NCBI RefSeq assembly: GCF_014203835.1 | Contig: NZ_JACHJW010000001.1 | Location: 1,178,001 to 1,242,000, forward strand | DNA length: 64,000 nucleotides | From: Micromonospora polyrhachis | GTDB taxonomy: Bacteria; Actinomycetota; Actinomycetes; Mycobacteriales; Micromonosporaceae | Reading direction: 5' to 3' | Shown here: piece after piece, positions 1 to 64,000 of the stretch | Layout: each line of letters begins with the position of its first letter | How positions within the stretch are numbered: the first letter of the stretch is position 1 | Program-made: the position numbers and the translations under genes | The notes under the pieces: model-generated | What the model was told of the DNA's origin: nothing | The model's database searches: none | What the model saw: the letters and a program-made list of their open reading frames with translations, nothing else

Positions 1-1
1 C

Positions 2-481
2 TCGCACTTCCCCAAGGTGGTCACCACGCACTCCTGGGAGGAGCGTTGGGAGACGCTGACGATGGTGCGCGCCTCCGGCATGGAGGTCTGCTGCGGTGGC
101 ATCCTCGGCCTGGGTGAGACGCTGGAGCAGCGCGCCGAGTTCGCCGCCCAGCTCGCCGAGCTGGAGCCGCACGAGGTGCCGCTGAACTTCCTCAACCCGC
201 GCCCGGGCACACCCATGGGCGACCTGCCGGTGGTCGAGGCACGCGACGCGCTGCGGGCCATCGCCGCGTTCCGGCTCGCGATGCCCCGGACCATCCTCCG
301 GTACGCGGGCGGCCGGGAGATCACCCTCGGTGACCTCGGCACCCGGGACGGGCTGCTCGGCGGCATCAACGCGGTGATCGTGGGCAATTACCTGACCACT
401 CTGGGTCGCCCGGCCAACGCCGACCTGGAGTTGCTGGACGACCTGAAGATGCCGGTCAAGGCCCTGTCCGCGACGCTCTGA
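2..481 (+). CDS. bioB: Biotin synthase, C-terminal part (5' end outside window)
   Basis: The reading frame is open from base 2 and ends at a TGA at 479-481, so the gene starts before the window. The visible ~159 residues match the C-terminal half of the radical-SAM biotin synthase: a [10 protein letters not shown] stretch, the [10 protein letters not shown] segment, and the late GGRE and GGINA segments. BioB inserts sulfur into dethiobiotin in the last step of biotin synthesis. The radical-SAM CxxxCxxC motif would lie upstream and cannot be seen. The small gene that follows 10 bases after the stop probably encodes its auxiliary protein. Confidence 0.95.
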
Positions 482-491
482 GAGGGACAGC

Positions 492-668
492 ATGTGGTGT
501 GACCGGTGCGGGCAGCCGGCTACGGAAGGCTCGCACGACAGTTGCCGGGCGGCCCGAGAGCTGGAGCCGCCCCGCTTCTGTACCCGTTGCAAACGGCGGA
601 TGAAGGTGCAGGTCCTGCCGGTCGGCTGGGCGGCGACCTGTGTGGAGCACGGCGAGTTCCGGGGATGA
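492..668 (+). CDS. bsaP: BsaP-like biotin synthase auxiliary protein, 58 aa
   Basis: A 58-codon frame starts at ATG 492, 10 bases after bioB, with GAGGGACAG just upstream as ribosome binding site. The product begins [10 protein letters not shown] and carries two Cys pairs (CDRC near residue 3 and CTRC near 31) plus single Cys near 18 and 51, suggesting metal or Fe-S binding. In mycobacteria a small Cys-containing protein encoded directly after bioB (BsaP) is required for biotin synthase activity. Position, size and Cys content fit that role. The function is inferred from context and motif pattern. A shadow frame of similar length overlaps it and is not the gene. Confidence 0.8.
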
Positions 669-708
669 CCCGAACACGGTTGGCCGGTCGGAGCGTCAGG
701 ACGATCGT

Positions 709-2340
709 CTAGACCGGACGGACAACCGGCAGGTCCACCTGCGCGACCGGCTGACCGATGTCGTGCCGGTGCAGCCAGCTACGCCAGGCCGCCACCTCGT
801 CCTCGGTGTGGTGCGCCGGGTGCCAGAGGCGGACCGGCGCGTCCGGGGCGGGCGTCGGTGGCGCGTCGTCGAGCCCGCGTAACGCCCCGTCCGCGTAGCC
901 ACAGGACTGTCCATCGACCGTCCAGATCAGCCCACGGGCGAGCACACCGACCAATGGATGGTCGAGATAGTGCTCGCACCAGCGGTCGTACCGCCAGGCC
1001 CGCCCGGCGGTCATCTCCCGTGCCAGCCGGTCGACCTGGGCGGCGAGTGCCTGGTCGATCCGCCTGGTCTGCGACCGTAACCTCCCCATCTCGTCGGCGT
1101 GCCCCCGACGTACCGCCGGGGGTGGGGCCTTGAGCAGGTTGCCGGCGGTGTCGCGCCAGGCGAGGACGACTCGCACGCCGCTCACCGTCAGGGTGGCGGT
1201 CACCCCGCCGATCGACAGCACCCGGCGACCGACCTCGACGAAGCCGTACGACGGAATGCCCGTTTCCTCGGCCTCCGCGCGGGGGATGCCCAGCGCGGCG
1301 GTCTGCCGGTCGATGGCCGCGTCGATGTCCTTCCGCACGCTCCGGACGGTCACCCGGTGGGTCAGCCGGGCGAGTTGCTCCACCGCCACCAGCCCGGTCA
1401 TCCGGGACAGCGCGTACACGGCCGCTTTCGCGGTCGGCAGGCTGAGCAGGTTCTCGGTCACCGGTGTCCGGCGCAACGCGATCGGCACCAGCTCCCCCAG
1501 GGTACGGGCGCTGTCCGGATCTGCCGGCGTGAACCCGAGCAGCCAGATCAGTCCGCGGAGCACGATCTCGTTGTGTGGGTCGTACCGGTACTCCCCCAGT
1601 TCCCACCAGTAGTCCTGCCACAGCGGTATCGAACGGGGTTGGCCGACCAGGCGGAGCCAGCCCTCGATGATCCGAGCCGCCCGGTTCGGGCCGACGACGT
1701 CCAGTAGCTCCCGGCCGTGCCGCTCCCAGCGATCCGACGGCTTCGCGGCGGTCGCCGTGCCGGCGTGGGCCAGCAGCCGCTGCCAGTCGACGCCGAGATC
1801 GGGCAGGTCGGCGAGTACCCGGTCGGCCCACACCTCGCCGGGGTCGACCGGTGGTAGGTCGGTCAGCTCGCTGAGCAACGCCGGTAGCACCGGAGCCGAC
1901 CGGTCGAAGGTGAGTTCGGTGTGTGCGGTACGGCGCAGTACGCCGACCAGCATCACCGGCAGCTCCGCTCCGGTGGCGAGCCAGGCGCGGGCCAACTCGG
2001 CCAGGTGCTCGAACGGGTAGTAGGAGAACTCCTGGCCGATGTCTTCCAGGATCTCCCGGAGCACACCGGTCGGCGCACTCTCCGGCATGGTCTCGCGGAC
2101 GGCGCGCCACAGTTGGTCCTCCGGTGACCGGGGCTGGTCGGCCCGCGCCGCAGCGACCCGTCGGTACACCGCCAGCCACCGGTCGGCCGGAGCACTCCCC
2201 AGCAGATCCCGCAGGTCCCGGTCCGTGCTGCGGAGTTCGCCGATCTCGACCAGCCCGGCGACGAACTCGTCGACATCGCCGGCGTCGGTCAACGCCTGTA
2301 CCCGGTCGTAGAGCGCCTGGGGAATCCTCGGATGCGTCAC
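709..2340 (-). CDS. DUF4132-type protein, 543 aa, short C-terminus
   Basis: I start it at GTG 2340, which follows an AGGTGGGGG Shine-Dalgarno; an upstream in-frame ATG exists at 2391 but has no such site. The protein is largely helical with no signal peptide. Residues ~420-530 resemble the DUF4132 domain of E. coli MolR/YehI: a K/RxW...HYLDHPLVGVLARGLIW segment, then an ARLxHP-like segment (VRLWHPAH) and a WRSWLHRHDIGQPVAQ segment. In the family this last stretch continues further, but here the protein stops about 10 residues later, so the C-terminus looks short. The function of DUF4132 is unknown to me. It converges with bioB-bsaP. Confidence 0.6.
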   Translation of the reverse strand: MTHPRIPQALYDRVQALTDAGDVDEFVAGLVEIGELRSTDRDLRDLLGSAPADRWLAVYRRVAAARADQPRSPEDQLWRAVRETMPESAPTGVLREILEDIGQEFSYYPFEHLAELARAWLATGAELPVMLVGVLRRTAHTELTFDRSAPVLPALLSELTDLPPVDPGEVWADRVLADLPDLGVDWQRLLAHAGTATAAKPSDRWERHGRELLDVVGPNRAARIIEGWLRLVGQPRSIPLWQDYWWELGEYRYDPHNEIVLRGLIWLLGFTPADPDSARTLGELVPIALRRTPVTENLLSLPTAKAAVYALSRMTGLVAVEQLARLTHRVTVRSVRKDIDAAIDRQTAALGIPRAEAEETGIPSYGFVEVGRRVLSIGGVTATLTVSGVRVVLAWRDTAGNLLKAPPPAVRRGHADEMGRLRSQTRRIDQALAAQVDRLAREMTAGRAWRYDRWCEHYLDHPLVGVLARGLIWTVDGQSCGYADGALRGLDDAPPTPAPDAPVRLWHPAHHTEDEVAAWRSWLHRHDIGQPVAQVDLPVVRPV

Positions 2341-2412
2341 GTAACCCCCACCTCGGTCATCGCCCGGAACCCTATCGACGGCCGGCGACATCCGTGACGC
2401 GCCCCCGGTGGG

Positions 2413-2438
2413 CCGGGCCGCCCGATCGGGCGGCCCGG
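2413..2438. terminator. Perfect 26-bp palindrome, terminator-like
   Basis: A 12-bp GC-only stem (CCGGGCCGCCCG) repeats in inverted form around a central AT. It lies 8 bases beyond the stop codon of the carboxylesterase on the minus strand, where a transcription terminator is expected. There is no U-tract, as is usual for actinobacterial hairpin terminators. Confidence 0.7.
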
Positions 2439-2445
2439 TTCCGGA

Positions 2446-3999
2446 TCAGATCCCGTCCCAGAAGGTCAACCGGTGCGTGGTGGCCCGGTCGAACCGGCCT
2501 ACCCGGTCGAGGTCCAGGCCCTGGACGTACGGGTGGTGCCGCCATGTCGGTAGTCGGTGGCCGTTGGGGTTACCCGTGGCGGCGAACCGTGCCCAGTAGC
2601 CGATCATCAGGTCGCCGAGTCGACGCTGCTTGGCGGTGAGCGGGGTCGACTCCCACGACGGGTCGAAGAGGAACGGCAGCTCCGAGCCGTGCGAGGCCAA
2701 GGGTTTCAACTGGTCGTCGGAGTACGGGAAGAGTTGCGGTGCGGTCCGGTCGAGGAACTCGTAGGAGTAGACCGGGACATACCGGGCCAGCAACCGGTCG
2801 GTGTCCCGCGCCGCCCTCGCCCAGTCGAGGTCGCTCATGATGGCGGCAGCGGTCTGGATGGGCACCTCACCGGGCGGATAGGCAGCCAGGACGGCTGGTG
2901 CCCGCTCCCCGAAGATCTGGGTGATGCCATCGACGTACTGGGCGGCGGTGAGCCCCGGAAACAACATCGAGGCGAACATGGTGCCCTCGTCCCGGGTGAT
3001 GCCGGACAGGATCGGCACCCGGTGGAAGCGTCCCTCGGCGAAGACCGTCGCCGGGTCCTCGGGCAGTACGGCGTTGCCGTATCCGGGCAGGGGCAGGGCG
3101 GGCTGTGCGAGGAGTTCCGCGACGGGCTTACTCCTCAGGCAGGCGATGTCCGGGCACGAAAGCTGGCCGGCGATCATCTGCCCGTGTCCCTCGTGCACCG
3201 CGGTCGGCACCCAGAGTGGCACGGCCATGACCTGCGGCAGGTCGTTCTGGCTCCAGCATGGGGAACTCTGGGTGATCGCGCGGTGGAACAGCCCGGCCGC
3301 GCCCGGGGAGACAAGCTGGGCGCAGACCGAGTGTGAGCCCGCCGACTCGCCGGCGAGCGTGACGTTGCCGGGATCACCGCCGAACGCGGCTGCGTTGCGC
3401 TGCACCCACCGCAGCGCCGCCTGCTGGTCCTCCACCCCGAACGCGCCGCTCTCCGGCAGCTCCGGATGGCCGAAGAAACCGAAGATCCCCAGCCGGTAGT
3501 TGACGGTCACCACGACGACGTCACCACGCGTGGCAAGGCGGGTGGCGTCGTAGTCGCTGCCGGCTCCCTTCGTCAGGCTGCCGCCGTGCAGCCAGACCAG
3601 CACCGGCTTGGGGTGGCGGGGTGAGGCACCGCGCGGCGCGGTCACATTCAGGTAGAGGCAATCCTCACTGTCGCTGGCCGGCAGGCCCCAACTGTCGGCC
3701 GTCTGGGCGCACCGAGCGCCGGGCCGGGTCGCATCGCGGATGCCGGTCCACGGCTCGACGGGCTGCGGCGAGCGCCAGCGCAGTTCGCCGACGGGGGCGG
3801 CGGCATAGGGGATGCCCTGGAAGAGCCGATGGTCACCACGTGACATGCCAGCTATCCAGCCCGTGTCGGTACGTACCTTGCCAGAGCCGGCGGGCTTGGC
3901 GGTCGCAGCGGGCTTGGCGGTCGCAGCGGGCTTGGCGGTCGCAGACGCTGGCAGCGCCAGGAGCGCGAAGACGGTCGCGATGGTCGTCAGGAATCGCAT
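2446..3999 (-). CDS. Secreted type-B carboxylesterase, 517 aa
   Basis: The N-terminus is a signal peptide (MRFLTTIATVFALLALPASA) followed by three tandem ATAKPA units and then the catalytic domain. Type-B carboxylesterase marks are clear: the oxyanion segment WLHGGSL, the nucleophile elbow GESAGS, and the late H-G-S-E-L-P segment that carries the catalytic His. Length is usual for the family. It should hydrolyse esters outside the cell; the substrate cannot be read. Its start overlaps the end of the upstream permease gene by 13 bases, so the two are co-transcribed and probably translationally coupled. Antibiotic or lipid ester hydrolysis are both possible. Confidence 0.9.
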   Translation of the reverse strand: MRFLTTIATVFALLALPASATAKPAATAKPAATAKPAGSGKVRTDTGWIAGMSRGDHRLFQGIPYAAAPVGELRWRSPQPVEPWTGIRDATRPGARCAQTADSWGLPASDSEDCLYLNVTAPRGASPRHPKPVLVWLHGGSLTKGAGSDYDATRLATRGDVVVVTVNYRLGIFGFFGHPELPESGAFGVEDQQAALRWVQRNAAAFGGDPGNVTLAGESAGSHSVCAQLVSPGAAGLFHRAITQSSPCWSQNDLPQVMAVPLWVPTAVHEGHGQMIAGQLSCPDIACLRSKPVAELLAQPALPLPGYGNAVLPEDPATVFAEGRFHRVPILSGITRDEGTMFASMLFPGLTAAQYVDGITQIFGERAPAVLAAYPPGEVPIQTAAAIMSDLDWARAARDTDRLLARYVPVYSYEFLDRTAPQLFPYSDDQLKPLASHGSELPFLFDPSWESTPLTAKQRRLGDLMIGYWARFAATGNPNGHRLPTWRHHPYVQGLDLDRVGRFDRATTHRLTFWDGI

Positions 4000-5621
4000 A
4001 CGTCCACGGTGTCATCTGACATCAGCGCCCGGAATGAGGTTTCCTGCCCGCTGCGGGGTGGGCCTACCTCCACCCCCCTGCTGTCGTCGCTGCCGGCACG
4101 GCGGGTCCGCGCGATGGCCATCCCGAATGCCACCAGAGCGTAACCACAGAGCACGGCAAGGCCCGCCCACCAGGCCAGCGGGAAGTAGCCGGTTGATGGG
4201 ACGTAGTGGGCGACGACCTGCGGGTACTCGCGGATCGTCTGCTGCACCGCGAACCCGGCGGCGGGGGTGAGGCGCAGCAGCCACCGGGACACGTCGTCGG
4301 GTAGCAGCGGCAGCGCACCGAGGACGTACGGCAGGACGACCATCGAGGTCGCGACCAGGATCGCCGCCCAGCTACGGCGCACCAGCGCACCGAGGGACAG
4401 CGCGAGGACAGCGGTGACGGCATACAGCGCGGCGACACCGACGACGAGCCGTAGCTCGGTCAGGGTGGGCACCGCGACGGTGGGGGTACCGGTGGCGCGC
4501 ATAACCTGCGCGCTGAGCGGGACGGTGATCCCGGCGGCAACCAGTCCGGCGAGGAAGGCGGCCGGGCCGACCACGCCGGCCTTCGCCACCAGGTCCCGCC
4601 CGCTCAGCGATGCGACGCCGGTGCGCCCCGGTCGGAGTCCCCTGGTCGCGAACCGTACCGCCAACACGATCACGATCATCAGCCCGATGGCCAGGCCGAC
4701 GAGGGTGTCCTCCGGGGTACGGCCGCCCACCGCACCGATCGGCCCGATGTCACCCGAGCCGGTGACGGTGAGGGTGCCGTCCGACTCGACGAGCCCGGGT
4801 GCCCGGTGATACCGCTCCCAGTCGGTCTGGACGTCCGTCCCGGCGTGCTGCCACTCGCCGGCCGATGCACCGCCGGCCAGACTGACGTTGTCGAAGACCG
4901 CGGTCGCCTGGGTGAACCGCACCTCGGAGGTGCTCGCCCCCAACCCCGTACGGCGTAGTGTCAGGTCTCCCGGGGACGTGGCGAAGAGCCCGACCTGCAC
5001 GGTACGGGGCAGCCCGGGGAGACGGGCCACACCTACCTTCGTCCACTGTGCGCCGTCGTTCGACTCGTGACCGGTGATGGTGTCACCGGTGCGGGTCAGG
5101 CGCAGCCAGCGCGGCGCTTCGGCCGAGACCCCGCCCGAGCGGCCGGCGATGTCGTGGACGTAGTCGTACTGCATCCGTACGCCGTGTTTACCGGTAAGCA
5201 TCAACGCCGCGTACGAGGATCCGGGGGTCGTGCCGTCCTTGATCATGATCCCGGCCTTCGCCCAGGGTACGAGGCCGGAGACTATCTCGTCGTGGTTTGG
5301 CGGCGGGTAGGTGATGATGCCGGTCAGGTCGGTCATCCGTACGGTGATGCTGCCGTCCCCGTCCAGTGGCTGGTGCGCGAAGTAGGAATGATCGGTCACC
5401 GCCTGGCCGTTCGGTCCCACCGGATCGGTGGGGCAGGCGATCGCCACGTCGCCCTCGCTACAGGATGACCGGCCGCCGACCGCGGCCAGCAGACCGAGCA
5501 GTACGGTGACCAGCGCCGCGGCCGTCAGGGCGAGCACCCGACCCCGACTCCGGAAGACGGACCATTCCCGGCGTACGGCCACGCCCAGGGGCACACCGGT
5601 GACTTCGTTGGTTTCTGGCAT
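3987..5621 (-). CDS. ABC-2-like membrane permease with inserted jelly-roll domain, 544 aa
   Basis: An N-terminal cytoplasmic stretch (REWSVFRSRGR) leads into one membrane helix near residues 30-50. About 220 hydrophilic residues follow (~55-285), resembling a DUF1349/concanavalin-like jelly roll with W-L-R-L-T-R-x-G-x-T-I-T and D-N-V-S-L segments. After this come at least five more helices (~295-500), as in ABC-2 type permeases. The large loop would be extracytoplasmic and could bind a carbohydrate or cell-surface polymer. No ABC ATPase is encoded beside it; the partner must be elsewhere. It shares an operon with the secreted esterase and is divergent from a two-component system that may control it. 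The family assignment is by topology and motif feel. Confidence 0.65.
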   Translation of the reverse strand: MPETNEVTGVPLGVAVRREWSVFRSRGRVLALTAAALVTVLLGLLAAVGGRSSCSEGDVAIACPTDPVGPNGQAVTDHSYFAHQPLDGDGSITVRMTDLTGIITYPPPNHDEIVSGLVPWAKAGIMIKDGTTPGSSYAALMLTGKHGVRMQYDYVHDIAGRSGGVSAEAPRWLRLTRTGDTITGHESNDGAQWTKVGVARLPGLPRTVQVGLFATSPGDLTLRRTGLGASTSEVRFTQATAVFDNVSLAGGASAGEWQHAGTDVQTDWERYHRAPGLVESDGTLTVTGSGDIGPIGAVGGRTPEDTLVGLAIGLMIVIVLAVRFATRGLRPGRTGVASLSGRDLVAKAGVVGPAAFLAGLVAAGITVPLSAQVMRATGTPTVAVPTLTELRLVVGVAALYAVTAVLALSLGALVRRSWAAILVATSMVVLPYVLGALPLLPDDVSRWLLRLTPAAGFAVQQTIREYPQVVAHYVPSTGYFPLAWWAGLAVLCGYALVAFGMAIARTRRAGSDDSRGVEVGPPRSGQETSFRALMSDDTVDVCDS

Positions 5622-5733
5622 GCCTCCGGTTCTACGGAGCCGCCCATGACACGGCCCGAACGACCGCTGTCATCCCGCTGTTAGGTCCGGCACGGCATCC
5701 TGGGGGTCCGGGTGTGGACGGGGGAGAAAACTG
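5622..5733. promoter_or_regulatory. Divergent intergenic region, permease vs sensor kinase
   Basis: These 112 bases separate two divergent starts, so promoters for both units must lie here. The sensor kinase has a strong GGGGGAGAA ribosome binding site at 5719-5727. I could not identify convincing -35/-10 boxes or direct repeats for the response regulator. Confidence 0.5.
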
Positions 5734-6945
5734 ATGGACCAACTGCGACGCCTCCCGCGATCGGGCCGGACCATCCGGAACCGGATCACCGTCCTGTACG
5801 CCGTCGTGTTCCTGGTCTCCGGTGCCGGTCTGCTGGCCATCACCAATCTGCTGGCCGGGAGTCAGGTGACCCAGGTCGCGCCGGGTGGGCGCCCACCCGT
5901 CGAGCGGGCCGACCTCGCCGCCGCCCGGACGCACATTGAGCAGCTCGAAGCCCAACTCGCCGACCTCCGGGCAACACAGTCGCGGCAACTCCTGGTGGGC
6001 TCGCTGATCGCACTCGCCGTGATGGCGGGAATCTCCATCCTGTTGGGACGGGTCCTCGCCGGTCGGGTGTTGCGACCACTACGGACGATGACCGCCGCGA
6101 CCCGGCGGATCTCGGCCGAGAACCTGCACCGACGGCTGGCTGTGTCGGGCCCCGACGACGAGGTCAAGGACCTCGCCGACACCATCGACGGGCTGCTGGA
6201 ACGCCTGGAGACGTCGTTCGCCGCCCAGCGCCGGTTCGTCGCCAACGCCTCCCATGAACTACGGACACCGTTGACCATCATGCGGGCGTCGCTGGACGTC
6301 GCCCTGGCCAAACCGGAGCCGGTACCACCGCAGACACTCGCGCTGACCGGCCGGCTCCGTACCGAACTCGACCGGGTCGACGGACTGCTGGAGGGCTTCC
6401 TCGTCCTGGCCCGAGCGCAGCACGGCGTGCTGCCCGACCGTGCCCCGGTCCCGCTCGGCGGCCTGCTGTCCGAAGCCGTGACCGCCCGTGCCGCCGACAT
6501 CACGGCGAAGGACCTGACCGTCGAGGTCGACATCCGCGATCGCGGGTGGACCCGGGGCAGCCCGACGCTGCTGTCCCGGATGACAGCCAACCTGATCGAC
6601 AACGCGATCGTCCACAACCGGGACGGCGGCTGGATCCGGGCCACCGCCCGAACCGAAGACACCTCGGCCCAACTCGTCGTGGCAACGGGCGGGCCGGTTC
6701 TCGATCCGGAACAGGTCGCCCGGCTGGCCGAGCCGTTCCAGCGGCTGGCCGCCGACCGTACCGGCTCCGAGACCGGAACCGGTCTCGGCCTGTCGATCGT
6801 CGCGGCCATCGTCGGCGCGCACGACGGCCGCCTGGAGTTGCATGCCCCCAGCGAGGGCGGACTCCGCGTCACCGTCTCCGTCCCCTCGGTGCCGGCACCG
6901 TCGATGGCCGCCGGCTCCCGCGGCGCGGTGGGTGGTACGCGGTGA
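5734..6945 (+). CDS. Membrane sensor histidine kinase, 403 aa
   Basis: Domain order is: transmembrane helix 1 (~20-37), a short extracytoplasmic part of ~55 residues ending in a coiled-coil-like stretch, helix 2 (~90-108), HAMP (~109-165), HisKA with the H-box NASHELRTPLT (phospho-acceptor His174), and HATPase_c with N-box NLIDNAIVHN and G-box GTGLGLS. The very small sensor part suggests that it senses a membrane event or partner rather than binding a large ligand. The stop codon overlaps the GTG start of the response regulator by 4 bases, so the two form a coupled pair. The divergent permease/esterase pair is the likely target. Confidence 0.95.
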   Translation: MDQLRRLPRSGRTIRNRITVLYAVVFLVSGAGLLAITNLLAGSQVTQVAPGGRPPVERADLAAARTHIEQLEAQLADLRATQSRQLLVGSLIALAVMAGISILLGRVLAGRVLRPLRTMTAATRRISAENLHRRLAVSGPDDEVKDLADTIDGLLERLETSFAAQRRFVANASHELRTPLTIMRASLDVALAKPEPVPPQTLALTGRLRTELDRVDGLLEGFLVLARAQHGVLPDRAPVPLGGLLSEAVTARAADITAKDLTVEVDIRDRGWTRGSPTLLSRMTANLIDNAIVHNRDGGWIRATARTEDTSAQLVVATGGPVLDPEQVARLAEPFQRLAADRTGSETGTGLGLSIVAAIVGAHDGRLELHAPSEGGLRVTVSVPSVPAPSMAAGSRGAVGGTR

Positions 6946-7601
6946 GGGTCCTGGTGGTCGAGGACGCGTACGCGCTCGCCGAGGTGCTGGTGGAGGGACT
7001 ACGGGACCAGGGCATGGCCGTCGACGTCGCCCACGACGGCCTGACCGCCGCCGCGAAACTCGACCTCAACGCGTACGACGTGGTCGTCCTCGACCGTGAC
7101 CTGCCCGGACTCCACGGCGACGTCATCTGCCAGATGATCACTGAACGCGACGGGCGGGCGATGGTCCTCATGCTGACCGCGGCCGGCTCACCCGACGACC
7201 GGGTCAGCGGCCTCACCCTGGGTGCCGACGACTACCTGGCCAAACCGTTCCACTTTCCCGAGTTGGTCCTGCGCATCCAGGCCCTGGCCCGGCGGCGACC
7301 CGCTGCCGGGCCCCGGACCCTGCGGGCGGCCGGCATCGAACTGGACCCGGTACGCCGTACGGTCACCCGGGACGGTTGTCAGCTCAGCCTCTCGGTCAAG
7401 GAGTTCGCGCTCCTGGAAGCCCTGCTGCGGGCCAGCCCGGCCTTCCTCAGTGCCGAGGCGCTCCTCGAACAGGTCTGGGACGAGAACGCCGACCCGTTCA
7501 CCAACACCGTCACGGTGACCATCGGGCGGCTGCGCCGCAAACTGGGGCCGCCGACGGTCGTCACCACGACACCCGGGGTGGGCTACCGCATCGCCCGTTA
7601 G
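6942..7601 (+). CDS. OmpR-family response regulator, 219 aa
   Basis: The start is GTG 6942, which overlaps the kinase stop (GTGA). The long frame that begins upstream at 6546 is only an extension inside the kinase gene. The receiver domain has the acidic pair in VVEDAYAL, phospho-acceptor Asp51 in VVLDRDLPG, the conserved Thr in LMLTA and Lys in LAKPF. The C-terminal winged helix includes LSVKEFALLEALL and ends in the family-typical TTPGVGYRIAR. It binds DNA as a dimer, usually at direct repeats 10-11 bases apart. A strong hairpin follows the stop. Confidence 0.95.
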   Translation: MRVLVVEDAYALAEVLVEGLRDQGMAVDVAHDGLTAAAKLDLNAYDVVVLDRDLPGLHGDVICQMITERDGRAMVLMLTAAGSPDDRVSGLTLGADDYLAKPFHFPELVLRIQALARRRPAAGPRTLRAAGIELDPVRRTVTRDGCQLSLSVKEFALLEALLRASPAFLSAEALLEQVWDENADPFTNTVTVTIGRLRRKLGPPTVVTTTPGVGYRIAR

Positions 7602-7650
7602 GAAGGGCCCGTCCGGACGCTTCCCGCCTTGCAAGAGGCCCTTCCTAACG
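7596..7650 (+). terminator. Long hairpin with 14-bp arms after response regulator
   Basis: CGTTAGGAAGGGCC at 7596-7609 is repeated exactly in inverted form at 7637-7650, with a 27-base loop that holds a second small palindrome (GTCCGGAC). The left arm overlaps the TAG stop of the response regulator. A weaker relative with the GGAAGG/CCTTCC core sits at 34544-34567. Confidence 0.8.
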
Positions 7651-7686
7651 CCACATTCCGGGCGACTCCGGCTCGGGCCGGGACAA

Positions 7687-9048
7687 GTGGACCGGACAAA
7701 CTACCGTGCCGGCGTGTCCGCCACCGTCCACTCACGTCGCCTCGGCCGCAGCGTCGGCCGTATCACGCTCGTCACCGGCGCAGCCATGGTGGCGCTGGTC
7801 GCCACCCTGGCGGCCACGATCCTCACCGTACGACTGCACGCCCGTACGCCGCTGGATCGCTCGGATGCCGAGGTGGTCGCCGACGCCGTACCCCGGTTGA
7901 CGTTCCTGCGCCACGCCATCGACCGTGGTGCGGATGAGGAGATGCAGCAGCTCTTCCCCGAGGGCCACTTCTTCCTGCACGTTCTCTATGGACTCTCCTG
8001 GGTGGATGTCGGCACCCGCGACCCGGACCAGCGGGACCGGGCACTCACCGAGTCCCGGCGCGCGCTGGCCGCCCTCGACTCCACGGCGGGGCGGGCACCG
8101 TTCTCCCCCAGCCTCGACCCGCCGTACGGCGTCTTCCACGCCGGGTGGAGCAGCTGGCTGCGCGGCGGGGTGGTCCGCCTGGCCGGCGGGCCGACCGCCG
8201 CACCGACCGAGGCGACCCGCCTGACCAGCGACATCGCCGCCCTCGCCGCCGCCTTCGACCGACAACTCACCGCGACCGGCTCGCCGTTCCTGCCCGCCTA
8301 CCCGGGGCAGGCCTGGCCGGTGGACAGCACGGTCGGGATCGCCGCCGTACGACTCGCCGACCACCTGACCGGCGGTACGACGTACACCGAACTGACCCGC
8401 CGCTGGCTCACCGCCGCCGACGCCCGACGCGACCCGGCCACCGGCCTACTTCCGCACCGGGTCGACCCGGCGGACGGTCAGCCCGTGGAGGGGGCGCGGG
8501 CCACCTCGCAGACGATGGCCCTGCGGTTCCTGCGCGAGGTGTACCCGGTCGAGGCCACCCGCGACTGGGCCCGGTTTCGGGACCTGTTCGTCTCGAACGT
8601 GCCCGGGGCACCCGGGCTCCGCGAGCATCCGCAGGGTGTGGACCTGCCCGGCGACGTGGACTCCGGGCCGCTGATTTTCGGGCTGTCCGCGTCGGCCAGT
8701 GCCGTGGCGCTCGGCGACGCGGTGCTCTTCGGTGACCGGCGCAGCGCCAACGCGCTCACCGGGCTGGCCGAGACGACCGGCCTGGCCATCGAGTACGACA
8801 ACCAGCGCCGCTACCTCGGCGGTGTGCTCCCGGTCGGGGACGCCTTCCTCACCTGGTCGCTGACGGCCACCGGCTGGATCGTGCCGACCGCCGACACAGT
8901 CGCCCCGGCCGGCGGCCCGTCCCCGTGGTGGCGGCTGCCCTGGCTACTGGCCGTCGCGCTACTGCTGCCGCCCTGGTGGTTACTGCTCTGGCTGATCCTT
9001 GCCGGTACGCGGGCATCGCAGGTCCCGGCCGGGCGTCGGCTCCGCTGA
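7687..9048 (+). CDS. Membrane-tethered protein of unknown function, 453 aa
   Basis: Not confidently recognised. There is an N-terminal membrane helix (~25-48), a ~370-residue extracytoplasmic part, and a very hydrophobic C-terminal helix (~420-442) rich in Trp, Pro and Leu. The soluble part is Ala/Leu rich with repeated helix pairs and segments such as PPYGVFHAGWSSWL and DVDSGPLIFGLSASAS. This is reminiscent of alpha/alpha-toroid enzymes (glycosidase-like, linalool-dehydratase-like). An enzyme acting on the outer face of the membrane is plausible but unproven. The GTG start at 7687 is preceded by GGGACAA. It lies downstream of the response regulator terminator, so it is probably a separate unit. 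Confidence 0.55.
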   Translation: MDRTNYRAGVSATVHSRRLGRSVGRITLVTGAAMVALVATLAATILTVRLHARTPLDRSDAEVVADAVPRLTFLRHAIDRGADEEMQQLFPEGHFFLHVLYGLSWVDVGTRDPDQRDRALTESRRALAALDSTAGRAPFSPSLDPPYGVFHAGWSSWLRGGVVRLAGGPTAAPTEATRLTSDIAALAAAFDRQLTATGSPFLPAYPGQAWPVDSTVGIAAVRLADHLTGGTTYTELTRRWLTAADARRDPATGLLPHRVDPADGQPVEGARATSQTMALRFLREVYPVEATRDWARFRDLFVSNVPGAPGLREHPQGVDLPGDVDSGPLIFGLSASASAVALGDAVLFGDRRSANALTGLAETTGLAIEYDNQRRYLGGVLPVGDAFLTWSLTATGWIVPTADTVAPAGGPSPWWRLPWLLAVALLLPPWWLLLWLILAGTRASQVPAGRRLR

Positions 9049-10302
9049 CTACCGGTCGTCGAGTGCGGCGGCCCGCGCTTCGAAGAGACTCCGCTCTCGG
9101 GCGTTGCGAGACATCGCCGAGGCCCGCTCGAACTCGGTCCGGGCCTCGGCGATGCGGCCCAGTTTCGCCAGCAGGTCACCACGGACCGCCGGGGCCAGCG
9201 GATAGCTGGACAGCACGAGGCCGTCGACGATCTCCAGTCCACGGGCGGGTCCGTACGCGTTGCCAACCGCGACCGCACGGTTCAGGTCCACCACGGGGGA
9301 CGGCGAGACGTAGGCCAGCACCTCGTAGAAGGCCGCGATCCGTTCCCAGTCGGTGTCCTCGGGGCGGGTCGCGCGGGCGTGGCAGGCCGCGATGGCGGCC
9401 TGTAGCGCGTACGGCCCGATGGTGCCTTCCGTTCGGGCGAGCGCCGCCAGCCCGCGCCGGATCAGCAGCCGGTCCCAGCGTCGACGGTCCTGATCCGGCA
9501 GCAGGACCGGCGCGCCGTCCGGGCCGGTGCGGGCCGGAATGCGAGACGCCTGGATCTCCATCAGCGCCACCAGTCCGTGCACCTCCGGCTCCTGTGACGC
9601 GAGCAGGGCCAGGATCCGGCCCAGACGCAACGCCTCCTCGCATAACGCCGGGCGCATCCACTCGTCCCCGGTCGTCGCCGAGTACCCCTCGTTGAAGATG
9701 AGGTAGATGACCTCCAGAACGGAGGCCAGCCGTTCGGCAACCTCGGACGGCGGCGGAAGTTCGATCGCCACTTTCTTGTCTGTGAGCGTGCGCTTGGCGC
9801 GGGTGATGCGCTGACCGACCGTGGGTTCCGGGACCAGATAGGCCCGGGCGATCTCTTCGGTGGTCAGCCCGCCGAGCAGCCGGAGGGTCAGGGCCACCCG
9901 GGATTCGGTGGAGAGCACCGGGTGGCAGGTGGTGAAGATGAGCCGCAGCAGGTCGTCGCCCACGTAGTCGTCGGCCTGCGCCGCGAGGTCGGGGTCCTGC
10001 CGGTCCGGGGTCGCCCTCCCGATCTCCTCAAGTTTCTGCTGGTAGCGACCCTGCCGGCGCAGCATGTCGATCGCCCGATGTTTGGCCGTCGCCATGAGCC
10101 AGGAACCCGGATGGTCCGGCACCCCGCTCTCGGGCCACTGCTCCAGCGCGATGACGAGCGTGTCCTGGGCGAGTTCCTCGGCCAGACCGACATCACGGAC
10201 GATACGGGCCAGGCCGGCGACAATCCGGGCTGACTCGATACGCCAGACCGTCTCCACCACGCCGCGAGGATCGGTAGCCGTCACGGCTACCGATCCTCGC
10301 AT
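9049..10302 (-). CDS. ECF42-group RNA polymerase sigma factor, 417 aa
   Basis: The N-terminal sigma-2 region is seen in ARIVRDVGLAEELAQDTL and sigma-4 in LLGGLTTEEIARAYLVPEPTV. A ~200-residue C-terminal extension follows with helical repeats and the hallmark DLNRAVAVGNAYGPARGLEIVD, as in ECF42 sigma factors whose extension is needed for activity. There is no anti-sigma gene beside it. The partner is the DGPF protein gene just upstream, as is typical. The first ATG is 10302; GTG 10284 (giving MTATDPRG) fits the family better. Both lie inside a perfect 37-base inverted repeat (10264-10300) that could control translation. Confidence 0.9.
   Translation of the reverse strand: MRGSVAVTATDPRGVVETVWRIESARIVAGLARIVRDVGLAEELAQDTLVIALEQWPESGVPDHPGSWLMATAKHRAIDMLRRQGRYQQKLEEIGRATPDRQDPDLAAQADDYVGDDLLRLIFTTCHPVLSTESRVALTLRLLGGLTTEEIARAYLVPEPTVGQRITRAKRTLTDKKVAIELPPPSEVAERLASVLEVIYLIFNEGYSATTGDEWMRPALCEEALRLGRILALLASQEPEVHGLVALMEIQASRIPARTGPDGAPVLLPDQDRRRWDRLLIRRGLAALARTEGTIGPYALQAAIAACHARATRPEDTDWERIAAFYEVLAYVSPSPVVDLNRAVAVGNAYGPARGLEIVDGLVLSSYPLAPAVRGDLLAKLGRIAEARTEFERASAMSRNARERSLFEARAAALDDR
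10264..10300 (-). repeat. Perfect 18+1+18 inverted repeat over the sigma factor start
   Basis: GCGAGGATCGGTAGCCGT at 10264-10281 is matched exactly in inverted form at 10283-10300 around a single base. In the minus-strand mRNA this folds into a hairpin with GTGAC at its tip, and that GTG (10284-10282) is the likely start codon of the ECF42 sigma factor. It could hide the start from ribosomes, terminate or attenuate the DGPF transcript, or be an operator in DNA. Confidence 0.85.
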
Positions 10303-10323
10303 CTGTTGATGGGGCCAGAGATC

Positions 10324-10695
10324 TCAGGACTGGTTCTCGAAGTCCTCCGGTCCCATGACCTTCAGCACGTCGGCCTCGCCTTCCCACCCCTCCCACAGGT
10401 CACGGTGCAGTTTGATGAACCGGGAGGCCCACTCGACCGCCTCCTCCCTGGACCGCACCTCATAGAGCGCGTAGCTGATGGTTTCCTTGGCCTCGGCGAA
10501 CGGACCGTCGGTGACGCTCAGCTTGCCGCCGTAGAGAGCCACCCGGGCTCCGGCGACGCTGGGGGCCAGCCCCGCGGTGTCCAGCAGCGCACCGGCCACG
10601 GAGGCTTCCATGCCGAGTTTCATGATGGCGTCCATCAGCCCCGGCGGTGGCGGGGTCGCGGGCTGGTTCCCCTTCAGCAGAATCATGTAGCGCAT
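10324..10695 (-). CDS. DGPF/YCII-domain protein, 123 aa (ECF42 partner)
   Basis: It starts with RYMILLKGNQ and contains the SVTDGPFAEAKETISYALYEV segment that gives the DGPF group its name, in a ferredoxin-like YCII fold. Genes of this type sit next to ECF42 sigma factors and are their main targets; their biochemical role is unknown. The sigma gene follows in the same direction 21 bases later, and the DUF998 gene precedes it with a 31-base gap, so all three look like one operon. A paralogue lies at 25008-25370. Confidence 0.9.
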   Translation of the reverse strand: MRYMILLKGNQPATPPPPGLMDAIMKLGMEASVAGALLDTAGLAPSVAGARVALYGGKLSVTDGPFAEAKETISYALYEVRSREEAVEWASRFIKLHRDLWEGWEGEADVLKVMGPEDFENQS

Positions 10696-10726
10696 GATCG
10701 ACTCCTCTTCCTATCGATGGTTAGAA

Positions 10727-11374
10727 CTAGCGGACAGTACGGTAGAAGTGCCGGCAGACCGTGGTGAACCAGGCCCAGACCAGCAGGACCGCGGTGACGA
10801 AGGCCAGCGTGGTGGGGCCCTGTGAACCGCTGGCGATGCCGGCGAACCCGGCGAAGAAGGCCACCCCGGTGATGCGCGAGAACCAGGCAAGCCCACCCCG
10901 GCCCTCGCGGGAGAAACGGGTAGCGAGCACAAAGCAGGCCGCGATAAGGCACAGGAAGCCAATGCCACCGGCCATGAGGTGCATCATGCCGTGCCAGCTG
11001 ATCGATGTGGAATCGGGCGCACCGACCGGGAAGCCCTGCGCCGGGTCGGCGCGGAAGATGCCCGCTCCGATCAGACTCACGCCGTAGATGCCGATCAGCA
11101 GCGGAGCCCAGGTGCGACCGTGACCCGGGGTCAGCGCACGACGCAGACCGTACGCGCCGGCGATGGTCATCAGCCCGGTGAGGACGAAGTTGGCAATCTG
11201 GATCCAGCCCAGGTCGCCGTTGCTGAGCAGGCTCCAGGCGTGCCGGCTCGGATCGAAGCCGTCCCGGGTGAGCGCCTGGGCCAGGGCCACCACGGCGTAG
11301 AACGGGCCGGCGACGACGCCGTAGCCGAGCAGCGACTTGGTGATCCGTCCGGCCGGGGTGCAGTCCGCGCTCAT
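10727..11374 (-). CDS. DUF998-family membrane protein, 215 aa
   Basis: Six or so hydrophobic helices separated by short loops are visible, with LLGYGVVAGPFYAVVALAQALTR at the N-terminus, DPSRHAWSLLSNGDLGWIQIANF in the first loop, and later SWHGMMHLMAG. This is the DUF998 pattern; the function is unknown. The start ATG 11374 has a good AAGGAGA site upstream. It is the first gene of the operon with the DGPF protein and ECF42 sigma factor, and a near-match to the ECF42 promoter lies 35 bases before it, so it is probably part of that regulon. Confidence 0.85.
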   Translation of the reverse strand: MSADCTPAGRITKSLLGYGVVAGPFYAVVALAQALTRDGFDPSRHAWSLLSNGDLGWIQIANFVLTGLMTIAGAYGLRRALTPGHGRTWAPLLIGIYGVSLIGAGIFRADPAQGFPVGAPDSTSISWHGMMHLMAGGIGFLCLIAACFVLATRFSREGRGGLAWFSRITGVAFFAGFAGIASGSQGPTTLAFVTAVLLVWAWFTTVCRHFYRTVR

Positions 11375-11408
11375 CTCGTGTCTCCTTCGTTCGGGTCTCT
11401 ACCTAGGC

Positions 11409-11435
11409 CTCGAACGGGGCGACTCGGATCCGACA
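11409..11435 (-). promoter_or_regulatory. Candidate ECF42-type promoter for DUF998-DGPF-sigma operon
   Basis: On the minus strand TGTCGG (11435-11430) is followed after 17 bases by CGAG (11412-11409). The reported ECF42 consensus is TGTCGA and CG(A/T)C, so each box has one mismatch. Predicted transcription start is ~11402, giving a ~28-base leader with the AAGGAGA ribosome site. Confidence 0.4.
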
Positions 11436-11654
11436 CGGACCTTCAAATTTTTTTGGGAATCTTCGTTTTCCCTGGCGGCGGCCGTTCCGTGGCTGCCGCT
11501 CAGGCAGCGGCGAGGGTGGGGCGGAAACCACGCCGTTCTGTCCTGGGATACGGGCGTACGGTTGCCGACCCGGGCCCGGCTGGGGGACAGTACCGGCAGA
11601 TCAGCGGTGCCATCGACGCCGCCGCTTCCACTGGTCACATCCAAGGAGGCAGCG

Positions 11655-13235
11655 ATGGCATTACGCCTTGCCGACGGCACGAGCTGGCCGGAGACCCTCG
11701 CCCGTGCGGTCGCCGCGACACCCGAAGCATTCGACCGGGAACCAGCCGATGGAGCGGCACACCCGACCACCCTGCGCAACCTGGTGCAGGGTGCCTGGCA
11801 GTCGATCGGCATGCCGGCCCCGGTGCGTACCCCGGTGGACGGCACCATCCTGGTCAACCTGCCCCGAGTCGACGCCGGCTCGGCGCTGGCCGCCGTCCGG
11901 TTCGCCGCCGCCGAGCACCGCGACTGGGCGGCCACCCCGCTGGCCGAGCGGAAGGCCCGGGTGACCGGGGCCCTCGACGACCTGGCCGCCCACCGGGACC
12001 TGCTGGCCCTGCTGCTGGTCTGGGAGATCGGCAAGCCGTGGCGGCTGGCCTGCGCCGACGTCGACCGGGCACTGGACGGGGTGCGCTGGTACGTCGGGGA
12101 GATCGACCGGATGCTCGCCGACGGCCGCGAGCCGCTGCCCGGCCCGGTCAGCAACATCGCCAGCTGGAACTACCCGATGAGCGTGCTGGTCCACGCCGAG
12201 CTGGTGCAACTGCTGGCCGGCAACGCGGTGATCGCCAAGACGCCGTCCCAGGGCGGGGCGGTCTGCCTCACCGTGGCGCACGCGCTGATGCGGCGCGCCG
12301 GACTCCCCGCCACGCTGCTCTCCGGCGGCGGCGAGGAGCTGTCCGAGGTGCTGGTCCGGGCCCCCGAGGTGGGCGCGGTCGCGTTCGTCGGCGGCCGGTC
12401 CAACGGCGGCAAGGTCGCCGCCGCCCTGCTCGACTCGGACAAGCGCCACTTCATCGAGCAGGAAGGGCTCAACGCCTGGGGCATCTGGGACTTTTCCCAG
12501 TGGGACTCCCTCGCCGCCCACCTCAAGAAGGGCTTCGAGTACGGCAAGCAGCGGTGCACCGCGTACCCGAGGTTCGTGGTGCAGCGAGACCTGGTCGACC
12601 AGTTCCTCGACATGTACCTGCCGGTGGTCCGCTCGGTACGCTTCGGCCACCCGCTCGCCGTCGGCGACGACTGGACCACCGGTGACCCGCTGCCGGAACT
12701 CGACTTCGGACCGCTGATCAGCACCGCCAAGGCCGACGAGCTGCGCCGCAAGGTCGAGGAGGCGGTACGCGGTGGCGCGGTCCCACTACACCGGGGCCGG
12801 CTCGACGGTGCCCCGTTCCTCGACGGGCAGGACACCTCGGCGTACGTGGCCCCGTCGGTGCTGCTGGCCCCGCCCGGCCGGTCCCGACTGATGCACGCCG
12901 AACCGTTCGGCCCGGTCGACACGATCGTGGTGGTGGACACGAAGGACGAGCTGCTGGCCGCGATGAACGCCTCCAACGGCGCACTGGTGGCCAGTCTCGC
13001 CTGTGACGACGAGGAGTTGGCGGCGAAGTTGGCCGTCGACCTTCAGGCGTTCAAGGTGGGCATCAACAAGCCCCGCTCCCGGGGCGACCGCCAGGAGCCG
13101 TTCGGCGGCCGGGGCGCGTCCTGGAAGGGCGCGTTCGTCGGCGGTGACCTACTGGTCCAGGCGGTCACCGTGGGCGGATCCGATGACCGGCTCTACGGCA
13201 ACTTCCCCGACTACAACAGCTACCCGTCGACCTGA
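11655..13235 (+). CDS. Aldehyde dehydrogenase family protein, 526 aa
   Basis: The start is ATG 11655, preceded by an excellent AAGGAGG site; the frame is open further upstream to 11337 but without a ribosome site. The NAD-binding domain carries WNYPMSVLVHAELVQLLAGNAV and FVGGRSNGGKVAAA. The catalytic Cys is C301 (KQRCTAYPRFVVQ) and the general base lies in IEQEGLNAWGI (E268/E270). In classical enzymes this segment is ELGGKNP, so the variant suggests an unusual substrate group. The C-terminal AEPFGPVDTIVVVD is typical. It is divergent from the DUF998 operon and ends in a strong hairpin. The natural aldehyde is unknown. Confidence 0.9.
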   Translation: MALRLADGTSWPETLARAVAATPEAFDREPADGAAHPTTLRNLVQGAWQSIGMPAPVRTPVDGTILVNLPRVDAGSALAAVRFAAAEHRDWAATPLAERKARVTGALDDLAAHRDLLALLLVWEIGKPWRLACADVDRALDGVRWYVGEIDRMLADGREPLPGPVSNIASWNYPMSVLVHAELVQLLAGNAVIAKTPSQGGAVCLTVAHALMRRAGLPATLLSGGGEELSEVLVRAPEVGAVAFVGGRSNGGKVAAALLDSDKRHFIEQEGLNAWGIWDFSQWDSLAAHLKKGFEYGKQRCTAYPRFVVQRDLVDQFLDMYLPVVRSVRFGHPLAVGDDWTTGDPLPELDFGPLISTAKADELRRKVEEAVRGGAVPLHRGRLDGAPFLDGQDTSAYVAPSVLLAPPGRSRLMHAEPFGPVDTIVVVDTKDELLAAMNASNGALVASLACDDEELAAKLAVDLQAFKVGINKPRSRGDRQEPFGGRGASWKGAFVGGDLLVQAVTVGGSDDRLYGNFPDYNSYPST

Positions 13236-13252
13236 TCTCCGACTGCCGCGCT

Positions 13253-13287
13253 CCACCGGCCGACCACTGGGATTGGTCGGCCGGTGG
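13253..13287 (+). terminator. Strong hairpin terminator after aldehyde dehydrogenase
   Basis: CCACCGGCCGACCA (13253-13266) is exactly inverted at 13274-13287 with a 7-base loop. It lies 18 bases after the stop of the aldehyde dehydrogenase gene. Confidence 0.85.
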
Positions 13288-13339
13288 GGCCAGGTCTGGG
13301 CACTGGTGCGAAACCCCGGAATTGAGCACAATCGACGCC

Positions 13340-13681
13340 ATGGACCGGGACCAACGTGCGTTGCCGCCACATCACGAGACGCTTGAGGCGTACGCCGAGC
13401 AGTTGGCCGACGTGGAAGCGCGGGAGCGGGCACGACTGGCTCGCTGGAATCCGCTGACTCGGATCGCCCGGCGACGGATCGACCGGATGACCTCGCAGCT
13501 GATCGCGACGGGCATCCTCGACGAACTCGGTGCGGTCTATGTGCGCGCCTACATCGACGCTCTGTACAAGGCGATCAAGGACCAGATGATCCCTCACATG
13601 ACGATCCATCTGGCGACCGAGGCCAGCAGTGGCGAGGAGAGCGCGAACGTGATCCGGCGGTCGCAGGGCAGTCGCGACTGA
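13340..13681 (+). CDS. Small protein of unknown function, 113 aa
   Basis: I do not recognise this protein. From ATG 13340 it encodes 113 residues; a TTG six codons upstream (13322) is an alternative. It is charged and helical: residues ~12-55 are rich in Glu/Arg (LADVEARERARLARW, then RIARRRIDRM), followed by GILDELGAVYVRAYIDALYKAIKDQM. There is no signal peptide or membrane helix. No clear Shine-Dalgarno is seen, which leaves the start uncertain. It lies alone between two hairpin terminators, so it should have its own promoter in 13288-13339. Confidence 0.6.
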   Translation: MDRDQRALPPHHETLEAYAEQLADVEARERARLARWNPLTRIARRRIDRMTSQLIATGILDELGAVYVRAYIDALYKAIKDQMIPHMTIHLATEASSGEESANVIRRSQGSRD

Positions 13682-13686
13682 CCCGA

Positions 13687-13723
13687 CCGGTGGTCCGGCC
13701 CCGAACCGGGACCGGACCACCGG
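13687..13723. terminator. Bidirectional hairpin between convergent genes
   Basis: CCGGTGGTCCGG (13687-13698) is exactly inverted at 13712-13723 with a 13-base loop. It sits between the ends of the 113-aa gene (plus) and the ACT-GNAT gene (minus) and can serve both. Confidence 0.8.
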
Positions 13724-13734
13724 AGGCCAGCCCG

Positions 13735-14874
13735 CTACGCCTCGACGGCGGCAGGTGCCTGGGTACGGCTGCGCAGGTCCCGGGGCACGATGCCGCCGCC
13801 ATCGGACAGCGCGACGGTCATGGTGAGTAGCGGGCCGTCCCGCTCGATCTGTCGGGGTCCGGCCAGCCGGTGCAGCGTCCGCAGCATGGCGACGTTGTCA
13901 GCCTGGGTGTGCGCCACGAGCGCGGCGTACCCGGCCCGGTCGGCGTGCGCGGTCAACCGGCGCAGCAACGCGCCGCCGAGCCCTCGGCGCTGCCAGGCGT
14001 CCGTCACCAGCAGCGCCAACTCCGCCATCGCCCCCTCGGCCACCAGGTTGGCCAGCGCCACCACCCGCTCCGACTCTCCCGCTGTCGCGGGCACCACGGC
14101 GACCAGGCTCAGCCCGGACGCTGGTTCGAGCAGTCGGCGCAGTTGCGCGTCGGTGGGCCGGGCCCCGCCGGTGAGATAGCGCCGGTACCGGCTGGCCGGC
14201 GAGCACCGCTCATGCATGTCGCGTACGGCCGGCAGGTCGTCGACGGTTGCCGGTCGTACGGTCAGCTCCGCCCCGTCGGGCAGGACCAGGGTGACCCGGT
14301 CGGCGGCACCGCGTACCACCGTCGCCGCCAACTCCACCAGGGCCTGGGCCCGGGCGAACTCGGCCGGGGTGAAGCTCGGCCCGGTGCGCCGTACCTCGAA
14401 GCAGCCACCCGCCGGGTCGGCCAGCCACATCGCCTGACCGTCGACGTGGCTGGACCGCCCGACCCCGGGGGCGGGCGAAGCGGAGCCGCTGCCCTCGCCG
14501 CCCGGGACTACCTCCGGTCGCCAGGTCACCACGCGGGCCGCCAGCAGGCTACGCAGTAGTTCCCCCAGGATGTCCGGGTCCCGGACCAGCCGGTTGGCCA
14601 GGCCCAACACCCGGGTCGGCTGGTCGACGAGCCCCCGGGCCTCGCTGCGGGCCACCCAGCAGTCCCGGCCGCGACCGCGTTCGACCGCCGCCATCAGGTC
14701 CCGCTCGGTCAGCGTGTCCGGCGCGTCGACCAGGAAGTCGTCCACCGCGCCGCTCTCGGTGGTGTGCACCTGCACGGTCAGGATGTTCACCCCGCGCAGG
14801 GCGAGGCTGGCGGTGAGCACAGACAGGTATCCGGGGCGGTCGTCCACGGTCGCCCTGATCCGCCACAGCGTCAC
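13735..14874 (-). CDS. ACT domain-GNAT acetyltransferase fusion, 379 aa
   Basis: I start it at GTG 14874, which overlaps the stop of the upstream gene (GTGA) and has GGAAGGAG upstream; an in-frame ATG at 14889 is possible. Residues ~1-75 form an ACT domain (DDRPGYLSVLTASLALRGVNIL), a fold that binds amino acids. The middle (~90-190) is poorly conserved. Residues ~205-360 form a GNAT domain with ELALLVTDAWQRRGLGGALLRRL as the acetyl-CoA loop. An acetyltransferase controlled by an amino acid is the natural reading, as known for ACT-GNAT lysine acetyltransferases of actinobacteria. The protein target is not evident. Confidence 0.8.
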   Translation of the reverse strand: MTLWRIRATVDDRPGYLSVLTASLALRGVNILTVQVHTTESGAVDDFLVDAPDTLTERDLMAAVERGRGRDCWVARSEARGLVDQPTRVLGLANRLVRDPDILGELLRSLLAARVVTWRPEVVPGGEGSGSASPAPGVGRSSHVDGQAMWLADPAGGCFEVRRTGPSFTPAEFARAQALVELAATVVRGAADRVTLVLPDGAELTVRPATVDDLPAVRDMHERCSPASRYRRYLTGGARPTDAQLRRLLEPASGLSLVAVVPATAGESERVVALANLVAEGAMAELALLVTDAWQRRGLGGALLRRLTAHADRAGYAALVAHTQADNVAMLRTLHRLAGPRQIERDGPLLTMTVALSDGGGIVPRDLRSRTQAPAAVEA

Positions 14875-15626
14875 GACGGCTCCTTCCACGAGTCGGGGTC
14901 GAACCTGGCGGAGAGCGCCGTCGCCGCCGCCTCGGGCGTCGCACTGACCAGGTCGAGCCGATCACCGAGGATCACCGCGGCGGCTCGGACCAGCTGCGCC
15001 ACCCGGTCGACCTCGGTCAGGTGGAAGGCCGCCGCCGGCAACTCCGGGCGGTCGACCCGGGCCACCAGCAGCACCATCCCGGCCCGGCCGAACGGCGCGG
15101 CGGCATAGTGGGTGCCGGCCGGGCCGTCCAGCGGCCGGGGCCGCAGCGGGGTCACCTCCGGCAGGTGCGGGGGGACCGGCATCTGCCAACTCGCGTACAC
15201 CACGGTCGGTCCCTCGCCGCCGGCGGACCCGCTGCGGGCCGCCCAGTCCGTCGGGACCACCACCGCCGCCGCCCAGTCGGCCGCCAACAACCCGGGTACG
15301 GCGTCCACCAGGGTCGCCAGTCCCTCGTTCGCGTTACCCGCCACCTGGGCGAGCAGTTCCGCGTCCTGGCCGCCGCTGGACGGGGCCCCGATCGCCCGCC
15401 ACACGCCGTCGACCCGTACGCCGGGGATGGCCGCGAGCCCGGCGAGCAGACGCTCCATCCGGGCCATGCCGGGCCACACCACGGTGAAGTCGTCGACCGC
15501 CCGGCCGCCCAGTCGTTCCAACACCACCACCTGGACGATGTCCGCTCCGGCGACCCCCAGTGTCCGGGCCACCTGGCCGAGCGAGCCCGGGCGGTCCGGC
15601 ATCGTCACCCGTACCCTCAGCAACAT
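14871..15626 (-). CDS. ACT-domain protein, 251 aa, coupled to ACT-GNAT gene
   Basis: The start is ATG 15626 with a GGAGGGG site; the frame is open upstream to 15719 but that part looks non-coding. Residues 1-70 are an ACT domain (VTMPDRPGSLGQVARTLGVAGADIVQVVVLE). The remaining ~180 residues are Ala-rich and look like a degenerate GAF-type ligand domain (FGRAGMVLLVARVDRPELP near residue 200). It overlaps the ACT-GNAT gene by 4 bases, so the two proteins are made together and may act as one amino-acid-sensing module. Function unknown. Confidence 0.75.
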   Translation of the reverse strand: MLLRVRVTMPDRPGSLGQVARTLGVAGADIVQVVVLERLGGRAVDDFTVVWPGMARMERLLAGLAAIPGVRVDGVWRAIGAPSSGGQDAELLAQVAGNANEGLATLVDAVPGLLAADWAAAVVVPTDWAARSGSAGGEGPTVVYASWQMPVPPHLPEVTPLRPRPLDGPAGTHYAAAPFGRAGMVLLVARVDRPELPAAAFHLTEVDRVAQLVRAAAVILGDRLDLVSATPEAAATALSARFDPDSWKEPS

Positions 15627-15785
15627 GTCTGCCCCTCCGGTCGACGGACCGGCGCGGTACGCCGGTGAGCCTGGGAACAAGGCTGCCCGTTGACCATTTC
15701 GTCCCTGTTGCCGCAGCATGTCCCCACCGCAAAAACTCAGCCCTGACGCTGTGGCACACCTCCCCCTTGGGCGCCACTACGCGAC

Positions 15786-15815
15786 GAGTGGCTATTCCAC
15801 GTGGAACAGCCACTC
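15786..15815. repeat. 30-bp dyad with TTCCACGTGGAA core
   Basis: GAGTGGCT and AGCCACTC flank a perfect 12-bp palindrome TTCCACGTGGAA with one unpaired base on each side. It may be an operator or a hairpin; it lies too far (~160 bases) from the ACT gene start to be a simple promoter operator. Confidence 0.65.
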
Positions 15816-15865
15816 ATGCCGCGACAGCGGGTGGGTCTTGTGAGGTGGGGCGGGTGGAGAACGGT

Positions 15866-15944
15866 GGGGCGGGCGGGACAAGCAGGGGACCAGCGGGGCG
15901 GGACCAGCAGGGCGGGACAAGCAGGGTGGGACCAGCGGGGCGGG
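15866..15944. repeat. G-rich short tandem repeat
   Basis: Imperfect copies of GGGCGGGACAAGCA / GGGCGGGACCAGCG alternate about five times and run right up to the stop codon of the cebR-like gene. The plus strand is strongly G-rich with runs of three to four G, so it could form G-quadruplex-like structure. Confidence 0.7.
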
Positions 15945-16991
15945 TCAGGCGGACTCGCGGGGGACGAGGTGGGTGTCGAGCAGCACGTAGGGCGGTTGCT
16001 CCTCCTCGCCCCGGATCCGGGCCACCAACAGCCGCGCCATCTGCCGGCCCATCTCCTCCACCGGTTGGAAGACGGTGGTCAGCGGCGGCTCGGCCTGCCG
16101 GGCGATCGGGGCATCGTCGAAGCCGACAACGGCCACGTCGTCCGGCACCCGTCGCCCCGCCTCCCGTAGTGCCCGCAGCGCGCCAAAGGCCATCAGGTCA
16201 CTGGCGGCGAAGACCGCGTCGAGGTCCGGGCAGCGGGTCAGCAGGTCCCGCATCGCCGCCGTACCGCTGCCCTCACTGAAGTCGCCGAATGCGATCAACT
16301 CGTCGGTGACCGTACGGCCGCTGACCGTCACCGCCTCCTGGTAACCGGTCAGTCGGGCCAGCCCGGCCCCCATGTCCTGCGGCCCGGCGATGGTGGCCAC
16401 CCGGGTCCGCCCCCGCGCGAAGAGGTATTCCACCGCCTGCCGGGCACCCCCGGTGTTGTCCACGTCGACGAAGTGCACCGGCTGGGCACCCGGCCGCAGC
16501 ATCCGGGCCGGCCGTCCGCCCAGCACGGTGGGCAGGCCGCGTTCGGCGAGCAGGGTCGGCAGCGGATCGGCGTCGTGCAGTGACAGCAGCAGCACCCCGT
16601 CGATGTGCTGGCTGGTCAGGTGGTGCTCGACGCGTTCCCGTTCGGCCGGCGACTGGGCCATGGCCAGCCACAGCTGCATCGGCGTCTCCAGCAGCCCGGA
16701 GCTGATGCCGCGCACGATGCCGGCGAAGAACGGCTCGGTGAAGACGCGGTCCCCCGACTCGGAGACCACCAGGGCCACCGAGTCCGTACGCTGGGTCACC
16801 AGCGCTCGGGCCGCACGGTTCGGCACATAGCCCAACTCCTCGATGGCCTGCTGCACGGCCGCCCGGGCCTCCGGGCTCACCTGCGGCGATCCGTTGACGA
16901 CTCGGGACACGGTGCCCCGGCCGACCCCGGCGCGGGCGGCGACCGCATCGAGGGTGGGACGCCCGAGCGAGCGGGTGCGCTGGGTTGTCAT
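15945..16991 (-). CDS. cebR: LacI-family repressor, CebR-like, 348 aa
   Basis: The N-terminal LacI helix-turn-helix is clear (PTLDAVAARAGVGRGTVSRVVNGSPQVS, residues ~12-40), with the hinge helix VPNRAARALV, then a periplasmic-binding-like effector domain (~60-340) ending in LLDTHLVPRESA. It lies downstream of the sugar operon in the same direction. In Streptomyces CebR represses cebEFG-bglC by binding TGGGAGCGCTCCCA and is released by cellobiose. Two near-identical sites lie upstream of the binding-protein gene here. Name by analogy of locus and operator; the effector is not proven. A hairpin separates it from bglC. Confidence 0.85.
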   Translation of the reverse strand: MTTQRTRSLGRPTLDAVAARAGVGRGTVSRVVNGSPQVSPEARAAVQQAIEELGYVPNRAARALVTQRTDSVALVVSESGDRVFTEPFFAGIVRGISSGLLETPMQLWLAMAQSPAERERVEHHLTSQHIDGVLLLSLHDADPLPTLLAERGLPTVLGGRPARMLRPGAQPVHFVDVDNTGGARQAVEYLFARGRTRVATIAGPQDMGAGLARLTGYQEAVTVSGRTVTDELIAFGDFSEGSGTAAMRDLLTRCPDLDAVFAASDLMAFGALRALREAGRRVPDDVAVVGFDDAPIARQAEPPLTTVFQPVEEMGRQMARLLVARIRGEEEQPPYVLLDTHLVPRESA

Positions 16992-17011
16992 CGGTTGCTC
17001 CTCCGACGTCC

Positions 17012-17054
17012 GGCAGCCGGCACCGACCCGAGTCTCGGACCGGCACCGGCTGCC
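17012..17054 (-). terminator. Hairpin between bglC-like and cebR-like genes
   Basis: GGCAGCCGG (17012-17020) pairs with CCGGCTGCC (17046-17054), and an inner CCGAG/CTCGG stem extends it. It follows the end of the glucosidase gene by ~22 bases and would reduce read-through into the repressor gene. Confidence 0.6.
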
Positions 17055-17076
17055 CTGCTTGCTGACCGGCTTCGCC

Positions 17077-18533
<1,457 letters not shown>

Positions 18534-18537
<4 letters not shown>

Positions 18538-19487
18538 GATTTGACGGAACCTTCCATGATGCCGCCGATGATCTGACGGCCGAAGACGATGAACACGAGC
18601 AGCAGCGGCACGATCGCCAGCGCCGTACCGGTGAAGACCTGGGCGTAGTCGGTGGTGTAGTTACCGGTGGACAGGATCTTGAGCGACACCTGCACGGTCG
18701 GGGTGTTGCTGTCCAACACGATGTACGGCCACAGGAACTCGTTCCAGGTCTCCATGAAGGTCAGCAGACCCAGCACGCCAGCGGCGGGACGCAGCACCGG
18801 CAACACGATGTTCCAGTAGATCCGCCAGGTGGAGCAGCCGTCCACCCGGGCCGCCTCGATCAGCTCGTCGCTGATCGCCGACTGGGCGTACTGCCGGATC
18901 AGGAAGACCCCGAACCCCTTGACCAGGAACGGGACGATCACCGCCTGGAGCGTGCCGATCCAGCCCAGTTCGATCATGACCATGTAGAGCGGGATCAGAC
19001 CGAGCTGGGTGGGCACCATCATCGTCAGGACGATGACCAACAGCAGCGCGTTGGCCCCCCGGAACCGCAGCTTGGCGAAGGCGAACCCGGCCAGGGTGGA
19101 GAAGAACACCACCGAGATGGTCACGACGGTGGAGACGAACAGCGAGTTGACCAGCCCGATGAGGAACGACGCCTGCTCGTTGGCGAGCAGCCGGGACGTG
19201 TTGTCCAGGAAGTTGCCGCCCGGGACGAGTGGCGGCGGGATGTCGTAGATCGCGCTGTTGTCGCGGGAGGCGACGATGAACGACCAGATGATCGGGAAGA
19301 TCGACAGCAGGCAGGCGACGACCAGCGCCAGGTAGGTCAGCGGGCTCGCCTCCCACAGCCGGCCCGAGCCCCGACGGAACCGATCGGCACCGCGACGGAA
19401 CCAGCCGGCGCGTCCGCCCGGGTGCCCGCCGTCCCGGGACGAGGGTGGCGGCGGGGCCGGAGTTGGCTTGGCGGTCACTGTGGTCAC
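18534..19487 (-). CDS. cebG: Sugar ABC permease, CebG-like (MalG type), 317 aa
   Basis: I start it at GTG 19487, which overlaps the stop of the other permease (GTGA); the open frame to 19886 lies inside that gene. After a Pro-rich cytoplasmic N-terminus (~45 residues) there are six membrane helices and the EAA-loop EAARVDGCSTWRIYWNIVLPVLRP that docks on the ABC ATPase. The C-terminus is GRQIIGGIMEGSVKS, typical of MalG-type permeases. It should pair with the CebF-like protein. No ATPase gene is in the operon; the shared MsiK ATPase is expected elsewhere. Confidence 0.95.
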
Positions 19488-20479
19488 TTCGTCGACCCCC
19501 TCAGCGAGCGGCGTACCGCCAGGAAGTTGCCGAGCGCGAAGAGGATGATCACTAGGAACAGCGTCCACGACATCGCCGAGCCGTAGCCGTAGTCGTAGTT
19601 GCTGTCGAAGGTGCGCTCGTAGATGTACATGGCGATGGTCTGGAACTCGTTCAACGCCCCGCCCTGGATGCGGCCGTAGCCGAACAGCAGTGGCTCGGTG
19701 AAGAGCTGCATGCCGCCGATGGTGGAGATGATGGCGGTGAAGACGATCGTCGGCTGGATCAGCGGTACGGTCAGCCGCCAGAACTGGCGGCTGGGTGAGG
19801 CCCCGTCCAGCGACGCGGACTCGTAGATGTCCTTGGGGATCGCCTGCATCGCCCCGAGGTAGATCAGCGAGTTGTAGCCGATCCACCGCCAGTCCACCAT
19901 GATCGAGATGGCGGTCCAGGCCGCCGGACGGCTGTTACGCCACTCGATCGGGTCCAGCCCGACGACGTCCAACAGCCAGGTGAGCAGGCCGAACCGGTCG
20001 GCGAAGATGAAGCCGAAGACGATGCCGACGGCCGCCACCGAGGTGATGTTGGGAAGCAGGATGCCCATCCGGAACGCCGTACGGAAACGCAGCTTCTTGT
20101 TCAACCAGTTGGCCAGCAGCAGGGCGAGCAGCAACTGCGGCACGGTCGCCACGATGAAGATGCCGAAGGTGTTGAACAGGGCGTTCCAGAACCGGTCGTC
20201 GGAGAGCATCTCCGAGTAGTTGGCCAACCCGACGAAGCCGTTGTCCCCACCGGTCAGCGTCCAGTCCCGGAACGACACGTACGCCGTGTAGATCAGGGGG
20301 AAGAGACCGAAGAGGCCGAACAGGACGAAGAACGGCGCGATGTAGAGGTAGGGCGACGCCTTGGTGTCGAACTGGCCGAAGCGACCGGCCCGGCGGGCGG
20401 TACGTCGGGAACGTTTCGGTTGCGCCGGCGGCGCGGTGGCGCGGGGTGGAGACTCCGCGGTACGGACGGGGTCGGGCAT
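19484..20479 (-). CDS. cebF: Sugar ABC permease, CebF-like (MalF type), 331 aa
   Basis: It has a basic N-terminal tail (KRSRRTARRAGRFG), then six helices starting at PYLYIAPFFVLFGLFGLFPL, and the EAA-loop YESASLDGASPSRQFWRLTVPLIQP. These are the marks of MalF-type permeases for di- and oligosaccharides. The ATG 20479 is embedded in an operator-like palindrome TGGGAACGTTCCTT (20479-20492). A strong hairpin separates it from the upstream binding-protein gene, so its expression is probably lower than that of CebE. Confidence 0.95.
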   Translation of the reverse strand: MPDPVRTAESPPRATAPPAQPKRSRRTARRAGRFGQFDTKASPYLYIAPFFVLFGLFGLFPLIYTAYVSFRDWTLTGGDNGFVGLANYSEMLSDDRFWNALFNTFGIFIVATVPQLLLALLLANWLNKKLRFRTAFRMGILLPNITSVAAVGIVFGFIFADRFGLLTWLLDVVGLDPIEWRNSRPAAWTAISIMVDWRWIGYNSLIYLGAMQAIPKDIYESASLDGASPSRQFWRLTVPLIQPTIVFTAIISTIGGMQLFTEPLLFGYGRIQGGALNEFQTIAMYIYERTFDSNYDYGYGSAMSWTLFLVIILFALGNFLAVRRSLRGSTK

Positions 20480-20492
20480 GGGAACGTTCCTT
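20479..20492. promoter_or_regulatory. CebR-operator-like site at the cebF start codon
   Basis: TGGGAACGTTCCTT resembles the upstream sites (TGGGAGCGTTCCCA), with a perfect GGAACGTTCC core. It overlaps the ATG of cebF. It may be a second, internal repressor site. Confidence 0.4.
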
Positions 20493-20590
20493 CCGTGAAC
20501 GCTCTCGGGGCGGCAGCAACGTCTGGCCGGGATGGCGACGAGCCGGCCTAACCGGCGACGGCCACCCTCAACGGGCGGGCGGGCGGACGG

Positions 20591-20630
20591 CCGGTGGCGC
20601 CCGTACCGGCACGGGTACGGACGCCACCGG
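20591..20630 (-). terminator. Intra-operon hairpin between cebE-like and cebF-like genes
   Basis: CCGGTGGCGCCCGTACC (20591-20607) pairs with the segment at 20614-20630 over 16 of 17 positions with a 6-base loop. It starts 9 bases after the cebE stop. Such hairpins partly terminate or protect the message, so that binding protein is made in excess over permeases. Confidence 0.75.
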
Positions 20631-20638
20631 ACGACGGC

Positions 20639-21943
20639 CTAGCCCTCGGCCAACTTCCGGCCCTCCTCGACCGCCTTCTGCCAGGCGGCGTCAGCCGGCG
20701 ACCGGCCCTGCTCGGCGGCCTGCATCTGCGGCTCGAAGATGTTCTCCCACAGTTGCTGGTGCTTCGGGCCGAGGTAGATCGGCTTGAGCTGCTTCACGCT
20801 GGTGCCGAAGATCGTCCCGGTCGGCGCGTTGCTGAAGTACACGTTGGTCGAGTCCTTGAACTGCGGGTCGTCCAGCGCCGGAACGTTGGAGGGCATGTTG
20901 CCCTTCTCCTTGAAGTTCGCCAGGCTGCCCTCCTTACCGGTGAGGTACTTCAGCAGCTCGAAGGCCTGCTTCTTCTTCGTGCTCTGCTCCGGAATGGCCA
21001 GGTAGGAACCACCCCAGTTGCCGCTGCCGCCGGGGATGGCGGCCACGTCCCACTTGCCCTTGGCCTCGTCACCGGCCCGCTCGGCGATGACGCCGGTCAT
21101 CCAGGCCGGGCAGGGCAGGGTGGCGAAGGCGCTCTTCTTGAACGACGCGTCCCAGTCCGGCTGCCAGCGGGTGAGCTTGCTGGTCAGGCCGTCGGTGCCG
21201 AGCTTGAGTCCGTACTCCCAGGCCTTCCGGACCACCGGGTTGGTGTCACCGATGAACTTGTTGCTGGTGTCGTAGAACCAGGTGTCGGAGTTCTGCATGA
21301 TGTACGGCTGCATGATGCTGGTCGCGCTGTCGATCCAGGCCGCGCCGGTGTTCTTGGCCTTGAACTCCGCGCCCTTGGCCGCGTACGCCTCCCAGGTCGG
21401 CCAGAGCTTGCTGACCTCGTCCCGGTTGGTGGGGAGCCCGGCCTTGGCGAACAGGTCGGAGCGGTAGCACATGGCCAGTCCCCCGATGTCGGTGCCCAGC
21501 CCGACGAGCTTCTTCTTGTCGGCGGTGAACCCGTTGGCCCACTTGTACGGCAGGAAGCTGCTCTCCAGCTCGGCGGCACCGAGGTCGAGCAGGTTGGCGA
21601 AGTTCTTGTGGTCCTGGAGGTAGCCCTGCAGCGGCCCCTCCTCCAGCATCACCACGTCGCCCGCGCCCTTGCCGGTGGCCAGCCACTGGACGAGCTTGGG
21701 CTGGAAGTCCTTGAGCTGGCCCATGTTCTGGGCGTCGACCTTGATGCCGGGGTTCTTGGCCTGGAAGTCGGCGACCGCCTGGTCGAAGCCGGGCGAGCCG
21801 AAGTACTGCAGGACCACCGTCACCTTGCCGTCCGCGCTGTCACCGCCCCCGCTGTCCTTGCTGCACGCCGCGGTGCCGAGAGCCATGCTCGTGGCAAGAG
21901 CGACCACGGCGATACCGCGCACGCCGCGCCTGGTAACGCTCAT
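20639..21943 (-). CDS. cebE: Sugar-binding lipoprotein, CebE-like, 434 aa
   Basis: I start it at ATG 21943 (MSVTRRGVRG); the frame upstream to 22024 lacks a ribosome site, while AGAGGGG precedes 21943. A signal peptide ends in a lipobox with Cys27 (GTAAC), so the protein is anchored to the outer face of the membrane. The mature part is a family-1 extracellular solute-binding protein (VTVVLQYFGSPGFDQAV, then FEKxNP-like FQAKNPGIKV, and late WENIFEPQMQAAEQG). It captures a sugar, most likely cellobiose or cellotriose given the operators and the GH1 enzyme, and passes it to CebFG. Confidence 0.85.
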   Translation of the reverse strand: MSVTRRGVRGIAVVALATSMALGTAACSKDSGGGDSADGKVTVVLQYFGSPGFDQAVADFQAKNPGIKVDAQNMGQLKDFQPKLVQWLATGKGAGDVVMLEEGPLQGYLQDHKNFANLLDLGAAELESSFLPYKWANGFTADKKKLVGLGTDIGGLAMCYRSDLFAKAGLPTNRDEVSKLWPTWEAYAAKGAEFKAKNTGAAWIDSATSIMQPYIMQNSDTWFYDTSNKFIGDTNPVVRKAWEYGLKLGTDGLTSKLTRWQPDWDASFKKSAFATLPCPAWMTGVIAERAGDEAKGKWDVAAIPGGSGNWGGSYLAIPEQSTKKKQAFELLKYLTGKEGSLANFKEKGNMPSNVPALDDPQFKDSTNVYFSNAPTGTIFGTSVKQLKPIYLGPKHQQLWENIFEPQMQAAEQGRSPADAAWQKAVEEGRKLAEG

Positions 21944-22044
21944 CCTGACCCCTCTCAGGTGTCGTTTTAGATGGTGTGTGGTGGTGCAACCCATAGGCGC
22001 CACACCGCTTCGCTGGGCATCCATGACTCACACCACAGACCAGC

Positions 22045-22058
22045 CGGGAGCGCTCCCA
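22045..22058. promoter_or_regulatory. CebR-type operator 1
   Basis: CGGGAGCGCTCCCA matches the known Streptomyces CebR operator TGGGAGCGCTCCCA at 13 of 14 positions. It is 102 bases upstream of the cebE-like start. This is the strongest evidence that the operon is cellobiose-controlled. Confidence 0.8.
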
Positions 22059-22099
22059 TGAAGGGTGCCCGGGAGGTCGCAGGGGTGTCAATGAGCCGC

Positions 22100-22113
22100 T
22101 GGGAGCGTTCCCA
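22100..22113. promoter_or_regulatory. CebR-type operator 2
   Basis: TGGGAGCGTTCCCA also matches the CebR operator at 13 of 14 positions, 55 bases from operator 1 (about five helical turns). Two sites on the same face could allow looping or cooperative binding. Confidence 0.75.
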
Positions 22114-22197
22114 TTTCGTTACCGGCCGGCAACCGGCAGGATCACTTTCAGGTGGCAGGGCTACTCGGGCGACGACAGACGCCCGCCACTGCCCCGT

Positions 22198-22257
22198 TGA
22201 TCATGAAGTTGCAGCTCGGATTTGGGCGGCGATTGTTCAGCTACAACTTCATGATCA
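22198..22257. repeat. 19-bp inverted repeat, TGATCATGAAGTTG type
   Basis: TGATCATGAAGTTGCAGCT (22198-22216) is inverted at 22239-22257 with one mismatch and a 22-base loop. The arms are AT-rich compared with the surroundings. It lies between the cebE promoter region and the end of the pRiA4b-type gene. A related element is at 57192-57250. I recall similar hairpins in many Micromonospora intergenic regions (not checked). Confidence 0.8.
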
Positions 22258-22326
22258 GCAGGCTCACGGCAGCCAGCCGGGGAACCGGTCAGGCGGGCCA
22301 ACATCGTCACGCGAGCGGGGAACCGG

Positions 22327-22875
22327 TCAGGCCAACCGACGGGCCAGCGTCGTCGCGCGACCGACGTCGAAAGCGGCCCGGTCGAACTCCCGGCCGTCGA
22401 TCCAGCCTCGCATCAGTTCGTGATCGGGGTGGGTCGGATCAGCGATCGCGGCCAGGAAGACCCGGTAACCAAAGGGACCGCCGACGTCCTCCGGCGGACA
22501 GGCCTGGGCCCCGTCGACGCAGACCGGGTAACGCTCGTCGGGATCGGCACCGAAGACGTCCTCGACGACGACCCCGTGCTCCCACCAGTCACCGAAGTCG
22601 TAGGTGTAGCGAAACCGGCCGCCCTTGCCCACCACCGCGTCCAACCGGGCGTCCAACTCGTCGAGCAGGGCCGACTCACCGTCCGGATCCGGCTCGCCGT
22701 ACTGCGATCCGTCGATGTCGAAGCAGTGCAGGTGGCAGTCCCGCCACCCCATCACGTGCTGGATCACCCGGTGCACTCGGTCCAGGGTGTAACCGCCGGG
22801 CACCAGCACCCGCCGCCACACGGCTGGCGTGACATCGGTCAGGGACACCTTCAGTTGGAAGATCTGACGCGGCAT
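22327..22875 (-). CDS. Plasmid pRiA4b ORF-3 family protein, 182 aa
   Basis: The family pattern is clear: IFQLKVSLTDVTPAVWRRVLVP at the N-terminus, LDRVHRVIQHVMGWRDCHLHCF, then RFRYTYDFGDWWEHGVVVEDV and a Cys/Pro-rich CVDGAQACPPEDVGGPFGY. The family is common in actinobacteria and sometimes travels with mobile elements, but no transposase or terminal repeats are seen here, so it looks like a resident gene. The biochemical function is unknown. It is divergent from the 39-aa Cys-rich gene; the 31-base gap holds both ribosome sites. Confidence 0.9.
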   Translation of the reverse strand: MPRQIFQLKVSLTDVTPAVWRRVLVPGGYTLDRVHRVIQHVMGWRDCHLHCFDIDGSQYGEPDPDGESALLDELDARLDAVVGKGGRFRYTYDFGDWWEHGVVVEDVFGADPDERYPVCVDGAQACPPEDVGGPFGYRVFLAAIADPTHPDHELMRGWIDGREFDRAAFDVGRATTLARRLA

Positions 22876-22906
22876 GGTCTCCCATCCTTCGGGCTAAGCT
22901 TCCCGC

Positions 22907-23026
22907 ATGATCTGCCGCGCGTGCCAAGACAGGCGGCACGACGACTGCCGGGGCCACAACTGGTGCGACTGCCAGCACCGTACCCCCGTACCGACGCCTC
23001 CGGTCACTGGTCCGGCCAGCGAATGA
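22907..23026 (+). CDS. Cys-rich mini-protein, 39 aa, CDCQHR type
   Basis: A 40-codon frame from ATG 22907 encodes MICRACQDRRHDDCRGHNWC followed by DCQHR and a Pro/Thr-rich tail. The five Cys and three His suggest a small zinc site. The TGA overlaps the ATG of the reductase gene (ATGA at 23023-23026), so the two are translationally coupled. I have the impression that short proteins of this type are common in Streptomyces and relatives, but I cannot name a function. The clean overlap and Cys spacing argue that it is real. Confidence 0.75.
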   Translation: MICRACQDRRHDDCRGHNWCDCQHRTPVPTPPVTGPASE

Positions 23027-23766
23027 CCGGAAATATCCCGATCGGCCAACTTATGCCCGATCCAGCGGGTCCGCTCGACGAGGCCGACCTGATCAACCGG
23101 TACGGCCGCACCACACATCCCCACCTGCGGATCAACTTCGTGTCGAGCCTCGACGGCGCGGTGACCATCGACGGCTACTCCGCCGGGCTCTCCAGCGAGC
23201 CGGACAAGCGGGTCTTCGGGATCCTGCGGATGGTCTGCGACGCCCTGCTGGTTGGTGCCGGCACGTTACGGATCGAGGGCTATCGGGCATTGCGCCTCGA
23301 TCCACGCCGTCGAGCCTGGCGCCAGGCACACGGGCTGCCCGAATATCCCACGCTGGTGGTGGTCTCCGGTTCCCTGGACCTCACCCCCACCCTCGCCGCC
23401 TTCGCCGACGCCCCGGTCCGGCCGCTGGTGCTCACCTCCGCATCCGCCACCGCACCGCCCGGCCTCTCCGACGTCGCCGACCTGGTCCGCTGCGGTACGG
23501 ACCGGGTCGACCTCACCACCGGGCTGGCCGAGTTGCACCGACGCGGACTGCGACAGGTGCTCTGTGAGGGCGGACCGCTGCTCTTCGGCACGCTCACCGC
23601 CGCCGACCTGGTCGACGAGGTCTGCCTGACCGTGGCCCCGATCCTGGCCGGCCCGGGGGCCGGTCGGATCACCGCCGGACCAGCCGGCCCACCGCGCGGT
23701 CTGTCCCTCCGGCACGCCCTGGCCACTCCGGACGGCACCCTGCTACTGCGCTACGCCCGTCCCTGA
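23023..23766 (+). CDS. RibD C-terminal / dihydrofolate-reductase-fold protein, 247 aa
   Basis: The start is ATG 23023, overlapping the mini-protein stop; the longer open frame from 22420 is a shadow. The product has the RibD-C fold: HLRINFVSSLDGAVTIDG (substrate side), FGILRMVCDALLVGAGTLRIEGY (NADPH side), and the late VLCEGGPLLFGTLTAADLVDEVCLTVAPILAG. RibD reductases act in riboflavin synthesis, but stand-alone copies like this often have other pyrimidine or pterin substrates. Its end overlaps the end of the convergent sigma factor gene by 24 bases. Confidence 0.9.
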   Translation: MTGNIPIGQLMPDPAGPLDEADLINRYGRTTHPHLRINFVSSLDGAVTIDGYSAGLSSEPDKRVFGILRMVCDALLVGAGTLRIEGYRALRLDPRRRAWRQAHGLPEYPTLVVVSGSLDLTPTLAAFADAPVRPLVLTSASATAPPGLSDVADLVRCGTDRVDLTTGLAELHRRGLRQVLCEGGPLLFGTLTAADLVDEVCLTVAPILAGPGAGRITAGPAGPPRGLSLRHALATPDGTLLLRYARP

Positions 23767-25011
23767 CCCGGCCACCAGTCGGGCGGCCCGATCGTCGAGG
23801 TAGCGCTGCTCGGGGAGGCTGGTCGTACGCCGGGCCGCCCGCCGGTAGGCGTCCCCGGCCGCCGCCACCTCCCCCACCATCTCCAGCAGATGGGCTCGGA
23901 CCGCGTCGAGCCGGTGCTGCCCCGCCAACCCACCGTCGGCATCCAGCATCACCAACAGGTCGAGCCCGGCCCGAGGGCCATGCACCATGGCCACCGCCAC
24001 CGCACGGTTGAGCCGCACCGTGGGGCTGGGCGAGATCGCCTCCAGCAGCCGGTACAACGCCAGAATCTGCGGCCAGTCGGTCTCCTCCGGGTGCCGCGCG
24101 TCCGCGTGCACCGCCGCGATCGCCGCCTGCAACTGGTACGGCCCGACCGGCGACCGGGCCAGCGTCCCGGCGATGAGGGCACGGGCCTCGTCGATGGACG
24201 CGGTGTTCCACCGGCTCCGGTCCTGCTCCGCGAGTGGCACCAGGCTGCCATCCGGTCGGGTCCGGGCCGGGCTACGCGCCTGGGTGAAGAGCATCAGGGC
24301 CAGCAGCCCGGCCACCTCACCGTCGTCGGGCAGCAACCGGTGCACCGCCCGGGTCAGCCGGATCGCCTCGGCGGACAGCTCGACCCGTTCCAACTGCGGC
24401 CCGGACGTGGCGGTGTATCCCTCGTTGAAGATCAGATAGAGCACGTGCAGCACCACGCGCAGCCGGTCGTCCCACTCGGCCGGCTCAGGCATCCTCAGCG
24501 GCAGATCGGACATCCGGATGCGCTGCTTGGCCCGGCTGATCCGCTGGGCCATGGTGGCCTCCGGCACGAGAAACGCGGCGGCGATCTGCGCCGTGGTCAG
24601 CCCGCCCACCGCCCGTAGCGTCAACGCGACCTGCGAGGCCGGGGAGAGCGCCGGATGGCAACACAGGAAGAGCAGGATCAGCGAATCGTCCCGGTCCGCC
24701 GGATGGCCGACGTCAGGACCCGCGGTAACGAGTTCGTCGGCCGGCATCCGTACGGCGGCGCTCTCCTCCCGACGGCGCCGGGCCGCCACTGCCCGCCACT
24801 GGTCGGTCAAGCGGCGGCTCGCGACCGTGATCAGCCAGCCCCGGGGATTGTCCGGCACCCCCTCGGTCGGCCAACCGAGAGCGGCGGCGAGCAGGGCCTC
24901 CTGGACGGCGTCCTCGCACTCCTCGAACTGTCCGTGCCGCCGGACGAGCACGCCGAGGACCTGGGGTGCGAGTTCGCGTAGCAGGCCCTCGACGTGACCG
25001 TCCGTTCTCAC
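23743..25011 (-). CDS. Second ECF42-group sigma factor, 422 aa
   Basis: Sigma-2 is seen in LVRRHGQFEECEDAVQEALLAAALGWP, sigma-4 in AVGGLTTAQIAAAFLVPEATMAQRISRAK, and the ECF42 C-terminal extension in RLNRAVAVAMVHGPRAGLDLL with helical repeats. The GTG start overlaps the DGPF gene stop by 4 bases. As in the first pair, no anti-sigma factor is present. The two sigma factors share only the family pattern, so they are distinct lineages rather than a recent duplication. Its targets are probably the DGPF operon itself and the divergent exporter. Confidence 0.92.
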   Translation of the reverse strand: MRTDGHVEGLLRELAPQVLGVLVRRHGQFEECEDAVQEALLAAALGWPTEGVPDNPRGWLITVASRRLTDQWRAVAARRRREESAAVRMPADELVTAGPDVGHPADRDDSLILLFLCCHPALSPASQVALTLRAVGGLTTAQIAAAFLVPEATMAQRISRAKQRIRMSDLPLRMPEPAEWDDRLRVVLHVLYLIFNEGYTATSGPQLERVELSAEAIRLTRAVHRLLPDDGEVAGLLALMLFTQARSPARTRPDGSLVPLAEQDRSRWNTASIDEARALIAGTLARSPVGPYQLQAAIAAVHADARHPEETDWPQILALYRLLEAISPSPTVRLNRAVAVAMVHGPRAGLDLLVMLDADGGLAGQHRLDAVRAHLLEMVGEVAAAGDAYRRAARRTTSLPEQRYLDDRAARLVAGSGTGVAQ

Positions 25012-25370
25012 ATCTCCGCCCCGGAGTGCCCCATCAACGGCCGCAGCTCCACCCCGGCGTAGCGCGCGTCCGGCCAGCGCGAAGCGATCTCAGCCGCCCG
25101 CTGCGGGCTCTCGAACTCCAGCAGGCAGAAGCCGGCCAACTGCTCCTTGGCCTCGACGAACGGTCCGTCGGTCAGCACCGGTACGCCGTCGCGGGACCGG
25201 AAGGTCCGGGCCTGGGACGGGTCGGCCAGCCCATCCCCGCTGATCCACTCGCCGGACTCGGTGAGTTCCTTCATGATCGCCTCGGCCTCGGCAATCGCCC
25301 CGAGACGCTCCGCCTCGGGCAGGGCGTTCCAGGAATCCCGGTTCTGATAGATCAGCAGCAGGTACTTCAC
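25008..25370 (-). CDS. DGPF/YCII-domain protein, 120 aa
   Basis: MKYLLLIYQNRDSWNALPEA is followed by a VLTDGPFVEAKEQLAGFCLLEF segment, the DGPF signature. It is the first gene of the ECF42 operon and the expected main target of the sigma factor. The biochemical role is unknown. The start ATG 25370 has GAGGAGT upstream. A matching ECF42 promoter lies 52-79 bases before it. Confidence 0.92.
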   Translation of the reverse strand: MKYLLLIYQNRDSWNALPEAERLGAIAEAEAIMKELTESGEWISGDGLADPSQARTFRSRDGVPVLTDGPFVEAKEQLAGFCLLEFESPQRAAEIASRWPDARYAGVELRPLMGHSGAEM

Positions 25371-25421
25371 TCGTTACTCCTCGTGACGACAACGCCCGGG
25401 ATGGGCGCCTTCCACAGTCAG

Positions 25422-25449
25422 GTCGGAGCCGGGGACCGGCTTCTCGACA
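25422..25449 (-). promoter_or_regulatory. ECF42-type promoter for the DGPF-sigma operon
   Basis: On the minus strand TGTCGA (25449-25444) is followed after 18 bases by CGAC (25425-25422). This is an exact fit to the reported ECF42 boxes TGTCGA and CG(A/T)C. Confidence 0.7.
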
Positions 25450-25475
25450 TCCGACCAGAAAAAGTTGGCGGCCCC

Positions 25476-25502
25476 TGTCGAGGCGACCCGGTCCGCTCCG
25501 AC
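25476..25502 (+). promoter_or_regulatory. ECF42-type promoter for the MFS exporter gene
   Basis: On the plus strand TGTCGA (25476-25481) is followed after 17 bases by CGAC (25499-25502). Predicted transcription start is near 25509, 50 bases before the chosen ATG. It is back to back with the promoter at 25422-25449, so one sigma factor would drive both units. Confidence 0.65.
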
Positions 25503-25558
25503 CTGTCCATGCGGTGCCGGACCAGGCACCGCGCAAACGGATCATCGGAAGGAACCCA

Positions 25559-27157
25559 ATGTACGACCCGACCGGGCCGGAACCCGGCCCCCGCGCCGGG
25601 CGCCGGGAGTGGATCGGGCTGGCCGTACTGGCCCTGCCCACCCTGCTGGTGTCCCTTGACATGAGCGTGCTGTTCCTGGCGCTACCGCAACTGAGCGAGG
25701 AGTTGGGGGCCGGCGGCAACGAGCAGCTGTGGATCCTGGACAGCTACGGCTTCCTGGTCGCCGGGTTCCTGGTCACCATGGGCACGCTCGGTGACCGGAT
25801 CGGCCGACGCCGGCTGCTGCTGATCGGGGCGAGCGCCTTTGCCGCCGCCTCGGTGCTGGCCGCGTACGCCCCCAGCACCGAGCTGCTGATCGCGGCGCGG
25901 GCCCTGCTGGGCATCGCCGGGGCGACGTTGATGCCATCGACACTGGCCCTGATCAGGAACATGTTCCACGACGACCGGCAACGCGGGGTGGCCATCGCGG
26001 TCTGGATGAGCTGCTTCATGGCCGGCAACACGATCGGGCCACTGATCGGTGGCGTACTACTGGAGTGGTTCTGGTGGGGCTCGGTCTTCCTGCTCGGCGT
26101 ACCGGTGATGGTGTTGCTGGTGCTGACCGCGCCCGCGCTGCTGCCCGAACACCGTGACCCCGATCCCGGCCGGCTGGACCTGATCAGTGTGGCGCTGTCG
26201 TTGGGCGCGATCCTGCCGGTGGTCTACGGCCTGAAGGAGCTGGCCACGGAGGGCTGGCGCCCCGGCCCGGCGGCGGCCGTCGTGCTCGGCGTGGCACTGG
26301 GCTGGCTGTTCGTACGCCGCCAGCACCGGTTGCCCCACCCGCTGCTGGACCTGCGGCTCTTTGCCGATCGGACGTTCCGCGCCGCGCTGGGCATCAACTT
26401 CCTCGGCGCGGTGCTGATGTCGGGGACCTTCCTGTTCATCCCGCTCTACCTGCGGTTGGTGGAGGGGCTGTCCCCGTTGCAGGCCGGGCTCTGGCTGGTG
26501 CCGCAGTCACTGGCGATGATCGCCAGCACCCAGCTGACCCCGTACCTCGCGGGGCGGTTCCGTCCGGCGTACGTGATGGCGGGTGCGCTGGTGGTCGCCG
26601 CCGTCGGTGGCCTACTGCTCAGCCAGGTCGGACCGGTCGGTGGTCGGACGCTGCTGGTGGTCGGTTTCCTGCTGGCCTGTGTCGGTGTCGCCCCGCCCTC
26701 CGCACTGGCCACCGGCCTGGTCGTCGGCTCCGCCCCGCCGGGTAAGGCCGGGGCGACAGCATCCGTGTCGGAGACCAGCGGGGAACTCGGGGTGGCGCTC
26801 GGCCTGGCCACCCTGGGCAGCCTCGGTGCGGCCGCCTATCGTGATCAACTGGTTCTTCCGGATGGGGTGCCGGGTCGGCTCGCCGAGACCGCCCGGGAGA
26901 GCCTGGCGGGAGCGATCGCCGCCAGTGGTCAACTGTCCACCGGCTCGGCCGCCGCGCTCGTCGACAGTGCCCGGGGAGCCTTCACGAGCGGGCTCAACGT
27001 CGTGGGCGGGGTCGGCGCGCTCCTCTTCCTCGCCCTGGCCATCCTGGCGGTCGCCACCCTGCGGCGGGTGGATCCCACTGGTCAGTCCCACGTGGATCCG
27101 CCGCAGACCGACTCCGGCTCCGACTCCGGTGAGGCGGTCCGGTCCGCCCCGGTCTGA
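25559..27157 (+). CDS. MFS drug exporter, DHA2 (EmrB/QacA) type, 532 aa
   Basis: I start it at ATG 25559 with GGAAGGAA upstream; GTG 25514 is in frame but would sit almost at the predicted transcription start. There are about 14 hydrophobic helices, and the MFS motif A GTLGDRIGRRRLLLIG after helix 2. Helix 1 carries LPTLLVSLDMSVLFLALPQL, typical of DHA2 proton-driven multidrug exporters. The C-terminal tail is acidic and Ser/Asp-rich. An ECF42-type promoter precedes it, so export is probably part of the stress response run by the neighbouring sigma factor. The substrate is unknown. Confidence 0.92.
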   Translation: MYDPTGPEPGPRAGRREWIGLAVLALPTLLVSLDMSVLFLALPQLSEELGAGGNEQLWILDSYGFLVAGFLVTMGTLGDRIGRRRLLLIGASAFAAASVLAAYAPSTELLIAARALLGIAGATLMPSTLALIRNMFHDDRQRGVAIAVWMSCFMAGNTIGPLIGGVLLEWFWWGSVFLLGVPVMVLLVLTAPALLPEHRDPDPGRLDLISVALSLGAILPVVYGLKELATEGWRPGPAAAVVLGVALGWLFVRRQHRLPHPLLDLRLFADRTFRAALGINFLGAVLMSGTFLFIPLYLRLVEGLSPLQAGLWLVPQSLAMIASTQLTPYLAGRFRPAYVMAGALVVAAVGGLLLSQVGPVGGRTLLVVGFLLACVGVAPPSALATGLVVGSAPPGKAGATASVSETSGELGVALGLATLGSLGAAAYRDQLVLPDGVPGRLAETARESLAGAIAASGQLSTGSAAALVDSARGAFTSGLNVVGGVGALLFLALAILAVATLRRVDPTGQSHVDPPQTDSGSDSGEAVRSAPV

Positions 27158-27201
27158 CCCGTCACGCCATGCCACCGCAGCACACACGAACAGGGAAACA
27201 A

Positions 27202-28002
27202 ATGAACAAGGTAACTTCCGCTGACGGCACCACCGTCGCCGCCGCACACTCAGGGGACGGTCCGGCCGTCGTCCTGGTGGGCGGTGCCCTCCAGCACCGG
27301 GCGATCGACCCGAGTACGCAGCAACTGGTCGCGCTGCTCGCCCCGGACTTCACCGTCTGGCACTACGAACGTCGGGGGCGGGGCGACAGCGGCGACACCC
27401 TGCCGTACGCGGTCGACCGGGAGATCGAGGACCTCGCCGCGGTGATCGCGGCGGCCGGCGGCTCGGCGGCCGTCTACGGGATGTCCTCCGGCGCGGCGCT
27501 CGCCCTGCGGGCCGCCGCCAGCGGTTTGCCGATCACCCGCCTGGCGCTCTACGAGCCTCCGCTCATCGTCGACGAGAGCCGGCCCCCGCTGCCGGCCGAC
27601 TACCTGCCCCGGCTCGCCGCGCTGCCGGCGGCCGGCCGCCGGGGCGACGCGGTCGCGCTGTTCATGACCGATGCGGTGGGCGTCCCCGCCGAGGAGGTCG
27701 CCGGAATGCGCCAGGCACCGGTCTGGTCGGCGTTCGAGGCAGTGGCGCACACGCTGGCCTACGACGGTGCCGTGATGGGCGACACCATGTCGGGTCAGCC
27801 ACTGCCGACCCAGTGGGCGACCTCGGTCACCGTGCCCACACTGGTCATCGACGGTGGGGCGAGCGAGGGGTGGGCGCGGACCTCGGTGGCGGAGTTGGCG
27901 GAGCTGCTGCCGGCGGGGCAGCGGCGCAGCCTGGACGGTCAGACGCACGCGGTGGACCCGGCGGTCCTCGCTCCGGTGCTGGCGGAGTTCCTGCGCGGCT
28001 GA
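27202..28002 (+). CDS. Alpha/beta hydrolase, 266 aa
   Basis: The product begins MNKVTSADGTTVAAAHSGDG; ATG 27202 is preceded by CAGGGAA, and an in-frame ATG at 27169 would add 11 residues. The fold marks are VVLVGGALQHR (oxyanion region), YERRGRGDSGD, nucleophile elbow YGMSSGAAL (Ser), late Asp in TLVIDGGAS and a terminal His in DGQTHAVDP. It follows the MFS exporter by 44 bases in the same direction, so it is probably in the ECF42 regulon. Substrate unknown; detoxification of the compound exported next door is a guess. Confidence 0.88.
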   Translation: MNKVTSADGTTVAAAHSGDGPAVVLVGGALQHRAIDPSTQQLVALLAPDFTVWHYERRGRGDSGDTLPYAVDREIEDLAAVIAAAGGSAAVYGMSSGAALALRAAASGLPITRLALYEPPLIVDESRPPLPADYLPRLAALPAAGRRGDAVALFMTDAVGVPAEEVAGMRQAPVWSAFEAVAHTLAYDGAVMGDTMSGQPLPTQWATSVTVPTLVIDGGASEGWARTSVAELAELLPAGQRRSLDGQTHAVDPAVLAPVLAEFLRG

Positions 28003-28172
28003 ACCCGCCGGCCGGGGCGGGCCGGACGGTGGCCCAGCCCGGCCCCGCCAGCGGGCCGCCAGGCTCGGCGAGCGGGCCGGCACCGCGAGTCACTTGGCGG
28101 GCTGTCGTACCGGTGGGGCAGGATGCAGGGCGTGTGCCGTGACCTGACGCCGACCGCGACCGGAGTGACCCG

Positions 28173-29927
28173 ATGATCGCCGACGAACCGGGAGGGCCGG
28201 GCGAGGAGGTCGGCAAGGTGCTCGGCACCGCCGACGCCACCCCACTCCAGTTCTGGACCGCGGTCACCCCGGGTAACTACCTGCAACTCGACGACGTGGT
28301 GGTCACCCGCCGTGACCTGCCCGATCGGGAGCCGGTCACCATCGCCGGGGTGGTGACCCAGGTCCGGGCCCGACACGAGGGGGCCCAGTTCGACTCGGAC
28401 GTCTTCGCCATCGCCGACGGCACGCTGCCGGCGATGGTGCAGGAGGCCGCCGAGATCACCACCACCCGGGTGGACCCGGAGTTCTACGTACCGCCCGCCC
28501 CGGGTGCGCCGGTCTACCGGGCCGAGGGCGACGCCCGGGCGCGGGCGCTGCACTTCGACCGGATGGAGCGGCGGATCCCGATGGGCACCGGCCGGGACGG
28601 GGTGCCGGTCTACCTCAACGCCGACTTCCTCGACGGCACCCGGGGCGCGCACGTCTCCATCTCCGGCATCTCCGGGGTGGCCACCAAGACCAGTTTCGCC
28701 ACCTTTCTGCTCTACTCGGTCTTCCGCTCCGGACAACTCGGCCCCGACGGGATCAACTCGAAGGCGCTGATCTTCAACGTCAAGGGTGAGGACCTGCTCT
28801 TCCTCGACCATCCCAACACCCGGCTGGACGCGACGACCACGGCGGCGTACGCGAAACTCGGCCTGGCCGCCGGGGCCTTCCCGGACGTCCGGGTCTACGC
28901 CCCGCCCCGGGCCGGCGACGCCTCCGGCACGCCCGACGTGAGCAGCCGGCCCGCCGGGGTGGACAGCTTCTACTGGACCCTGAGCGAGTTCTGCGCCGAC
29001 CGGCTGCTGCCGTACGTCTTCGCCGACGCCGACGACGAACGCCAGCAGTACACGATGGTGGTGCACTCGGTCACCGCGCACCTGGCCCGCTACGCCCAAC
29101 CGGCCGACGGTGGGGTGAGCATCGACGGGGTCCGCCTCGGCTCCTACCCCGACCTGGTGGACCACATCGTCGAGCAGCTCACCGACGAGGAGACCCGCTC
29201 CGACTGGGCCGGCAGCGCGATCAACACCGGCACGGTCAACGCCTTCGCCCGCCGGCTGATCGGCAGCAAGCGGGACCTGGCCCGGCTGATCCGGGGCGAC
29301 CTGGCCACCCGCCGGCCGCACCGGATCAACACCGACGAGAGCGCCCAGGTCACCGTCGTCGACCTGCACAACCTGCCGGACCGGGCACAGCGCTTCGTGG
29401 TCGGCGTCACCCTCAAGACCGAGTTCGAGAACAAGGAGAAGAAGGGCGCCAAGCCGCTGCTCTTCGTCGTACTCGACGAGCTGAACAAGTACGCCCCGCG
29501 CGACGGCTCCTCCCCGATCAAGGAGGTGCTACTGGACATCGCCGAACGGGGCCGTTCACTCGGGGTGATCCTGATCGGCGCGCAGCAGACCGCCAGCGAG
29601 GTCGAGCGGCGGATCGTCACCAACTCGGCGATCCGGGTGGTCGGCCGGCTCGACCCGGCCGAGGCGTCCCGACCGGAGTACGGCTTCCTGCCGCCGGCCC
29701 AGCGGCAACGCGCGCTGCTGGCCAAACCCGGCACGATGTTCGTCAACCAGCCGGACATCCCGGTGCCGTTGTGCCTGGAGTTCCCCTTCCCGGCCTGGGC
29801 GACCCGGGTCTCCGAGGCCGGTCCGGCCCCGTCGGGGACGCTGCGTTCGATCACCCAGGCCGCCGACCCGTTCGCGGTGGTCGGTGCCCGGTCCGGCGCG
29901 CTCACCGACGACGACATCCCGTTCTGA
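28173..29927 (+). CDS. herA: HerA-like DNA-translocating ATPase (HAS-barrel + DUF87), 584 aa
   Basis: The N-terminal ~130 residues look like a HAS barrel (TPGNYLQLDDVVVT, TIAGVVTQVRARHEG), followed by a FtsK/HerA-type ATPase. The P-loop is GISGVATKT (165-173), unusual because the residue before the Lys is Thr, not Gly. Walker B is LFVVLDELNKYAPRDG (Asp435-Glu436), and VILIGAQQTASEVERRIVTNSAIRVVGR holds the sensor Gln and a candidate Arg finger. HerA forms a hexamer that threads DNA and works with the nuclease NurA and Mre11-Rad50 in resecting DNA ends. The next three genes encode just those partners. ATG 28173 follows GGAG. Confidence 0.85.
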   Translation: MIADEPGGPGEEVGKVLGTADATPLQFWTAVTPGNYLQLDDVVVTRRDLPDREPVTIAGVVTQVRARHEGAQFDSDVFAIADGTLPAMVQEAAEITTTRVDPEFYVPPAPGAPVYRAEGDARARALHFDRMERRIPMGTGRDGVPVYLNADFLDGTRGAHVSISGISGVATKTSFATFLLYSVFRSGQLGPDGINSKALIFNVKGEDLLFLDHPNTRLDATTTAAYAKLGLAAGAFPDVRVYAPPRAGDASGTPDVSSRPAGVDSFYWTLSEFCADRLLPYVFADADDERQQYTMVVHSVTAHLARYAQPADGGVSIDGVRLGSYPDLVDHIVEQLTDEETRSDWAGSAINTGTVNAFARRLIGSKRDLARLIRGDLATRRPHRINTDESAQVTVVDLHNLPDRAQRFVVGVTLKTEFENKEKKGAKPLLFVVLDELNKYAPRDGSSPIKEVLLDIAERGRSLGVILIGAQQTASEVERRIVTNSAIRVVGRLDPAEASRPEYGFLPPAQRQRALLAKPGTMFVNQPDIPVPLCLEFPFPAWATRVSEAGPAPSGTLRSITQAADPFAVVGARSGALTDDDIPF

Positions 29928-29939
29928 TCGGGGCAGCTC

Positions 29940-31085
29940 ATGAAGATCCTGCACACCTCCGACTGGCACGTCGGCAAGGTCCTCAAGGGACAATCCCGGC
30001 TCCGGGAGCACGTCGACGTGTTGGCCCAGGTGGTCGAGATCGCCCGCGCCGAACGCCCGGACCTGGTCGTCGTCGCCGGTGACCTCTACGACACGGCGGC
30101 ACCCACCCCGGATGCCACCCGGCTGGTCACCCGGGCGCTCTCCGCGCTGCGCAACACCGGGGCGCAGGTGGTGGCGATCGGCGGCAACCACGACAACGGG
30201 GCCGCCCTGGACGCGCTGCGCCCCTGGGCCGACGCGGCCGGGGTGGCGCTGCGCGGCACCGTCCGGGAGACCGCCGCCGAGCACATCGTCGACGGCGAGA
30301 CCGCCGACGGCGAGCGGTGGCGGATCGTCGCCCTGCCGTTCCTGTCCCAGCGGTACGCGGTCCGCGCGGTCGAGATGTACGAGCTGACCGCCGCCGAGGC
30401 GGTGCAGACCTACGCCGATCACATGAAACGGCTGATCGGACGGCTCGCCGAGGACTTCTCCGCCCCCGACCGCGTGCACCTGTTCACCGCCCATCTGACC
30501 GTGGTGGGTGCCCGGCTCGGCGGGGGCGAGCGGGAGGCGCACACGGTGATGAACTACGCCGTACCGGCCTCGGTCTTCCCCACCAACACGCACTACGTGG
30601 CGCTCGGCCACCTGCACCGCGCCCAGCAGGTGCTCGGCCCGTGCCCGATCCGCTACAGCGGCAGTCCGCTCGCCGTCGACTTCGGCGAGGAGGAGAACAC
30701 CCCGTCGGTCACCATCGTCGAGGTCACCGCCACCACCACCGCCAAGGTACGCGAGGTGCCGGTCACCGTCGGCACGCCACTGCGTACCGTCCGGGGCACC
30801 CTCGACGAGCTGGCCGCCATCGACGACTCGGACGCCTGGCTGCGGGTGTACGTCCGGGAGACGCCCCGCGCCGGGCTGCGCGAGGAGGTGCAGGAACTGC
30901 TCCCCCGGGCCCTGGAGGTACGCGTCGACCCGGAACTGCTGGCCGCCGCCGGGCCCCCACGCACCGCCCAGCGGGCCGGCCGCTCGCCCCGCGACCTGTT
31001 CGGCGACTACCTGACCAGCCGGGGCCACACCGACGACGACGTACGTGACCTGTTCCACCAGCTCCTGGAGGAGGTGGAGAAGTAG
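29940..31085 (+). CDS. sbcD: SbcD/Mre11-type exonuclease, 381 aa
   Basis: This is a metallophosphoesterase with all five motifs visible: DWH (8-10), GDLYD (Asp48), GNHD (83-85), the FTAHLT His, and GHLH (223-226). The C-terminal ~110 residues form the cap that contacts SbcC. SbcD/Mre11 cuts DNA ends and hairpins with Mn2+. It begins 12 bases after herA and its stop overlaps the GTG of sbcC by one base, so the three genes are tightly coupled. The product is slightly shorter than E. coli SbcD (400 aa). Confidence 0.95.
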   Translation: MKILHTSDWHVGKVLKGQSRLREHVDVLAQVVEIARAERPDLVVVAGDLYDTAAPTPDATRLVTRALSALRNTGAQVVAIGGNHDNGAALDALRPWADAAGVALRGTVRETAAEHIVDGETADGERWRIVALPFLSQRYAVRAVEMYELTAAEAVQTYADHMKRLIGRLAEDFSAPDRVHLFTAHLTVVGARLGGGEREAHTVMNYAVPASVFPTNTHYVALGHLHRAQQVLGPCPIRYSGSPLAVDFGEEENTPSVTIVEVTATTTAKVREVPVTVGTPLRTVRGTLDELAAIDDSDAWLRVYVRETPRAGLREEVQELLPRALEVRVDPELLAAAGPPRTAQRAGRSPRDLFGDYLTSRGHTDDDVRDLFHQLLEEVEK

Positions 31086-33559
31086 TGCGCCCCCTGCGGC
31101 TCGACATGTCCGGGTTCACCGTCTTCCGCGACGACACCACGGTCGACTTCACCGACGCGGACTTCTTCGCCCTGGTCGGCCCGACCGGCTCGGGCAAGTC
31201 GACCGTGTTGGACGCGATCTGCTTCGCCCTCTACGGCACGGTGCCCCGCTGGGGCGGTGCCCGGGGCATCGCCAACGCGCTGGCACCGTCGGCGACCGAG
31301 GCCCGGGTCCGGCTGGTGTTCGAGTCGGCCGGTGCCCGCTATGTGGCGACCCGGGTGATCCGGCGCGACGGGCGGGGCAACGTCAAGACCGGCAACGCCG
31401 GTCTGCAACTCATGCCCGCCGGCTTCGACGTGACCAAACTGGACACCGGGATGAGCCCGGACGACCTGGGTGAGGTGATCGCCGGCACCCCGGCCGAGAT
31501 GGAGCAGGCGGTACTCGACGCGGTCGGGCTGCCGTACGAGCAGTTCACCAGTTGCGTGGTGCTGCCGCAGGGGCAGTTCGCCGACTTCCTGCACGCCAAG
31601 CCGGCGGCCCGGCAGGAGATCCTGGTCAACCTGCTCGGGTTGGGCGTCTACGAGAAGGTCCAGAAGCAGGCCACCGCCCGGGCCACCGAGGCCGAGGCGC
31701 GGGTCACCGCCGTGGACCGGCTGCTGGGCGGGCTGACCGGGGTGGACAACGAGGCTCTGGCTGCGGCGGAGGCACAGGTCACCGCGATGCATACCCTCGC
31801 CGCTGCCGTCGAGGACGCCGTACCGGAGCTGCACCGGGCACAGCGGACGGCGGCCGAGGCGACGGCCGGGCTGACCGCCCTGGACGCCGAGATCGCCGAA
31901 CTGGACGCGGTTCGCCCCCCGGCCGGGGTGGACGCCGTCGCCCGGGCGGTGGCGGTGGCCCGGGGCGAGATCGCCGACACGTCCGCCGCCGTCGCGCTGG
32001 CCGAGGAGCGGGAGGAGAAGGTCCGGGGCGAGCTGGCCGGGGCCGGCGATCCGGCCGCGCTGCGGCTGCTGCTGCGGGCGCACACCGACCGGGACCGGCT
32101 GGCCGGCGAGGCGGACACCCTGCGGACCGGGCTGGTCACCGCCGAGGCCGAGCACACCCGGGCGGTCGAGGCGCTCGGGCAGGCCCGGACCAAGGCCGAC
32201 CGGGCCACCGATGCGTTGGAGGAGGCCCGCCGGGCCTACCAGGAGGCACAGACCGCCGACCGGGCCGCCGCGCTGCGCGCCCAGCTCACCGCCGGAGACG
32301 ACTGCCCGGTCTGCACCCAGCCGGTGCACACCGTGCCCGCCGTACCGGCCGGAGCAGCGGTGACCGCCGCGGAGGCCACCGGCAAGGCGGCCCGGGCCAC
32401 CGCCGACGCCGCCGCCCGACTGGTCGCCGAACGGGACGCCGCCGCCCGGGAACTGCAACGCGCTTTGGACCGGGCCCGGGACCGGCACGACCAGCTCGAC
32501 GCCCGGCTGGCCGACCTGGATGCCCAACTGGCCGACTCCCCCGGGTCGGCGGCACTGGAACGGGAGTTGGCGGCGGTCTCCGCGTTGCAGCGCGACCTCG
32601 ACGAGGCGGGTACGGCGGTGCGGGCGGCCCGGGAGTCCGCCCGGCGGGCCCGGGACGGCTTCGACACCGCCGAGGACCGGCTCCGCGCGGCGTGGCGGGA
32701 CTTCGACACCGCCCGGGACCGGGTGGCCCGGCTGGGTCCGCCCGCCGCCGACCGGGACGACGTGGCGGCGGCCTGGGCCGCGCTCTGCGACTGGGCCACG
32801 GTGCAGGTGCTGCGCCGCCGGGCCGACCGGGTCGACGTGGCCGGGGCGGTCACCGAGGCGCATGCCGCCGCCGAGGCGGCCCGAGATCGGATCGCCGGGC
32901 TCTTCACCGCCGCCGGACTGGCTCCCGACGACGACCCCGCACGCGGCGCGGCGGTGGCGGTGGAACGCGCCGAGGCCGAGCAGCGGCGGCTGACCGAACG
33001 CCGCGACCAGGCCCGACAGTTGACCGAGGAGCGGGCTGGGCACGAGCACGAGGCTCGGGTCGCCAAAACCCTCGCCGGGCACCTGCGGGCCAACAACTTC
33101 GAGCGGTGGCTGTTGGCCGAGGCGCTCGACCTGCTGGTCGAGGGGGCGTCGGGGATCCTGCGGGAGCTTTCCGCCGGGCAATACGAACTGGCCCACGACA
33201 AGGGCGAGTTCTTCGTGGTCGACCACCACGACGCGGGGCTGCGCCGGGCGGTGCGGACCCTCTCCGGCGGGGAGACGTTCCAGGCGTCGCTCTCCCTTGC
33301 GCTGGCCCTGTCGGAGCAGTTGGCCGGTATGTCCACCACCTCGGCCAGCCTGGAGTCGATCGTGCTCGACGAGGGGTTCGGCACGCTGGACGCGGCCACC
33401 CTGGACACGGTGGCGGCGACGTTGGAGAGTCTGGCCGCCCGGGGTGACCGGATGGTGGGCGTGGTGACCCACGTACCGGCCCTGGCCGAACGGGTGCCGG
33501 TCCGGTTCGAGGTACGCAAGGATGCCCGCACGGCCCACATCGAACGCGCTGGCCTATAG
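31085..33559 (+). CDS. sbcC: SbcC/Rad50-type ATPase, 824 aa
   Basis: The P-loop VGPTGSGKST is near residue 33. Two long Ala/Arg/Glu-rich coiled-coil arms are separated by a zinc hook CPVC (407-410) almost exactly in the middle. The C-terminal half has the ABC signature LSGGETF (~726) and Walker B VLDEGFGTLD (Asp762). SbcC/Rad50 tethers DNA ends and gates the SbcD nuclease. At 824 residues it is shorter than E. coli SbcC (1048), mostly in the coils. GTG start 31085. Co-transcribed with herA, sbcD and the NurA-like gene. Confidence 0.95.
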   Translation: MRPLRLDMSGFTVFRDDTTVDFTDADFFALVGPTGSGKSTVLDAICFALYGTVPRWGGARGIANALAPSATEARVRLVFESAGARYVATRVIRRDGRGNVKTGNAGLQLMPAGFDVTKLDTGMSPDDLGEVIAGTPAEMEQAVLDAVGLPYEQFTSCVVLPQGQFADFLHAKPAARQEILVNLLGLGVYEKVQKQATARATEAEARVTAVDRLLGGLTGVDNEALAAAEAQVTAMHTLAAAVEDAVPELHRAQRTAAEATAGLTALDAEIAELDAVRPPAGVDAVARAVAVARGEIADTSAAVALAEEREEKVRGELAGAGDPAALRLLLRAHTDRDRLAGEADTLRTGLVTAEAEHTRAVEALGQARTKADRATDALEEARRAYQEAQTADRAAALRAQLTAGDDCPVCTQPVHTVPAVPAGAAVTAAEATGKAARATADAAARLVAERDAAARELQRALDRARDRHDQLDARLADLDAQLADSPGSAALERELAAVSALQRDLDEAGTAVRAARESARRARDGFDTAEDRLRAAWRDFDTARDRVARLGPPAADRDDVAAAWAALCDWATVQVLRRRADRVDVAGAVTEAHAAAEAARDRIAGLFTAAGLAPDDDPARGAAVAVERAEAEQRRLTERRDQARQLTEERAGHEHEARVAKTLAGHLRANNFERWLLAEALDLLVEGASGILRELSAGQYELAHDKGEFFVVDHHDAGLRRAVRTLSGGETFQASLSLALALSEQLAGMSTTSASLESIVLDEGFGTLDAATLDTVAATLESLAARGDRMVGVVTHVPALAERVPVRFEVRKDARTAHIERAGL

Positions 33560-33576
33560 GGCTACCAGGAGGCATT

Positions 33577-34542
33577 GTGACCCGCTGGCATGTGGACGGC
33601 TGGAACCCGGCCTACGGCACGTCGTTCGACCAGGGCGAGGCCGCTGGTGGCCCCACCACCGAGAGCAGCGCACAGGTCGACACCGACGTCGAGCTGAAGT
33701 CCGATCAGTGGCGTCCGCTGTCGGCCCCGGCCGGGCTGCTCCCGCCACCGGTGGTGCTGCTCGTCGACGGGGTACGTCGCATCGACGCGGGACTGTGGAG
33801 CCGGGAGTCGGACGGAACTTCGTACCCGGGGATCGCCGCCTCGTACGCGGCCGGTGTGGTCCGCTGTGACCTGGCCCGGGGGGCGGCCGAGCTGGTGACC
33901 CGCCGGGTCGACCGGGGGTTGTTCACGGCGAGCCAGGAGGCTCCGGAGCTGATCGCCGGCACGGTCCGTTACCGGGTGCACCGGGTCGGCACCAGCGACG
34001 CGGCAAAGCTCAGCCAGACCGTGCAGGGGCCGCTGACCGAGCTGGAGGTGGAGGTCTCCACCGAGGCCCGCCGGGGCACGGTGGGTGACGACGATCTGCT
34101 CATCGTGGACGGGCCGCTACGGCGCCGGCGCAACCTGCCGCGCACCCTGGGCTACGTCAAGACACAGCAGGGAAAATACCTGTCGGCACAGCTCGCGGCG
34201 GTGGTGACCGCGCTGGAGCCGGGCCAGCGCTGCCCGGTGTTCCGGGTCGGTACGGCCTGGGGCGGCTACTCGTGGTATTTGCGGCTGCCCGGCCCGTCCG
34301 GTGCACCCTGGGCGGGCATCGTCCGCGTCGAGTGTTCCACCGAGCTGGAGGTGGCCGAGGCGATCGCCCTGGCCGATCTGTCCCTGGTGACGCTGCCGCC
34401 GTTCGCCTCCACCTCGTACAAGGATCCTCGGGCCCCGCAGAACCTGATTCCGATCGCCGGGCTGGAGCGCCGACTGCGCAGTCTGCTCGGCGACGCCCGC
34501 CTGCTGCACCGCGCGCTGACCATCGGCGCCGCCCGGCGTTGA
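33577..34542 (+). CDS. nurA: NurA-like nuclease, 321 aa
   Basis: GTG 33577 has a perfect AGGAGG upstream and lies 17 bases after sbcC. The pattern fits the NurA nuclease fold: a hydrophobic strand ending in Asp64-Gly (VVLLVDGVRRIDAG), a second strand LLIVDGPLR (Asp178) followed by LGYVKTQQGKYL, a strand GIVRVECSTELE with Glu, and a C-terminal helix with LHRAL carrying a His. NurA proteins use Asp/Glu residues and a C-terminal His/Tyr with Mn2+. The position next to herA-sbcD-sbcC supports the assignment strongly. Sequence similarity alone would be weak, so automatic annotation may call it hypothetical. Confidence 0.65.
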   Translation: MTRWHVDGWNPAYGTSFDQGEAAGGPTTESSAQVDTDVELKSDQWRPLSAPAGLLPPPVVLLVDGVRRIDAGLWSRESDGTSYPGIAASYAAGVVRCDLARGAAELVTRRVDRGLFTASQEAPELIAGTVRYRVHRVGTSDAAKLSQTVQGPLTELEVEVSTEARRGTVGDDDLLIVDGPLRRRRNLPRTLGYVKTQQGKYLSAQLAAVVTALEPGQRCPVFRVGTAWGGYSWYLRLPGPSGAPWAGIVRVECSTELEVAEAIALADLSLVTLPPFASTSYKDPRAPQNLIPIAGLERRLRSLLGDARLLHRALTIGAARR

Positions 34543-34543
34543 T

Positions 34544-34567
34544 GTGGGGGAAGGACCCCTTCCTCAC
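34544..34567. terminator. Hairpin between convergent nurA-like and rtcB genes
   Basis: GGAAGG/CCTTCC with flanking G/C pairs forms a short stem between the two stop codons. It overlaps the rtcB stop and resembles the core of the hairpin at 7596-7650. Confidence 0.5.
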
Positions 34568-36105
34568 CCCTTGACCGTCAGGATCGGTCGGAGTTCGGCG
34601 ACCGGCTGGGCAGCTTCCGCCCGGCTCAGGCTGCCCACGACCGGTCCGACCTCCTTGTACGCCCATGGTGCTTCCTGTTTCAGGTCGCGACGCCACGCAT
34701 CGATGATGTCGCGGCGGCCCGCCACCGTCGGGTCCCGATGGTTGAGCGGAGTCACCACCCGGAACTCCCGAAGGAAGGCGTCCAGCTCGGCGTCGCTACC
34801 CCGGGCGGCCACGCCTCGCGGAACGCTGCGGCCGGCACCGTGGCAGGCGCTGGCCAGCGCCCGGGGGTTGCCCAGCCCCCGGAGCAGGAAGCTGGGTGCG
34901 CCCATCGACCCGGGTACGATCACCGGCTCGCCCCACAATCGGCCCGGTTCCGATCCGTCGTCACCGGGTCCACCGGCCGGGGTGGCTCCCTTGCGGTGCA
35001 GCACCGCGCCGTCCTCGCCCGGCCACAGCAGGTTGTGCGGGGCGTCGTAGATCAACTGCGAGCGCAGCTCACCGGCGATGCTGGCGAGTCCGGCGCGCAT
35101 CATCAGCGACAGGAAGAACCGATTGCCGATGGCGAAGTTCGCCGCGTTGGCGAGGGCGGTGAGGTAGCGCTCCCGGGCTGGCGCGCTGCGCTCGTCGAGC
35201 AGGATCGGCAAAATCCGGTTACGGGGCATCGGCACGGTACGGGGCCATACCGCCCGGGCCTGGTCCTGCCCGGTGGCGTTGGCCTGGTGCCCCAGGGACA
35301 GCGAGCCGCTGTGCACCATCGACACCACCCGGCCGGGGGCCAACCCCCAGGCGTACGCCGTCGGTCCATCGTGGATGGCGGAGACGTACTGTAGCTCGGC
35401 GAAGTGGTTGCCGCCGCCGACGCTGCCGATGATGCTGTCGAAGCTCGTGCCGCCGCCGCTGGTGATCCAGTCACGGAAACCGTCGGCGGAGTCGACCGGA
35501 TAGCCGGCGGCGTGCAGCCGGTCGCCCACCTCGATGTCCGATGGGACGACCTGACGCCAGGCCCCGTCGGCACCGGCCGGAACCCCCTCGGCGAGCAGTC
35601 CGGGCAGCCCGTCGCGCAGCAGGCCCGCACGCTGGTCAGCGGTCAGCCCGATTCGGCGTCCGCCCTCGAAGAACAGGTGGCGCAGGTGGCGTTCCAGCCG
35701 GTCCAGGTGCGGACGGACCTCCTCGATGGTCAACGAGGTGACCTCGACCCGCATCCCGCAGTTGATGTCGTTGCCGACCGCCTGTGGGACCAGCGCGCCG
35801 ACGGTACGCAGCACCGTGCCGATCGGGATGCCGGCTCCCTTGTGGAAGTCGGGGGTGCAGACGACCCGATCGATACGAGGTGTGACGTCGCTGGCCGAGC
35901 CGCCCCTGGCGAGTGCGGCCAGGGTGTCGGCGGTCTCCAGCACGGTCAACAGTTCGTCGACCGCCGCGGTTTCGATCGGGACGTCGGGCCCGGCGCAGAT
36001 CTCGACCGGGATGTTCGCCGGATTGGGGAGGGTGAGCCAGGAGTCGTCGGTACGAATCAGGCGCGGATCGAGCCGCTTGGAAACGGACACAGGGGTGCCT
36101 TTCAT
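34564..36105 (-). CDS. rtcB: RtcB-type RNA-splicing ligase, 513 aa
   Basis: I start it at ATG 36105; GTG 36090 with AAAGG upstream is a good alternative. RtcB marks are complete: TPDFHKGAGIPIGTV, the metal-binding Cys in GNDINCGMRVE, GGGNHFAELQ, the HSGS segment, and the guanylation His in CHGAGRSV. RtcB joins RNA 2',3'-cyclic phosphate ends to 5'-OH ends using GTP and Mn2+, for repair of cleaved tRNA or rRNA. An archease partner gene is not seen. It converges with the HerA-NurA operon and is followed upstream by a tandem repeat. Confidence 0.93.
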   Translation of the reverse strand: MKGTPVSVSKRLDPRLIRTDDSWLTLPNPANIPVEICAGPDVPIETAAVDELLTVLETADTLAALARGGSASDVTPRIDRVVCTPDFHKGAGIPIGTVLRTVGALVPQAVGNDINCGMRVEVTSLTIEEVRPHLDRLERHLRHLFFEGGRRIGLTADQRAGLLRDGLPGLLAEGVPAGADGAWRQVVPSDIEVGDRLHAAGYPVDSADGFRDWITSGGGTSFDSIIGSVGGGNHFAELQYVSAIHDGPTAYAWGLAPGRVVSMVHSGSLSLGHQANATGQDQARAVWPRTVPMPRNRILPILLDERSAPARERYLTALANAANFAIGNRFFLSLMMRAGLASIAGELRSQLIYDAPHNLLWPGEDGAVLHRKGATPAGGPGDDGSEPGRLWGEPVIVPGSMGAPSFLLRGLGNPRALASACHGAGRSVPRGVAARGSDAELDAFLREFRVVTPLNHRDPTVAGRRDIIDAWRRDLKQEAPWAYKEVGPVVGSLSRAEAAQPVAELRPILTVKG

Positions 36106-36183
36106 GGCTGCCGAGAGGTGGGTACGAACGAGCGACACGTGCACCGGCACGGGTCGACAAGACGGGCCGACAAAACCGGTCGA

Positions 36184-36247
36184 CGAAACGATCGATGGAA
36201 CCGATCCACGAAACCGATCGATGGAACCGATCCACGAAACCGATCGA
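36184..36247. repeat. 26-bp tandem repeat, ~2.5 copies
   Basis: The unit CGAAACCGATCGATGGAACCGATCCA is repeated about 2.5 times (the first copy lacks one C). Related CGACAAAACCGG pieces lie just before. It occupies the gap between the rtcB start and the next gene, so it lies in the rtcB promoter region. Confidence 0.85.
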
Positions 36248-36367
36248 GCGGCCCGTAACTGTGTGGTGGTGTGCCCGACGGTTCAGCAGCCGCGAGGTCG
36301 GGCCCCAGCATAGAGATCCGCTCCATCCGCCGCGACCCGGTTTCCGCAGCCGGGGATACTGGCACGC

Positions 36368-37225
36368 GTGGCACGTAAACGGGGGTCTGACCGGGTGGTC
36401 GGCGAGGTCGACACGGGTCTGGCCGAACTGGTGCCCGACCCGGACCGGCCGCACTCGTTCACGCTGCTGCTGGACGGGACCCCGCAGTCGCACGTCGACC
36501 TGTCCGACCCGACGCACCTGGAGTTCGAGTACGTCCGCCGGATCGCCGCCGCCATCGATCTGCTCGCCCCACCCGGTCGGCCGGTGCGCGTACTGCACCT
36601 GGGCGGTGGGGCGCTGACCCTGCCCCGGTACGTCGCGGCCACCCGCCCCGGCTCCAGTCAGCGAGTCGTCGAGATCGACGGTCGGTTGGTCGAATTGGTT
36701 CGACGGGAGCTGCCGTGGTCGGCGCAGGCCCGGATCCGGGTCCGGGTGGGCGATGCACGCCAGGTGCTCACCGAGGCCCGCGACGGGGCGTACGACCTGA
36801 TCGTGGCCGACGTCTTCGCGGGTGCCCGTACCCCGGCGTCGCTGACCTCGGTGGAGTTCGCCGGTGAGGTGGCCCGGGTGCTGGCCCCCGACGGCGGCTA
36901 CCTGGCAAACCTGGCCGACGGGCCGCCGCTGCGGTACGCCCGCGCGCAGGTCGCCACGGCCCGTGCGGTGTTGCCCCGGGCCTGCCTGATCGCTGACGCC
37001 CCGGTGCTGCGCGGCCGGCGCTACGGCAACCTGGTGCTGGTCGCCAGCCGGGTCGAGCCACCGGTTCCGGAGCTGACCCGGCGGGCGGCGGGCGACTGGT
37101 TCCCGGGCCGGGTGTTGGCCGGCGAGGACCTGGACCGGTTCGTTGGCGGGGCCCCGGTGGTGGTCGACGCCTCCGCCCAACCCTCGACCCCACCACCACC
37201 CGGAGCGTTCGGCGTCACCCGTTGA
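36368..37225 (+). CDS. Spermidine-synthase-like methyltransferase-fold protein, 285 aa
   Basis: A Rossmann domain of the spermidine synthase family is visible: the nucleotide-binding VRVLHLGGGALTLPRYVA, the acidic strand end VVEIDGRLVEL, and YDLIVADVFAGARTP. The N-terminal beta part (SFTLLLDGTPQSHVDLSDPTHLEFEY) replaces the usual tetramer domain. Actinobacteria have several such stand-alone proteins whose product is often not spermidine. GTG start at 36368. The next gene follows 76 bases later in the same direction. Confidence 0.85.
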   Translation: MARKRGSDRVVGEVDTGLAELVPDPDRPHSFTLLLDGTPQSHVDLSDPTHLEFEYVRRIAAAIDLLAPPGRPVRVLHLGGGALTLPRYVAATRPGSSQRVVEIDGRLVELVRRELPWSAQARIRVRVGDARQVLTEARDGAYDLIVADVFAGARTPASLTSVEFAGEVARVLAPDGGYLANLADGPPLRYARAQVATARAVLPRACLIADAPVLRGRRYGNLVLVASRVEPPVPELTRRAAGDWFPGRVLAGEDLDRFVGGAPVVVDASAQPSTPPPPGAFGVTR

Positions 37226-37301
37226 CCGCGCCGCGCACTACCGGCGGTCGCCACTCCCACCCAGCCCCGCTGATCGACTGTGGGCGTGACAGAGTGGGCC
37301 G

Positions 37302-38222
37302 GTGACCGAGACCGAGCCGGTGCTGGACCGGACGTTGCGTCCGCCGGACGGCTACCGGTTCGCCGCTTCGGTCCGGCTGTTGGCGATGGGCGCGCACGAT
37401 CCGTGTGCCCGATTCGTCGACGGGGTGTTCTGGTGGGCCACCCGAACGCCGGACGGCCCCGGGACGTTGGCCCTGCGGCGAACCGGTGGGGATCTGGTCG
37501 CGGCCGGATACGGGCCGGGCGCGGCCTGGGTGGTCGAGCATGCCGACGCGGTGGCCGGGCTGCGCGACGACGTGTCGGGGTTCGCGGAGTTGGCCGCCGG
37601 CCATCCGGTGGTCGCCCGTCTGGCCCGCGACCATCGGGGGCTTCGGCTGCCCGCCACCGGCCAGGTCTTCCCCCGGCTGCTGCGGGCGATCTGCGAGCAG
37701 AAGGTCACCGGCACGGAGGCGTTCCGGGCGTACGCGGCGACGGTCCGGCACTTCGGCCGTCCCGCTCCCGGACCGGTACGGTCGCTGTGGGCACCGCCGA
37801 AGCCGGCCGACGTGGCGGCAGCGCCGTACTGGGTGTTCCATCCGTTCGGTCTGGAGCAGCGACGGGCCGACACCCTGCGGCGGGCGGCGGCGGTCGCCGG
37901 CCGGCTGGACGCCTGCACCACCTCGGCCGAGGCGACTCGGCGGATGACGGCGATCCCGGGTATCGGCCGATGGACGGCTGCGGAGGTGGTCCGGGTCGCG
38001 TTCGCCGACGCGGACGCGGTGAGTGTCGGTGACTTCCACGTCCCGAACATGGTGGCCTGGTCCCTGGCCGGCGAGGCCCGGGCGGACGACGCGCGGATGC
38101 TCGGGTTGCTGGAGCCGTTCCGGGGGCATCGTGGCCGGGTCTGCGTACTGCTGGCGGCTGCTGGGCGATATGCGCCTGCCTTTGGGCCTCGAATGCCATT
38201 ACGGTCGTTCGCCCGTTTCTGA
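37302..38222 (+). CDS. DNA-3-methyladenine glycosylase-like, HhH-GPD (AlkA type), 306 aa
   Basis: The AlkA-type N-terminal beta domain (~1-120) precedes the helical HhH-GPD domain. FPRLLRAICEQKVTGTEAFRAY is the family-specific helix, and MTAIPGIGRWTAAEVVRVAF the helix-hairpin-helix, followed by the catalytic Asp in SVGDFHVPN. It removes alkylated bases from DNA in base excision repair. The C-terminus (FRGHRGRVCVLLAAAGRYAP) is typical. It lacks the N-terminal Ada domain sometimes fused in actinobacteria. GTG start at 37302. Confidence 0.93.
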   Translation: MTETEPVLDRTLRPPDGYRFAASVRLLAMGAHDPCARFVDGVFWWATRTPDGPGTLALRRTGGDLVAAGYGPGAAWVVEHADAVAGLRDDVSGFAELAAGHPVVARLARDHRGLRLPATGQVFPRLLRAICEQKVTGTEAFRAYAATVRHFGRPAPGPVRSLWAPPKPADVAAAPYWVFHPFGLEQRRADTLRRAAAVAGRLDACTTSAEATRRMTAIPGIGRWTAAEVVRVAFADADAVSVGDFHVPNMVAWSLAGEARADDARMLGLLEPFRGHRGRVCVLLAAAGRYAPAFGPRMPLRSFARF

Positions 38223-38575
38223 GCTGACCAAAAGCTGTCTGGGATATCCGCCCCGATTATGCGACGTCCGGGGCGGGCTGCGCGCTATGTACGATTCCTG
38301 TCCGTAACGAAAATGCGACTCTGCACGGTTTGTCCAGCCGAAAGATACTGCGGGCCGGACCCGGCATTCTCGTCCGTGGAGTCAGGACTCATGGTCTTTG
38401 CCCGATCCCTCCGCAAAGAAAAATGAACCCGATGTGTAGTTGATTCACGAACGCCCTCGCCAAGCAGAACACCGCTTTACGGTGACTGTTAATGGCTACA
38501 GCCTATTTGTAGCCTTGCGCACCATCTGAGTGGTGCGGCCGTGTCTCGTATGGAAGTAGAGCAGGAGGACGTCCG
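38223..38575. promoter_or_regulatory. 353-base leader region of the beta-helix protein gene
   Basis: This gap is clearly more AT-rich than its surroundings. It holds two small hairpins close to the next gene: GGCTACA/TGTAGCC (38494-38514) and GCACCA/TGGTGC (38519-38536). GCAGGAGGA just before 38576 is a strong ribosome site. No small gene is evident. The length and composition suggest a long regulated leader or a separate promoter region. Confidence 0.5.
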
Positions 38576-40129
38576 ATGTCCGAGCAACGCGGAAACCCCA
38601 AGGACTCCGGCCAGCCAGCAGCACGGAAGAACAGGCGACGGTCCCGGTGGTTCTTAACCGGGGGTCTGGTGGCCGGAAGCCTGGTGGCCGGGGCGGCCGG
38701 CCTGACCGGCGTACTGGCGCTGGGCGGACCGGAAGGCACGAAGAACCTGGGGCTACCGAACCTGCCCGACGTCTTCAACAGCGCCCGCCCGGCGGGCGAC
38801 GAAGAGGGCGGCCAGGGGCAGAAGAACAAACACGCCGACAACCAGGGCGACGAGCGCCGGGGCGGCGAGGGCAGCCACGAGAACGGCGAGGACTCGCGCA
38901 AGGGCGGTAACGGTAGCAGTGGCGGCGAGTGGAAAGGCAAGGGCAAGGGCCCGAGCCAGGGTGGCCAGGGCCACGACTCGAACCGCGGCGACGAAGAGGA
39001 CAAGTACGCCAAGCCGGTGCGCTGCCACACCGATGACCTCATCGCTGCCATCGTCAGGGCGAACGCGGGTGACGGTGCCACGCTCAAGCTCGCCGAGAAG
39101 TGCACCTACACCCTCACGGCGTACCAGAACGGTGGCGGTCTCCCGACGATCGTTCAGCCCATCACCATCAAGGGCAACGAATCGAAGATCGTCCGCGCGG
39201 CCAACGCCGCCGCGTTCCGGATCTTCACCGTCGGCAGTGGCGGCCAGCTCACCCTGGTCAAGACCACCGTGGAGGGTGGTTCCGACACCACCGCGGACGG
39301 TGGCGGCGGGATGCTGGTCCAGACCGGCGGCAGCGCCAAGCTGATCGACAGCACCTTCAAGCGCAACACCACGGTCACCTCCGGGGGCGCGATCGCCAAC
39401 CAGGGGACCACCACCCTGGTCAAGACCGCCATCGCCAACAACAGCGCCTCCGTCTCGGGTGGCGGCGTCTTCAACGGTCGCGGCGGCCTGTACGTCGAGG
39501 ACTCCTGGCTGACGTCCAACAGCACCGGCGGTAACGGCGGTGGGTTGGCCAACAACGGCGGGGTGGCCACGGTGAGCAAGACCGAGATCATCCACAACAA
39601 CGCGAGCACCGGCTTCGGTGGTGGTCTCTTCAGCGGCAATGGGGCCACCAGCACCGTCAAGCACAGCAACCTCGGCAACAACACCGGTCTCACCGGCGGT
39701 GGTCTCGCCAACCTCGGCTCGACCACGACGCTGCAGGACAGCAAGGTAACCCGCAACACGGGCACGGCTGCTGGTGGCGGTGTCACCAACAACGGCACCT
39801 TCGTGGCCGTGAAGAGCGAGATCAATGGCAACACCACGCGGGGCGACGGCGCTGGCATCAACAGCAGCGGCGGTAGCGTCATCCTGCGGGACAGCCAGAT
39901 CGAGTACAACAGCGCGAACGGTACGGCCTCCCGGGCGGGCGGCATCTTCAACTCGAACAGCGCGCTCTCGCTCACCCAGACCAAGGTGATCGAGAACAAC
40001 GCCAACAACCAGCCCGGTGGCATCTGGACCAACGTCGCGCCGACGGTGGACCAGAAGTCGGTCATCATCAAGAACCGGCCCACCAACTGCGTCGGTAGCC
40101 CCGTCGCGGTGCCCAACTGCTTCGGCTGA
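38576..40129 (+). CDS. Secreted/anchored right-handed beta-helix protein, 517 aa
   Basis: A basic N-terminus (ARKNRRRSRW) precedes one membrane helix (~29-50, signal peptide or anchor). Next is a highly charged, low-complexity Gly/Glu/Lys linker (~70-145). After RCHTDDLIAAI, ~350 residues carry repeats of the polymorphic-membrane-protein type, with GGGxxN/GGG motifs every ~22 residues (GGGVFNG, GGGLANN, GGGLFSG, GGGLANL, GGGVTNN). This is a parallel beta helix, as in polysaccharide lyases and adhesins. No catalytic residues are obvious. Surface binding or polysaccharide processing is plausible. Codon use in the repeats has more AAC and ACC than its neighbours, because of Asn/Thr content. Confidence 0.85.
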   Translation: MSEQRGNPKDSGQPAARKNRRRSRWFLTGGLVAGSLVAGAAGLTGVLALGGPEGTKNLGLPNLPDVFNSARPAGDEEGGQGQKNKHADNQGDERRGGEGSHENGEDSRKGGNGSSGGEWKGKGKGPSQGGQGHDSNRGDEEDKYAKPVRCHTDDLIAAIVRANAGDGATLKLAEKCTYTLTAYQNGGGLPTIVQPITIKGNESKIVRAANAAAFRIFTVGSGGQLTLVKTTVEGGSDTTADGGGGMLVQTGGSAKLIDSTFKRNTTVTSGGAIANQGTTTLVKTAIANNSASVSGGGVFNGRGGLYVEDSWLTSNSTGGNGGGLANNGGVATVSKTEIIHNNASTGFGGGLFSGNGATSTVKHSNLGNNTGLTGGGLANLGSTTTLQDSKVTRNTGTAAGGGVTNNGTFVAVKSEINGNTTRGDGAGINSSGGSVILRDSQIEYNSANGTASRAGGIFNSNSALSLTQTKVIENNANNQPGGIWTNVAPTVDQKSVIIKNRPTNCVGSPVAVPNCFG

Positions 40130-40200
40130 GCCTGCTCACCGGGGTACGCCGGTGGGATGGGACCGCCGAACAGGACGGTGCTACCACCGCACGAGCAACA

Positions 40201-40263
40201 GGCGCATCCGGCTCCGTCCGGGCTGATCAGCCAGATCGGCCCGTCGGCGGAGCCGGATGCGCC
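40201..40263. terminator. Bidirectional hairpin with 16-bp perfect arms
   Basis: GGCGCATCCGGCTCCG (40201-40216) is exactly inverted at 40248-40263; an inner CGGGC/GCCCG stem extends it and the loop contains GGCTGATCAGCC. It lies between the convergent beta-helix and SRPBCC genes. Confidence 0.85.
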
Positions 40264-40281
40264 GTTTCGCGTACGACCAGG

Positions 40282-40716
40282 TCACCCCGCCAGGGATTCG
40301 CAACGGCGCTTCAGCCCCGCCGCCTCCAGGTGCAGATAGCGCCGGGTCAACGAGGAGACCAACCAGCCGACCAACGGGGCGAGCAGGCCGGAGTGTTCGA
40401 TCGTCAACTCGGCGCGTACCCGGTCGGAGGCGGCCGGCACGATCCGATGGCCTGCCACGGTGGTCACCCCGCCACTGGTGGCGGTCCAGACGAAACTGTT
40501 CTCCGGATCCAGTTCGGTGACCCGCCAGACTGCCGGGCGAAGTCGGGGCTGCTCCAGCCGGGTCCGACTCCCCACGGCCAACGGCCCCTCGTCGAGGCGT
40601 CGAACCCGGGAGACCGATCCGGACCACTCCGGCCACCGCTCGACCTCGGTCCAGACGGCCCAGACGACCTCGGCGGGCGCAGCGATGTCGACTGACTCCT
40701 CCGCTCGCATATCCAT
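40282..40716 (-). CDS. SRPBCC-family (START-like) protein, 144 aa
   Basis: MDMRAEESVDIAAPAEVVWAV begins the fold; VERWPEWSGSVSRVRRLDEGPLAVGSRTRLEQPRL and the late ELTIEHSGLLAPLVGWLVSSLTRRYLHLEAAGLK are typical of polyketide-cyclase/START-like lipid-binding domains. These bind hydrophobic ligands; the ligand here is unknown. No neighbour suggests a pathway. A second Met two residues later is also a possible start. Confidence 0.88.
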   Translation of the reverse strand: MDMRAEESVDIAAPAEVVWAVWTEVERWPEWSGSVSRVRRLDEGPLAVGSRTRLEQPRLRPAVWRVTELDPENSFVWTATSGGVTTVAGHRIVPAASDRVRAELTIEHSGLLAPLVGWLVSSLTRRYLHLEAAGLKRRCESLAG

Positions 40717-40752
40717 AGACTAACGTCGCAGAATCGAAGCCGGCCGACGGGG

Positions 40753-40825
40753 CAGCCGACCTCACGCAGACTATTCAGGCTCAGCCGACCTCACGCGGAC
40801 CGGTCAGGTTCAGCCGACCTCACGC
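40753..40825. repeat. 29-bp spaced triplicate CAGCCGACCTCACGC
   Basis: The 15-mer occurs at 40753, 40782 and 40811, exactly 29 bases apart. The third copy encodes the C-terminus of the 70-aa gene, so the other two look like duplicated 3' ends of that gene. Confidence 0.85.
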
Positions 40826-41022
40826 AGGTCGGCCAGGGTCAACGGCGTACGGGCCCGTAGCAGCGCCTCCAGGTCGGTGACCGTGGCAACCTCGCCCAGC
40901 ACGTCCCGACCACCACCGACCTCGACCCGGTAGAGCCGGACCAGGCGGTACAGGTATCGACCATGGATGCGCTCGACGCTGATCTGCCAACGTCCGCAAC
41001 AGTCGCAGACCCATCCCCGCAT
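40810..41022 (-). CDS. Small CxxC protein of unknown function, 70 aa
   Basis: I do not recognise a named family. The product starts MRGWVCDCCGRWQISVERIH with a CDCC cluster that could bind metal, then YLYRLVRLYRVEVGGGRDVLGEVATVTDLEALLRARTPLTLADL. The ordered hydrophobic pattern and high GC3 suggest a real gene rather than a shadow. There is no signal peptide. The ribosome site is weak (GGAG 13-16 bases upstream). Its 3' end has been partly duplicated downstream. Confidence 0.65.
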   Translation of the reverse strand: MRGWVCDCCGRWQISVERIHGRYLYRLVRLYRVEVGGGRDVLGEVATVTDLEALLRARTPLTLADLREVG

Positions 41023-41170
41023 CCGGCGAAGATAGCTCCGACCAGCGCTTCTACCGACCAGCGTCGGTTAGCTCAGTGACTTTTGGGGCTGCCGGGGCAG
41101 GTGTGACAGGTGACTTGGCACACGTCGCACGTCGCACGTCGGCCGGTCCGAGTCGGCGAGCGATGCTCTC

Positions 41171-41216
41171 CGACCACGACCACGACCAACGACCAACGAC
41201 CAACGACCAACGACTA
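41171..41216. repeat. 7-bp tandem repeat ACGACCA
   Basis: CGACCA/ACGACCA is repeated about six times, with degenerate CCACGACCAGG copies continuing to ~41240. It lies in the 279-base gap before the DNA ligase gene, with a second short CGCACGT repeat near 41118. No gene is seen in the gap. Confidence 0.8.
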
Positions 41217-41301
41217 GGGCCACGACCAGGACCACGACCAGGGCGCGAAGGCTGGCCTGTCGATGGCTTTCTGTGACGTACCTGTCTGGTTGACTGACTG
41301 A

Positions 41302-42393
41302 ATGCAGCTGCCGATCAACCCACCGGTCGAACCGATGCTGGCCAAGAGCGTGCCGCAGCTTCCCAGCGCCGACGGCATGACCTACGAGCCGAAGTGGGAC
41401 GGGTTCCGGTGCATCGTCTTCCGCGACGGTGACGAGGTCGAGCTGGCCAGCCGAGGCGGCAAGACCATGACCCGCTACTTTCCCGAGGTCGTCGCCCAGG
41501 TCAAACGGCAGTTCCCGACCCGGTGCGCGATCGACGGCGAGCTGATCCTGATCCGGCGTGACGGTCCGGACGGCGCTCCCCGACTCGACTTCGAGCTGCT
41601 CAGCCAGCGCATCCACCCGGCCGCGTCCCGGGTGCGCATGCTGGCCGAGACCACCCCGGCCGACTTCGTCGCCTTCGACGTGCTCGCCCTGGACGACGAG
41701 TCCCTGGTCGACCTGGAGTACCCGGCCCGCCGGGCCCGCCTGGCGGCCGCGCTGAAGGATACCGTCGCGCCGGTGCACCTCACCCCGGTCACCACCGACC
41801 CCGAGACCGCCCGCCGCTGGTTCGAGATCTTCGAGGGTGCCGGCCTGGACGGGGTGATCGCCAAACCGGCCGACCTGCCGTACACGCCGGGGAAGCGACT
41901 CATGTTCAAGGTCAAGCACGCCCGCACCGCCGACGTGGTGGTGGCCGGGTTCCGCTGGCACAAGTCCGGCCCGGTGGTCGGTTCGCTGCTACTCGGCCTC
42001 TACGACGAGGCGGGCACCCTGCACCACGTGGGGGTCTGCGCCTCGTTCACCGCAGCCCGCCGTGCCGAACTGCTCGACGAGTTGGCCCCCTACCGCAGCG
42101 ACGTGGTCGACCATCCGTGGGTGGGTGGCGACGAGACCAGTGGCCAGCGAATTCCCGGCGCGCCGAGCCGGTGGACCGGCACCAAGAACCTGGAGTGGGT
42201 GCCGCTGCGGCCGGAACTGGTGGCCGAGGTCGGCTACGACGCGATGGAAGGCGACCGGTTCCGGCACACCGCCCAGTTCGTCCGCTGGCGGCCGGACCGC
42301 CAGCCGCGCTCCTGCGGGTACGCCCAACTCGACCGCCCGATCCGCTTCGACGTCGACCACGTGCTCGCCGGTGATCCGACGGCGACGGCCTGA
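41302..42393 (+). CDS. ligC: ATP-dependent DNA ligase, LigC type, 363 aa
   Basis: The adenylation motif is EPKWDGFR with the catalytic Lys at residue ~30, followed by IDGELIL (motif III), FVAFDVLALD, GLDGVIAKP (motif IV) and MFKVKHARTADVVVAGFRW (motif V). The C-terminal OB fold ends with HTAQFVRWRPDR. The length fits mycobacterial LigC1. It seals nicks with ATP, as a backup in non-homologous end joining or base excision repair. A separate LigD-type polymerase domain gene is at 57305-58333; Ku is not in the window. Confidence 0.95.
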   Translation: MQLPINPPVEPMLAKSVPQLPSADGMTYEPKWDGFRCIVFRDGDEVELASRGGKTMTRYFPEVVAQVKRQFPTRCAIDGELILIRRDGPDGAPRLDFELLSQRIHPAASRVRMLAETTPADFVAFDVLALDDESLVDLEYPARRARLAAALKDTVAPVHLTPVTTDPETARRWFEIFEGAGLDGVIAKPADLPYTPGKRLMFKVKHARTADVVVAGFRWHKSGPVVGSLLLGLYDEAGTLHHVGVCASFTAARRAELLDELAPYRSDVVDHPWVGGDETSGQRIPGAPSRWTGTKNLEWVPLRPELVAEVGYDAMEGDRFRHTAQFVRWRPDRQPRSCGYAQLDRPIRFDVDHVLAGDPTATA

Positions 42394-42445
42394 CCAACCG
42401 GCAGCACCGGTTAGCCTGATGATCGAGATGATCTGGAGGAGTCAG

Positions 42446-44059
42446 GTGTCCTCAACCCGCCGTACCCCCCGTGGTGGGCAGCCGCGTACCCGCCCTGGTG
42501 CCCGGTTTGCGCTGGCCGGCGTGCTTGCCGCCACGCTGGCCGTCTCCGGCTGCACCCTGCCGAAGCTCGGTCGCGACGACGGGGACTCCCACTCCCGCCC
42601 GCAATCCGGAAACGGTCCGCAGTGGCGACCGTGCCCGGAGACCGCCCGGGAGCTGACCGGCCGCACCGCACCCGACATGACGTACGAGTGCGCCACCATC
42701 GCCGTACCCCGGGATTGGCTTGCCGCCGGCGCGGCCGGGGCCACCGCGAGCCCCGGCGCTCCCAACACCTTCGACATCGCCCTGCTCCGGGCCCGTTCCG
42801 GTAAGCAGCGGGACCGGATCGGTTCGCTGGTGGTCAACCCGGGCGGTCCGGGCGGCTCGGGCGTCGACATGGCGGTCTACCTGTCGTTCGGCCCCAACTT
42901 CGGCGGGCTGCCCGACGAGGTGACCCGGCGGTTCGACATCGTCGGGTTCGACCCACGGGGTGTGAAACGGTCCAGTCCGATCAAGTGCATCCCGGACGCC
43001 GACCTGGACGCCTCCTTCGGTGCCGACCCGGACCCGGCCGACCGGGCCGAGTTCGACGAGCAGCTGGCGCTCAACAAGCGGGTCGGCACCGGCTGCGCCG
43101 ACAAGTACGGCGACACACTCCGCCTCTACTCCACCGAGCAGGCGGCTCGGGACATGGACGCGGTACGCACCGCGGTCGGCGACGAGAAGTTGACCTATCT
43201 CGGCTACTCCTACGGCACCCTGCTCGGCGCGACGTACGCCCAACTCTTCCCGCGCAACATCCGGGCGATGGTGCTCGACGGCGCGATCGACCCGCAGGAG
43301 GACTTCCTCGCCGGTTCGGAGGGTCAGGCCAAGGGCTTCGAGCGGGCCTTCGACAACTTCGCCAAGTGGTGCGCGCGGACGGCGGGCAGTTGCCCGATCG
43401 CTCCGGATGCCCGCGCCGCGGTGACCAGCGCGATCGACAAGGCACGATCCTCGCCGGTGCGGGGTGCGGGCGGCCGGGAGGCCACCGCCGGTTGGGTCTT
43501 CTACGCGGTGATCTCGTCGCTCTACAACGAGGCGACCTGGCCCCGGCTGGCCACCGCCATCAAGGACCTGGACGACGGCGACCCGAAGGGCGTGTTCACC
43601 CTCGCTGACCAGTACGCCGAGCGCGATCCGGACGGAAGCTACTCGAACATGTTCGACGCCAACCTGGCGATCAACTGTGCTGACGAGGATGCCAAGCCGA
43701 CGGTCGCGCAGGCGCGGGACCTCCAGTCCCGCTGGCGACAGAAGTACCCGCTCTTCGGCCCGTCGCTGGCGGTGGGCATGCTGGGCTGCGCCCAGTGGCC
43801 GGCGCAGCGGGACCCGTACCCGACCGGTCCGGCCACCGGAGCACCGCCGATCCTGGTTGTCGGCACGACCGGTGACCCGGCCACGCCGTACGAGCAGACG
43901 CCGAAACTCGCCGACATGCTCGGGGTCGGACGGGTCCTCACCTGGGAGGGTGAGGGACATACCGCCTATCCGCAGACCAGATGCATCACGGAGGCAGTCG
44001 ACGCGTACCTGGTCGACCTGACGGTCCCCCGCGAAGGGCTTCGCTGCCCGCCCCGGTGA
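42446..44059 (+). CDS. Tripeptidyl-aminopeptidase-like lipoprotein (alpha/beta hydrolase), 537 aa
   Basis: I start it at GTG 42446 with CTGGAGGAG upstream; frames extending back into the ligase gene are shadows. A signal peptide ends at a lipobox Cys36 (VSGC), so it is anchored outside the cell. The hydrolase marks are VVNPGGPGGSG (oxyanion), nucleophile elbow YLGYSYGTLLG (Ser), GTTGDPATPYE (Asp) and EGEGHTAY (His), with a TAP-like C-terminal domain. It should cleave short peptides from the N-terminus. It is the usual length for the SlpD/SlpE-type peptidases of Streptomyces. Confidence 0.93.
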   Translation: MSSTRRTPRGGQPRTRPGARFALAGVLAATLAVSGCTLPKLGRDDGDSHSRPQSGNGPQWRPCPETARELTGRTAPDMTYECATIAVPRDWLAAGAAGATASPGAPNTFDIALLRARSGKQRDRIGSLVVNPGGPGGSGVDMAVYLSFGPNFGGLPDEVTRRFDIVGFDPRGVKRSSPIKCIPDADLDASFGADPDPADRAEFDEQLALNKRVGTGCADKYGDTLRLYSTEQAARDMDAVRTAVGDEKLTYLGYSYGTLLGATYAQLFPRNIRAMVLDGAIDPQEDFLAGSEGQAKGFERAFDNFAKWCARTAGSCPIAPDARAAVTSAIDKARSSPVRGAGGREATAGWVFYAVISSLYNEATWPRLATAIKDLDDGDPKGVFTLADQYAERDPDGSYSNMFDANLAINCADEDAKPTVAQARDLQSRWRQKYPLFGPSLAVGMLGCAQWPAQRDPYPTGPATGAPPILVVGTTGDPATPYEQTPKLADMLGVGRVLTWEGEGHTAYPQTRCITEAVDAYLVDLTVPREGLRCPPR

Positions 44060-44067
44060 TGGTCGGC

Positions 44068-44376
44068 TCAGGACTTGCGTCGGGCATCTCCCTTCGGAAG
44101 CCGGAATCCGCGTTGGGCGAGCCACCCCATGAGGCCCAGTCCGGCGGCCACGAACAGCAGCGTGACCGGGCCGGGCGGCACGATCTGGGCCACCGCCAGG
44201 AAACCGAACGCCGCCCCGAAGACCAGCAAGTGGTATCCGTACGCCCGCGCGGAGCCGAACGAGGCCAGCCACCGCTGGGGAGCCCGGCCGGAGACCAGCA
44301 CGAAGGCCCCCCAGAGGAGGCTGGCAGCGGCCCAGGCAGAGGTGGCCAGCAGTGCGATCTTGTTGATTGGCTCCAT
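44068..44376 (-). CDS. Small membrane protein, 102 aa, paralogue A
   Basis: Three hydrophobic helices, with FVLVSGRAPQRWLASFGSARAYGYHLLVFG between helices 1 and 2. This segment is closely matched in the protein at 44977-45348 (FVLISGWAPQRGLVPFRSVRAYGLHYL), so the two are paralogues. The C-terminus is basic. Function unknown. A GGGGAAG site precedes the ATG. It converges with the peptidase gene and is divergent from the GNAT gene that separates the two paralogues. Confidence 0.8.
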   Translation of the reverse strand: MEPINKIALLATSAWAAASLLWGAFVLVSGRAPQRWLASFGSARAYGYHLLVFGAAFGFLAVAQIVPPGPVTLLFVAAGLGLMGWLAQRGFRLPKGDARRKS

Positions 44377-44438
44377 ATCGCTTCCCCAATCCCGGTGGCG
44401 GAACCATCAACATACCTAGCTGTGCCAGGCTCTAGATC

Positions 44439-44897
44439 ATGGAGAAGCTCATCTTCCGGACCGCCCAGCGGGCCGACGTGCCGGCGATCGTGGCGATGCT
44501 GGCCGACGACGGCCTCGGCAAGGGCCGCGAGGTGGTGGGTGAGGAGGTGGACGCCGCCTACTGGGCCGCCTTCGCCGAGATGGCCGACGACCCGAACAAC
44601 ACGCAGGTCGTCGTGGAGGTGGGCGGTGAGGTGGTCGGCACCCTGCAACTGACCTACATCCGCTCCCTCACCCGCCGGGGTGGGTTGCGCGCCCAGATCG
44701 AGGGCGTCCGGGTACGCGCCGACCAGCGCGGTGCCGGCCTCGGCCGTACGATGATCAAGTGGGCGGTGGACCAGGCCCGCGAACGCGGCTGCAACCTGGT
44801 CCAACTCACCACCGACAAGCGCCGGGCCGATGCGCACCGGTTCTACGCGTCGCTGGGGTTCCGGGCCAGCCACGAGGGCATGAAGCTGGTCCTGTAG
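44439..44897 (+). CDS. GNAT-family N-acetyltransferase, 152 aa
   Basis: A complete GNAT domain: IFRTAQRADVPAIVAMLADDGLG at the N-terminus, QVVVEVGGEVVGTLQLTYI, the acetyl-CoA loop VRADQRGAGLGRTMIKWAVDQA, and ADAHRFYASLGFRASHEGMKL at the end. The last motif is seen in small-molecule or amino-acid acetyltransferases. It sits between two paralogous membrane protein genes on the other strand. Substrate unknown. Confidence 0.93.
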   Translation: MEKLIFRTAQRADVPAIVAMLADDGLGKGREVVGEEVDAAYWAAFAEMADDPNNTQVVVEVGGEVVGTLQLTYIRSLTRRGGLRAQIEGVRVRADQRGAGLGRTMIKWAVDQARERGCNLVQLTTDKRRADAHRFYASLGFRASHEGMKLVL

Positions 44898-44976
44898 TCA
44901 TCGCGAACTCGTGGTTCCCGGTGAAGGGCCACGCTGCTCGGCCCGGTCCCGGTGGCCAACGGGGTCGTCGGTGACA

Positions 44977-45348
44977 TCAGCCCGGAATGTGCCGGCAGCG
45001 CTCCTGCTGTCGGCAGCAGGTGTCGGGCCGACCCCAACGGCCGGGCCGGTCCCAACGGACCGTCCGTAGGTAGGGCAACATCCGCCAGGTGAGCCAGAAC
45101 AAGATCCCGAACCCAGCAACAAAGAACAACAGCGCGTACGGGCCGGGTCGCACGGCTTGGGACAGCCAGACAAAGCCAAACGCGGCGCTGAGCTGCAGAT
45201 AGTGGAGGCCGTACGCCCGCACTGACCGGAATGGAACGAGCCCACGCTGGGGAGCCCACCCGGAGATCAGCACGAACACACCCCACGCGGCCAGAAACAT
45301 GCTCAAAAGCAGATTTCCGAAGAGCGCGATTTCCTTCATCCCCGCCAT
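44977..45348 (-). CDS. Small membrane protein, 123 aa, paralogue B
   Basis: Paralogue of the 44068-44376 product, with the same three-helix layout and FVLISGWAPQRGLVPFRSVRAYGLHYL loop. It differs by a ~25-residue C-terminal tail rich in Arg, Trp and Cys (RPDTCCRQQERCRH) that could bind metal. Function unknown. The two genes read in the same direction and flank the GNAT gene, as if a tandem duplication had been split by it. Confidence 0.78.
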   Translation of the reverse strand: MAGMKEIALFGNLLLSMFLAAWGVFVLISGWAPQRGLVPFRSVRAYGLHYLQLSAAFGFVWLSQAVRPGPYALLFFVAGFGILFWLTWRMLPYLRTVRWDRPGRWGRPDTCCRQQERCRHIPG

Positions 45349-45386
45349 AGCTGCCCCCGTACGGGTGGTGGTGAGCTACCGGGACT

Positions 45387-45605
45387 CTACCTACCGGCAT
45401 CAAGGAGGCTTGCTCGCTGCAGCGATGGGCGACGGCTGTTCAGCCGGGCCTGCCGCAACCCCTCGCGCAACTCGTCGTCGGTCATGACCAGATAGACGAG
45501 ACCGCAGTCCTGCGGACCGGTCACGTCGACCTGGCACAGGGTGCATGGCTCACCCGGTCGGATGGGGCACCTCGCATCCGGCCGGATCCCCGAACGACTA
45601 CCCAT
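45387..45605 (-). CDS. Cys-containing small protein, 72 aa
   Basis: The core PDARCPIRPGEPCTLCQVDVTGPQDCGLVYLVMTDDELREGL has four Cys in a C-x7-C-x2-C-x10-C pattern and looks like a small metal-binding actinobacterial family (I recall DUF6767, not checked). No signal peptide. The strong Cys/Pro/Gly pattern and the negatively charged helix after it argue for a real gene. No operon partner. The ribosome site is not obvious. Confidence 0.65.
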   Translation of the reverse strand: MGSRSGIRPDARCPIRPGEPCTLCQVDVTGPQDCGLVYLVMTDDELREGLRQARLNSRRPSLQRASLLDAGR

Positions 45606-45692
45606 GCGGCTACGGTGCCAGGCGAGTCTGCCCTGGTGGTAGGGCCTATCGCCCCCGACCTTCGGGCAGCCAGGCCCAGCGCCTTCCGGCCG

Positions 45693-45748
45693 GAAGCTCC
45701 TGAGTCGGGAAGCTCCTGAGTCGGGAAGCTCCTGAGTCGGGAAGCTCC
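45693..45748. repeat. 16-bp tandem repeat, 3.5 copies
   Basis: GAAGCTCCTGAGTCGG is repeated exactly at 45693, 45709 and 45725, with a half copy at 45741. It is immediately downstream of the LamG protein gene (minus strand) and could affect its transcript end. Confidence 0.9.
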
Positions 45749-45763
45749 GATCGGGCCGGCCGG

Positions 45764-47758
45764 TTACGGGAAGAGGTAGATATCAAGCCACTGGCCGCTC
45801 TGTCCCTCGATCGTCACCTGGCTACTGCTGGACATGCCGCCGTAGGTGCAGGACAGCTCGTACGTCCCAGGGACGACACCACGGAAGGTGTAGACCCCGT
45901 CGGGACCGGTAACGGCCTGCATTCCACCTGGGGCGAGCTGGACGACGGCCCCGGCCACCGGCATGAAGGTCGACGTGTCGAACACCGTGCCGGAGAGGCT
46001 CACGTCCGTTGTCACGGTGAACTGCCCTGCGGAGATGCGGCCAACGCGGTTCCCGTCGTCAACGGCGACCGCGTACAACGAGCGCTGACCGATGACGCTG
46101 CCAACATCGATCGTCACGCTGGCGCTGCCACCGGGCGTGGTCGGTGCCACCTCCGTGTTCACGGTGGCGCCGCCGACGCTGTAGCGGAACTTCGTCACGT
46201 TGCTGTCGCCGCCGGCGTCGAATACGACGGTGAGCTGACCACCCACCGAAACGATGTTGCCGTTGGGGAACGAGATCGACGGTTGCAGTGGCACAGCCAG
46301 TTGGGCAAGGTTGTTCTGGGTCTCGACGTAGCTGTAGATCCGTACGTCGTCGACAGCCCCGTCGAAGTAGCCGGCATCGACGCCGTTCCACCTGCGCTTG
46401 CCGATCGTGACGTCGCCGGTGGCGTTGAACCCACCGGTCAAGACCGGTGTTGAGCTCTGGGCCACGCCGTTGACATAGAGGGTCAACCGCCGGGTGGCCG
46501 CGTCGTACACCGCCGCCAGGTGGGTCCATTTTCCGGCCGCCGGCACCGCATCGGACAAAACGGTGAACAGCGGCGAACTGTCCGCGTCCGCACCGGCCAT
46601 GTCGAAGCGCCACCGGTTGTCCGACCCCGAATAGCCCAGGGCGTAGGCGGCCGTCCGGGAACCGTTGGCCGCCACGACCGTGGACTGCCCGGCCCCACCG
46701 GTGGCGGCAAGCCGTACCCGAGCGGTGACAGTGAAGCTGGTGTCGGTACGCACCGGCGTCATCACCGCAGTGTCCGGATGTGGAGTCATTGCCGGCCCGG
46801 TGGTGGTCGCGTACGCCGTCGATCCGTTGAGTGACAACGCGCCACCCACGCCGCCCCGGCCGGTTGTCCGGGTCGCGCCACCGGTCAACGTCGCAGTGTT
46901 GCCGTGCTGCTGCCCGTCGATAGCGTCACCACTGGCCTCGTCGAAGTTCCAGGTGGCTGCCGGGCCAGCCGGGGCCCGTACCGTGAAGGTGTAGGTCTGC
47001 GGGGTCGTCGAGAATCGACCGGCATCGTCCTTCGCCCACACCCGAAGCGTGTTGATTCCGTCGTGCACGGGGTTGATCGTGATCGTCGCACCATGGTCCG
47101 TGGGGCGCGCGGGCACAGTTGGGGCGCCGGCGAACACACCCGAGTCAAGCGTCCAGGCGTACTCCTTCACCTCATCTGCCCGCTCCGACGGCGGGGCCAC
47201 CTCGAAGGCTCCGGGAAGCCCCACCCCGCCGCGCGGCACTCCGTCGGCCGGATAGTCGACCGACGTCACGGTTCCTGGCGCCGGCGGCGGCGTCGTGTCC
47301 ACGGTGAACTCGCAGATGCCCGACCAGTCACCGAATTCGGACCCATCCCAGGTGCGGGCCTGCCAAACATAGGTCGAGCCGTCGGTGAGCCGCCCCGACG
47401 GGATCGTCACCGACACCGACGACGGATTGCCGGCCGACTGGGACACCTTGTCCGTCTCGTTACGTGCCCCACCCTGCGGCCACCAGTAGAACGACGTGGT
47501 CAACGACTGCTGACCGGAATCCGGGTCGCCCTGCATCGCGGCCAGGACCGGAGTTGCGGTCAACACATAGGGCCGGGCGGCACCGGTGGCACAAGGCATC
47601 CCGTCGGACAGCTGACTGGTGGGTGTGTTCGGAACGGATGCTGCCGCAGGCAAAGCCGGCAGCAGCACCGCGCCAGCCGTGGCGAGGACCATCAGTGCTG
47701 CTCGTCCTCGGCCGATCCGCAGGAAGGAACAAGACATCCGGGCACGTTCGCGGAGCAT
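45764..47758 (-). CDS. Secreted LamG and carboxypeptidase-regulatory-like protein, ~664 aa
   Basis: ATG 47758 is chosen (GGGGA upstream); 47770 or 47737 are also possible. A signal peptide with a twin-Arg-like stretch ends near AAASVPNTP. The mature protein has two fibronectin/Ig-like modules (~40-285), a LamG-like jelly roll (~290-470, WNFDEASGDAIDGQQHGNTA, FTVTARVRLA, YFDGAVDDVRIY), a further beta domain, and a CNA-B/carboxypeptidase-regulatory-like domain at the end (VSLSGTVFDTSTFMPVAGAVVQL). It probably binds polysaccharide or cell surfaces. No enzyme motif is visible. I found no sortase motif. Confidence 0.85.
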   Translation of the reverse strand: MLRERARMSCSFLRIGRGRAALMVLATAGAVLLPALPAAASVPNTPTSQLSDGMPCATGAARPYVLTATPVLAAMQGDPDSGQQSLTTSFYWWPQGGARNETDKVSQSAGNPSSVSVTIPSGRLTDGSTYVWQARTWDGSEFGDWSGICEFTVDTTPPPAPGTVTSVDYPADGVPRGGVGLPGAFEVAPPSERADEVKEYAWTLDSGVFAGAPTVPARPTDHGATITINPVHDGINTLRVWAKDDAGRFSTTPQTYTFTVRAPAGPAATWNFDEASGDAIDGQQHGNTATLTGGATRTTGRGGVGGALSLNGSTAYATTTGPAMTPHPDTAVMTPVRTDTSFTVTARVRLAATGGAGQSTVVAANGSRTAAYALGYSGSDNRWRFDMAGADADSSPLFTVLSDAVPAAGKWTHLAAVYDAATRRLTLYVNGVAQSSTPVLTGGFNATGDVTIGKRRWNGVDAGYFDGAVDDVRIYSYVETQNNLAQLAVPLQPSISFPNGNIVSVGGQLTVVFDAGGDSNVTKFRYSVGGATVNTEVAPTTPGGSASVTIDVGSVIGQRSLYAVAVDDGNRVGRISAGQFTVTTDVSLSGTVFDTSTFMPVAGAVVQLAPGGMQAVTGPDGVYTFRGVVPGTYELSCTYGGMSSSSQVTIEGQSGQWLDIYLFP

Positions 47759-47879
47759 GCAGTCCCCCATGGTCCATCTACAGCACGATGCGGCCACACT
47801 ACCCGAGAGAGCGACGCGTTCCGATGTTTAAATTGATCAGCCCGGCGCCCGGTCTCGACCGCGGGCGAGCCCCTCCGCC

Positions 47880-47917
47880 GGGCCCGGTGCTCCACCCGGC
47901 GAGGAGAGCACGGGCCC
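47880..47917 (-). terminator. Hairpin after the ABC transporter operon
   Basis: GGGCCC and GTGCTC pair with GAGCAC and GGGCCC across a one-base bulge. It follows the last gene of the ABC operon by about 5 bases. Confidence 0.6.
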
Positions 47918-47922
47918 CGCCG

Positions 47923-48603
47923 CTATCCCTCGACCAGCCGGCCGTCGCGCAGCACCAGGGTCCGGTCGGCCAGGTCGATCAGCGCCGGGTCGTGCGTGGC
48001 CACCAGGGCGGTCATCTTCCGGGCGTGCACCACGGCCCGCAGCAGGTCCATGATGGCCCGCCCGGTCTCCGAGTCGAGCTGGCCGGTCGGCTCGTCGGCG
48101 ATGAGCAGATCCGGATCGTTGGCCAGGGCCCGCGCCACCGCCACCCGCTGCTGCTGACCGCCGGAGAGTTCGTTGGGCCGCTGCGCCGCGTGCGCACCCA
48201 ACCCCACGAGTTCGAGGAGTACGGACACCCGTTCCTCCCGCTGCGTCGGGGGCACCTTCGTCAGCCGCAGCGGCACGCCCACGTTCTCGGCTGCCGACAG
48301 GATCGGGATCAGGCCGAATGTCTGGAAGACGTAACTGACCCTGCTCCGGCGCAGCTCCAGTAGTTCCGACTCACTGGCGGCGGTGACGTCCTGCCCGGCC
48401 ACCACCACCCGGCCGGTGTTGGGCCGGTCCAGCCCACCGATCAGGTTGAGCAGCGTGGTCTTGCCCGCACCGGACCGGCCCCGGACCGCCACCAGCTCCC
48501 CCTGCCGGGCGGTGAAGGACACCTCCCGTACGGCGTGCACCGCTCGTTCACCGCTGCCGAAGGTACGGCTGACCTTCTCGACGCAGACCATTTCCGTGCT
48601 CAT
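47923..48603 (-). CDS. ABC transporter ATPase, MacB/LolD type, 226 aa
   Basis: Walker A is GRSGAGKTT, the Q-loop is in YVFQTFGLIP, the signature LSGGQQQRVAVARAL, Walker B LLIADEPTGQLD, and the H-loop VATHDPAL. This compact ATPase is the type that pairs with FtsX-like permeases. Its start overlaps the end of the preceding ATPase gene (ATGA). It is the last of four co-transcribed genes. Two different ATPases with two permeases suggest a heteromeric exporter or lipoprotein/peptide extraction machine. Confidence 0.95.
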   Translation of the reverse strand: MSTEMVCVEKVSRTFGSGERAVHAVREVSFTARQGELVAVRGRSGAGKTTLLNLIGGLDRPNTGRVVVAGQDVTAASESELLELRRSRVSYVFQTFGLIPILSAAENVGVPLRLTKVPPTQREERVSVLLELVGLGAHAAQRPNELSGGQQQRVAVARALANDPDLLIADEPTGQLDSETGRAIMDLLRAVVHARKMTALVATHDPALIDLADRTLVLRDGRLVEG

Positions 48604-49607
48604 GCTGTTGTCTCGTTTCGCTCGCCGGGTCGTACGTCGTCCCGCTGACCGGGTCTTACCTCAACGTGATCGGGTTCCAGGTTCAGCCGGACCCGGTCGC
48701 GCAACGACAGCGCGTCGACGAAGGCCGCCGGCAACTGCAGCCGCCCCGTCCGGTCGAGCACCGCGTACTCCTCGCTGACCAGTTCGGTGCTGCCGTCGGC
48801 GGCCGTCCGGGCGGTACGGCGTACCTCGGAGGCGGTCCGACCGTCGCGGATCGCGACGGTCCGGCGGACATGGTCGGCCACGGCGTGGTCGTGGGTGACC
48901 ACGACGACGGTGACCCCCAGCTCCGCATTGATCATCTGTAGTGCGCCGAACACCTCGGCACCGGTCGCCTCGTCCAGTTCCCCGGTGGGTTCGTCGGCGA
49001 AGAGCACCTCGGGATCGTTGGCCACCGCTACCGCCACCGCGCACCGCTGCTGCTCACCACCGCTGAGCTGGCCCGGCCGACGGTCGGCGCAGTAGCCCAC
49101 GCCGACCAGGTCCAGCAGCTCCCGGGCCCGCTCCCGGCGGACCCGGCGGGACCGCCGGCCAGCCAGTTGCATCGGCAGTTCGACGTTCTCCACCGCCGTC
49201 AGGTAGGGCAGCAGGTTTCGGCCGGTCTGCTGCCAGACGAACCCGACGGTGTGCCGCCGGTAGCGCAGTCGGCTCTTGGTGGACATGGTGAGCAGATCGA
49301 AGTCGGCCACCCGGGCGATCCCGGCGGTGGGGGTGTCCAGGCCGGAGAGGATGTTGAGCAGCGTCGACTTGCCCGATCCGGAGGCACCCACGATGGCCAA
49401 CAACTCACCCCGGTCGATCACCAGGTCGAGCCCCTGAAGGGCGACCACCTCCACCCCCTCGGTCTTGAATATCCGCACCAGGCCGTCGCAGACGATGTGT
49501 CCCCGCAGCCGGTCGGCCCCGCCGGCCCGCGCCGCGGCCTGCTCCGCCGCGCGCTGCTGTAGAGAGGCGAGATCGGGTACGGCATTTCGCTCAGCGATGG
49601 TTGTCAC
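48600..49607 (-). CDS. ABC transporter ATPase with AbrB-like C-terminal extension, 335 aa
   Basis: Walker A is VGASGSGKSTL, signature LSGGEQQRCAVA, Walker B VLFADEPTGELD. After the ATPase (~45-265) there is a ~45-residue tail, YAVLDRTGRLQLPAAFVDAL...LNLEPDHVEVRPG, resembling an AbrB/SpoVT-type swapped-hairpin. I do not know its role; it may regulate dimer formation. The N-terminal ~40 residues are an extra helical part. Its start overlaps the upstream permease stop. Confidence 0.93.
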   Translation of the reverse strand: MTTIAERNAVPDLASLQQRAAEQAAARAGGADRLRGHIVCDGLVRIFKTEGVEVVALQGLDLVIDRGELLAIVGASGSGKSTLLNILSGLDTPTAGIARVADFDLLTMSTKSRLRYRRHTVGFVWQQTGRNLLPYLTAVENVELPMQLAGRRSRRVRRERARELLDLVGVGYCADRRPGQLSGGEQQRCAVAVAVANDPEVLFADEPTGELDEATGAEVFGALQMINAELGVTVVVVTHDHAVADHVRRTVAIRDGRTASEVRRTARTAADGSTELVSEEYAVLDRTGRLQLPAAFVDALSLRDRVRLNLEPDHVEVRPGQRDDVRPGERNETTA

Positions 49608-52285
49608 GGTGTCTCCTCTCCGAGCCGGAGCACGTCACCGAGACGCATCCGACGGTTGATCATGGTTTCCAGCACGGTGGCGACGAGCAGGGCGAGTACG
49701 CCGAAGACTCCGATTCCGACCAGCAGCGACGGTTCGAAACCGATCCGTACCGGTAGGCCGTCGGTGAAGGTGGACAACCCGAGCACCGGGGTCAACACCA
49801 ACGGCAGCAGCGTGCCGACCGCCGCCCCGGTGAGCAGCGAGACTCCCAGCAGTGGAGCGAGCTCCATCAGCAACAGGCCCCGCCACTGCCCGGGAGACAA
49901 CCCCATGGTCCGCAGCCGGGACAGCACCCGTCCCCGGGCCCGGGCCCCGGCGAGCACCACGAAGGCGACGGCCAGCAACCCGAGGACTCCGCCCCCGACC
50001 ACCCCGGCACCGAACCCGAAGAAGAGCAGCCCGTTGGCCCCGCCCGCGGCCAACTCGGCACGGACCGTGGACCATTCCGTGAGTACCGCGGGACGTCCCG
50101 GCAGCCGGCCGGTTCCCAGGCCACTGCTGTAGTAGCGCTGCTGCCCCGCCGCGCCGGCCTGCTGCAGTGCCGCCGGGTCGTAGCCGTCCCCGGTGACCAG
50201 GAAGCCGGTCGGCACGAGTTGCTGGTCCGGTGTGGACGGCAACGCCTGCGCGGGTAGCACCAGGAACCGATCACTGGTTCGGGCGATCATCGGGAAGGTC
50301 TCCTCGACCGCCGCGACCTGGAACGGGTACCGCCGGTTCTGGACGGCGATCGCGGCGGGTCCGGACAGTTCGGAGAGTTCGGCGGCGACCTCGGGCGACA
50401 CCAGGGCGGGCACCGGCCCGGATCCGGCAACCGCCCCGGTCAGCGCTGCCGGCAGTTCGACGGTGATGCCGGCCTCGGCCGCCAACCGACGGAACGCCGA
50501 CGGGTCCAGCACCAGCACGTGCACCTCGTCGAGGCCGCTCACCCCACCGTCGAGGCGCACGATCCGCTGCCCCGGCTGGCTGGTCAGCCCGGTCACCGCC
50601 TGGACGCCCGGCACCGCGGCCAACTCCCCGGCGGTGTCCGGGGCGAACCGGTCGCCGGTGAGCAGCGCACTGGCCGGCACCACATGATCGGCGGCCCGGT
50701 CCCGGCCGTCCTCGATGGAGGTCCTGGCGATCGCACAGAACCCGGTGGTGGCCACCGCGAGGATCACCACGACCAACGGGGTGCTGGCGACCGACCGTCC
50801 GGCCCGGGCCAGGCCGAGGAAGGCGACGGTGCCCCGACCCCGCGCCGACAACCGCCCGAAGAGTCGTACCGGCCAGGGATAGAGGCGCAGCACGACCAAG
50901 GCCACTGCGACGGCGAGCAGCACCGGCACCGAGACCAGCAACGGATCTATGGCTCCGCTGGTCAGCCCGCGTCGATAGAGCAGGACGGTGCCGAGTACGG
51001 CGAGCACCAGCACGGAGATCTCCGTCGTCAACCGCCGGGTCAGCCCGGCCGGCCCGCGCGTCTGGCGACGCTGGACATGGCTGGGCCGGCTCAACCCCAC
51101 GGCCAGCGGTACGGCGGCCGTGATCAACACTGCTCCGAGTGCGACGGACCAGACCGTGCCGCTGGCCCGTCCCGGTACAGCGAGCCCCACCGCCCAGCCG
51201 AGCGCCATCGCCAGTGGAACCACCAGTAACGCTTCGGTGAGGCTACGGCCGGCGACCGAGCGCCACCCGCCACCCCGGGCCCGGAGCAGGCCGAACTCCT
51301 CGCGACGACGGCGGACGATCAACCCGGCGGATAGCCCGATCAGGCCGGCGAGGGTGGCCAGCACCCCGGCCGAGATGATCACGAGCACGGTCCGCGCCGA
51401 GACGAGCGCGGCCAGGAACTCGCGCAGCATCCTGTCGACACCCTGGGTCACCTTCAGGTCGCCCGGCAGGCTGCGGTCCAGCCGCGCCAGGGCGTCGACC
51501 AACGTTTCGGTCCGGGTCGCGTCGAACCGGGCCGGGTCGACCCGATAGCGCCACTCGAAACTGGTCGGCAGGACGTTCATCAACGCTTCAAGCCGGACGA
51601 AGTTGGTCACCACCACGGCGGTGTGGGGCTGTCCGTCGCCCGGTGGCGGGACCGCCCGCAGGGCGGGTGGCAGCGAGTCCCAGACCCCGTTGCCCGGATC
51701 GATCGGCCGGAAGAGGCCGACGATCCTCAGGTCCAGCGAGGGTACGCCGGCCTTGTCTGTCCGTAACCGGTGCCCGACCCGCATGCCCAACTCGGCGGCG
51801 GTGCTCTCGGCCATCGCCACCTCGACCGGCGTACCGGAAACCGGGTTGGTGTCCGGCCAGCGACCGTCGACGATAGTGGCGGCCGCCTCGATCCCACTCG
51901 ACGCGCGCAGCGCCAGCTCGGTCCAGAAACCCTTGCTGTCCGGGTCGAGTCGCGCGACCACGCTCGGCGGGGTCTGGGCGGTGAACCACTCCTCCCCCAC
52001 CAGCCGACTCAGCTCCGGCGGCATCTGGTTGCGCAGCACCGCCAACCGCTCCGGTCCCTCCTGACCCCGCATCGGCATCGCCATCGTGTAGGTGATGTCC
52101 CGACTGGTGGGTGTCTGGGCGGCTATCTGCTCGCGCAGTCCCTGGTCGGTCAGCCGGTTGGCGATCCGGGGCACCGAGGTCACCAACAGGGCGACCGCCA
52201 TCGCGAGCACCGCCACCAACAGGTAGTGCCCCCGGAACGCCCAGACCCGGCGTAGCGCGCCCATGCCGCCCCCACGCCCCGTCAT
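49604..52285 (-). CDS. FtsX-like ABC permease, 893 aa
   Basis: I start it at ATG 52285, overlapping the previous permease stop (ATGA); the open frame to 52837 is a shadow. One N-terminal helix (VAVLAMAVALLVTSVPRIAN) is followed by a ~230-residue extracytoplasmic domain, a helix cluster in the middle, a second outer domain and four C-terminal helices ending with MINRRMRLGDVLRLGEE. This two-FtsX-domain layout is that of large permeases that move lipids, lipoproteins or peptides, not small ions. It is a partner of the ATPases downstream. Confidence 0.9.
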   Translation of the reverse strand: MTGRGGGMGALRRVWAFRGHYLLVAVLAMAVALLVTSVPRIANRLTDQGLREQIAAQTPTSRDITYTMAMPMRGQEGPERLAVLRNQMPPELSRLVGEEWFTAQTPPSVVARLDPDSKGFWTELALRASSGIEAAATIVDGRWPDTNPVSGTPVEVAMAESTAAELGMRVGHRLRTDKAGVPSLDLRIVGLFRPIDPGNGVWDSLPPALRAVPPPGDGQPHTAVVVTNFVRLEALMNVLPTSFEWRYRVDPARFDATRTETLVDALARLDRSLPGDLKVTQGVDRMLREFLAALVSARTVLVIISAGVLATLAGLIGLSAGLIVRRRREEFGLLRARGGGWRSVAGRSLTEALLVVPLAMALGWAVGLAVPGRASGTVWSVALGAVLITAAVPLAVGLSRPSHVQRRQTRGPAGLTRRLTTEISVLVLAVLGTVLLYRRGLTSGAIDPLLVSVPVLLAVAVALVVLRLYPWPVRLFGRLSARGRGTVAFLGLARAGRSVASTPLVVVILAVATTGFCAIARTSIEDGRDRAADHVVPASALLTGDRFAPDTAGELAAVPGVQAVTGLTSQPGQRIVRLDGGVSGLDEVHVLVLDPSAFRRLAAEAGITVELPAALTGAVAGSGPVPALVSPEVAAELSELSGPAAIAVQNRRYPFQVAAVEETFPMIARTSDRFLVLPAQALPSTPDQQLVPTGFLVTGDGYDPAALQQAGAAGQQRYYSSGLGTGRLPGRPAVLTEWSTVRAELAAGGANGLLFFGFGAGVVGGGVLGLLAVAFVVLAGARARGRVLSRLRTMGLSPGQWRGLLLMELAPLLGVSLLTGAAVGTLLPLVLTPVLGLSTFTDGLPVRIGFEPSLLVGIGVFGVLALLVATVLETMINRRMRLGDVLRLGEETP

Positions 52286-55200
52286 CGTTCTCCCCCGATC
52301 CGTAGTTGCGCAGCGGCGACGCGCTGGCGGACAGTGGCGGCGATCAGGCCGCTGAACAGCATGGCGACCAGCAGCAGCCCGATTCCGATCGCACCAACCG
52401 GCAACCACGGCAGTTCGAACGCCGGTTCCGGTATCGGCCGGCCGGCGGCCGGGGTCAGGATCACCATCGGTGCCACGGTCGCGCTGACCACGCTGCCGAC
52501 GACCAACCCCACCACGACCCCGATGCTGGCTAGGAACGCCTGCTCGGTGACGAGGGCCCGGGCCAGCAGCCGAGGTCCCGCCCCGAGGGTGTGCAGCACC
52601 GTCAACTCGGCCAGCCGCCGGCGAGCGGTCGCCCACACGTCGACCCCGAGCCCGACCAGGGCGAGCAGGACGGCACCGAGCGCGGCGGTGAGCAGGCCGC
52701 CCCGGGCCCCCAGCCAGTACGGCTGCTGCCCGGCCTCGCGGGCCACCGCCAGCCGGTCCTGCACCGTCGCCTCCGCGAGTTTCGCCACCGCCTCGGCGGC
52801 CTCGGTGTGCTGCTCCGGGTTGGTGGCAAGCCACCACTCCGACGGTGGCCGCACCGTCATGCTGCCGTGCAGCATCCGGATCACCGCCGACGGCAGGTCC
52901 AGCAGCAAAGCGGCCGGGTCGTCATCAGTGCCGGGAAGTGCCTCCGCCACGCCCAGCACGACGATGGGCACCGCTGCCCCGGAGAGCCGCAACGTCAGGG
53001 TCTCGCCCACCTTCGTGCTCAGGGCACTGAGCACGGCCGGGGTGACCACTGCCGGCACCGGGGTCTCCCCCGGGTCACCGGTCACCACGAACCGGATGTA
53101 GCCCGGGTTCCGACCGGGGTCGACGATCGGCACGGAGTAGTCGGCGTTCACCACGCCCGGGGTGCCACCGGTCAGCGCGATGTCGTACTGCTTTCCGTCC
53201 ACCACGGACCACTTGCCGGCCTCAAGGTCGACCGGCCGGCTCGTGCCGTCCGACCGGGACAGGCTCAGCTCGGTCAGGCGTAGCCCGTAGCCGCGGGCCA
53301 GCGCGACGCCGACATCGATGTCGAACCCGACGAGTCGCAGCGGCTGGCCCCCGGCGTCGGGTAGGTCGACGGCGAACCGGACCTTGGCACCGGCGCTGTC
53401 GGTACGGGCCAGCGGGGTACGCAGGAGCTGGCCGTCCGGGGTGGTGAAAAGGGCACTGGTGGTCACCGACTGCGACTGCCTGGCATCCGACGCGACGATG
53501 CTCGCCACGCCGGTGATTTTCCGGTCCTCCCGGGAGAGGTCGATCCCGGCGGCGGCGACCCGGGCCGCGGTCATCCGGTCGAACAGCGCCTGGGGGGTGC
53601 CGTCGACCAGCCGCTCGCTGAGCCGCATCACCTGGTTGGCGGTGGCGGTGTCGAGCGCCAGTACGGTGGCCGGGCTCTCCGTCGGGCCGAGCCGGACACT
53701 GTCCCGCCAGGCCGGTGCCGTGGCCCGCACCCCGGGCAACGCGGCGAGCTGGGCGGAGCGTTCGGGGCGCGCGACGCCGCCCCGCTCGACGATCCGCAGA
53801 TCCGCGCCGACCCGGTGATCGGCCTGGTCGGTCAACGAGCGTTCCCAGGTGGCGCTCAGGGAGAAGGCCAGGGTGCCGCTGCCGACGGCGAGTGCCAGCA
53901 GGAGCACCGGACCGGCATGTGGCCGGCGACCCGCCTGCCACATGCCGATCATGGTCGCGGTCCAGGGTCTCCGGTCCACGAACCGCTCCGCGAACCGGGT
54001 CGCCGGCGGCAGCAACCGCAGCGCGATCACCGCGCCGGCGAGCACGCCCAGGATGGGTGCGGCGGCAAGCAGCGGGTCGATCCCGAGGCTGTCCCCGGTA
54101 CCGGCCAGCGGGGAGGAGTACTGCCGCAGTTGGAACCAGGCCAGGACCGCCAGCGCCACCAGCGCGATGTCGACACTTGCCCGCTGGACCGTCGCCGACC
54201 GGTCGGGCCGGGACCGGGCGGCCAGATCCGCGATGTAGGTGGTACCGCGCCGCAACGCCGGGCCAAGCATCATCAACAGGCACCCGCCCCCGGCCACGCC
54301 CGCCACCAACCAGGTGAGCAGGGTGAGCTGCGGGTCGAGCGACAGCCCGGAGAGCAGGCTGCTGCGGTCGGCGTACCGCAACGCCTGTCCGGTCAGCAGC
54401 GGGGCGAGCAGCGCACCGGGCAGCACCACCAGCGCCGCTTCCCGGGCGGCGAACCCGGCCAGTTGACGGCGGGCCGCCCCCCGGGCCCGCAGCAGGGCGT
54501 TCTGCGCCCGTCGGTCCTCGTTGAGCAGTGCCGCGACGAGCAGCAGCGCATACCCGCCGATGACGACGATGAGCAGCAGCGGGGTGAGCAGGGCGGACCG
54601 GCCGACCAGGTCGGCCCGGGCCAGCCGCTCGCTGAGCTGACCGATGGCGGTGAGCGCCTGCCCGGAGGAGTCGAGGCCAGCCTTGGCCGGCAGGTCGGCG
54701 GCGGCGGCCTCGGCGTCCCGTACGACGTCGGCGAGCACGGCCGCAGCGGCTCCCCGAAGGTCCGGCTCCACCAGCCAGCTCACCGAGGTCGTACCGGTGA
54801 AGGTCTTGACGAAGTCGGCCGAGTCCAGCACGAACGGCCCGTACGCGGTGGACGAGCTGATCACGTCCGGGGCGAGTAGCCAGTACGGGTCCTGCACGTC
54901 CCGGGGGCGCCAGATGCCGGCCACCACGACCTCGCTGGCCTGTTTACTGGCTCGGTCGGTGAGCGGAATCCGGCCGCCGACGGTCACCTCCAGCCCGGCG
55001 GCGACCCGCTCCGGCAGCGCGACCTGAGTCGGGGTGCCGCCGGGTGCCGGCCAGGTACCGGCTACCAGTTCGGCGTGCTCCGGCAACCCCTCCAGGGTCA
55101 CCATCGCGGCGAAGACCGGTTCGCCACTGCTGGGTGCTCCCGCGCCGAGGTCACCGGTCAGCTCCCGACCGGTGCCGTACCGGGCGGTGGTCACCGTCGC

Positions 55201-55470
55201 CGGCAGGCCACCCAACCCGGCGGTGAACCGGGCCCGGACCGCCGTGTCCCGACCAGCGAAGTCCGCCGGGGTCCGGCCGGCGGATCCACTGATCAGCAGG
55301 CTCCGCTCCGCTGCGGGCGCGGACCGCACCACGTTGGCCTGACCGGCTTCGATCGCCTGTTGGTTGTAGCTGGCCAAGCCGGTGACCAGCACGGTAGCGA
55401 CAGCCGCCGCCACCCCGGCTGCCAGCAGAAGTCCCCTAGCCTGGCGTGCCCGTCGTAAGACCAGCCTCAT
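52282..55470 (-). CDS. FtsX-like ABC permease, 1062 aa
   Basis: First gene of the operon. An N-terminal helix (LLLAAGVAAAVATVLVTGLASYN), a large outer domain (~50-310), a helix cluster with the FtsX motif ALLRARGAARRQL, a second outer domain (~560-870), and C-terminal helices with RRRLAELTVLHTLGAGPRLLARALV. It is a paralogue of the next permease in layout but not closely similar, so the two probably form a heterodimer. The start is followed upstream by a GTTAC direct repeat at 55542-55557 that may bind a regulator. Confidence 0.9.
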   Translation of the reverse strand: MRLVLRRARQARGLLLAAGVAAAVATVLVTGLASYNQQAIEAGQANVVRSAPAAERSLLISGSAGRTPADFAGRDTAVRARFTAGLGGLPATVTTARYGTGRELTGDLGAGAPSSGEPVFAAMVTLEGLPEHAELVAGTWPAPGGTPTQVALPERVAAGLEVTVGGRIPLTDRASKQASEVVVAGIWRPRDVQDPYWLLAPDVISSSTAYGPFVLDSADFVKTFTGTTSVSWLVEPDLRGAAAAVLADVVRDAEAAAADLPAKAGLDSSGQALTAIGQLSERLARADLVGRSALLTPLLLIVVIGGYALLLVAALLNEDRRAQNALLRARGAARRQLAGFAAREAALVVLPGALLAPLLTGQALRYADRSSLLSGLSLDPQLTLLTWLVAGVAGGGCLLMMLGPALRRGTTYIADLAARSRPDRSATVQRASVDIALVALAVLAWFQLRQYSSPLAGTGDSLGIDPLLAAAPILGVLAGAVIALRLLPPATRFAERFVDRRPWTATMIGMWQAGRRPHAGPVLLLALAVGSGTLAFSLSATWERSLTDQADHRVGADLRIVERGGVARPERSAQLAALPGVRATAPAWRDSVRLGPTESPATVLALDTATANQVMRLSERLVDGTPQALFDRMTAARVAAAGIDLSREDRKITGVASIVASDARQSQSVTTSALFTTPDGQLLRTPLARTDSAGAKVRFAVDLPDAGGQPLRLVGFDIDVGVALARGYGLRLTELSLSRSDGTSRPVDLEAGKWSVVDGKQYDIALTGGTPGVVNADYSVPIVDPGRNPGYIRFVVTGDPGETPVPAVVTPAVLSALSTKVGETLTLRLSGAAVPIVVLGVAEALPGTDDDPAALLLDLPSAVIRMLHGSMTVRPPSEWWLATNPEQHTEAAEAVAKLAEATVQDRLAVAREAGQQPYWLGARGGLLTAALGAVLLALVGLGVDVWATARRRLAELTVLHTLGAGPRLLARALVTEQAFLASIGVVVGLVVGSVVSATVAPMVILTPAAGRPIPEPAFELPWLPVGAIGIGLLLVAMLFSGLIAATVRQRVAAAQLRIGGER

Positions 55471-55541
55471 GAACGCCTCTCCGGGCTCCCCACGGAGCCG
55501 ACGCCGAAGAGACTCGGCATCCGTCCGGGAAGGTTGGACGC

Positions 55542-55557
55542 GTTACTTGATCGTTAC
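55542..55557. promoter_or_regulatory. GTTAC-N6-GTTAC direct repeat before the ABC operon
   Basis: GTTAC occurs at 55542 and 55553, exactly 11 bases apart, 72 bases upstream of the first permease start. An 11-base direct repeat is the usual site for OmpR/PhoP-type response regulators. No such regulator is encoded beside the operon. Confidence 0.4.
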
Positions 55558-55605
55558 CTATCGGCATCCCCGTCAACTCCACCAGGGCTCGGACCAGGTC
55601 GTTGG

Positions 55606-55708
55606 GCGCGGTAATGCGGGCTGAGCGCGGTAATGCGGGCTGAGCGCGGTAATGCGGGCTGAGCGCGGTAATGCGGGCTGAGCGCGGTAATGCGGGCTGA
55701 GCGCGGTC
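55606..55708. repeat. 19-bp tandem repeat, five copies
   Basis: GCGCGGTAATGCGGGCTGA is repeated exactly at 55606, 55625, 55644, 55663 and 55682, with a partial copy from 55701. There is no spacer variation, so it is not a CRISPR. It lies upstream of the ABC operon promoter and directly after the gene remnant. Confidence 0.95.
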
Positions 55709-55916
55709 ATGCTCGGTGGCGGATCAGTCCGGTGGTGGGCGCGAAGCTGAGGTCGCTGTGGTCGTAGCCGGGGTATTCGTTGGCGAGGGCGGCTGCTCGG
55801 TCGGCGAGGTGGCGGGCGGTGGTCGCGTCGTGGTGGGTGGCGGCGGAGATGGCGGCTTCGACCAGCAGGGTTCCGGCCAGGGCGGCATCGTCGGAGGCGC
55901 GGGCTTGTGGAGCCAT
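55707..55916 (-). pseudogene. C-terminal remnant of a regulator-like gene, 69 codons
   Basis: A short frame with coding-like composition encodes TLLVEAAISAATHHDATTARHLADRAAALANEYPGYDHSDLSFAPTTGLIRHRA. The tail (helical TPR-like repeat, then YDHSDLSFAPT) resembles the C-terminal end of large XRE/TPR regulators of actinobacteria. No N-terminal DNA-binding part is found upstream, where the sequence becomes non-coding and AT-richer. I read it as a truncated relic; it could also be a short real gene. The tandem repeat starts at its stop codon. Confidence 0.4.
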
Positions 55917-56075
55917 CCCAGCCCTACCTCAACGGGAGGCTCAAGGCCGAGTCGACTTGACCTGTTCGAGGGACGCCCATCGACGCCTGCCGCCTTGGCT
56001 ATTCGTGTGTCTACTCGAATCCGCCGCATCAGAGATATTGTCCGGGTCCGACTAGATTGATCATCAGGAGTGCCA
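55917..56075. promoter_or_regulatory. Upstream region of the F420-type oxidoreductase gene
   Basis: These 159 bases are less GC-rich than average, especially 55995-56065. They should contain the promoter for the oxidoreductase. I see CAGGAG at 56065-56070 as its ribosome site but no clear -35/-10. Confidence 0.45.
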
Positions 56076-57059
56076 GTGATTCGGCCCAAGATCGGATTCC
56101 AGATCCCGTGTCGGCTGCCAGCACCGGAGATCGCCGCGTTTGCGAGCTCGGTTGAGCAGGCTGGGTTCGATGAGGTGTGGGTGGTCGAGGACTGCTTCTT
56201 CGCCGGCGGGATTGCCGCCTCGGCGATGGCGTTAGCTGCGACCACACACATCACGGTCGGCATCGGGATTCTGCCGGCGGTCACACGTAACGCGGCCTTC
56301 ACCGCGATGGAGGTTGCCGCGCTAGCCGAAACGCATCCGGGCCGGCTCGTCTGTGGACTGGGTCACGGAATGCGAGACTGGATGCGCCAGGTCGGCGCGG
56401 CACCCGCCTCGCCGCTGAGCGCGCTCGGCGAGCACCTGGACGCGGTCCGCCGGCTCCTCGCTGGCGAGAAGGTCACCGCACAGGGCCGCTATGTGCGGCT
56501 GGACCATGTGGCCCTGGAGTTCCCACCCCGACAGCCGCCGCCGGTCATTGCCGGGGTACGCGGTCCCAAGTCGCTTGAGGTGGCGGGCCGTTACGCCGAC
56601 GGAACGCTGCTGGCCGAGCCTGTCACGCCGGCCTACCTTGCGGCGGCTCGCGCCTCGATCGAGCGTGGGCAGGGCGGCGACCGGCGCCCGCACCGGATCA
56701 CCGCATACGCGTTATGCCACCTTGACGAGGACGCGGCGACAGCCCGCGACGCTGTGCGTCCGCTTCTGGCCGACTCAATCACCGAGCCGGCGTGGTCAGC
56801 CCATCTCAACCCGTTGGAACTGGCCGGGCAGCTCGCTGAGATTGCCGCGCTCCCCGAGGCCGAACGCGCCGCAGCCGTACCGGATTCGTGGGTCGACGAA
56901 CTCGCCGTAGTTGGTACTCCGGCCGACTGTGTCCGCCGGATTCGCGAACTGCACGCTGCGGGTGCGAACAGCGTCGTACTCTCTGCGGTCGGCGACCCTC
57001 GGAAGCAACTCGACCGCGCAGCGGCAATGGTCGGCATGCTGACCGATACTCCGTCCTGA
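56076..57059 (+). CDS. Luciferase-like (F420-dependent type) oxidoreductase, 327 aa
   Basis: I prefer GTG 56076, six bases after CAGGAG; GTG 56070 overlaps that site. The barrel is visible in KIGFQIPCRLPAPEIAAFASSVEQAGFDEVWVVED, ITVGIGILPAVTRN, HPGRLVCGLGHGMRDWM and VAGRYADGTLLAEPVTP, all typical of the LLM class. Such enzymes use F420 or FMN to reduce or oxidise diverse small molecules. GC content and codon use (GCGTTAGCT, CGGATT) are a little lower than in neighbours, so recent acquisition is possible. Confidence 0.9.
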   Translation: MIRPKIGFQIPCRLPAPEIAAFASSVEQAGFDEVWVVEDCFFAGGIAASAMALAATTHITVGIGILPAVTRNAAFTAMEVAALAETHPGRLVCGLGHGMRDWMRQVGAAPASPLSALGEHLDAVRRLLAGEKVTAQGRYVRLDHVALEFPPRQPPPVIAGVRGPKSLEVAGRYADGTLLAEPVTPAYLAAARASIERGQGGDRRPHRITAYALCHLDEDAATARDAVRPLLADSITEPAWSAHLNPLELAGQLAEIAALPEAERAAAVPDSWVDELAVVGTPADCVRRIRELHAAGANSVVLSAVGDPRKQLDRAAAMVGMLTDTPS

Positions 57060-57191
57060 CTGCACCGAGGGCACGGCGTCCAGGTCCAAATTCGGGTCAG
57101 TGGTCATAGGCGATCACGGATCGGGTGCGATTTGGTCGGCTCCGTGGCCCTGGTCGGGTGGGTACGCCCGCTGCCGCTTCCCCGAGCGCCG

Positions 57192-57250
57192 GTGATCATG
57201 AACCTATGTACGTTAACGGCCCGTTGTGACGCACATAGGCTCATGACCAC
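57192..57250. repeat. 18-bp imperfect inverted repeat, TGATCATGAA type
   Basis: GTGATCATGAACCTATGT (57192-57209) pairs with 57233-57250 at 16 of 18 positions; both mismatches become G-U pairs in the minus-strand RNA. The start TGATCATGAA is shared with the element at 22198-22257. It lies between the convergent oxidoreductase and polymerase genes, in a 245-base gap with no gene. Confidence 0.7.
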
Positions 57251-57304
57251 CTTGTCGGGTCTGGCGGGCTGTTGGCCGGGCCTCGGGACGTTTCGGCCTA
57301 CGAC

Positions 57305-58333
57305 CTACGGCCTGCGGTCGCGGGCCTTCGACGGCTGGACCCGCTTTGGTTCGCCAGGCATCTTCGGATGGTCCGGCGGGTAGGGCAGGTCGCCCGATCC
57401 GGCCTGGTCGTCACGCTCGGCCCACTCCAGCAACGGGGTGATGTCCCACGGGGTGTCGTCGATGCCGGCATGCGGGTCACCCGTCTGCGCGAGCCGTTGC
57501 GGCACCGTGACCAGGTCGAAGTCGTCCGGCTCGACCTCGGTCAACTCTTCCCAGGTGATCGGGGTGGAGACGGTGGCGCGGGCGTTGGCGCGAAGCGAGT
57601 ACGCGCAGGCGATGGTGCGGTCCCGAGCCATCTGGTTGTAGTCCAGGAACACCCGCTCGCCGCGCTCCTCCTTCCACCAGGCGGTGGTCACCAACTCCGG
57701 GCGGCGGCGCTCCACCTCCCGGGCGAACGCGATCACCGCCCGGCGCACCTCGACAAAGGTCCACCGGGGGTGGATGCGGACGTAGATGTGCACCCCGCGC
57801 CCGCCGGAGGTCTTCGGATAGCCGGTCGCGCCCAGCTCGGCGAGGAGTTGGCGTACCTCACCGGCGGCCGTCACCGCGTCGACGAAGTCGGTGCCCGGTT
57901 GGGGGTCCAGGTCGATGCGAAGCTCGTCGGGGTGGTCTACCGCGGCGGCCCGCACCGGCCAGGGATGGAACACGATGGTGCTCATCTGCACCGCCCAGGC
58001 CACATGTGCCAGGTCCACCGGACACAGCTCGTCCGCGGTACGACCACTCGGGAACCTGATCTCCGAGGTGCGCAGCCACGGCGGGACGCCCCGGGCCGGC
58101 ACCCGCTTCTGGAAGAACATCTCCCCGCCGAGCCCGTCCGGGAAGCGTTGCAGCATGGTGGGGCGGTCCCGCAGGGCTCGCAGGATCCCGTCCCCCACCG
58201 CCAGGTAGTAGTCGAAGACGTCCCGTTTGGTGAAGCCGCGGTCCGGGAACACGACCCGGTCCGGGCTGCTCAGTCGTACGGTGTGCCCGGCCACCTCGAC
58301 CTCGACGGCCTGCGCCTTCGTGCTACCACCCAT
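57305..58333 (-). CDS. LigD-type primase-polymerase domain protein (PolDom), 342 aa
   Basis: I start it at ATG 58333 (MGGSTKAQAVEVEVAG). The archaeo-eukaryotic primase fold of LigD is clear: LSSPDRVVFPDRGFTKRDVFDYY, MLQRFPDGLGGEMFFQKRVP, the catalytic acidic strand LRIDLDPQPGTDF, the SGGRGVHIYVRI segment, and VFLDYNQMARDRTIACAYSLR. It fills gaps at DNA ends with ribo- or deoxynucleotides in end joining. The ligase and nuclease domains of mycobacterial LigD are absent, so it works as a separate protein; LigC at 41302 is a possible partner. Confidence 0.93.
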   Translation of the reverse strand: MGGSTKAQAVEVEVAGHTVRLSSPDRVVFPDRGFTKRDVFDYYLAVGDGILRALRDRPTMLQRFPDGLGGEMFFQKRVPARGVPPWLRTSEIRFPSGRTADELCPVDLAHVAWAVQMSTIVFHPWPVRAAAVDHPDELRIDLDPQPGTDFVDAVTAAGEVRQLLAELGATGYPKTSGGRGVHIYVRIHPRWTFVEVRRAVIAFAREVERRRPELVTTAWWKEERGERVFLDYNQMARDRTIACAYSLRANARATVSTPITWEELTEVEPDDFDLVTVPQRLAQTGDPHAGIDDTPWDITPLLEWAERDDQAGSGDLPYPPDHPKMPGEPKRVQPSKARDRRP

Positions 58334-58445
58334 TTCGCGACCATAGGTCACGGGTGGGACAGAAACCAGGCAACGCCCGGCAGCACCGACCGACAACTGG
58401 CCCGCCTCGCCAGCCGATGATCACCGATCGTCGTACCGTTGGGGC

Positions 58446-58859
58446 ATGGCTGTTGACCGCAACGATCTGCCCACCTCTGAGAACGAGTGGCGGGTACGGC
58501 TCGCCCCGGAGGAGTTCCGGGTGCTGCGCCAGGCCGGTACCGAACGTCCATGGAGCGGCGAGTACGTCGAGACGAAGACTCCCGGTATCTACCACTGTCG
58601 GGCGTGTGGCGTGGAACTGTTCGCCAGCGACACGAAGTTCGACTCGCACTGTGGCTGGCCGAGTTTCGACCAGGCGCTGCCGGGCGCGATCCGGTACGTC
58701 GAAGACCGCTCGCTCGGCATGGTCCGGACCGAGGTGCGCTGCGCCAACTGCGACTCGCATCTCGGCCACCGGTTCGAGGGCGAGGGCTATACGCCTCGGG
58801 ACATGCGGTACTGCATCAACTCCGTGTCCCTACGCCTCGAACCCGGCGAACCCGCCTGA
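58446..58859 (+). CDS. msrB: Peptide methionine-R-sulfoxide reductase, 137 aa
   Basis: MsrB pattern: EEFRVLRQAGTERPWSGEY, the zinc Cys pairs CRAC and CANC, CGWPSFDQAL, and the catalytic Cys in MRYCINSVSLRL. It reduces methionine-R-sulfoxide in proteins damaged by oxidants, with thioredoxin as donor. Length and all four zinc Cys are normal. It is a single gene; no msrA is nearby. Confidence 0.97.
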   Translation: MAVDRNDLPTSENEWRVRLAPEEFRVLRQAGTERPWSGEYVETKTPGIYHCRACGVELFASDTKFDSHCGWPSFDQALPGAIRYVEDRSLGMVRTEVRCANCDSHLGHRFEGEGYTPRDMRYCINSVSLRLEPGEPA

Positions 58860-58867
58860 GCTGTTTC

Positions 58868-58990
58868 CCGCCGTTCGCCCTCGAACCGCAGCCGATTCCA
58901 GCGTTCGCCCTCGATCGCAGGCCGGTTCCGGTGTCTTCGCCCTCGACGGGCTGATTTCGCCGTTCCGGCCCTCGATCCCGCTCCGGTACC
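58868..58990. repeat. Degenerate ~30-bp tandem repeat
   Basis: CGTTCGCCCTCGA(T/A)CGCAGCCGGTTCC-like units recur four times with drift, right after msrB and before the zinc-ribbon gene. No gene seen here. Confidence 0.6.
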
Positions 58991-59030
58991 GCACCCTTGA
59001 CACAGGTTGCGGTGAATCGGGGGTTTTGTC

Positions 59031-59291
59031 ATGGCTACCTGCGAGGTCTGCGGTAACGACTACTGGATGTCGTTCGAAGTGCACACCGTCAGCGGCGACG
59101 TGCACGTCTTCGATTCGTTCGAGTGCGCCGCCCACCGGTTGGCGCCAATCTGCGAGCACTGCCAGTGCCGCATCCTCGGACACGGTGTCGAGGTCTCCGG
59201 GCGGTTCTTCTGCTGCGCGCACTGCGCCCGCAGCGTGGAGACGGTCGAAGGTGCCAAGATCCGCGACGCGGTCGGGGCCCACCCGGTGTGA
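59031..59291 (+). CDS. Zinc-ribbon small protein, 86 aa
   Basis: It has eight Cys arranged in pairs: CEVC at residue 4, single Cys near 31, C-E-H-C-Q-C near 41, and CCAHC near 62, so it should hold two zinc ions. The FDSFECAAHRLAPICEHCQCRILGHGVEVSGRFFCCAHCAR segment is a family I have seen in actinobacteria (sometimes called prokaryotic metallothionein-like), with no firm function. A redox or metal-handling role would fit beside MsrB, but this is inference. Confidence 0.8.
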   Translation: MATCEVCGNDYWMSFEVHTVSGDVHVFDSFECAAHRLAPICEHCQCRILGHGVEVSGRFFCCAHCARSVETVEGAKIRDAVGAHPV

Positions 59292-59336
59292 GGTAAGGAA
59301 CGACCCGGGCACTCCACCACCGCCTACGATCGCGGA

Positions 59337-59897
59337 ATGCCCTCCCAGCCCGCCCAGTTTCACGTGGCGCACTTCGCCGACCTGGACACCCGTACGTGGC
59401 ACGACCTGCTTCGACTCCGAATCGACGTGTTCGTGGTGGAACAGAAGTGCCCATACCCGGAACTCGACGGGCGGGACGTCGAGCCGGGCACCCAGCATCT
59501 CTGGCTGTCTCAGGACCGGGACAGCGTCCCGGTGGCCTGCCTGCGCCTGCTCACCGATCCCGGGGGCATACGACGGATCGGCCGAGTCGCGGTGGCGAAG
59601 GCGGCCCGTGGCCACCGACACGCCGACCGGCTGATGACGGAGGCGCTCGCCCTGGTCGGAGCGGACCCGTGTGTGCTGGACGCCCAGTCGTACCTGGTCG
59701 CCTTCTACCAACGGCACGGGTTCGCCGTCACCGGCCCGGAGTACGTCGAGGACGGCATCCCCCATCTGCCCATGCGCCGCGACCCGCAGCCCGGCCTCCC
59801 GAACACGTCGTCGCCGACCTCACCGACCTCGCTGACCTCGCCGGGGCCACTCCCGAACGCTCCGCAGACCAGCAGTGGGACGTGCCTATCCGGGTGA
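59337..59897 (+). CDS. ElaA-type GNAT acetyltransferase, 186 aa
   Basis: The ElaA pattern is clear: WHDLLRLRIDVFVVEQKCPYPELDGRD at the N-terminus, then HLWLSQDRDSVPVACLRLL, the acetyl-CoA loop IGRVAVAKAARGHRHADRLM, and AQSYLVAFYQRHGFAVTGPEYVEDGIPHLPMRR. The C-terminal ~35 residues are a Ser/Thr/Pro-rich tail not seen in most ElaA. The substrate is unknown. The downstream regulator may overlap its stop if GTG 59894 is used. Confidence 0.92.
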   Translation: MPSQPAQFHVAHFADLDTRTWHDLLRLRIDVFVVEQKCPYPELDGRDVEPGTQHLWLSQDRDSVPVACLRLLTDPGGIRRIGRVAVAKAARGHRHADRLMTEALALVGADPCVLDAQSYLVAFYQRHGFAVTGPEYVEDGIPHLPMRRDPQPGLPNTSSPTSPTSLTSPGPLPNAPQTSSGTCLSG

Positions 59898-59926
59898 ACA
59901 ACCGCGACTGTGGCACGATCGGGCAG

Positions 59927-60376
59927 GTGAGCAGCAGTCCCCTCTCGGCGCAGCGGCTGAGCGACCTCGTCCGGCTGCGCCGCGTCCGCGACCGGATCGA
60001 CCGGGAGTATGCCCAGCCGTTGGACGTCGAGGCGCTCGCCCGTGGGGCACACATGTCGGCCGGGCACCTCAGTCGTCAGTTCCGGCTCGCCTACGGCGAG
60101 TCGCCGTACTCCTATCTGATGACGCGGCGTATCGAGCGTGCGATGGCGCTGCTGCGACGTGGCGACCTCAGCGTCACCGAGGTCTGCTTCGCGGTCGGCT
60201 GTTCGTCGCTGGGCACCTTCAGTAGTCGCTTCACCGAACTGGTCGGTGTGCCGCCGAGTGTCTACCGGCGTCAGGCGACACGCACGATGGCGGGGCTTCC
60301 GTCCTGCGTGGCGAAGCGGGTGACCAGACCGATCAGGAATCGAGAAGCACCGGCCATCGGGGGGTTACTAGCGTGA
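59927..60376 (+). CDS. AraC-type helix-turn-helix regulator, 149 aa
   Basis: I start it at GTG 59927 (MSSSPLSAQRLSDL); GTG 59894 would overlap the ElaA stop and is also possible. Nearly the whole protein is the AraC DNA-binding domain: PLDVEALARGAHMSAGHLSRQFRLAYGESPYSYLMTRRIERAMALL and then VTEVCFAVGCSSLGTFSSRFTELVGVPPSVYRR. There is no sensor domain. It overlaps the VOC gene (GTGA), a common pairing in actinobacteria. The regulator probably controls its own operon. Confidence 0.9.
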   Translation: MSSSPLSAQRLSDLVRLRRVRDRIDREYAQPLDVEALARGAHMSAGHLSRQFRLAYGESPYSYLMTRRIERAMALLRRGDLSVTEVCFAVGCSSLGTFSSRFTELVGVPPSVYRRQATRTMAGLPSCVAKRVTRPIRNREAPAIGGLLA

Positions 60377-60381
60377 TTGCC

Positions 60382-60792
60382 ATGAACCTCACCATTCACT
60401 CGAGCTTCCTCCCGCACACCGACCCGGACGCCTCCCTGGCCTTCTACCGCGACGTCCTCGGCTTCGAGGTCCGCGGTGACGTGGGCCAGGGCGAGATGCG
60501 CTGGATCACCGTCGGCCCGGCGAACCAGCCAGACACGTCGATCGTCCTGCACCCGCCGACCGTCGACCCCGGCCTCACCGACGACGAGCGCCGCACCATC
60601 CTGGAGCTGATGGCCAAGGGCAGCTACTTCGGCGTCAACCTGGCCACCAAGGATCTTGACAGCACCTTCACCCGGCTCCAGGCCAGCGACGCCGAGGTCG
60701 TCCAGGAGCCGACAGAGCACCCGTACGGCGTCCGCGACTGCGCGTTCCGCGATCCTGCGGGCAACATGATCCGCATCCAGGAGTCGCGCTGA
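60382..60792 (+). CDS. VOC-family (glyoxalase/bleomycin-resistance fold) protein, 136 aa
   Basis: Two beta-alpha-beta-beta-beta modules are visible: LTIHSSFLPHTDPDASLAFYRDVLGFEVRGDVG and GVNLATKDLDSTFTRLQASDAEVVQEPTEHPYGVRDCAFRDPAGNMIRI. The terminal Glu/His-type metal residues typical of the fold are partly present. GTG 60373 is an alternative start that overlaps the AraC stop. Function could be metal-dependent isomerase or binding of an antibiotic; the context only shows coupling to the AraC regulator. Confidence 0.9.
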   Translation: MNLTIHSSFLPHTDPDASLAFYRDVLGFEVRGDVGQGEMRWITVGPANQPDTSIVLHPPTVDPGLTDDERRTILELMAKGSYFGVNLATKDLDSTFTRLQASDAEVVQEPTEHPYGVRDCAFRDPAGNMIRIQESR

Positions 60793-60865
60793 GCCGTCCG
60801 GCGGTCTAGCCATGCTCCTCTGCCGCACTCGGTAGCCATGCCGTGCCTGGCGGCACGTTCGTCGG

Positions 60866-60900
60866 CTTCGCCCCGCGCCGTGACCGGGCGTGGGGCGAAG
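60866..60900 (+). terminator. Hairpin after the AraC-VOC operon
   Basis: CTTCGCCCCGCGCC pairs with GGGCGTGGGGCGAAG over 13 positions with one mismatch. It is 74 bases after the VOC stop and 137 bases before the UvrA-like start. Confidence 0.7.
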
Positions 60901-61036
60901 TGCACAGGGCTCGACCACGCCGACAACGGCAAACCCGACAACGGCAAACCAGGCGTACGGCTTGGAACTGGTTAGATCGAGCAAGGCGACGTCAGCGGGG
61001 ACCGTGAAGGCGGCCCGCGTAGCAGATGGAGACACG

Positions 61037-63433
<2,397 letters not shown>

Positions 63434-63674
63434 GCCGGGGGAACACACCCTCGACTGAGCTGGCCAGACTCCACGGAAGTTGAGTCGGCAGGAGCTGACA
63501 CAACGATTCGTCGAGCACCGGGACCATCCGATGCTGGGTGGCCCGGTGCCGGCAATCGTCAGCCACCCGACCCGCCGGCGATCGTCAGCCAGCCGACCCG
63601 ATGGCGGTCGTCAGCCAGTCGGATTCACCCAGCAGGATAGTTTCATTCATGAATGTCACATAGCATTATGATTC
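63434..63674. promoter_or_regulatory. Intergenic region before the right-edge secreted protein
   Basis: No gene is evident in 63434-63674. It holds a 26-bp tandem repeat (63555-63623), then AT-rich sequence with the 12-bp palindrome CATTCATGAATG (63644-63655). TAGCAT at 63661-63666 is a possible -10 box that would place transcription start at the ATG (leaderless). No Shine-Dalgarno is seen. Confidence 0.5.
63555..63623. repeat. 26-bp imperfect tandem repeat, ~2.6 copies
   Basis: Units beginning ATCGTCAGCCA at 63555, 63581 and 63607 (GTCGTCAGCCA) are 26 bases apart, with the sequence drifting between copies. Confidence 0.8.
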
Positions 63675-63679
63675 ATGAA
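63644..63679. promoter_or_regulatory. Two TTCATGAA palindromes around the start of the right-edge gene
   Basis: CATTCATGAATG at 63644-63655 and TTCATGAA at 63672-63679 are 26 bases apart centre to centre; the second includes the ATG at 63675. They could bind one dimeric regulator at both sites. Confidence 0.45.
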
Positions 63680-64000
63680 GAACCTCTATGTTCGGGCCAC
63701 CGGTCGGGGACCGACGCCCGGGTCGTCGACGCGGGATCGGAGCCGGTCGCTCCGGGCATCCATCGCCCTCGCGGTGCTCGCCGCGTCGGCCGCCACGGTC
63801 ACCGCCTCCGTCGCCACACCGGCTTCCGCCCTCGCGCCCACTCCGACCTCCGCCGCCCCGACTCTTGCCGCCGCCGAGCCGGGCAAGGTGCACGTCTCGG
63901 AAAATTTCGACTCCGGTGGCATTCCGGCGGGTTGGCGGGTGGTCGACGGCACCTGGAAGGTCCAGAACGGACGGCTCGTCGGCACCTCCCCCGCCTCCGG
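63675..64000 (+). CDS. Secreted protein, N-terminal part (3' end outside window)
   Basis: From ATG 63675 the frame stays open to the window edge. A long basic N-terminus (KNLYVRATGRG...RSRSLRASIA) precedes the hydrophobic signal core IALAVLAASAATVTASVA, then an Ala/Pro/Thr linker. The mature part begins HVSENFDSGGIPAGWRVVDG and WKVQNGRLVG, the start of a concanavalin-like or family-16/DUF1080-type sugar-binding jelly roll. The enzymatic part, if any, lies beyond the edge. The start region is AT-rich with a possible leaderless promoter. Confidence 0.8.
   Translation, partial: MKNLYVRATGRGPTPGSSTRDRSRSLRASIALAVLAASAATVTASVATPASALAPTPTSAAPTLAAAEPGKVHVSENFDSGGIPAGWRVVDGTWKVQNGRLVGTSPAS

Follow-up and report, generated by a model that had tools for sequence, protein, structure and literature searches.

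The locus described here raises the question of whether an actinobacterium carries a counterpart of the archaeal HerA-Mre11-Rad50-NurA operon, and what such a unit would do in its host. Textbook resection of DNA ends in bacteria is performed by RecBCD, AddAB or AdnAB. The window, the whole 64,000-nucleotide stretch of Micromonospora polyrhachis DNA that was analysed, contains four adjoining genes which probably constitute a kit for trimming broken DNA ends. The unit spans positions 28173-34542 on the + strand and consists of herA (28173-29927), encoding a bacterial-type HerA hexameric DNA translocase with a HAS barrel (584 aa), sbcD (29940-31085), encoding a Mre11 homologue of 381 aa, sbcC (31085-33559), encoding a Rad50 homologue of 824 aa, and nurA (33577-34542), encoding a putative bacterial-type NurA nuclease of 321 aa. 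The intergenic gaps are 12, -1 and 17 bases, the start of sbcC and the stop of sbcD overlapping by 1 base, and the open reading frame coordinates thus agree with the tight unit reported by the first-pass annotation. Four such genes in one co-directional unit is the arrangement of the archaeal operon. No consensus promoter or terminator was found in a scan of 27900-34800, although a consensus scan is uninformative for a GC-rich actinobacterium.

The 321-aa protein matched Deinococcus radiodurans NurA at E 3.4e-19 by phmmer. A profile (A1) of 30 NurA relatives, all from one gene-order lineage, matched Deinococcus NurA (7f6d_H) at E 1.6e-42 over profile positions 33-310 and Thermotoga maritima NurA (1zup_A) at E 2.9e-10; these were the only two chains matched up to E 10, with none from archaeal NurA. 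The AlphaFold2 model (mean pLDDT 75.5, pTM 0.77, residues 11-31 and 278-290 at low confidence) gave a Foldseek E of 9.7e-17, and among the chains listed in the structure searches Deinococcus NurA (7f6d_G; Z 21.6, rmsd 3.3, 282 aligned) and 1zup_A (Z 20.7, rmsd 3.2, 262 aligned) were tied. The predicted structure has the RNase-H-like NurA fold and, judged by sequence and model together, the 321-aa protein is the NurA that had been proposed from the letters alone.

Mutation of D53, K201 or R309 abolishes the activity of Deinococcus NurA, according to PMC9960219, and in the alignment of profile A1 with this protein the equivalent residues are D64, K195 and R285. The active site is intact: D64, D178, K195 and R285 were each present in 106/106 rows and E252 in 105/106, window included (rows with an internal stop, <80% of length or <100 bits were excluded, and one family genus was represented by G338, its first member carrying an internal TGA). 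Both Asp strands listed by the first-pass annotation (D64 and D178) are therefore conserved, as is its Glu strand (E252), but the C-terminal His is not. H311 is a His in only 24/106 rows and no position is an invariant His among the 30 rows of A1, so that a conserved catalytic His was rejected; R285 is the conserved C-terminal counterpart of catalytic R309. W9 corresponds to W8 of Deinococcus NurA by position only. The gene is probably listed as hypothetical, as had been suspected, because its product falls below the cut-offs of the standard family models: it scored 15.1 bits against the Pfam NurA cut-off of 21, and no NCBIfam match was found. The Pfam NurA search of its own genome gave no match, and 20/30 of the NurA relatives matched the model at E 0.1 or better; the sub-threshold score reflects the reach of the model and is not a biological criterion.

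The identities of the other three proteins held up in the same way. HerA matched D. radiodurans HerA (7f6d_B) at E 2.2e-148 by phmmer in two stretches (residues 10-308 and 317-549), HAS barrel included, while the second-best chain was at E 0.0054 and the sole listed chain that could be placed as archaeal, 9x1l_A (Thermococcus by title), at E 0.45. Residues K172, T173, D207, D435, E436, R443 and R500 correspond to K175, T176, D220, D487, E488, R495 and R552 of the Deinococcus protein. These ATPase and pore-arginine residues are conserved in 89 to 96 of 96 rows, with the Walker A pair K172/T173 in 96/96, the Walker B pair D435/E436 in 95/96, and the pore arginines R443 and R500 in 91/96 and 89/96. 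SbcD scored 177.4 bits against NCBIfam TIGR00619 (cut-off 77.65) and 53 bits against the best archaeal Mre11 model, and all five phosphoesterase motifs are present. SbcC scored 268.5 bits against TIGR00618, under its cut-off of 478.5, and exceeded the cut-offs of Pfam AAA_23 and SbcC_Walker_B; it carries Walker A at residue 32, the zinc hook CPVC at 407, LSGGE at 726 and Walker B at 759. Each of sbcD and sbcC had one match in the genome, and this is the only SbcCD found there.

Most of the mapped ionic HerA-NurA interface residues of Deinococcus are not kept in the window proteins. One of the three acidic NurA-binding residues of Deinococcus HerA (D78, E80, D81) is retained, as D76, and one of the four basic motif-3 contacts of NurA, K282, which occurs in 70/106 rows; both were read from alignments. 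The acidic contacts align poorly in other bacteria also (PMC9960219), and are therefore not family-defining.

The first-pass annotation had called the operon archaeal-type. The gene set is indeed archaea-like, the Sulfolobus islandicus operon containing the same four kinds of protein and all four genes being essential there (PMC4351679), but by sequence the proteins are bacterial in type, and archaeal-type proteins were rejected. HerA is closest to Deinococcus, NurA to Deinococcus and Thermotoga with an archaeal match by fold only (2ygk_A; Z 13.1, rmsd 4.4, 221 aligned), and SbcD to the bacterial model.

The unit is not an oddity of one bacterium. NurA was found in 147/150 genomes of the family, and in the three negative genomes herA and sbcD were present and the contig end fell inside sbcC, which rules out a true absence of nurA. 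The four genes were adjacent and co-directional in 36/41 family loci, 14/16 class loci outside the family, 74/80 named loci and 46/53 loci outside the class. In the scan of named genomes the matches listed were filled by the window's family; the named set and the family set overlap in part and are not independent. Outside the class, 53 of 73 NurA matches were fetched, the other 20 being mostly fragments or extra members of sampled genera. Conserved adjacency of the four genes is far above chance.

Within the wider class the distribution was patchy, with NurA (E 1e-3) in 19/296 genomes and HerA (E 1e-60 or better) in 17/296. All 17 also had NurA; the two further NurA matches, without such a HerA, were a broken fragment (L111) and a match at E 1.8e-4. 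Profile A1 found NurA in at least 75/396 genomes of the phylum, a lower bound because the profile was built from one gene-order lineage. Two gene orders were seen, with NurA after SbcC or before HerA, the latter in 29/53 loci outside the class, and these are separated by one change on the HerA+SbcD tree. In 22/55 loci a 4-base overlap was seen between a candidate start of nurA and the stop of sbcC.

Some lineages show loose linkage or none. Gaps of >500 bases occurred in 4/41 family loci and 11/53 loci outside the class, insertions of 2.5-4.6 kb were present in L061, L066, L078 and L090, all between HerA and SbcD, L254 and L255 had no HerA within ~5 kb, and L253 had NurA alone with 9 kb of upstream sequence. 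Between the four proteins, pairwise distances are correlated (r 0.73 to 0.95), as vertical descent alone would lead one to expect. The hydrolase, MFS, sigma-factor and rtcB neighbours of the window recurred in 0/57 and 0/80 loci within the flanks available. Two downstream neighbours did recur beside the unit (46/80 and 61/80 named loci), which implies that general synteny accounts for some of the linkage seen in close relatives, and linkage across the phylum is the stronger evidence.

The first-pass annotation had set this unit against RecBCD and AdnAB, which most bacteria were said to use instead. The contrast does not apply here. AdnAB is present in the genome beside HerA-NurA, and an AdnB-like match of >=300 bits was obtained in 20/20 family genomes tested (window's included) and 9/9 class genomes tested; replacement of AdnAB by HerA-NurA is ruled out for all of these. 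Among 24 deeper genomes with the unit, an AdnB-like match reached 150 bits in 9 and was at ~105 bits or less in 15, the background in the window's own genome (AdnA and a UvrD-like protein) being 75-83 bits. Those 15 may carry a divergent AdnAB, AddAB or RecBCD.

These data are probably best explained by end resection by HerA-NurA, with the SbcCD of the same unit most likely acting first. By analogy with Deinococcus biochemistry, the HerA hexameric ring would take up the duplex at a broken end and pump it into a NurA dimer seated at its HAS-barrel face, where NurA would separate the strands and cut the 5' one, so that RecA receives a 3' tail. SbcCD would most likely clear blocked, protein-bound or hairpin ends beforehand and hand the end over; we infer this physical or functional link, and likewise a division of labour with AdnAB. 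Resection is favoured because both proteins are homologous over their full length to their counterparts in the solved Deinococcus complex, with D64, K195 and R285 invariant, and because in the class sample HerA and NurA occur together, with linkage to sbcDC maintained in most loci outside the class. The few interface contacts kept and the loose or missing linkage in some lineages count against it, as does the mild phenotype in Deinococcus and Thermus, where removing nurA or herA alters survival of radiation and mitomycin C modestly or even raises it (PMC9960219).

The two halves of the unit could instead be independent modules under a shared promoter, SbcCD cleaving hairpin or blocked ends and HerA-NurA serving another purpose, such as DNA transfer or the processing of forks, with no cooperation. 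In Deinococcus, HerA-NurA is encoded apart from sbcCD (PMC8708640) and RecJ is a further partner of HerA (PMC4663267), and the four large insertions separate HerA from SbcD. Such independence is nevertheless unlikely, since across the phylum the four genes stay linked in two orders, the combination having persisted through a change of order. Defence genes are usually patchy in distribution, and retention in nearly all family genomes, the misses being due to contig ends, makes it very unlikely that the unit is an anti-phage or anti-plasmid operon in which HerA and its nuclease destroy foreign DNA, with SbcCD perhaps recognising ends. The patchiness across the class does not count against this role. 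A defence role would fit the TdpAB nuclease as a structural relative of the NurA model (8wfd_G; Z 12.7, rmsd 4.5, 230 aligned), the weak PADLOC matches of HerA (mads_8 at 4.6e-9, best HerA-named model at 3.6e-6) and the HerA-like ATPases of defence systems (PADLOC HerA models; PMC11291478), but NurA has no PADLOC match at E 1 and no SbcCD was found in the genome outside the unit. Recent acquisition from archaea, suggested by the shared mre11 operon gene set (PMC4351679), is extremely improbable, given that HerA, NurA and SbcD are nearest to bacterial families and that the HerA+SbcD tree, which has no archaeal rows, groups the window with its own family. An ancient transfer of the unit into bacteria may have occurred.

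End resection remains the preferred reading, and its closest relatives are already known. Bacterial HerA-NurA was noted in a few groups by the first-pass annotation, and both it and the linkage to sbcDC in Oceanithermus are in print. The D. radiodurans complex (PDB 7F6D; PMC9960219) shares protein types along their length, catalytic and ATPase residues and pairing with the window, which in contrast has its genes clustered with sbcCD and AdnAB in its genome as well. In Oceanithermus profundus, hepA (herA) has sbcD and sbcC downstream, as here, and in Thermus nurA lies ahead of hepA (PMC5448004); by analogy the Oceanithermus nurA would also lie ahead, an order shared with the 29/53 loci outside the class that have nurA first. 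Oceanithermus belongs to another phylum, and the window and its near relatives have the order herA-sbcD-sbcC-nurA. The unit thus extends a known kind by a large new branch. TdpAB (PDB 8WFD) has a NurA-fold nuclease of lower similarity to the window NurA than that of Deinococcus. Its TdpA is a HerA-like ATPase, its role is defence and it is not known to include SbcCD. No description of the actinobacterial four-gene unit was found in the available parts of the open-licence literature, nor was NurA found together with Micromonospora there; a 2004 comparative-genomics paper on FtsK-HerA may describe actinobacterial cases.

The connection of sbcCD with HerA-NurA was left open by a Deinococcus paper (PMC4663267), and the conserved operon makes this bacterial link directly testable. 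It is possible, and offered tentatively, that Actinomycetota hold an ancient counterpart of the archaeal resection machine, with SbcCD and HerA-NurA as one assembly, working beside AdnAB in the family and as the main long-range route in the deep lineages without a close AdnB (15/24). Present throughout the family and in many deep lineages of the phylum, the unit would give SbcCD a processive partner and would equip bacteria already possessing AdnAB with a second machine.

In the window, herA (28173-29927), sbcD (29940-31085), sbcC (31085-33559) and nurA (33577-34542) are open reading frames that follow one another on the forward strand, and these coordinates bear out the gaps reported in the first-pass annotation, which had described an archaeal-type HerA-Mre11-Rad50-NurA operon. 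HerA matched D. radiodurans HerA at 2.2e-148, SbcD was a bacterial SbcD (177 bits) and SbcC carried ATPase motifs together with a CPVC zinc hook. The 321-aa NurA matched D. radiodurans NurA (7f6d_H) at 3.4e-19 in a single-sequence search, while a profile of 30 relatives matched the same chain at 1.6e-42 and T. maritima NurA at 2.9e-10. Its closest named relatives, from Micromonospora and Actinoplanes, were at most about 71% identical among the matches listed. Structure prediction of 33577-34542 agreed with the proposed identity. An AlphaFold2 model built from 28 rows of aligned relatives (mean pLDDT 75.5, pTM 0.77; the other four models, 61.6 to 40.8) fitted 7f6d_G at Z 21.6 (rmsd 3.3, 282 aligned), tied with 1zup_A (Z 20.7, rmsd 3.2, 262 aligned); Sulfolobus NurA 2ygk_A was more distant (Z 13.1, rmsd 4.4, 221 aligned). 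The Pfam NurA model scored the protein at 15.1 bits, under the cut-off of 21, and an NCBIfam search gave zero matches, therefore nurA would probably escape automatic annotation.

The substitutions D53A, K201A and R309A each abolish the activity of Deinococcus NurA (extracts of PMC9960219). In the profile alignment, once Deinococcus numbering was corrected for the 20 residues of tag that the deposited chain carries, these residues correspond to D64, K195 and R285 of the window NurA, each of which was kept in 106/106 rows, as were D178 and E157; E252 was kept in 105. The C-terminal His previously assigned to NurA was not conserved, a His at 311 being present in 24 of the 106 rows. HerA residues K172, T173, D207, D435, E436, R443 and R500 match ATP- and DNA-contacting residues of Deinococcus HerA (PMC9960219, extracts); across 96 rows each is conserved in between 89 and all 96. 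In the aligned rows of the coded class family f19 (L104, L106, L107), an extra stretch, its length reaching tens of residues, separated the E157 helix of NurA from the second Asp strand, and nurA was also longer than usual at L105, L108 and L109 (f19).

NurA was detected in 147 of 150 genomes of the Micromonosporaceae. True absence from the other three was rejected; herA and sbcD are present and each contig ends inside sbcC, so no real absence of nurA was seen in the family. The association of nurA with herA-sbcDC was upheld by a survey of gene neighbourhoods. At one locus per genus, from 41 family genera with a NurA match (the window's genus left out), herA-sbcD-sbcC-nurA lay in order on one strand at 36 loci, with all gaps ≤150 bases at 28, ≤500 at four and larger at four. 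Outside the 36, three loci were cut by contig edges, herA lay about 4.6 kb further on at L066, and no herA was found in the remaining 1.8 kb at L096. The 36 include L057 (G296, a single-contig genome), where nurA (2998-3977) is split in two by an internal stop or a shift of frame, which may reflect sequencing error or recent loss. One internal TGA each was also seen in family nurA at G298:C1:5159407-5160330 and G407:C1:2181838-2182776. The named-genome collection held at least 590 stretches encoding a NurA relative; the unit was complete at 74 of the best 80 and the other six were cut at the contig start. Some of the named records are the same genomes as in the genome sample. The genera of these best 80 are presumably all Micromonosporaceae.

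Across the class, NurA was found in 19 of 296 genomes (E 1e-3) and HerA in 17 of 296 (E 1e-60), all 17 belonging to the 19. The complete unit was present at 14 of 16 class loci outside the family. One NurA match without HerA (L112) scored E 1.8e-4, and none of the four genes was recognised beside it. The other (L111, in genome G284) was a NurA fragment of 119 codons with one internal stop; herA, sbcD and sbcC were not found in the 12 kb fetched, nor HerA in the genome at E 1e-60, and this looks like joint loss. In the phylum, 75 of 396 genomes had NurA. Of 73 matches outside the class, 53 were fetched and the four genes were together at 46, with a gap >500 bases at 11 of these; the remainder comprised two loci without herA nearby, one with nurA alone, three short or cut, and one distant match. 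At L242 (G547), among the 46 and otherwise complete, herA (15789-17325) was split into two separate pieces, either a real break in the gene or an error of assembly. A distant nurA-herA-sbcD-like set at L291 (G502), with weak scores of 43, 157 and 52 bits, is possibly a separate related system.

The window sits in one 7.15-Mb contig. Upstream of herA are genes for an alpha/beta hydrolase and an MFS transporter on the same strand, and downstream rtcB (34564-36150) converges on the unit from the opposite strand. The spermidine-synthase-like gene and the gene following it (36368-38222) recur near the operon at 46 and 61 of the 80 named loci and rtcB at none, therefore rtcB looks to have been inserted downstream of the window's unit.

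Two gene orders were found at the 46 phylum loci, the window's own at 17 and nurA-herA-sbcD-sbcC at 29. In an unrooted tree of HerA plus SbcD, built from 71 loci by a quick method under LG+G4, a single branch divided the two orders (SH-aLRT 100). Coded families f47 and f112 fall on both sides of it; the unit has therefore likely been transferred from one lineage to another or has long existed in two versions. As the tree is unrooted, the direction of change rests on comparison with Oceanithermus, where sbcD and sbcC lie downstream of hepA (herA), and Thermus, where nurA precedes hepA (extracts of PMC5448004). If Oceanithermus is also nurA-first, nurA would have moved once in the phylum, from the front of the operon to the back.

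Searches of the window's genome gave a single SbcD and a single SbcC, therefore the four-gene unit supplies its SbcCD. The genome also encodes AdnAB, as two adjacent UvrD plus PDDEXK_1 proteins (L120), of which the second aligned with chain B of the mycobacterial AdnAB structure at E 1.2e-242. An AdnB piece matched at ≥300 bits in 20/20 family genomes (the window's included) and 9/9 class genomes, and at ≥150 bits in 9 of 24 deeper phylum genomes, the other 15 giving about 105 bits or less.

By homology to Deinococcus, HerA would thread duplex DNA into a NurA dimer, which would cut the 5' strand during HerA translocation, as described in extracts of PMC9960219. SbcCD would most plausibly open blocked ends before HerA-NurA; we infer this joint action from linkage. 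Of the ionic contacts mapped in Deinococcus, HerA keeps one of three and motif 3 of NurA one of four; since most are not kept, the interface has probably drifted. The same extracts note that Deinococcus interface residues align poorly in other bacteria, and state that few bacteria, such as Deinococcus-Thermus, have NurA-HerA.

NurA and HerA are recorded in Actinobacteria, and the Deinococcus pair as not clustered with Mre11-Rad50 homologues, in the consulted portion of a review (PMC8708640), and herA-sbcD-sbcC linkage is already published for Oceanithermus (PMC5448004, extracts). The portions of the literature consulted held no description of a phylum-wide four-gene unit, its family-wide retention, its presence beside AdnAB or a single change of gene order. 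The actinobacterial four-gene unit is a large, new branch within an already-known kind of system.
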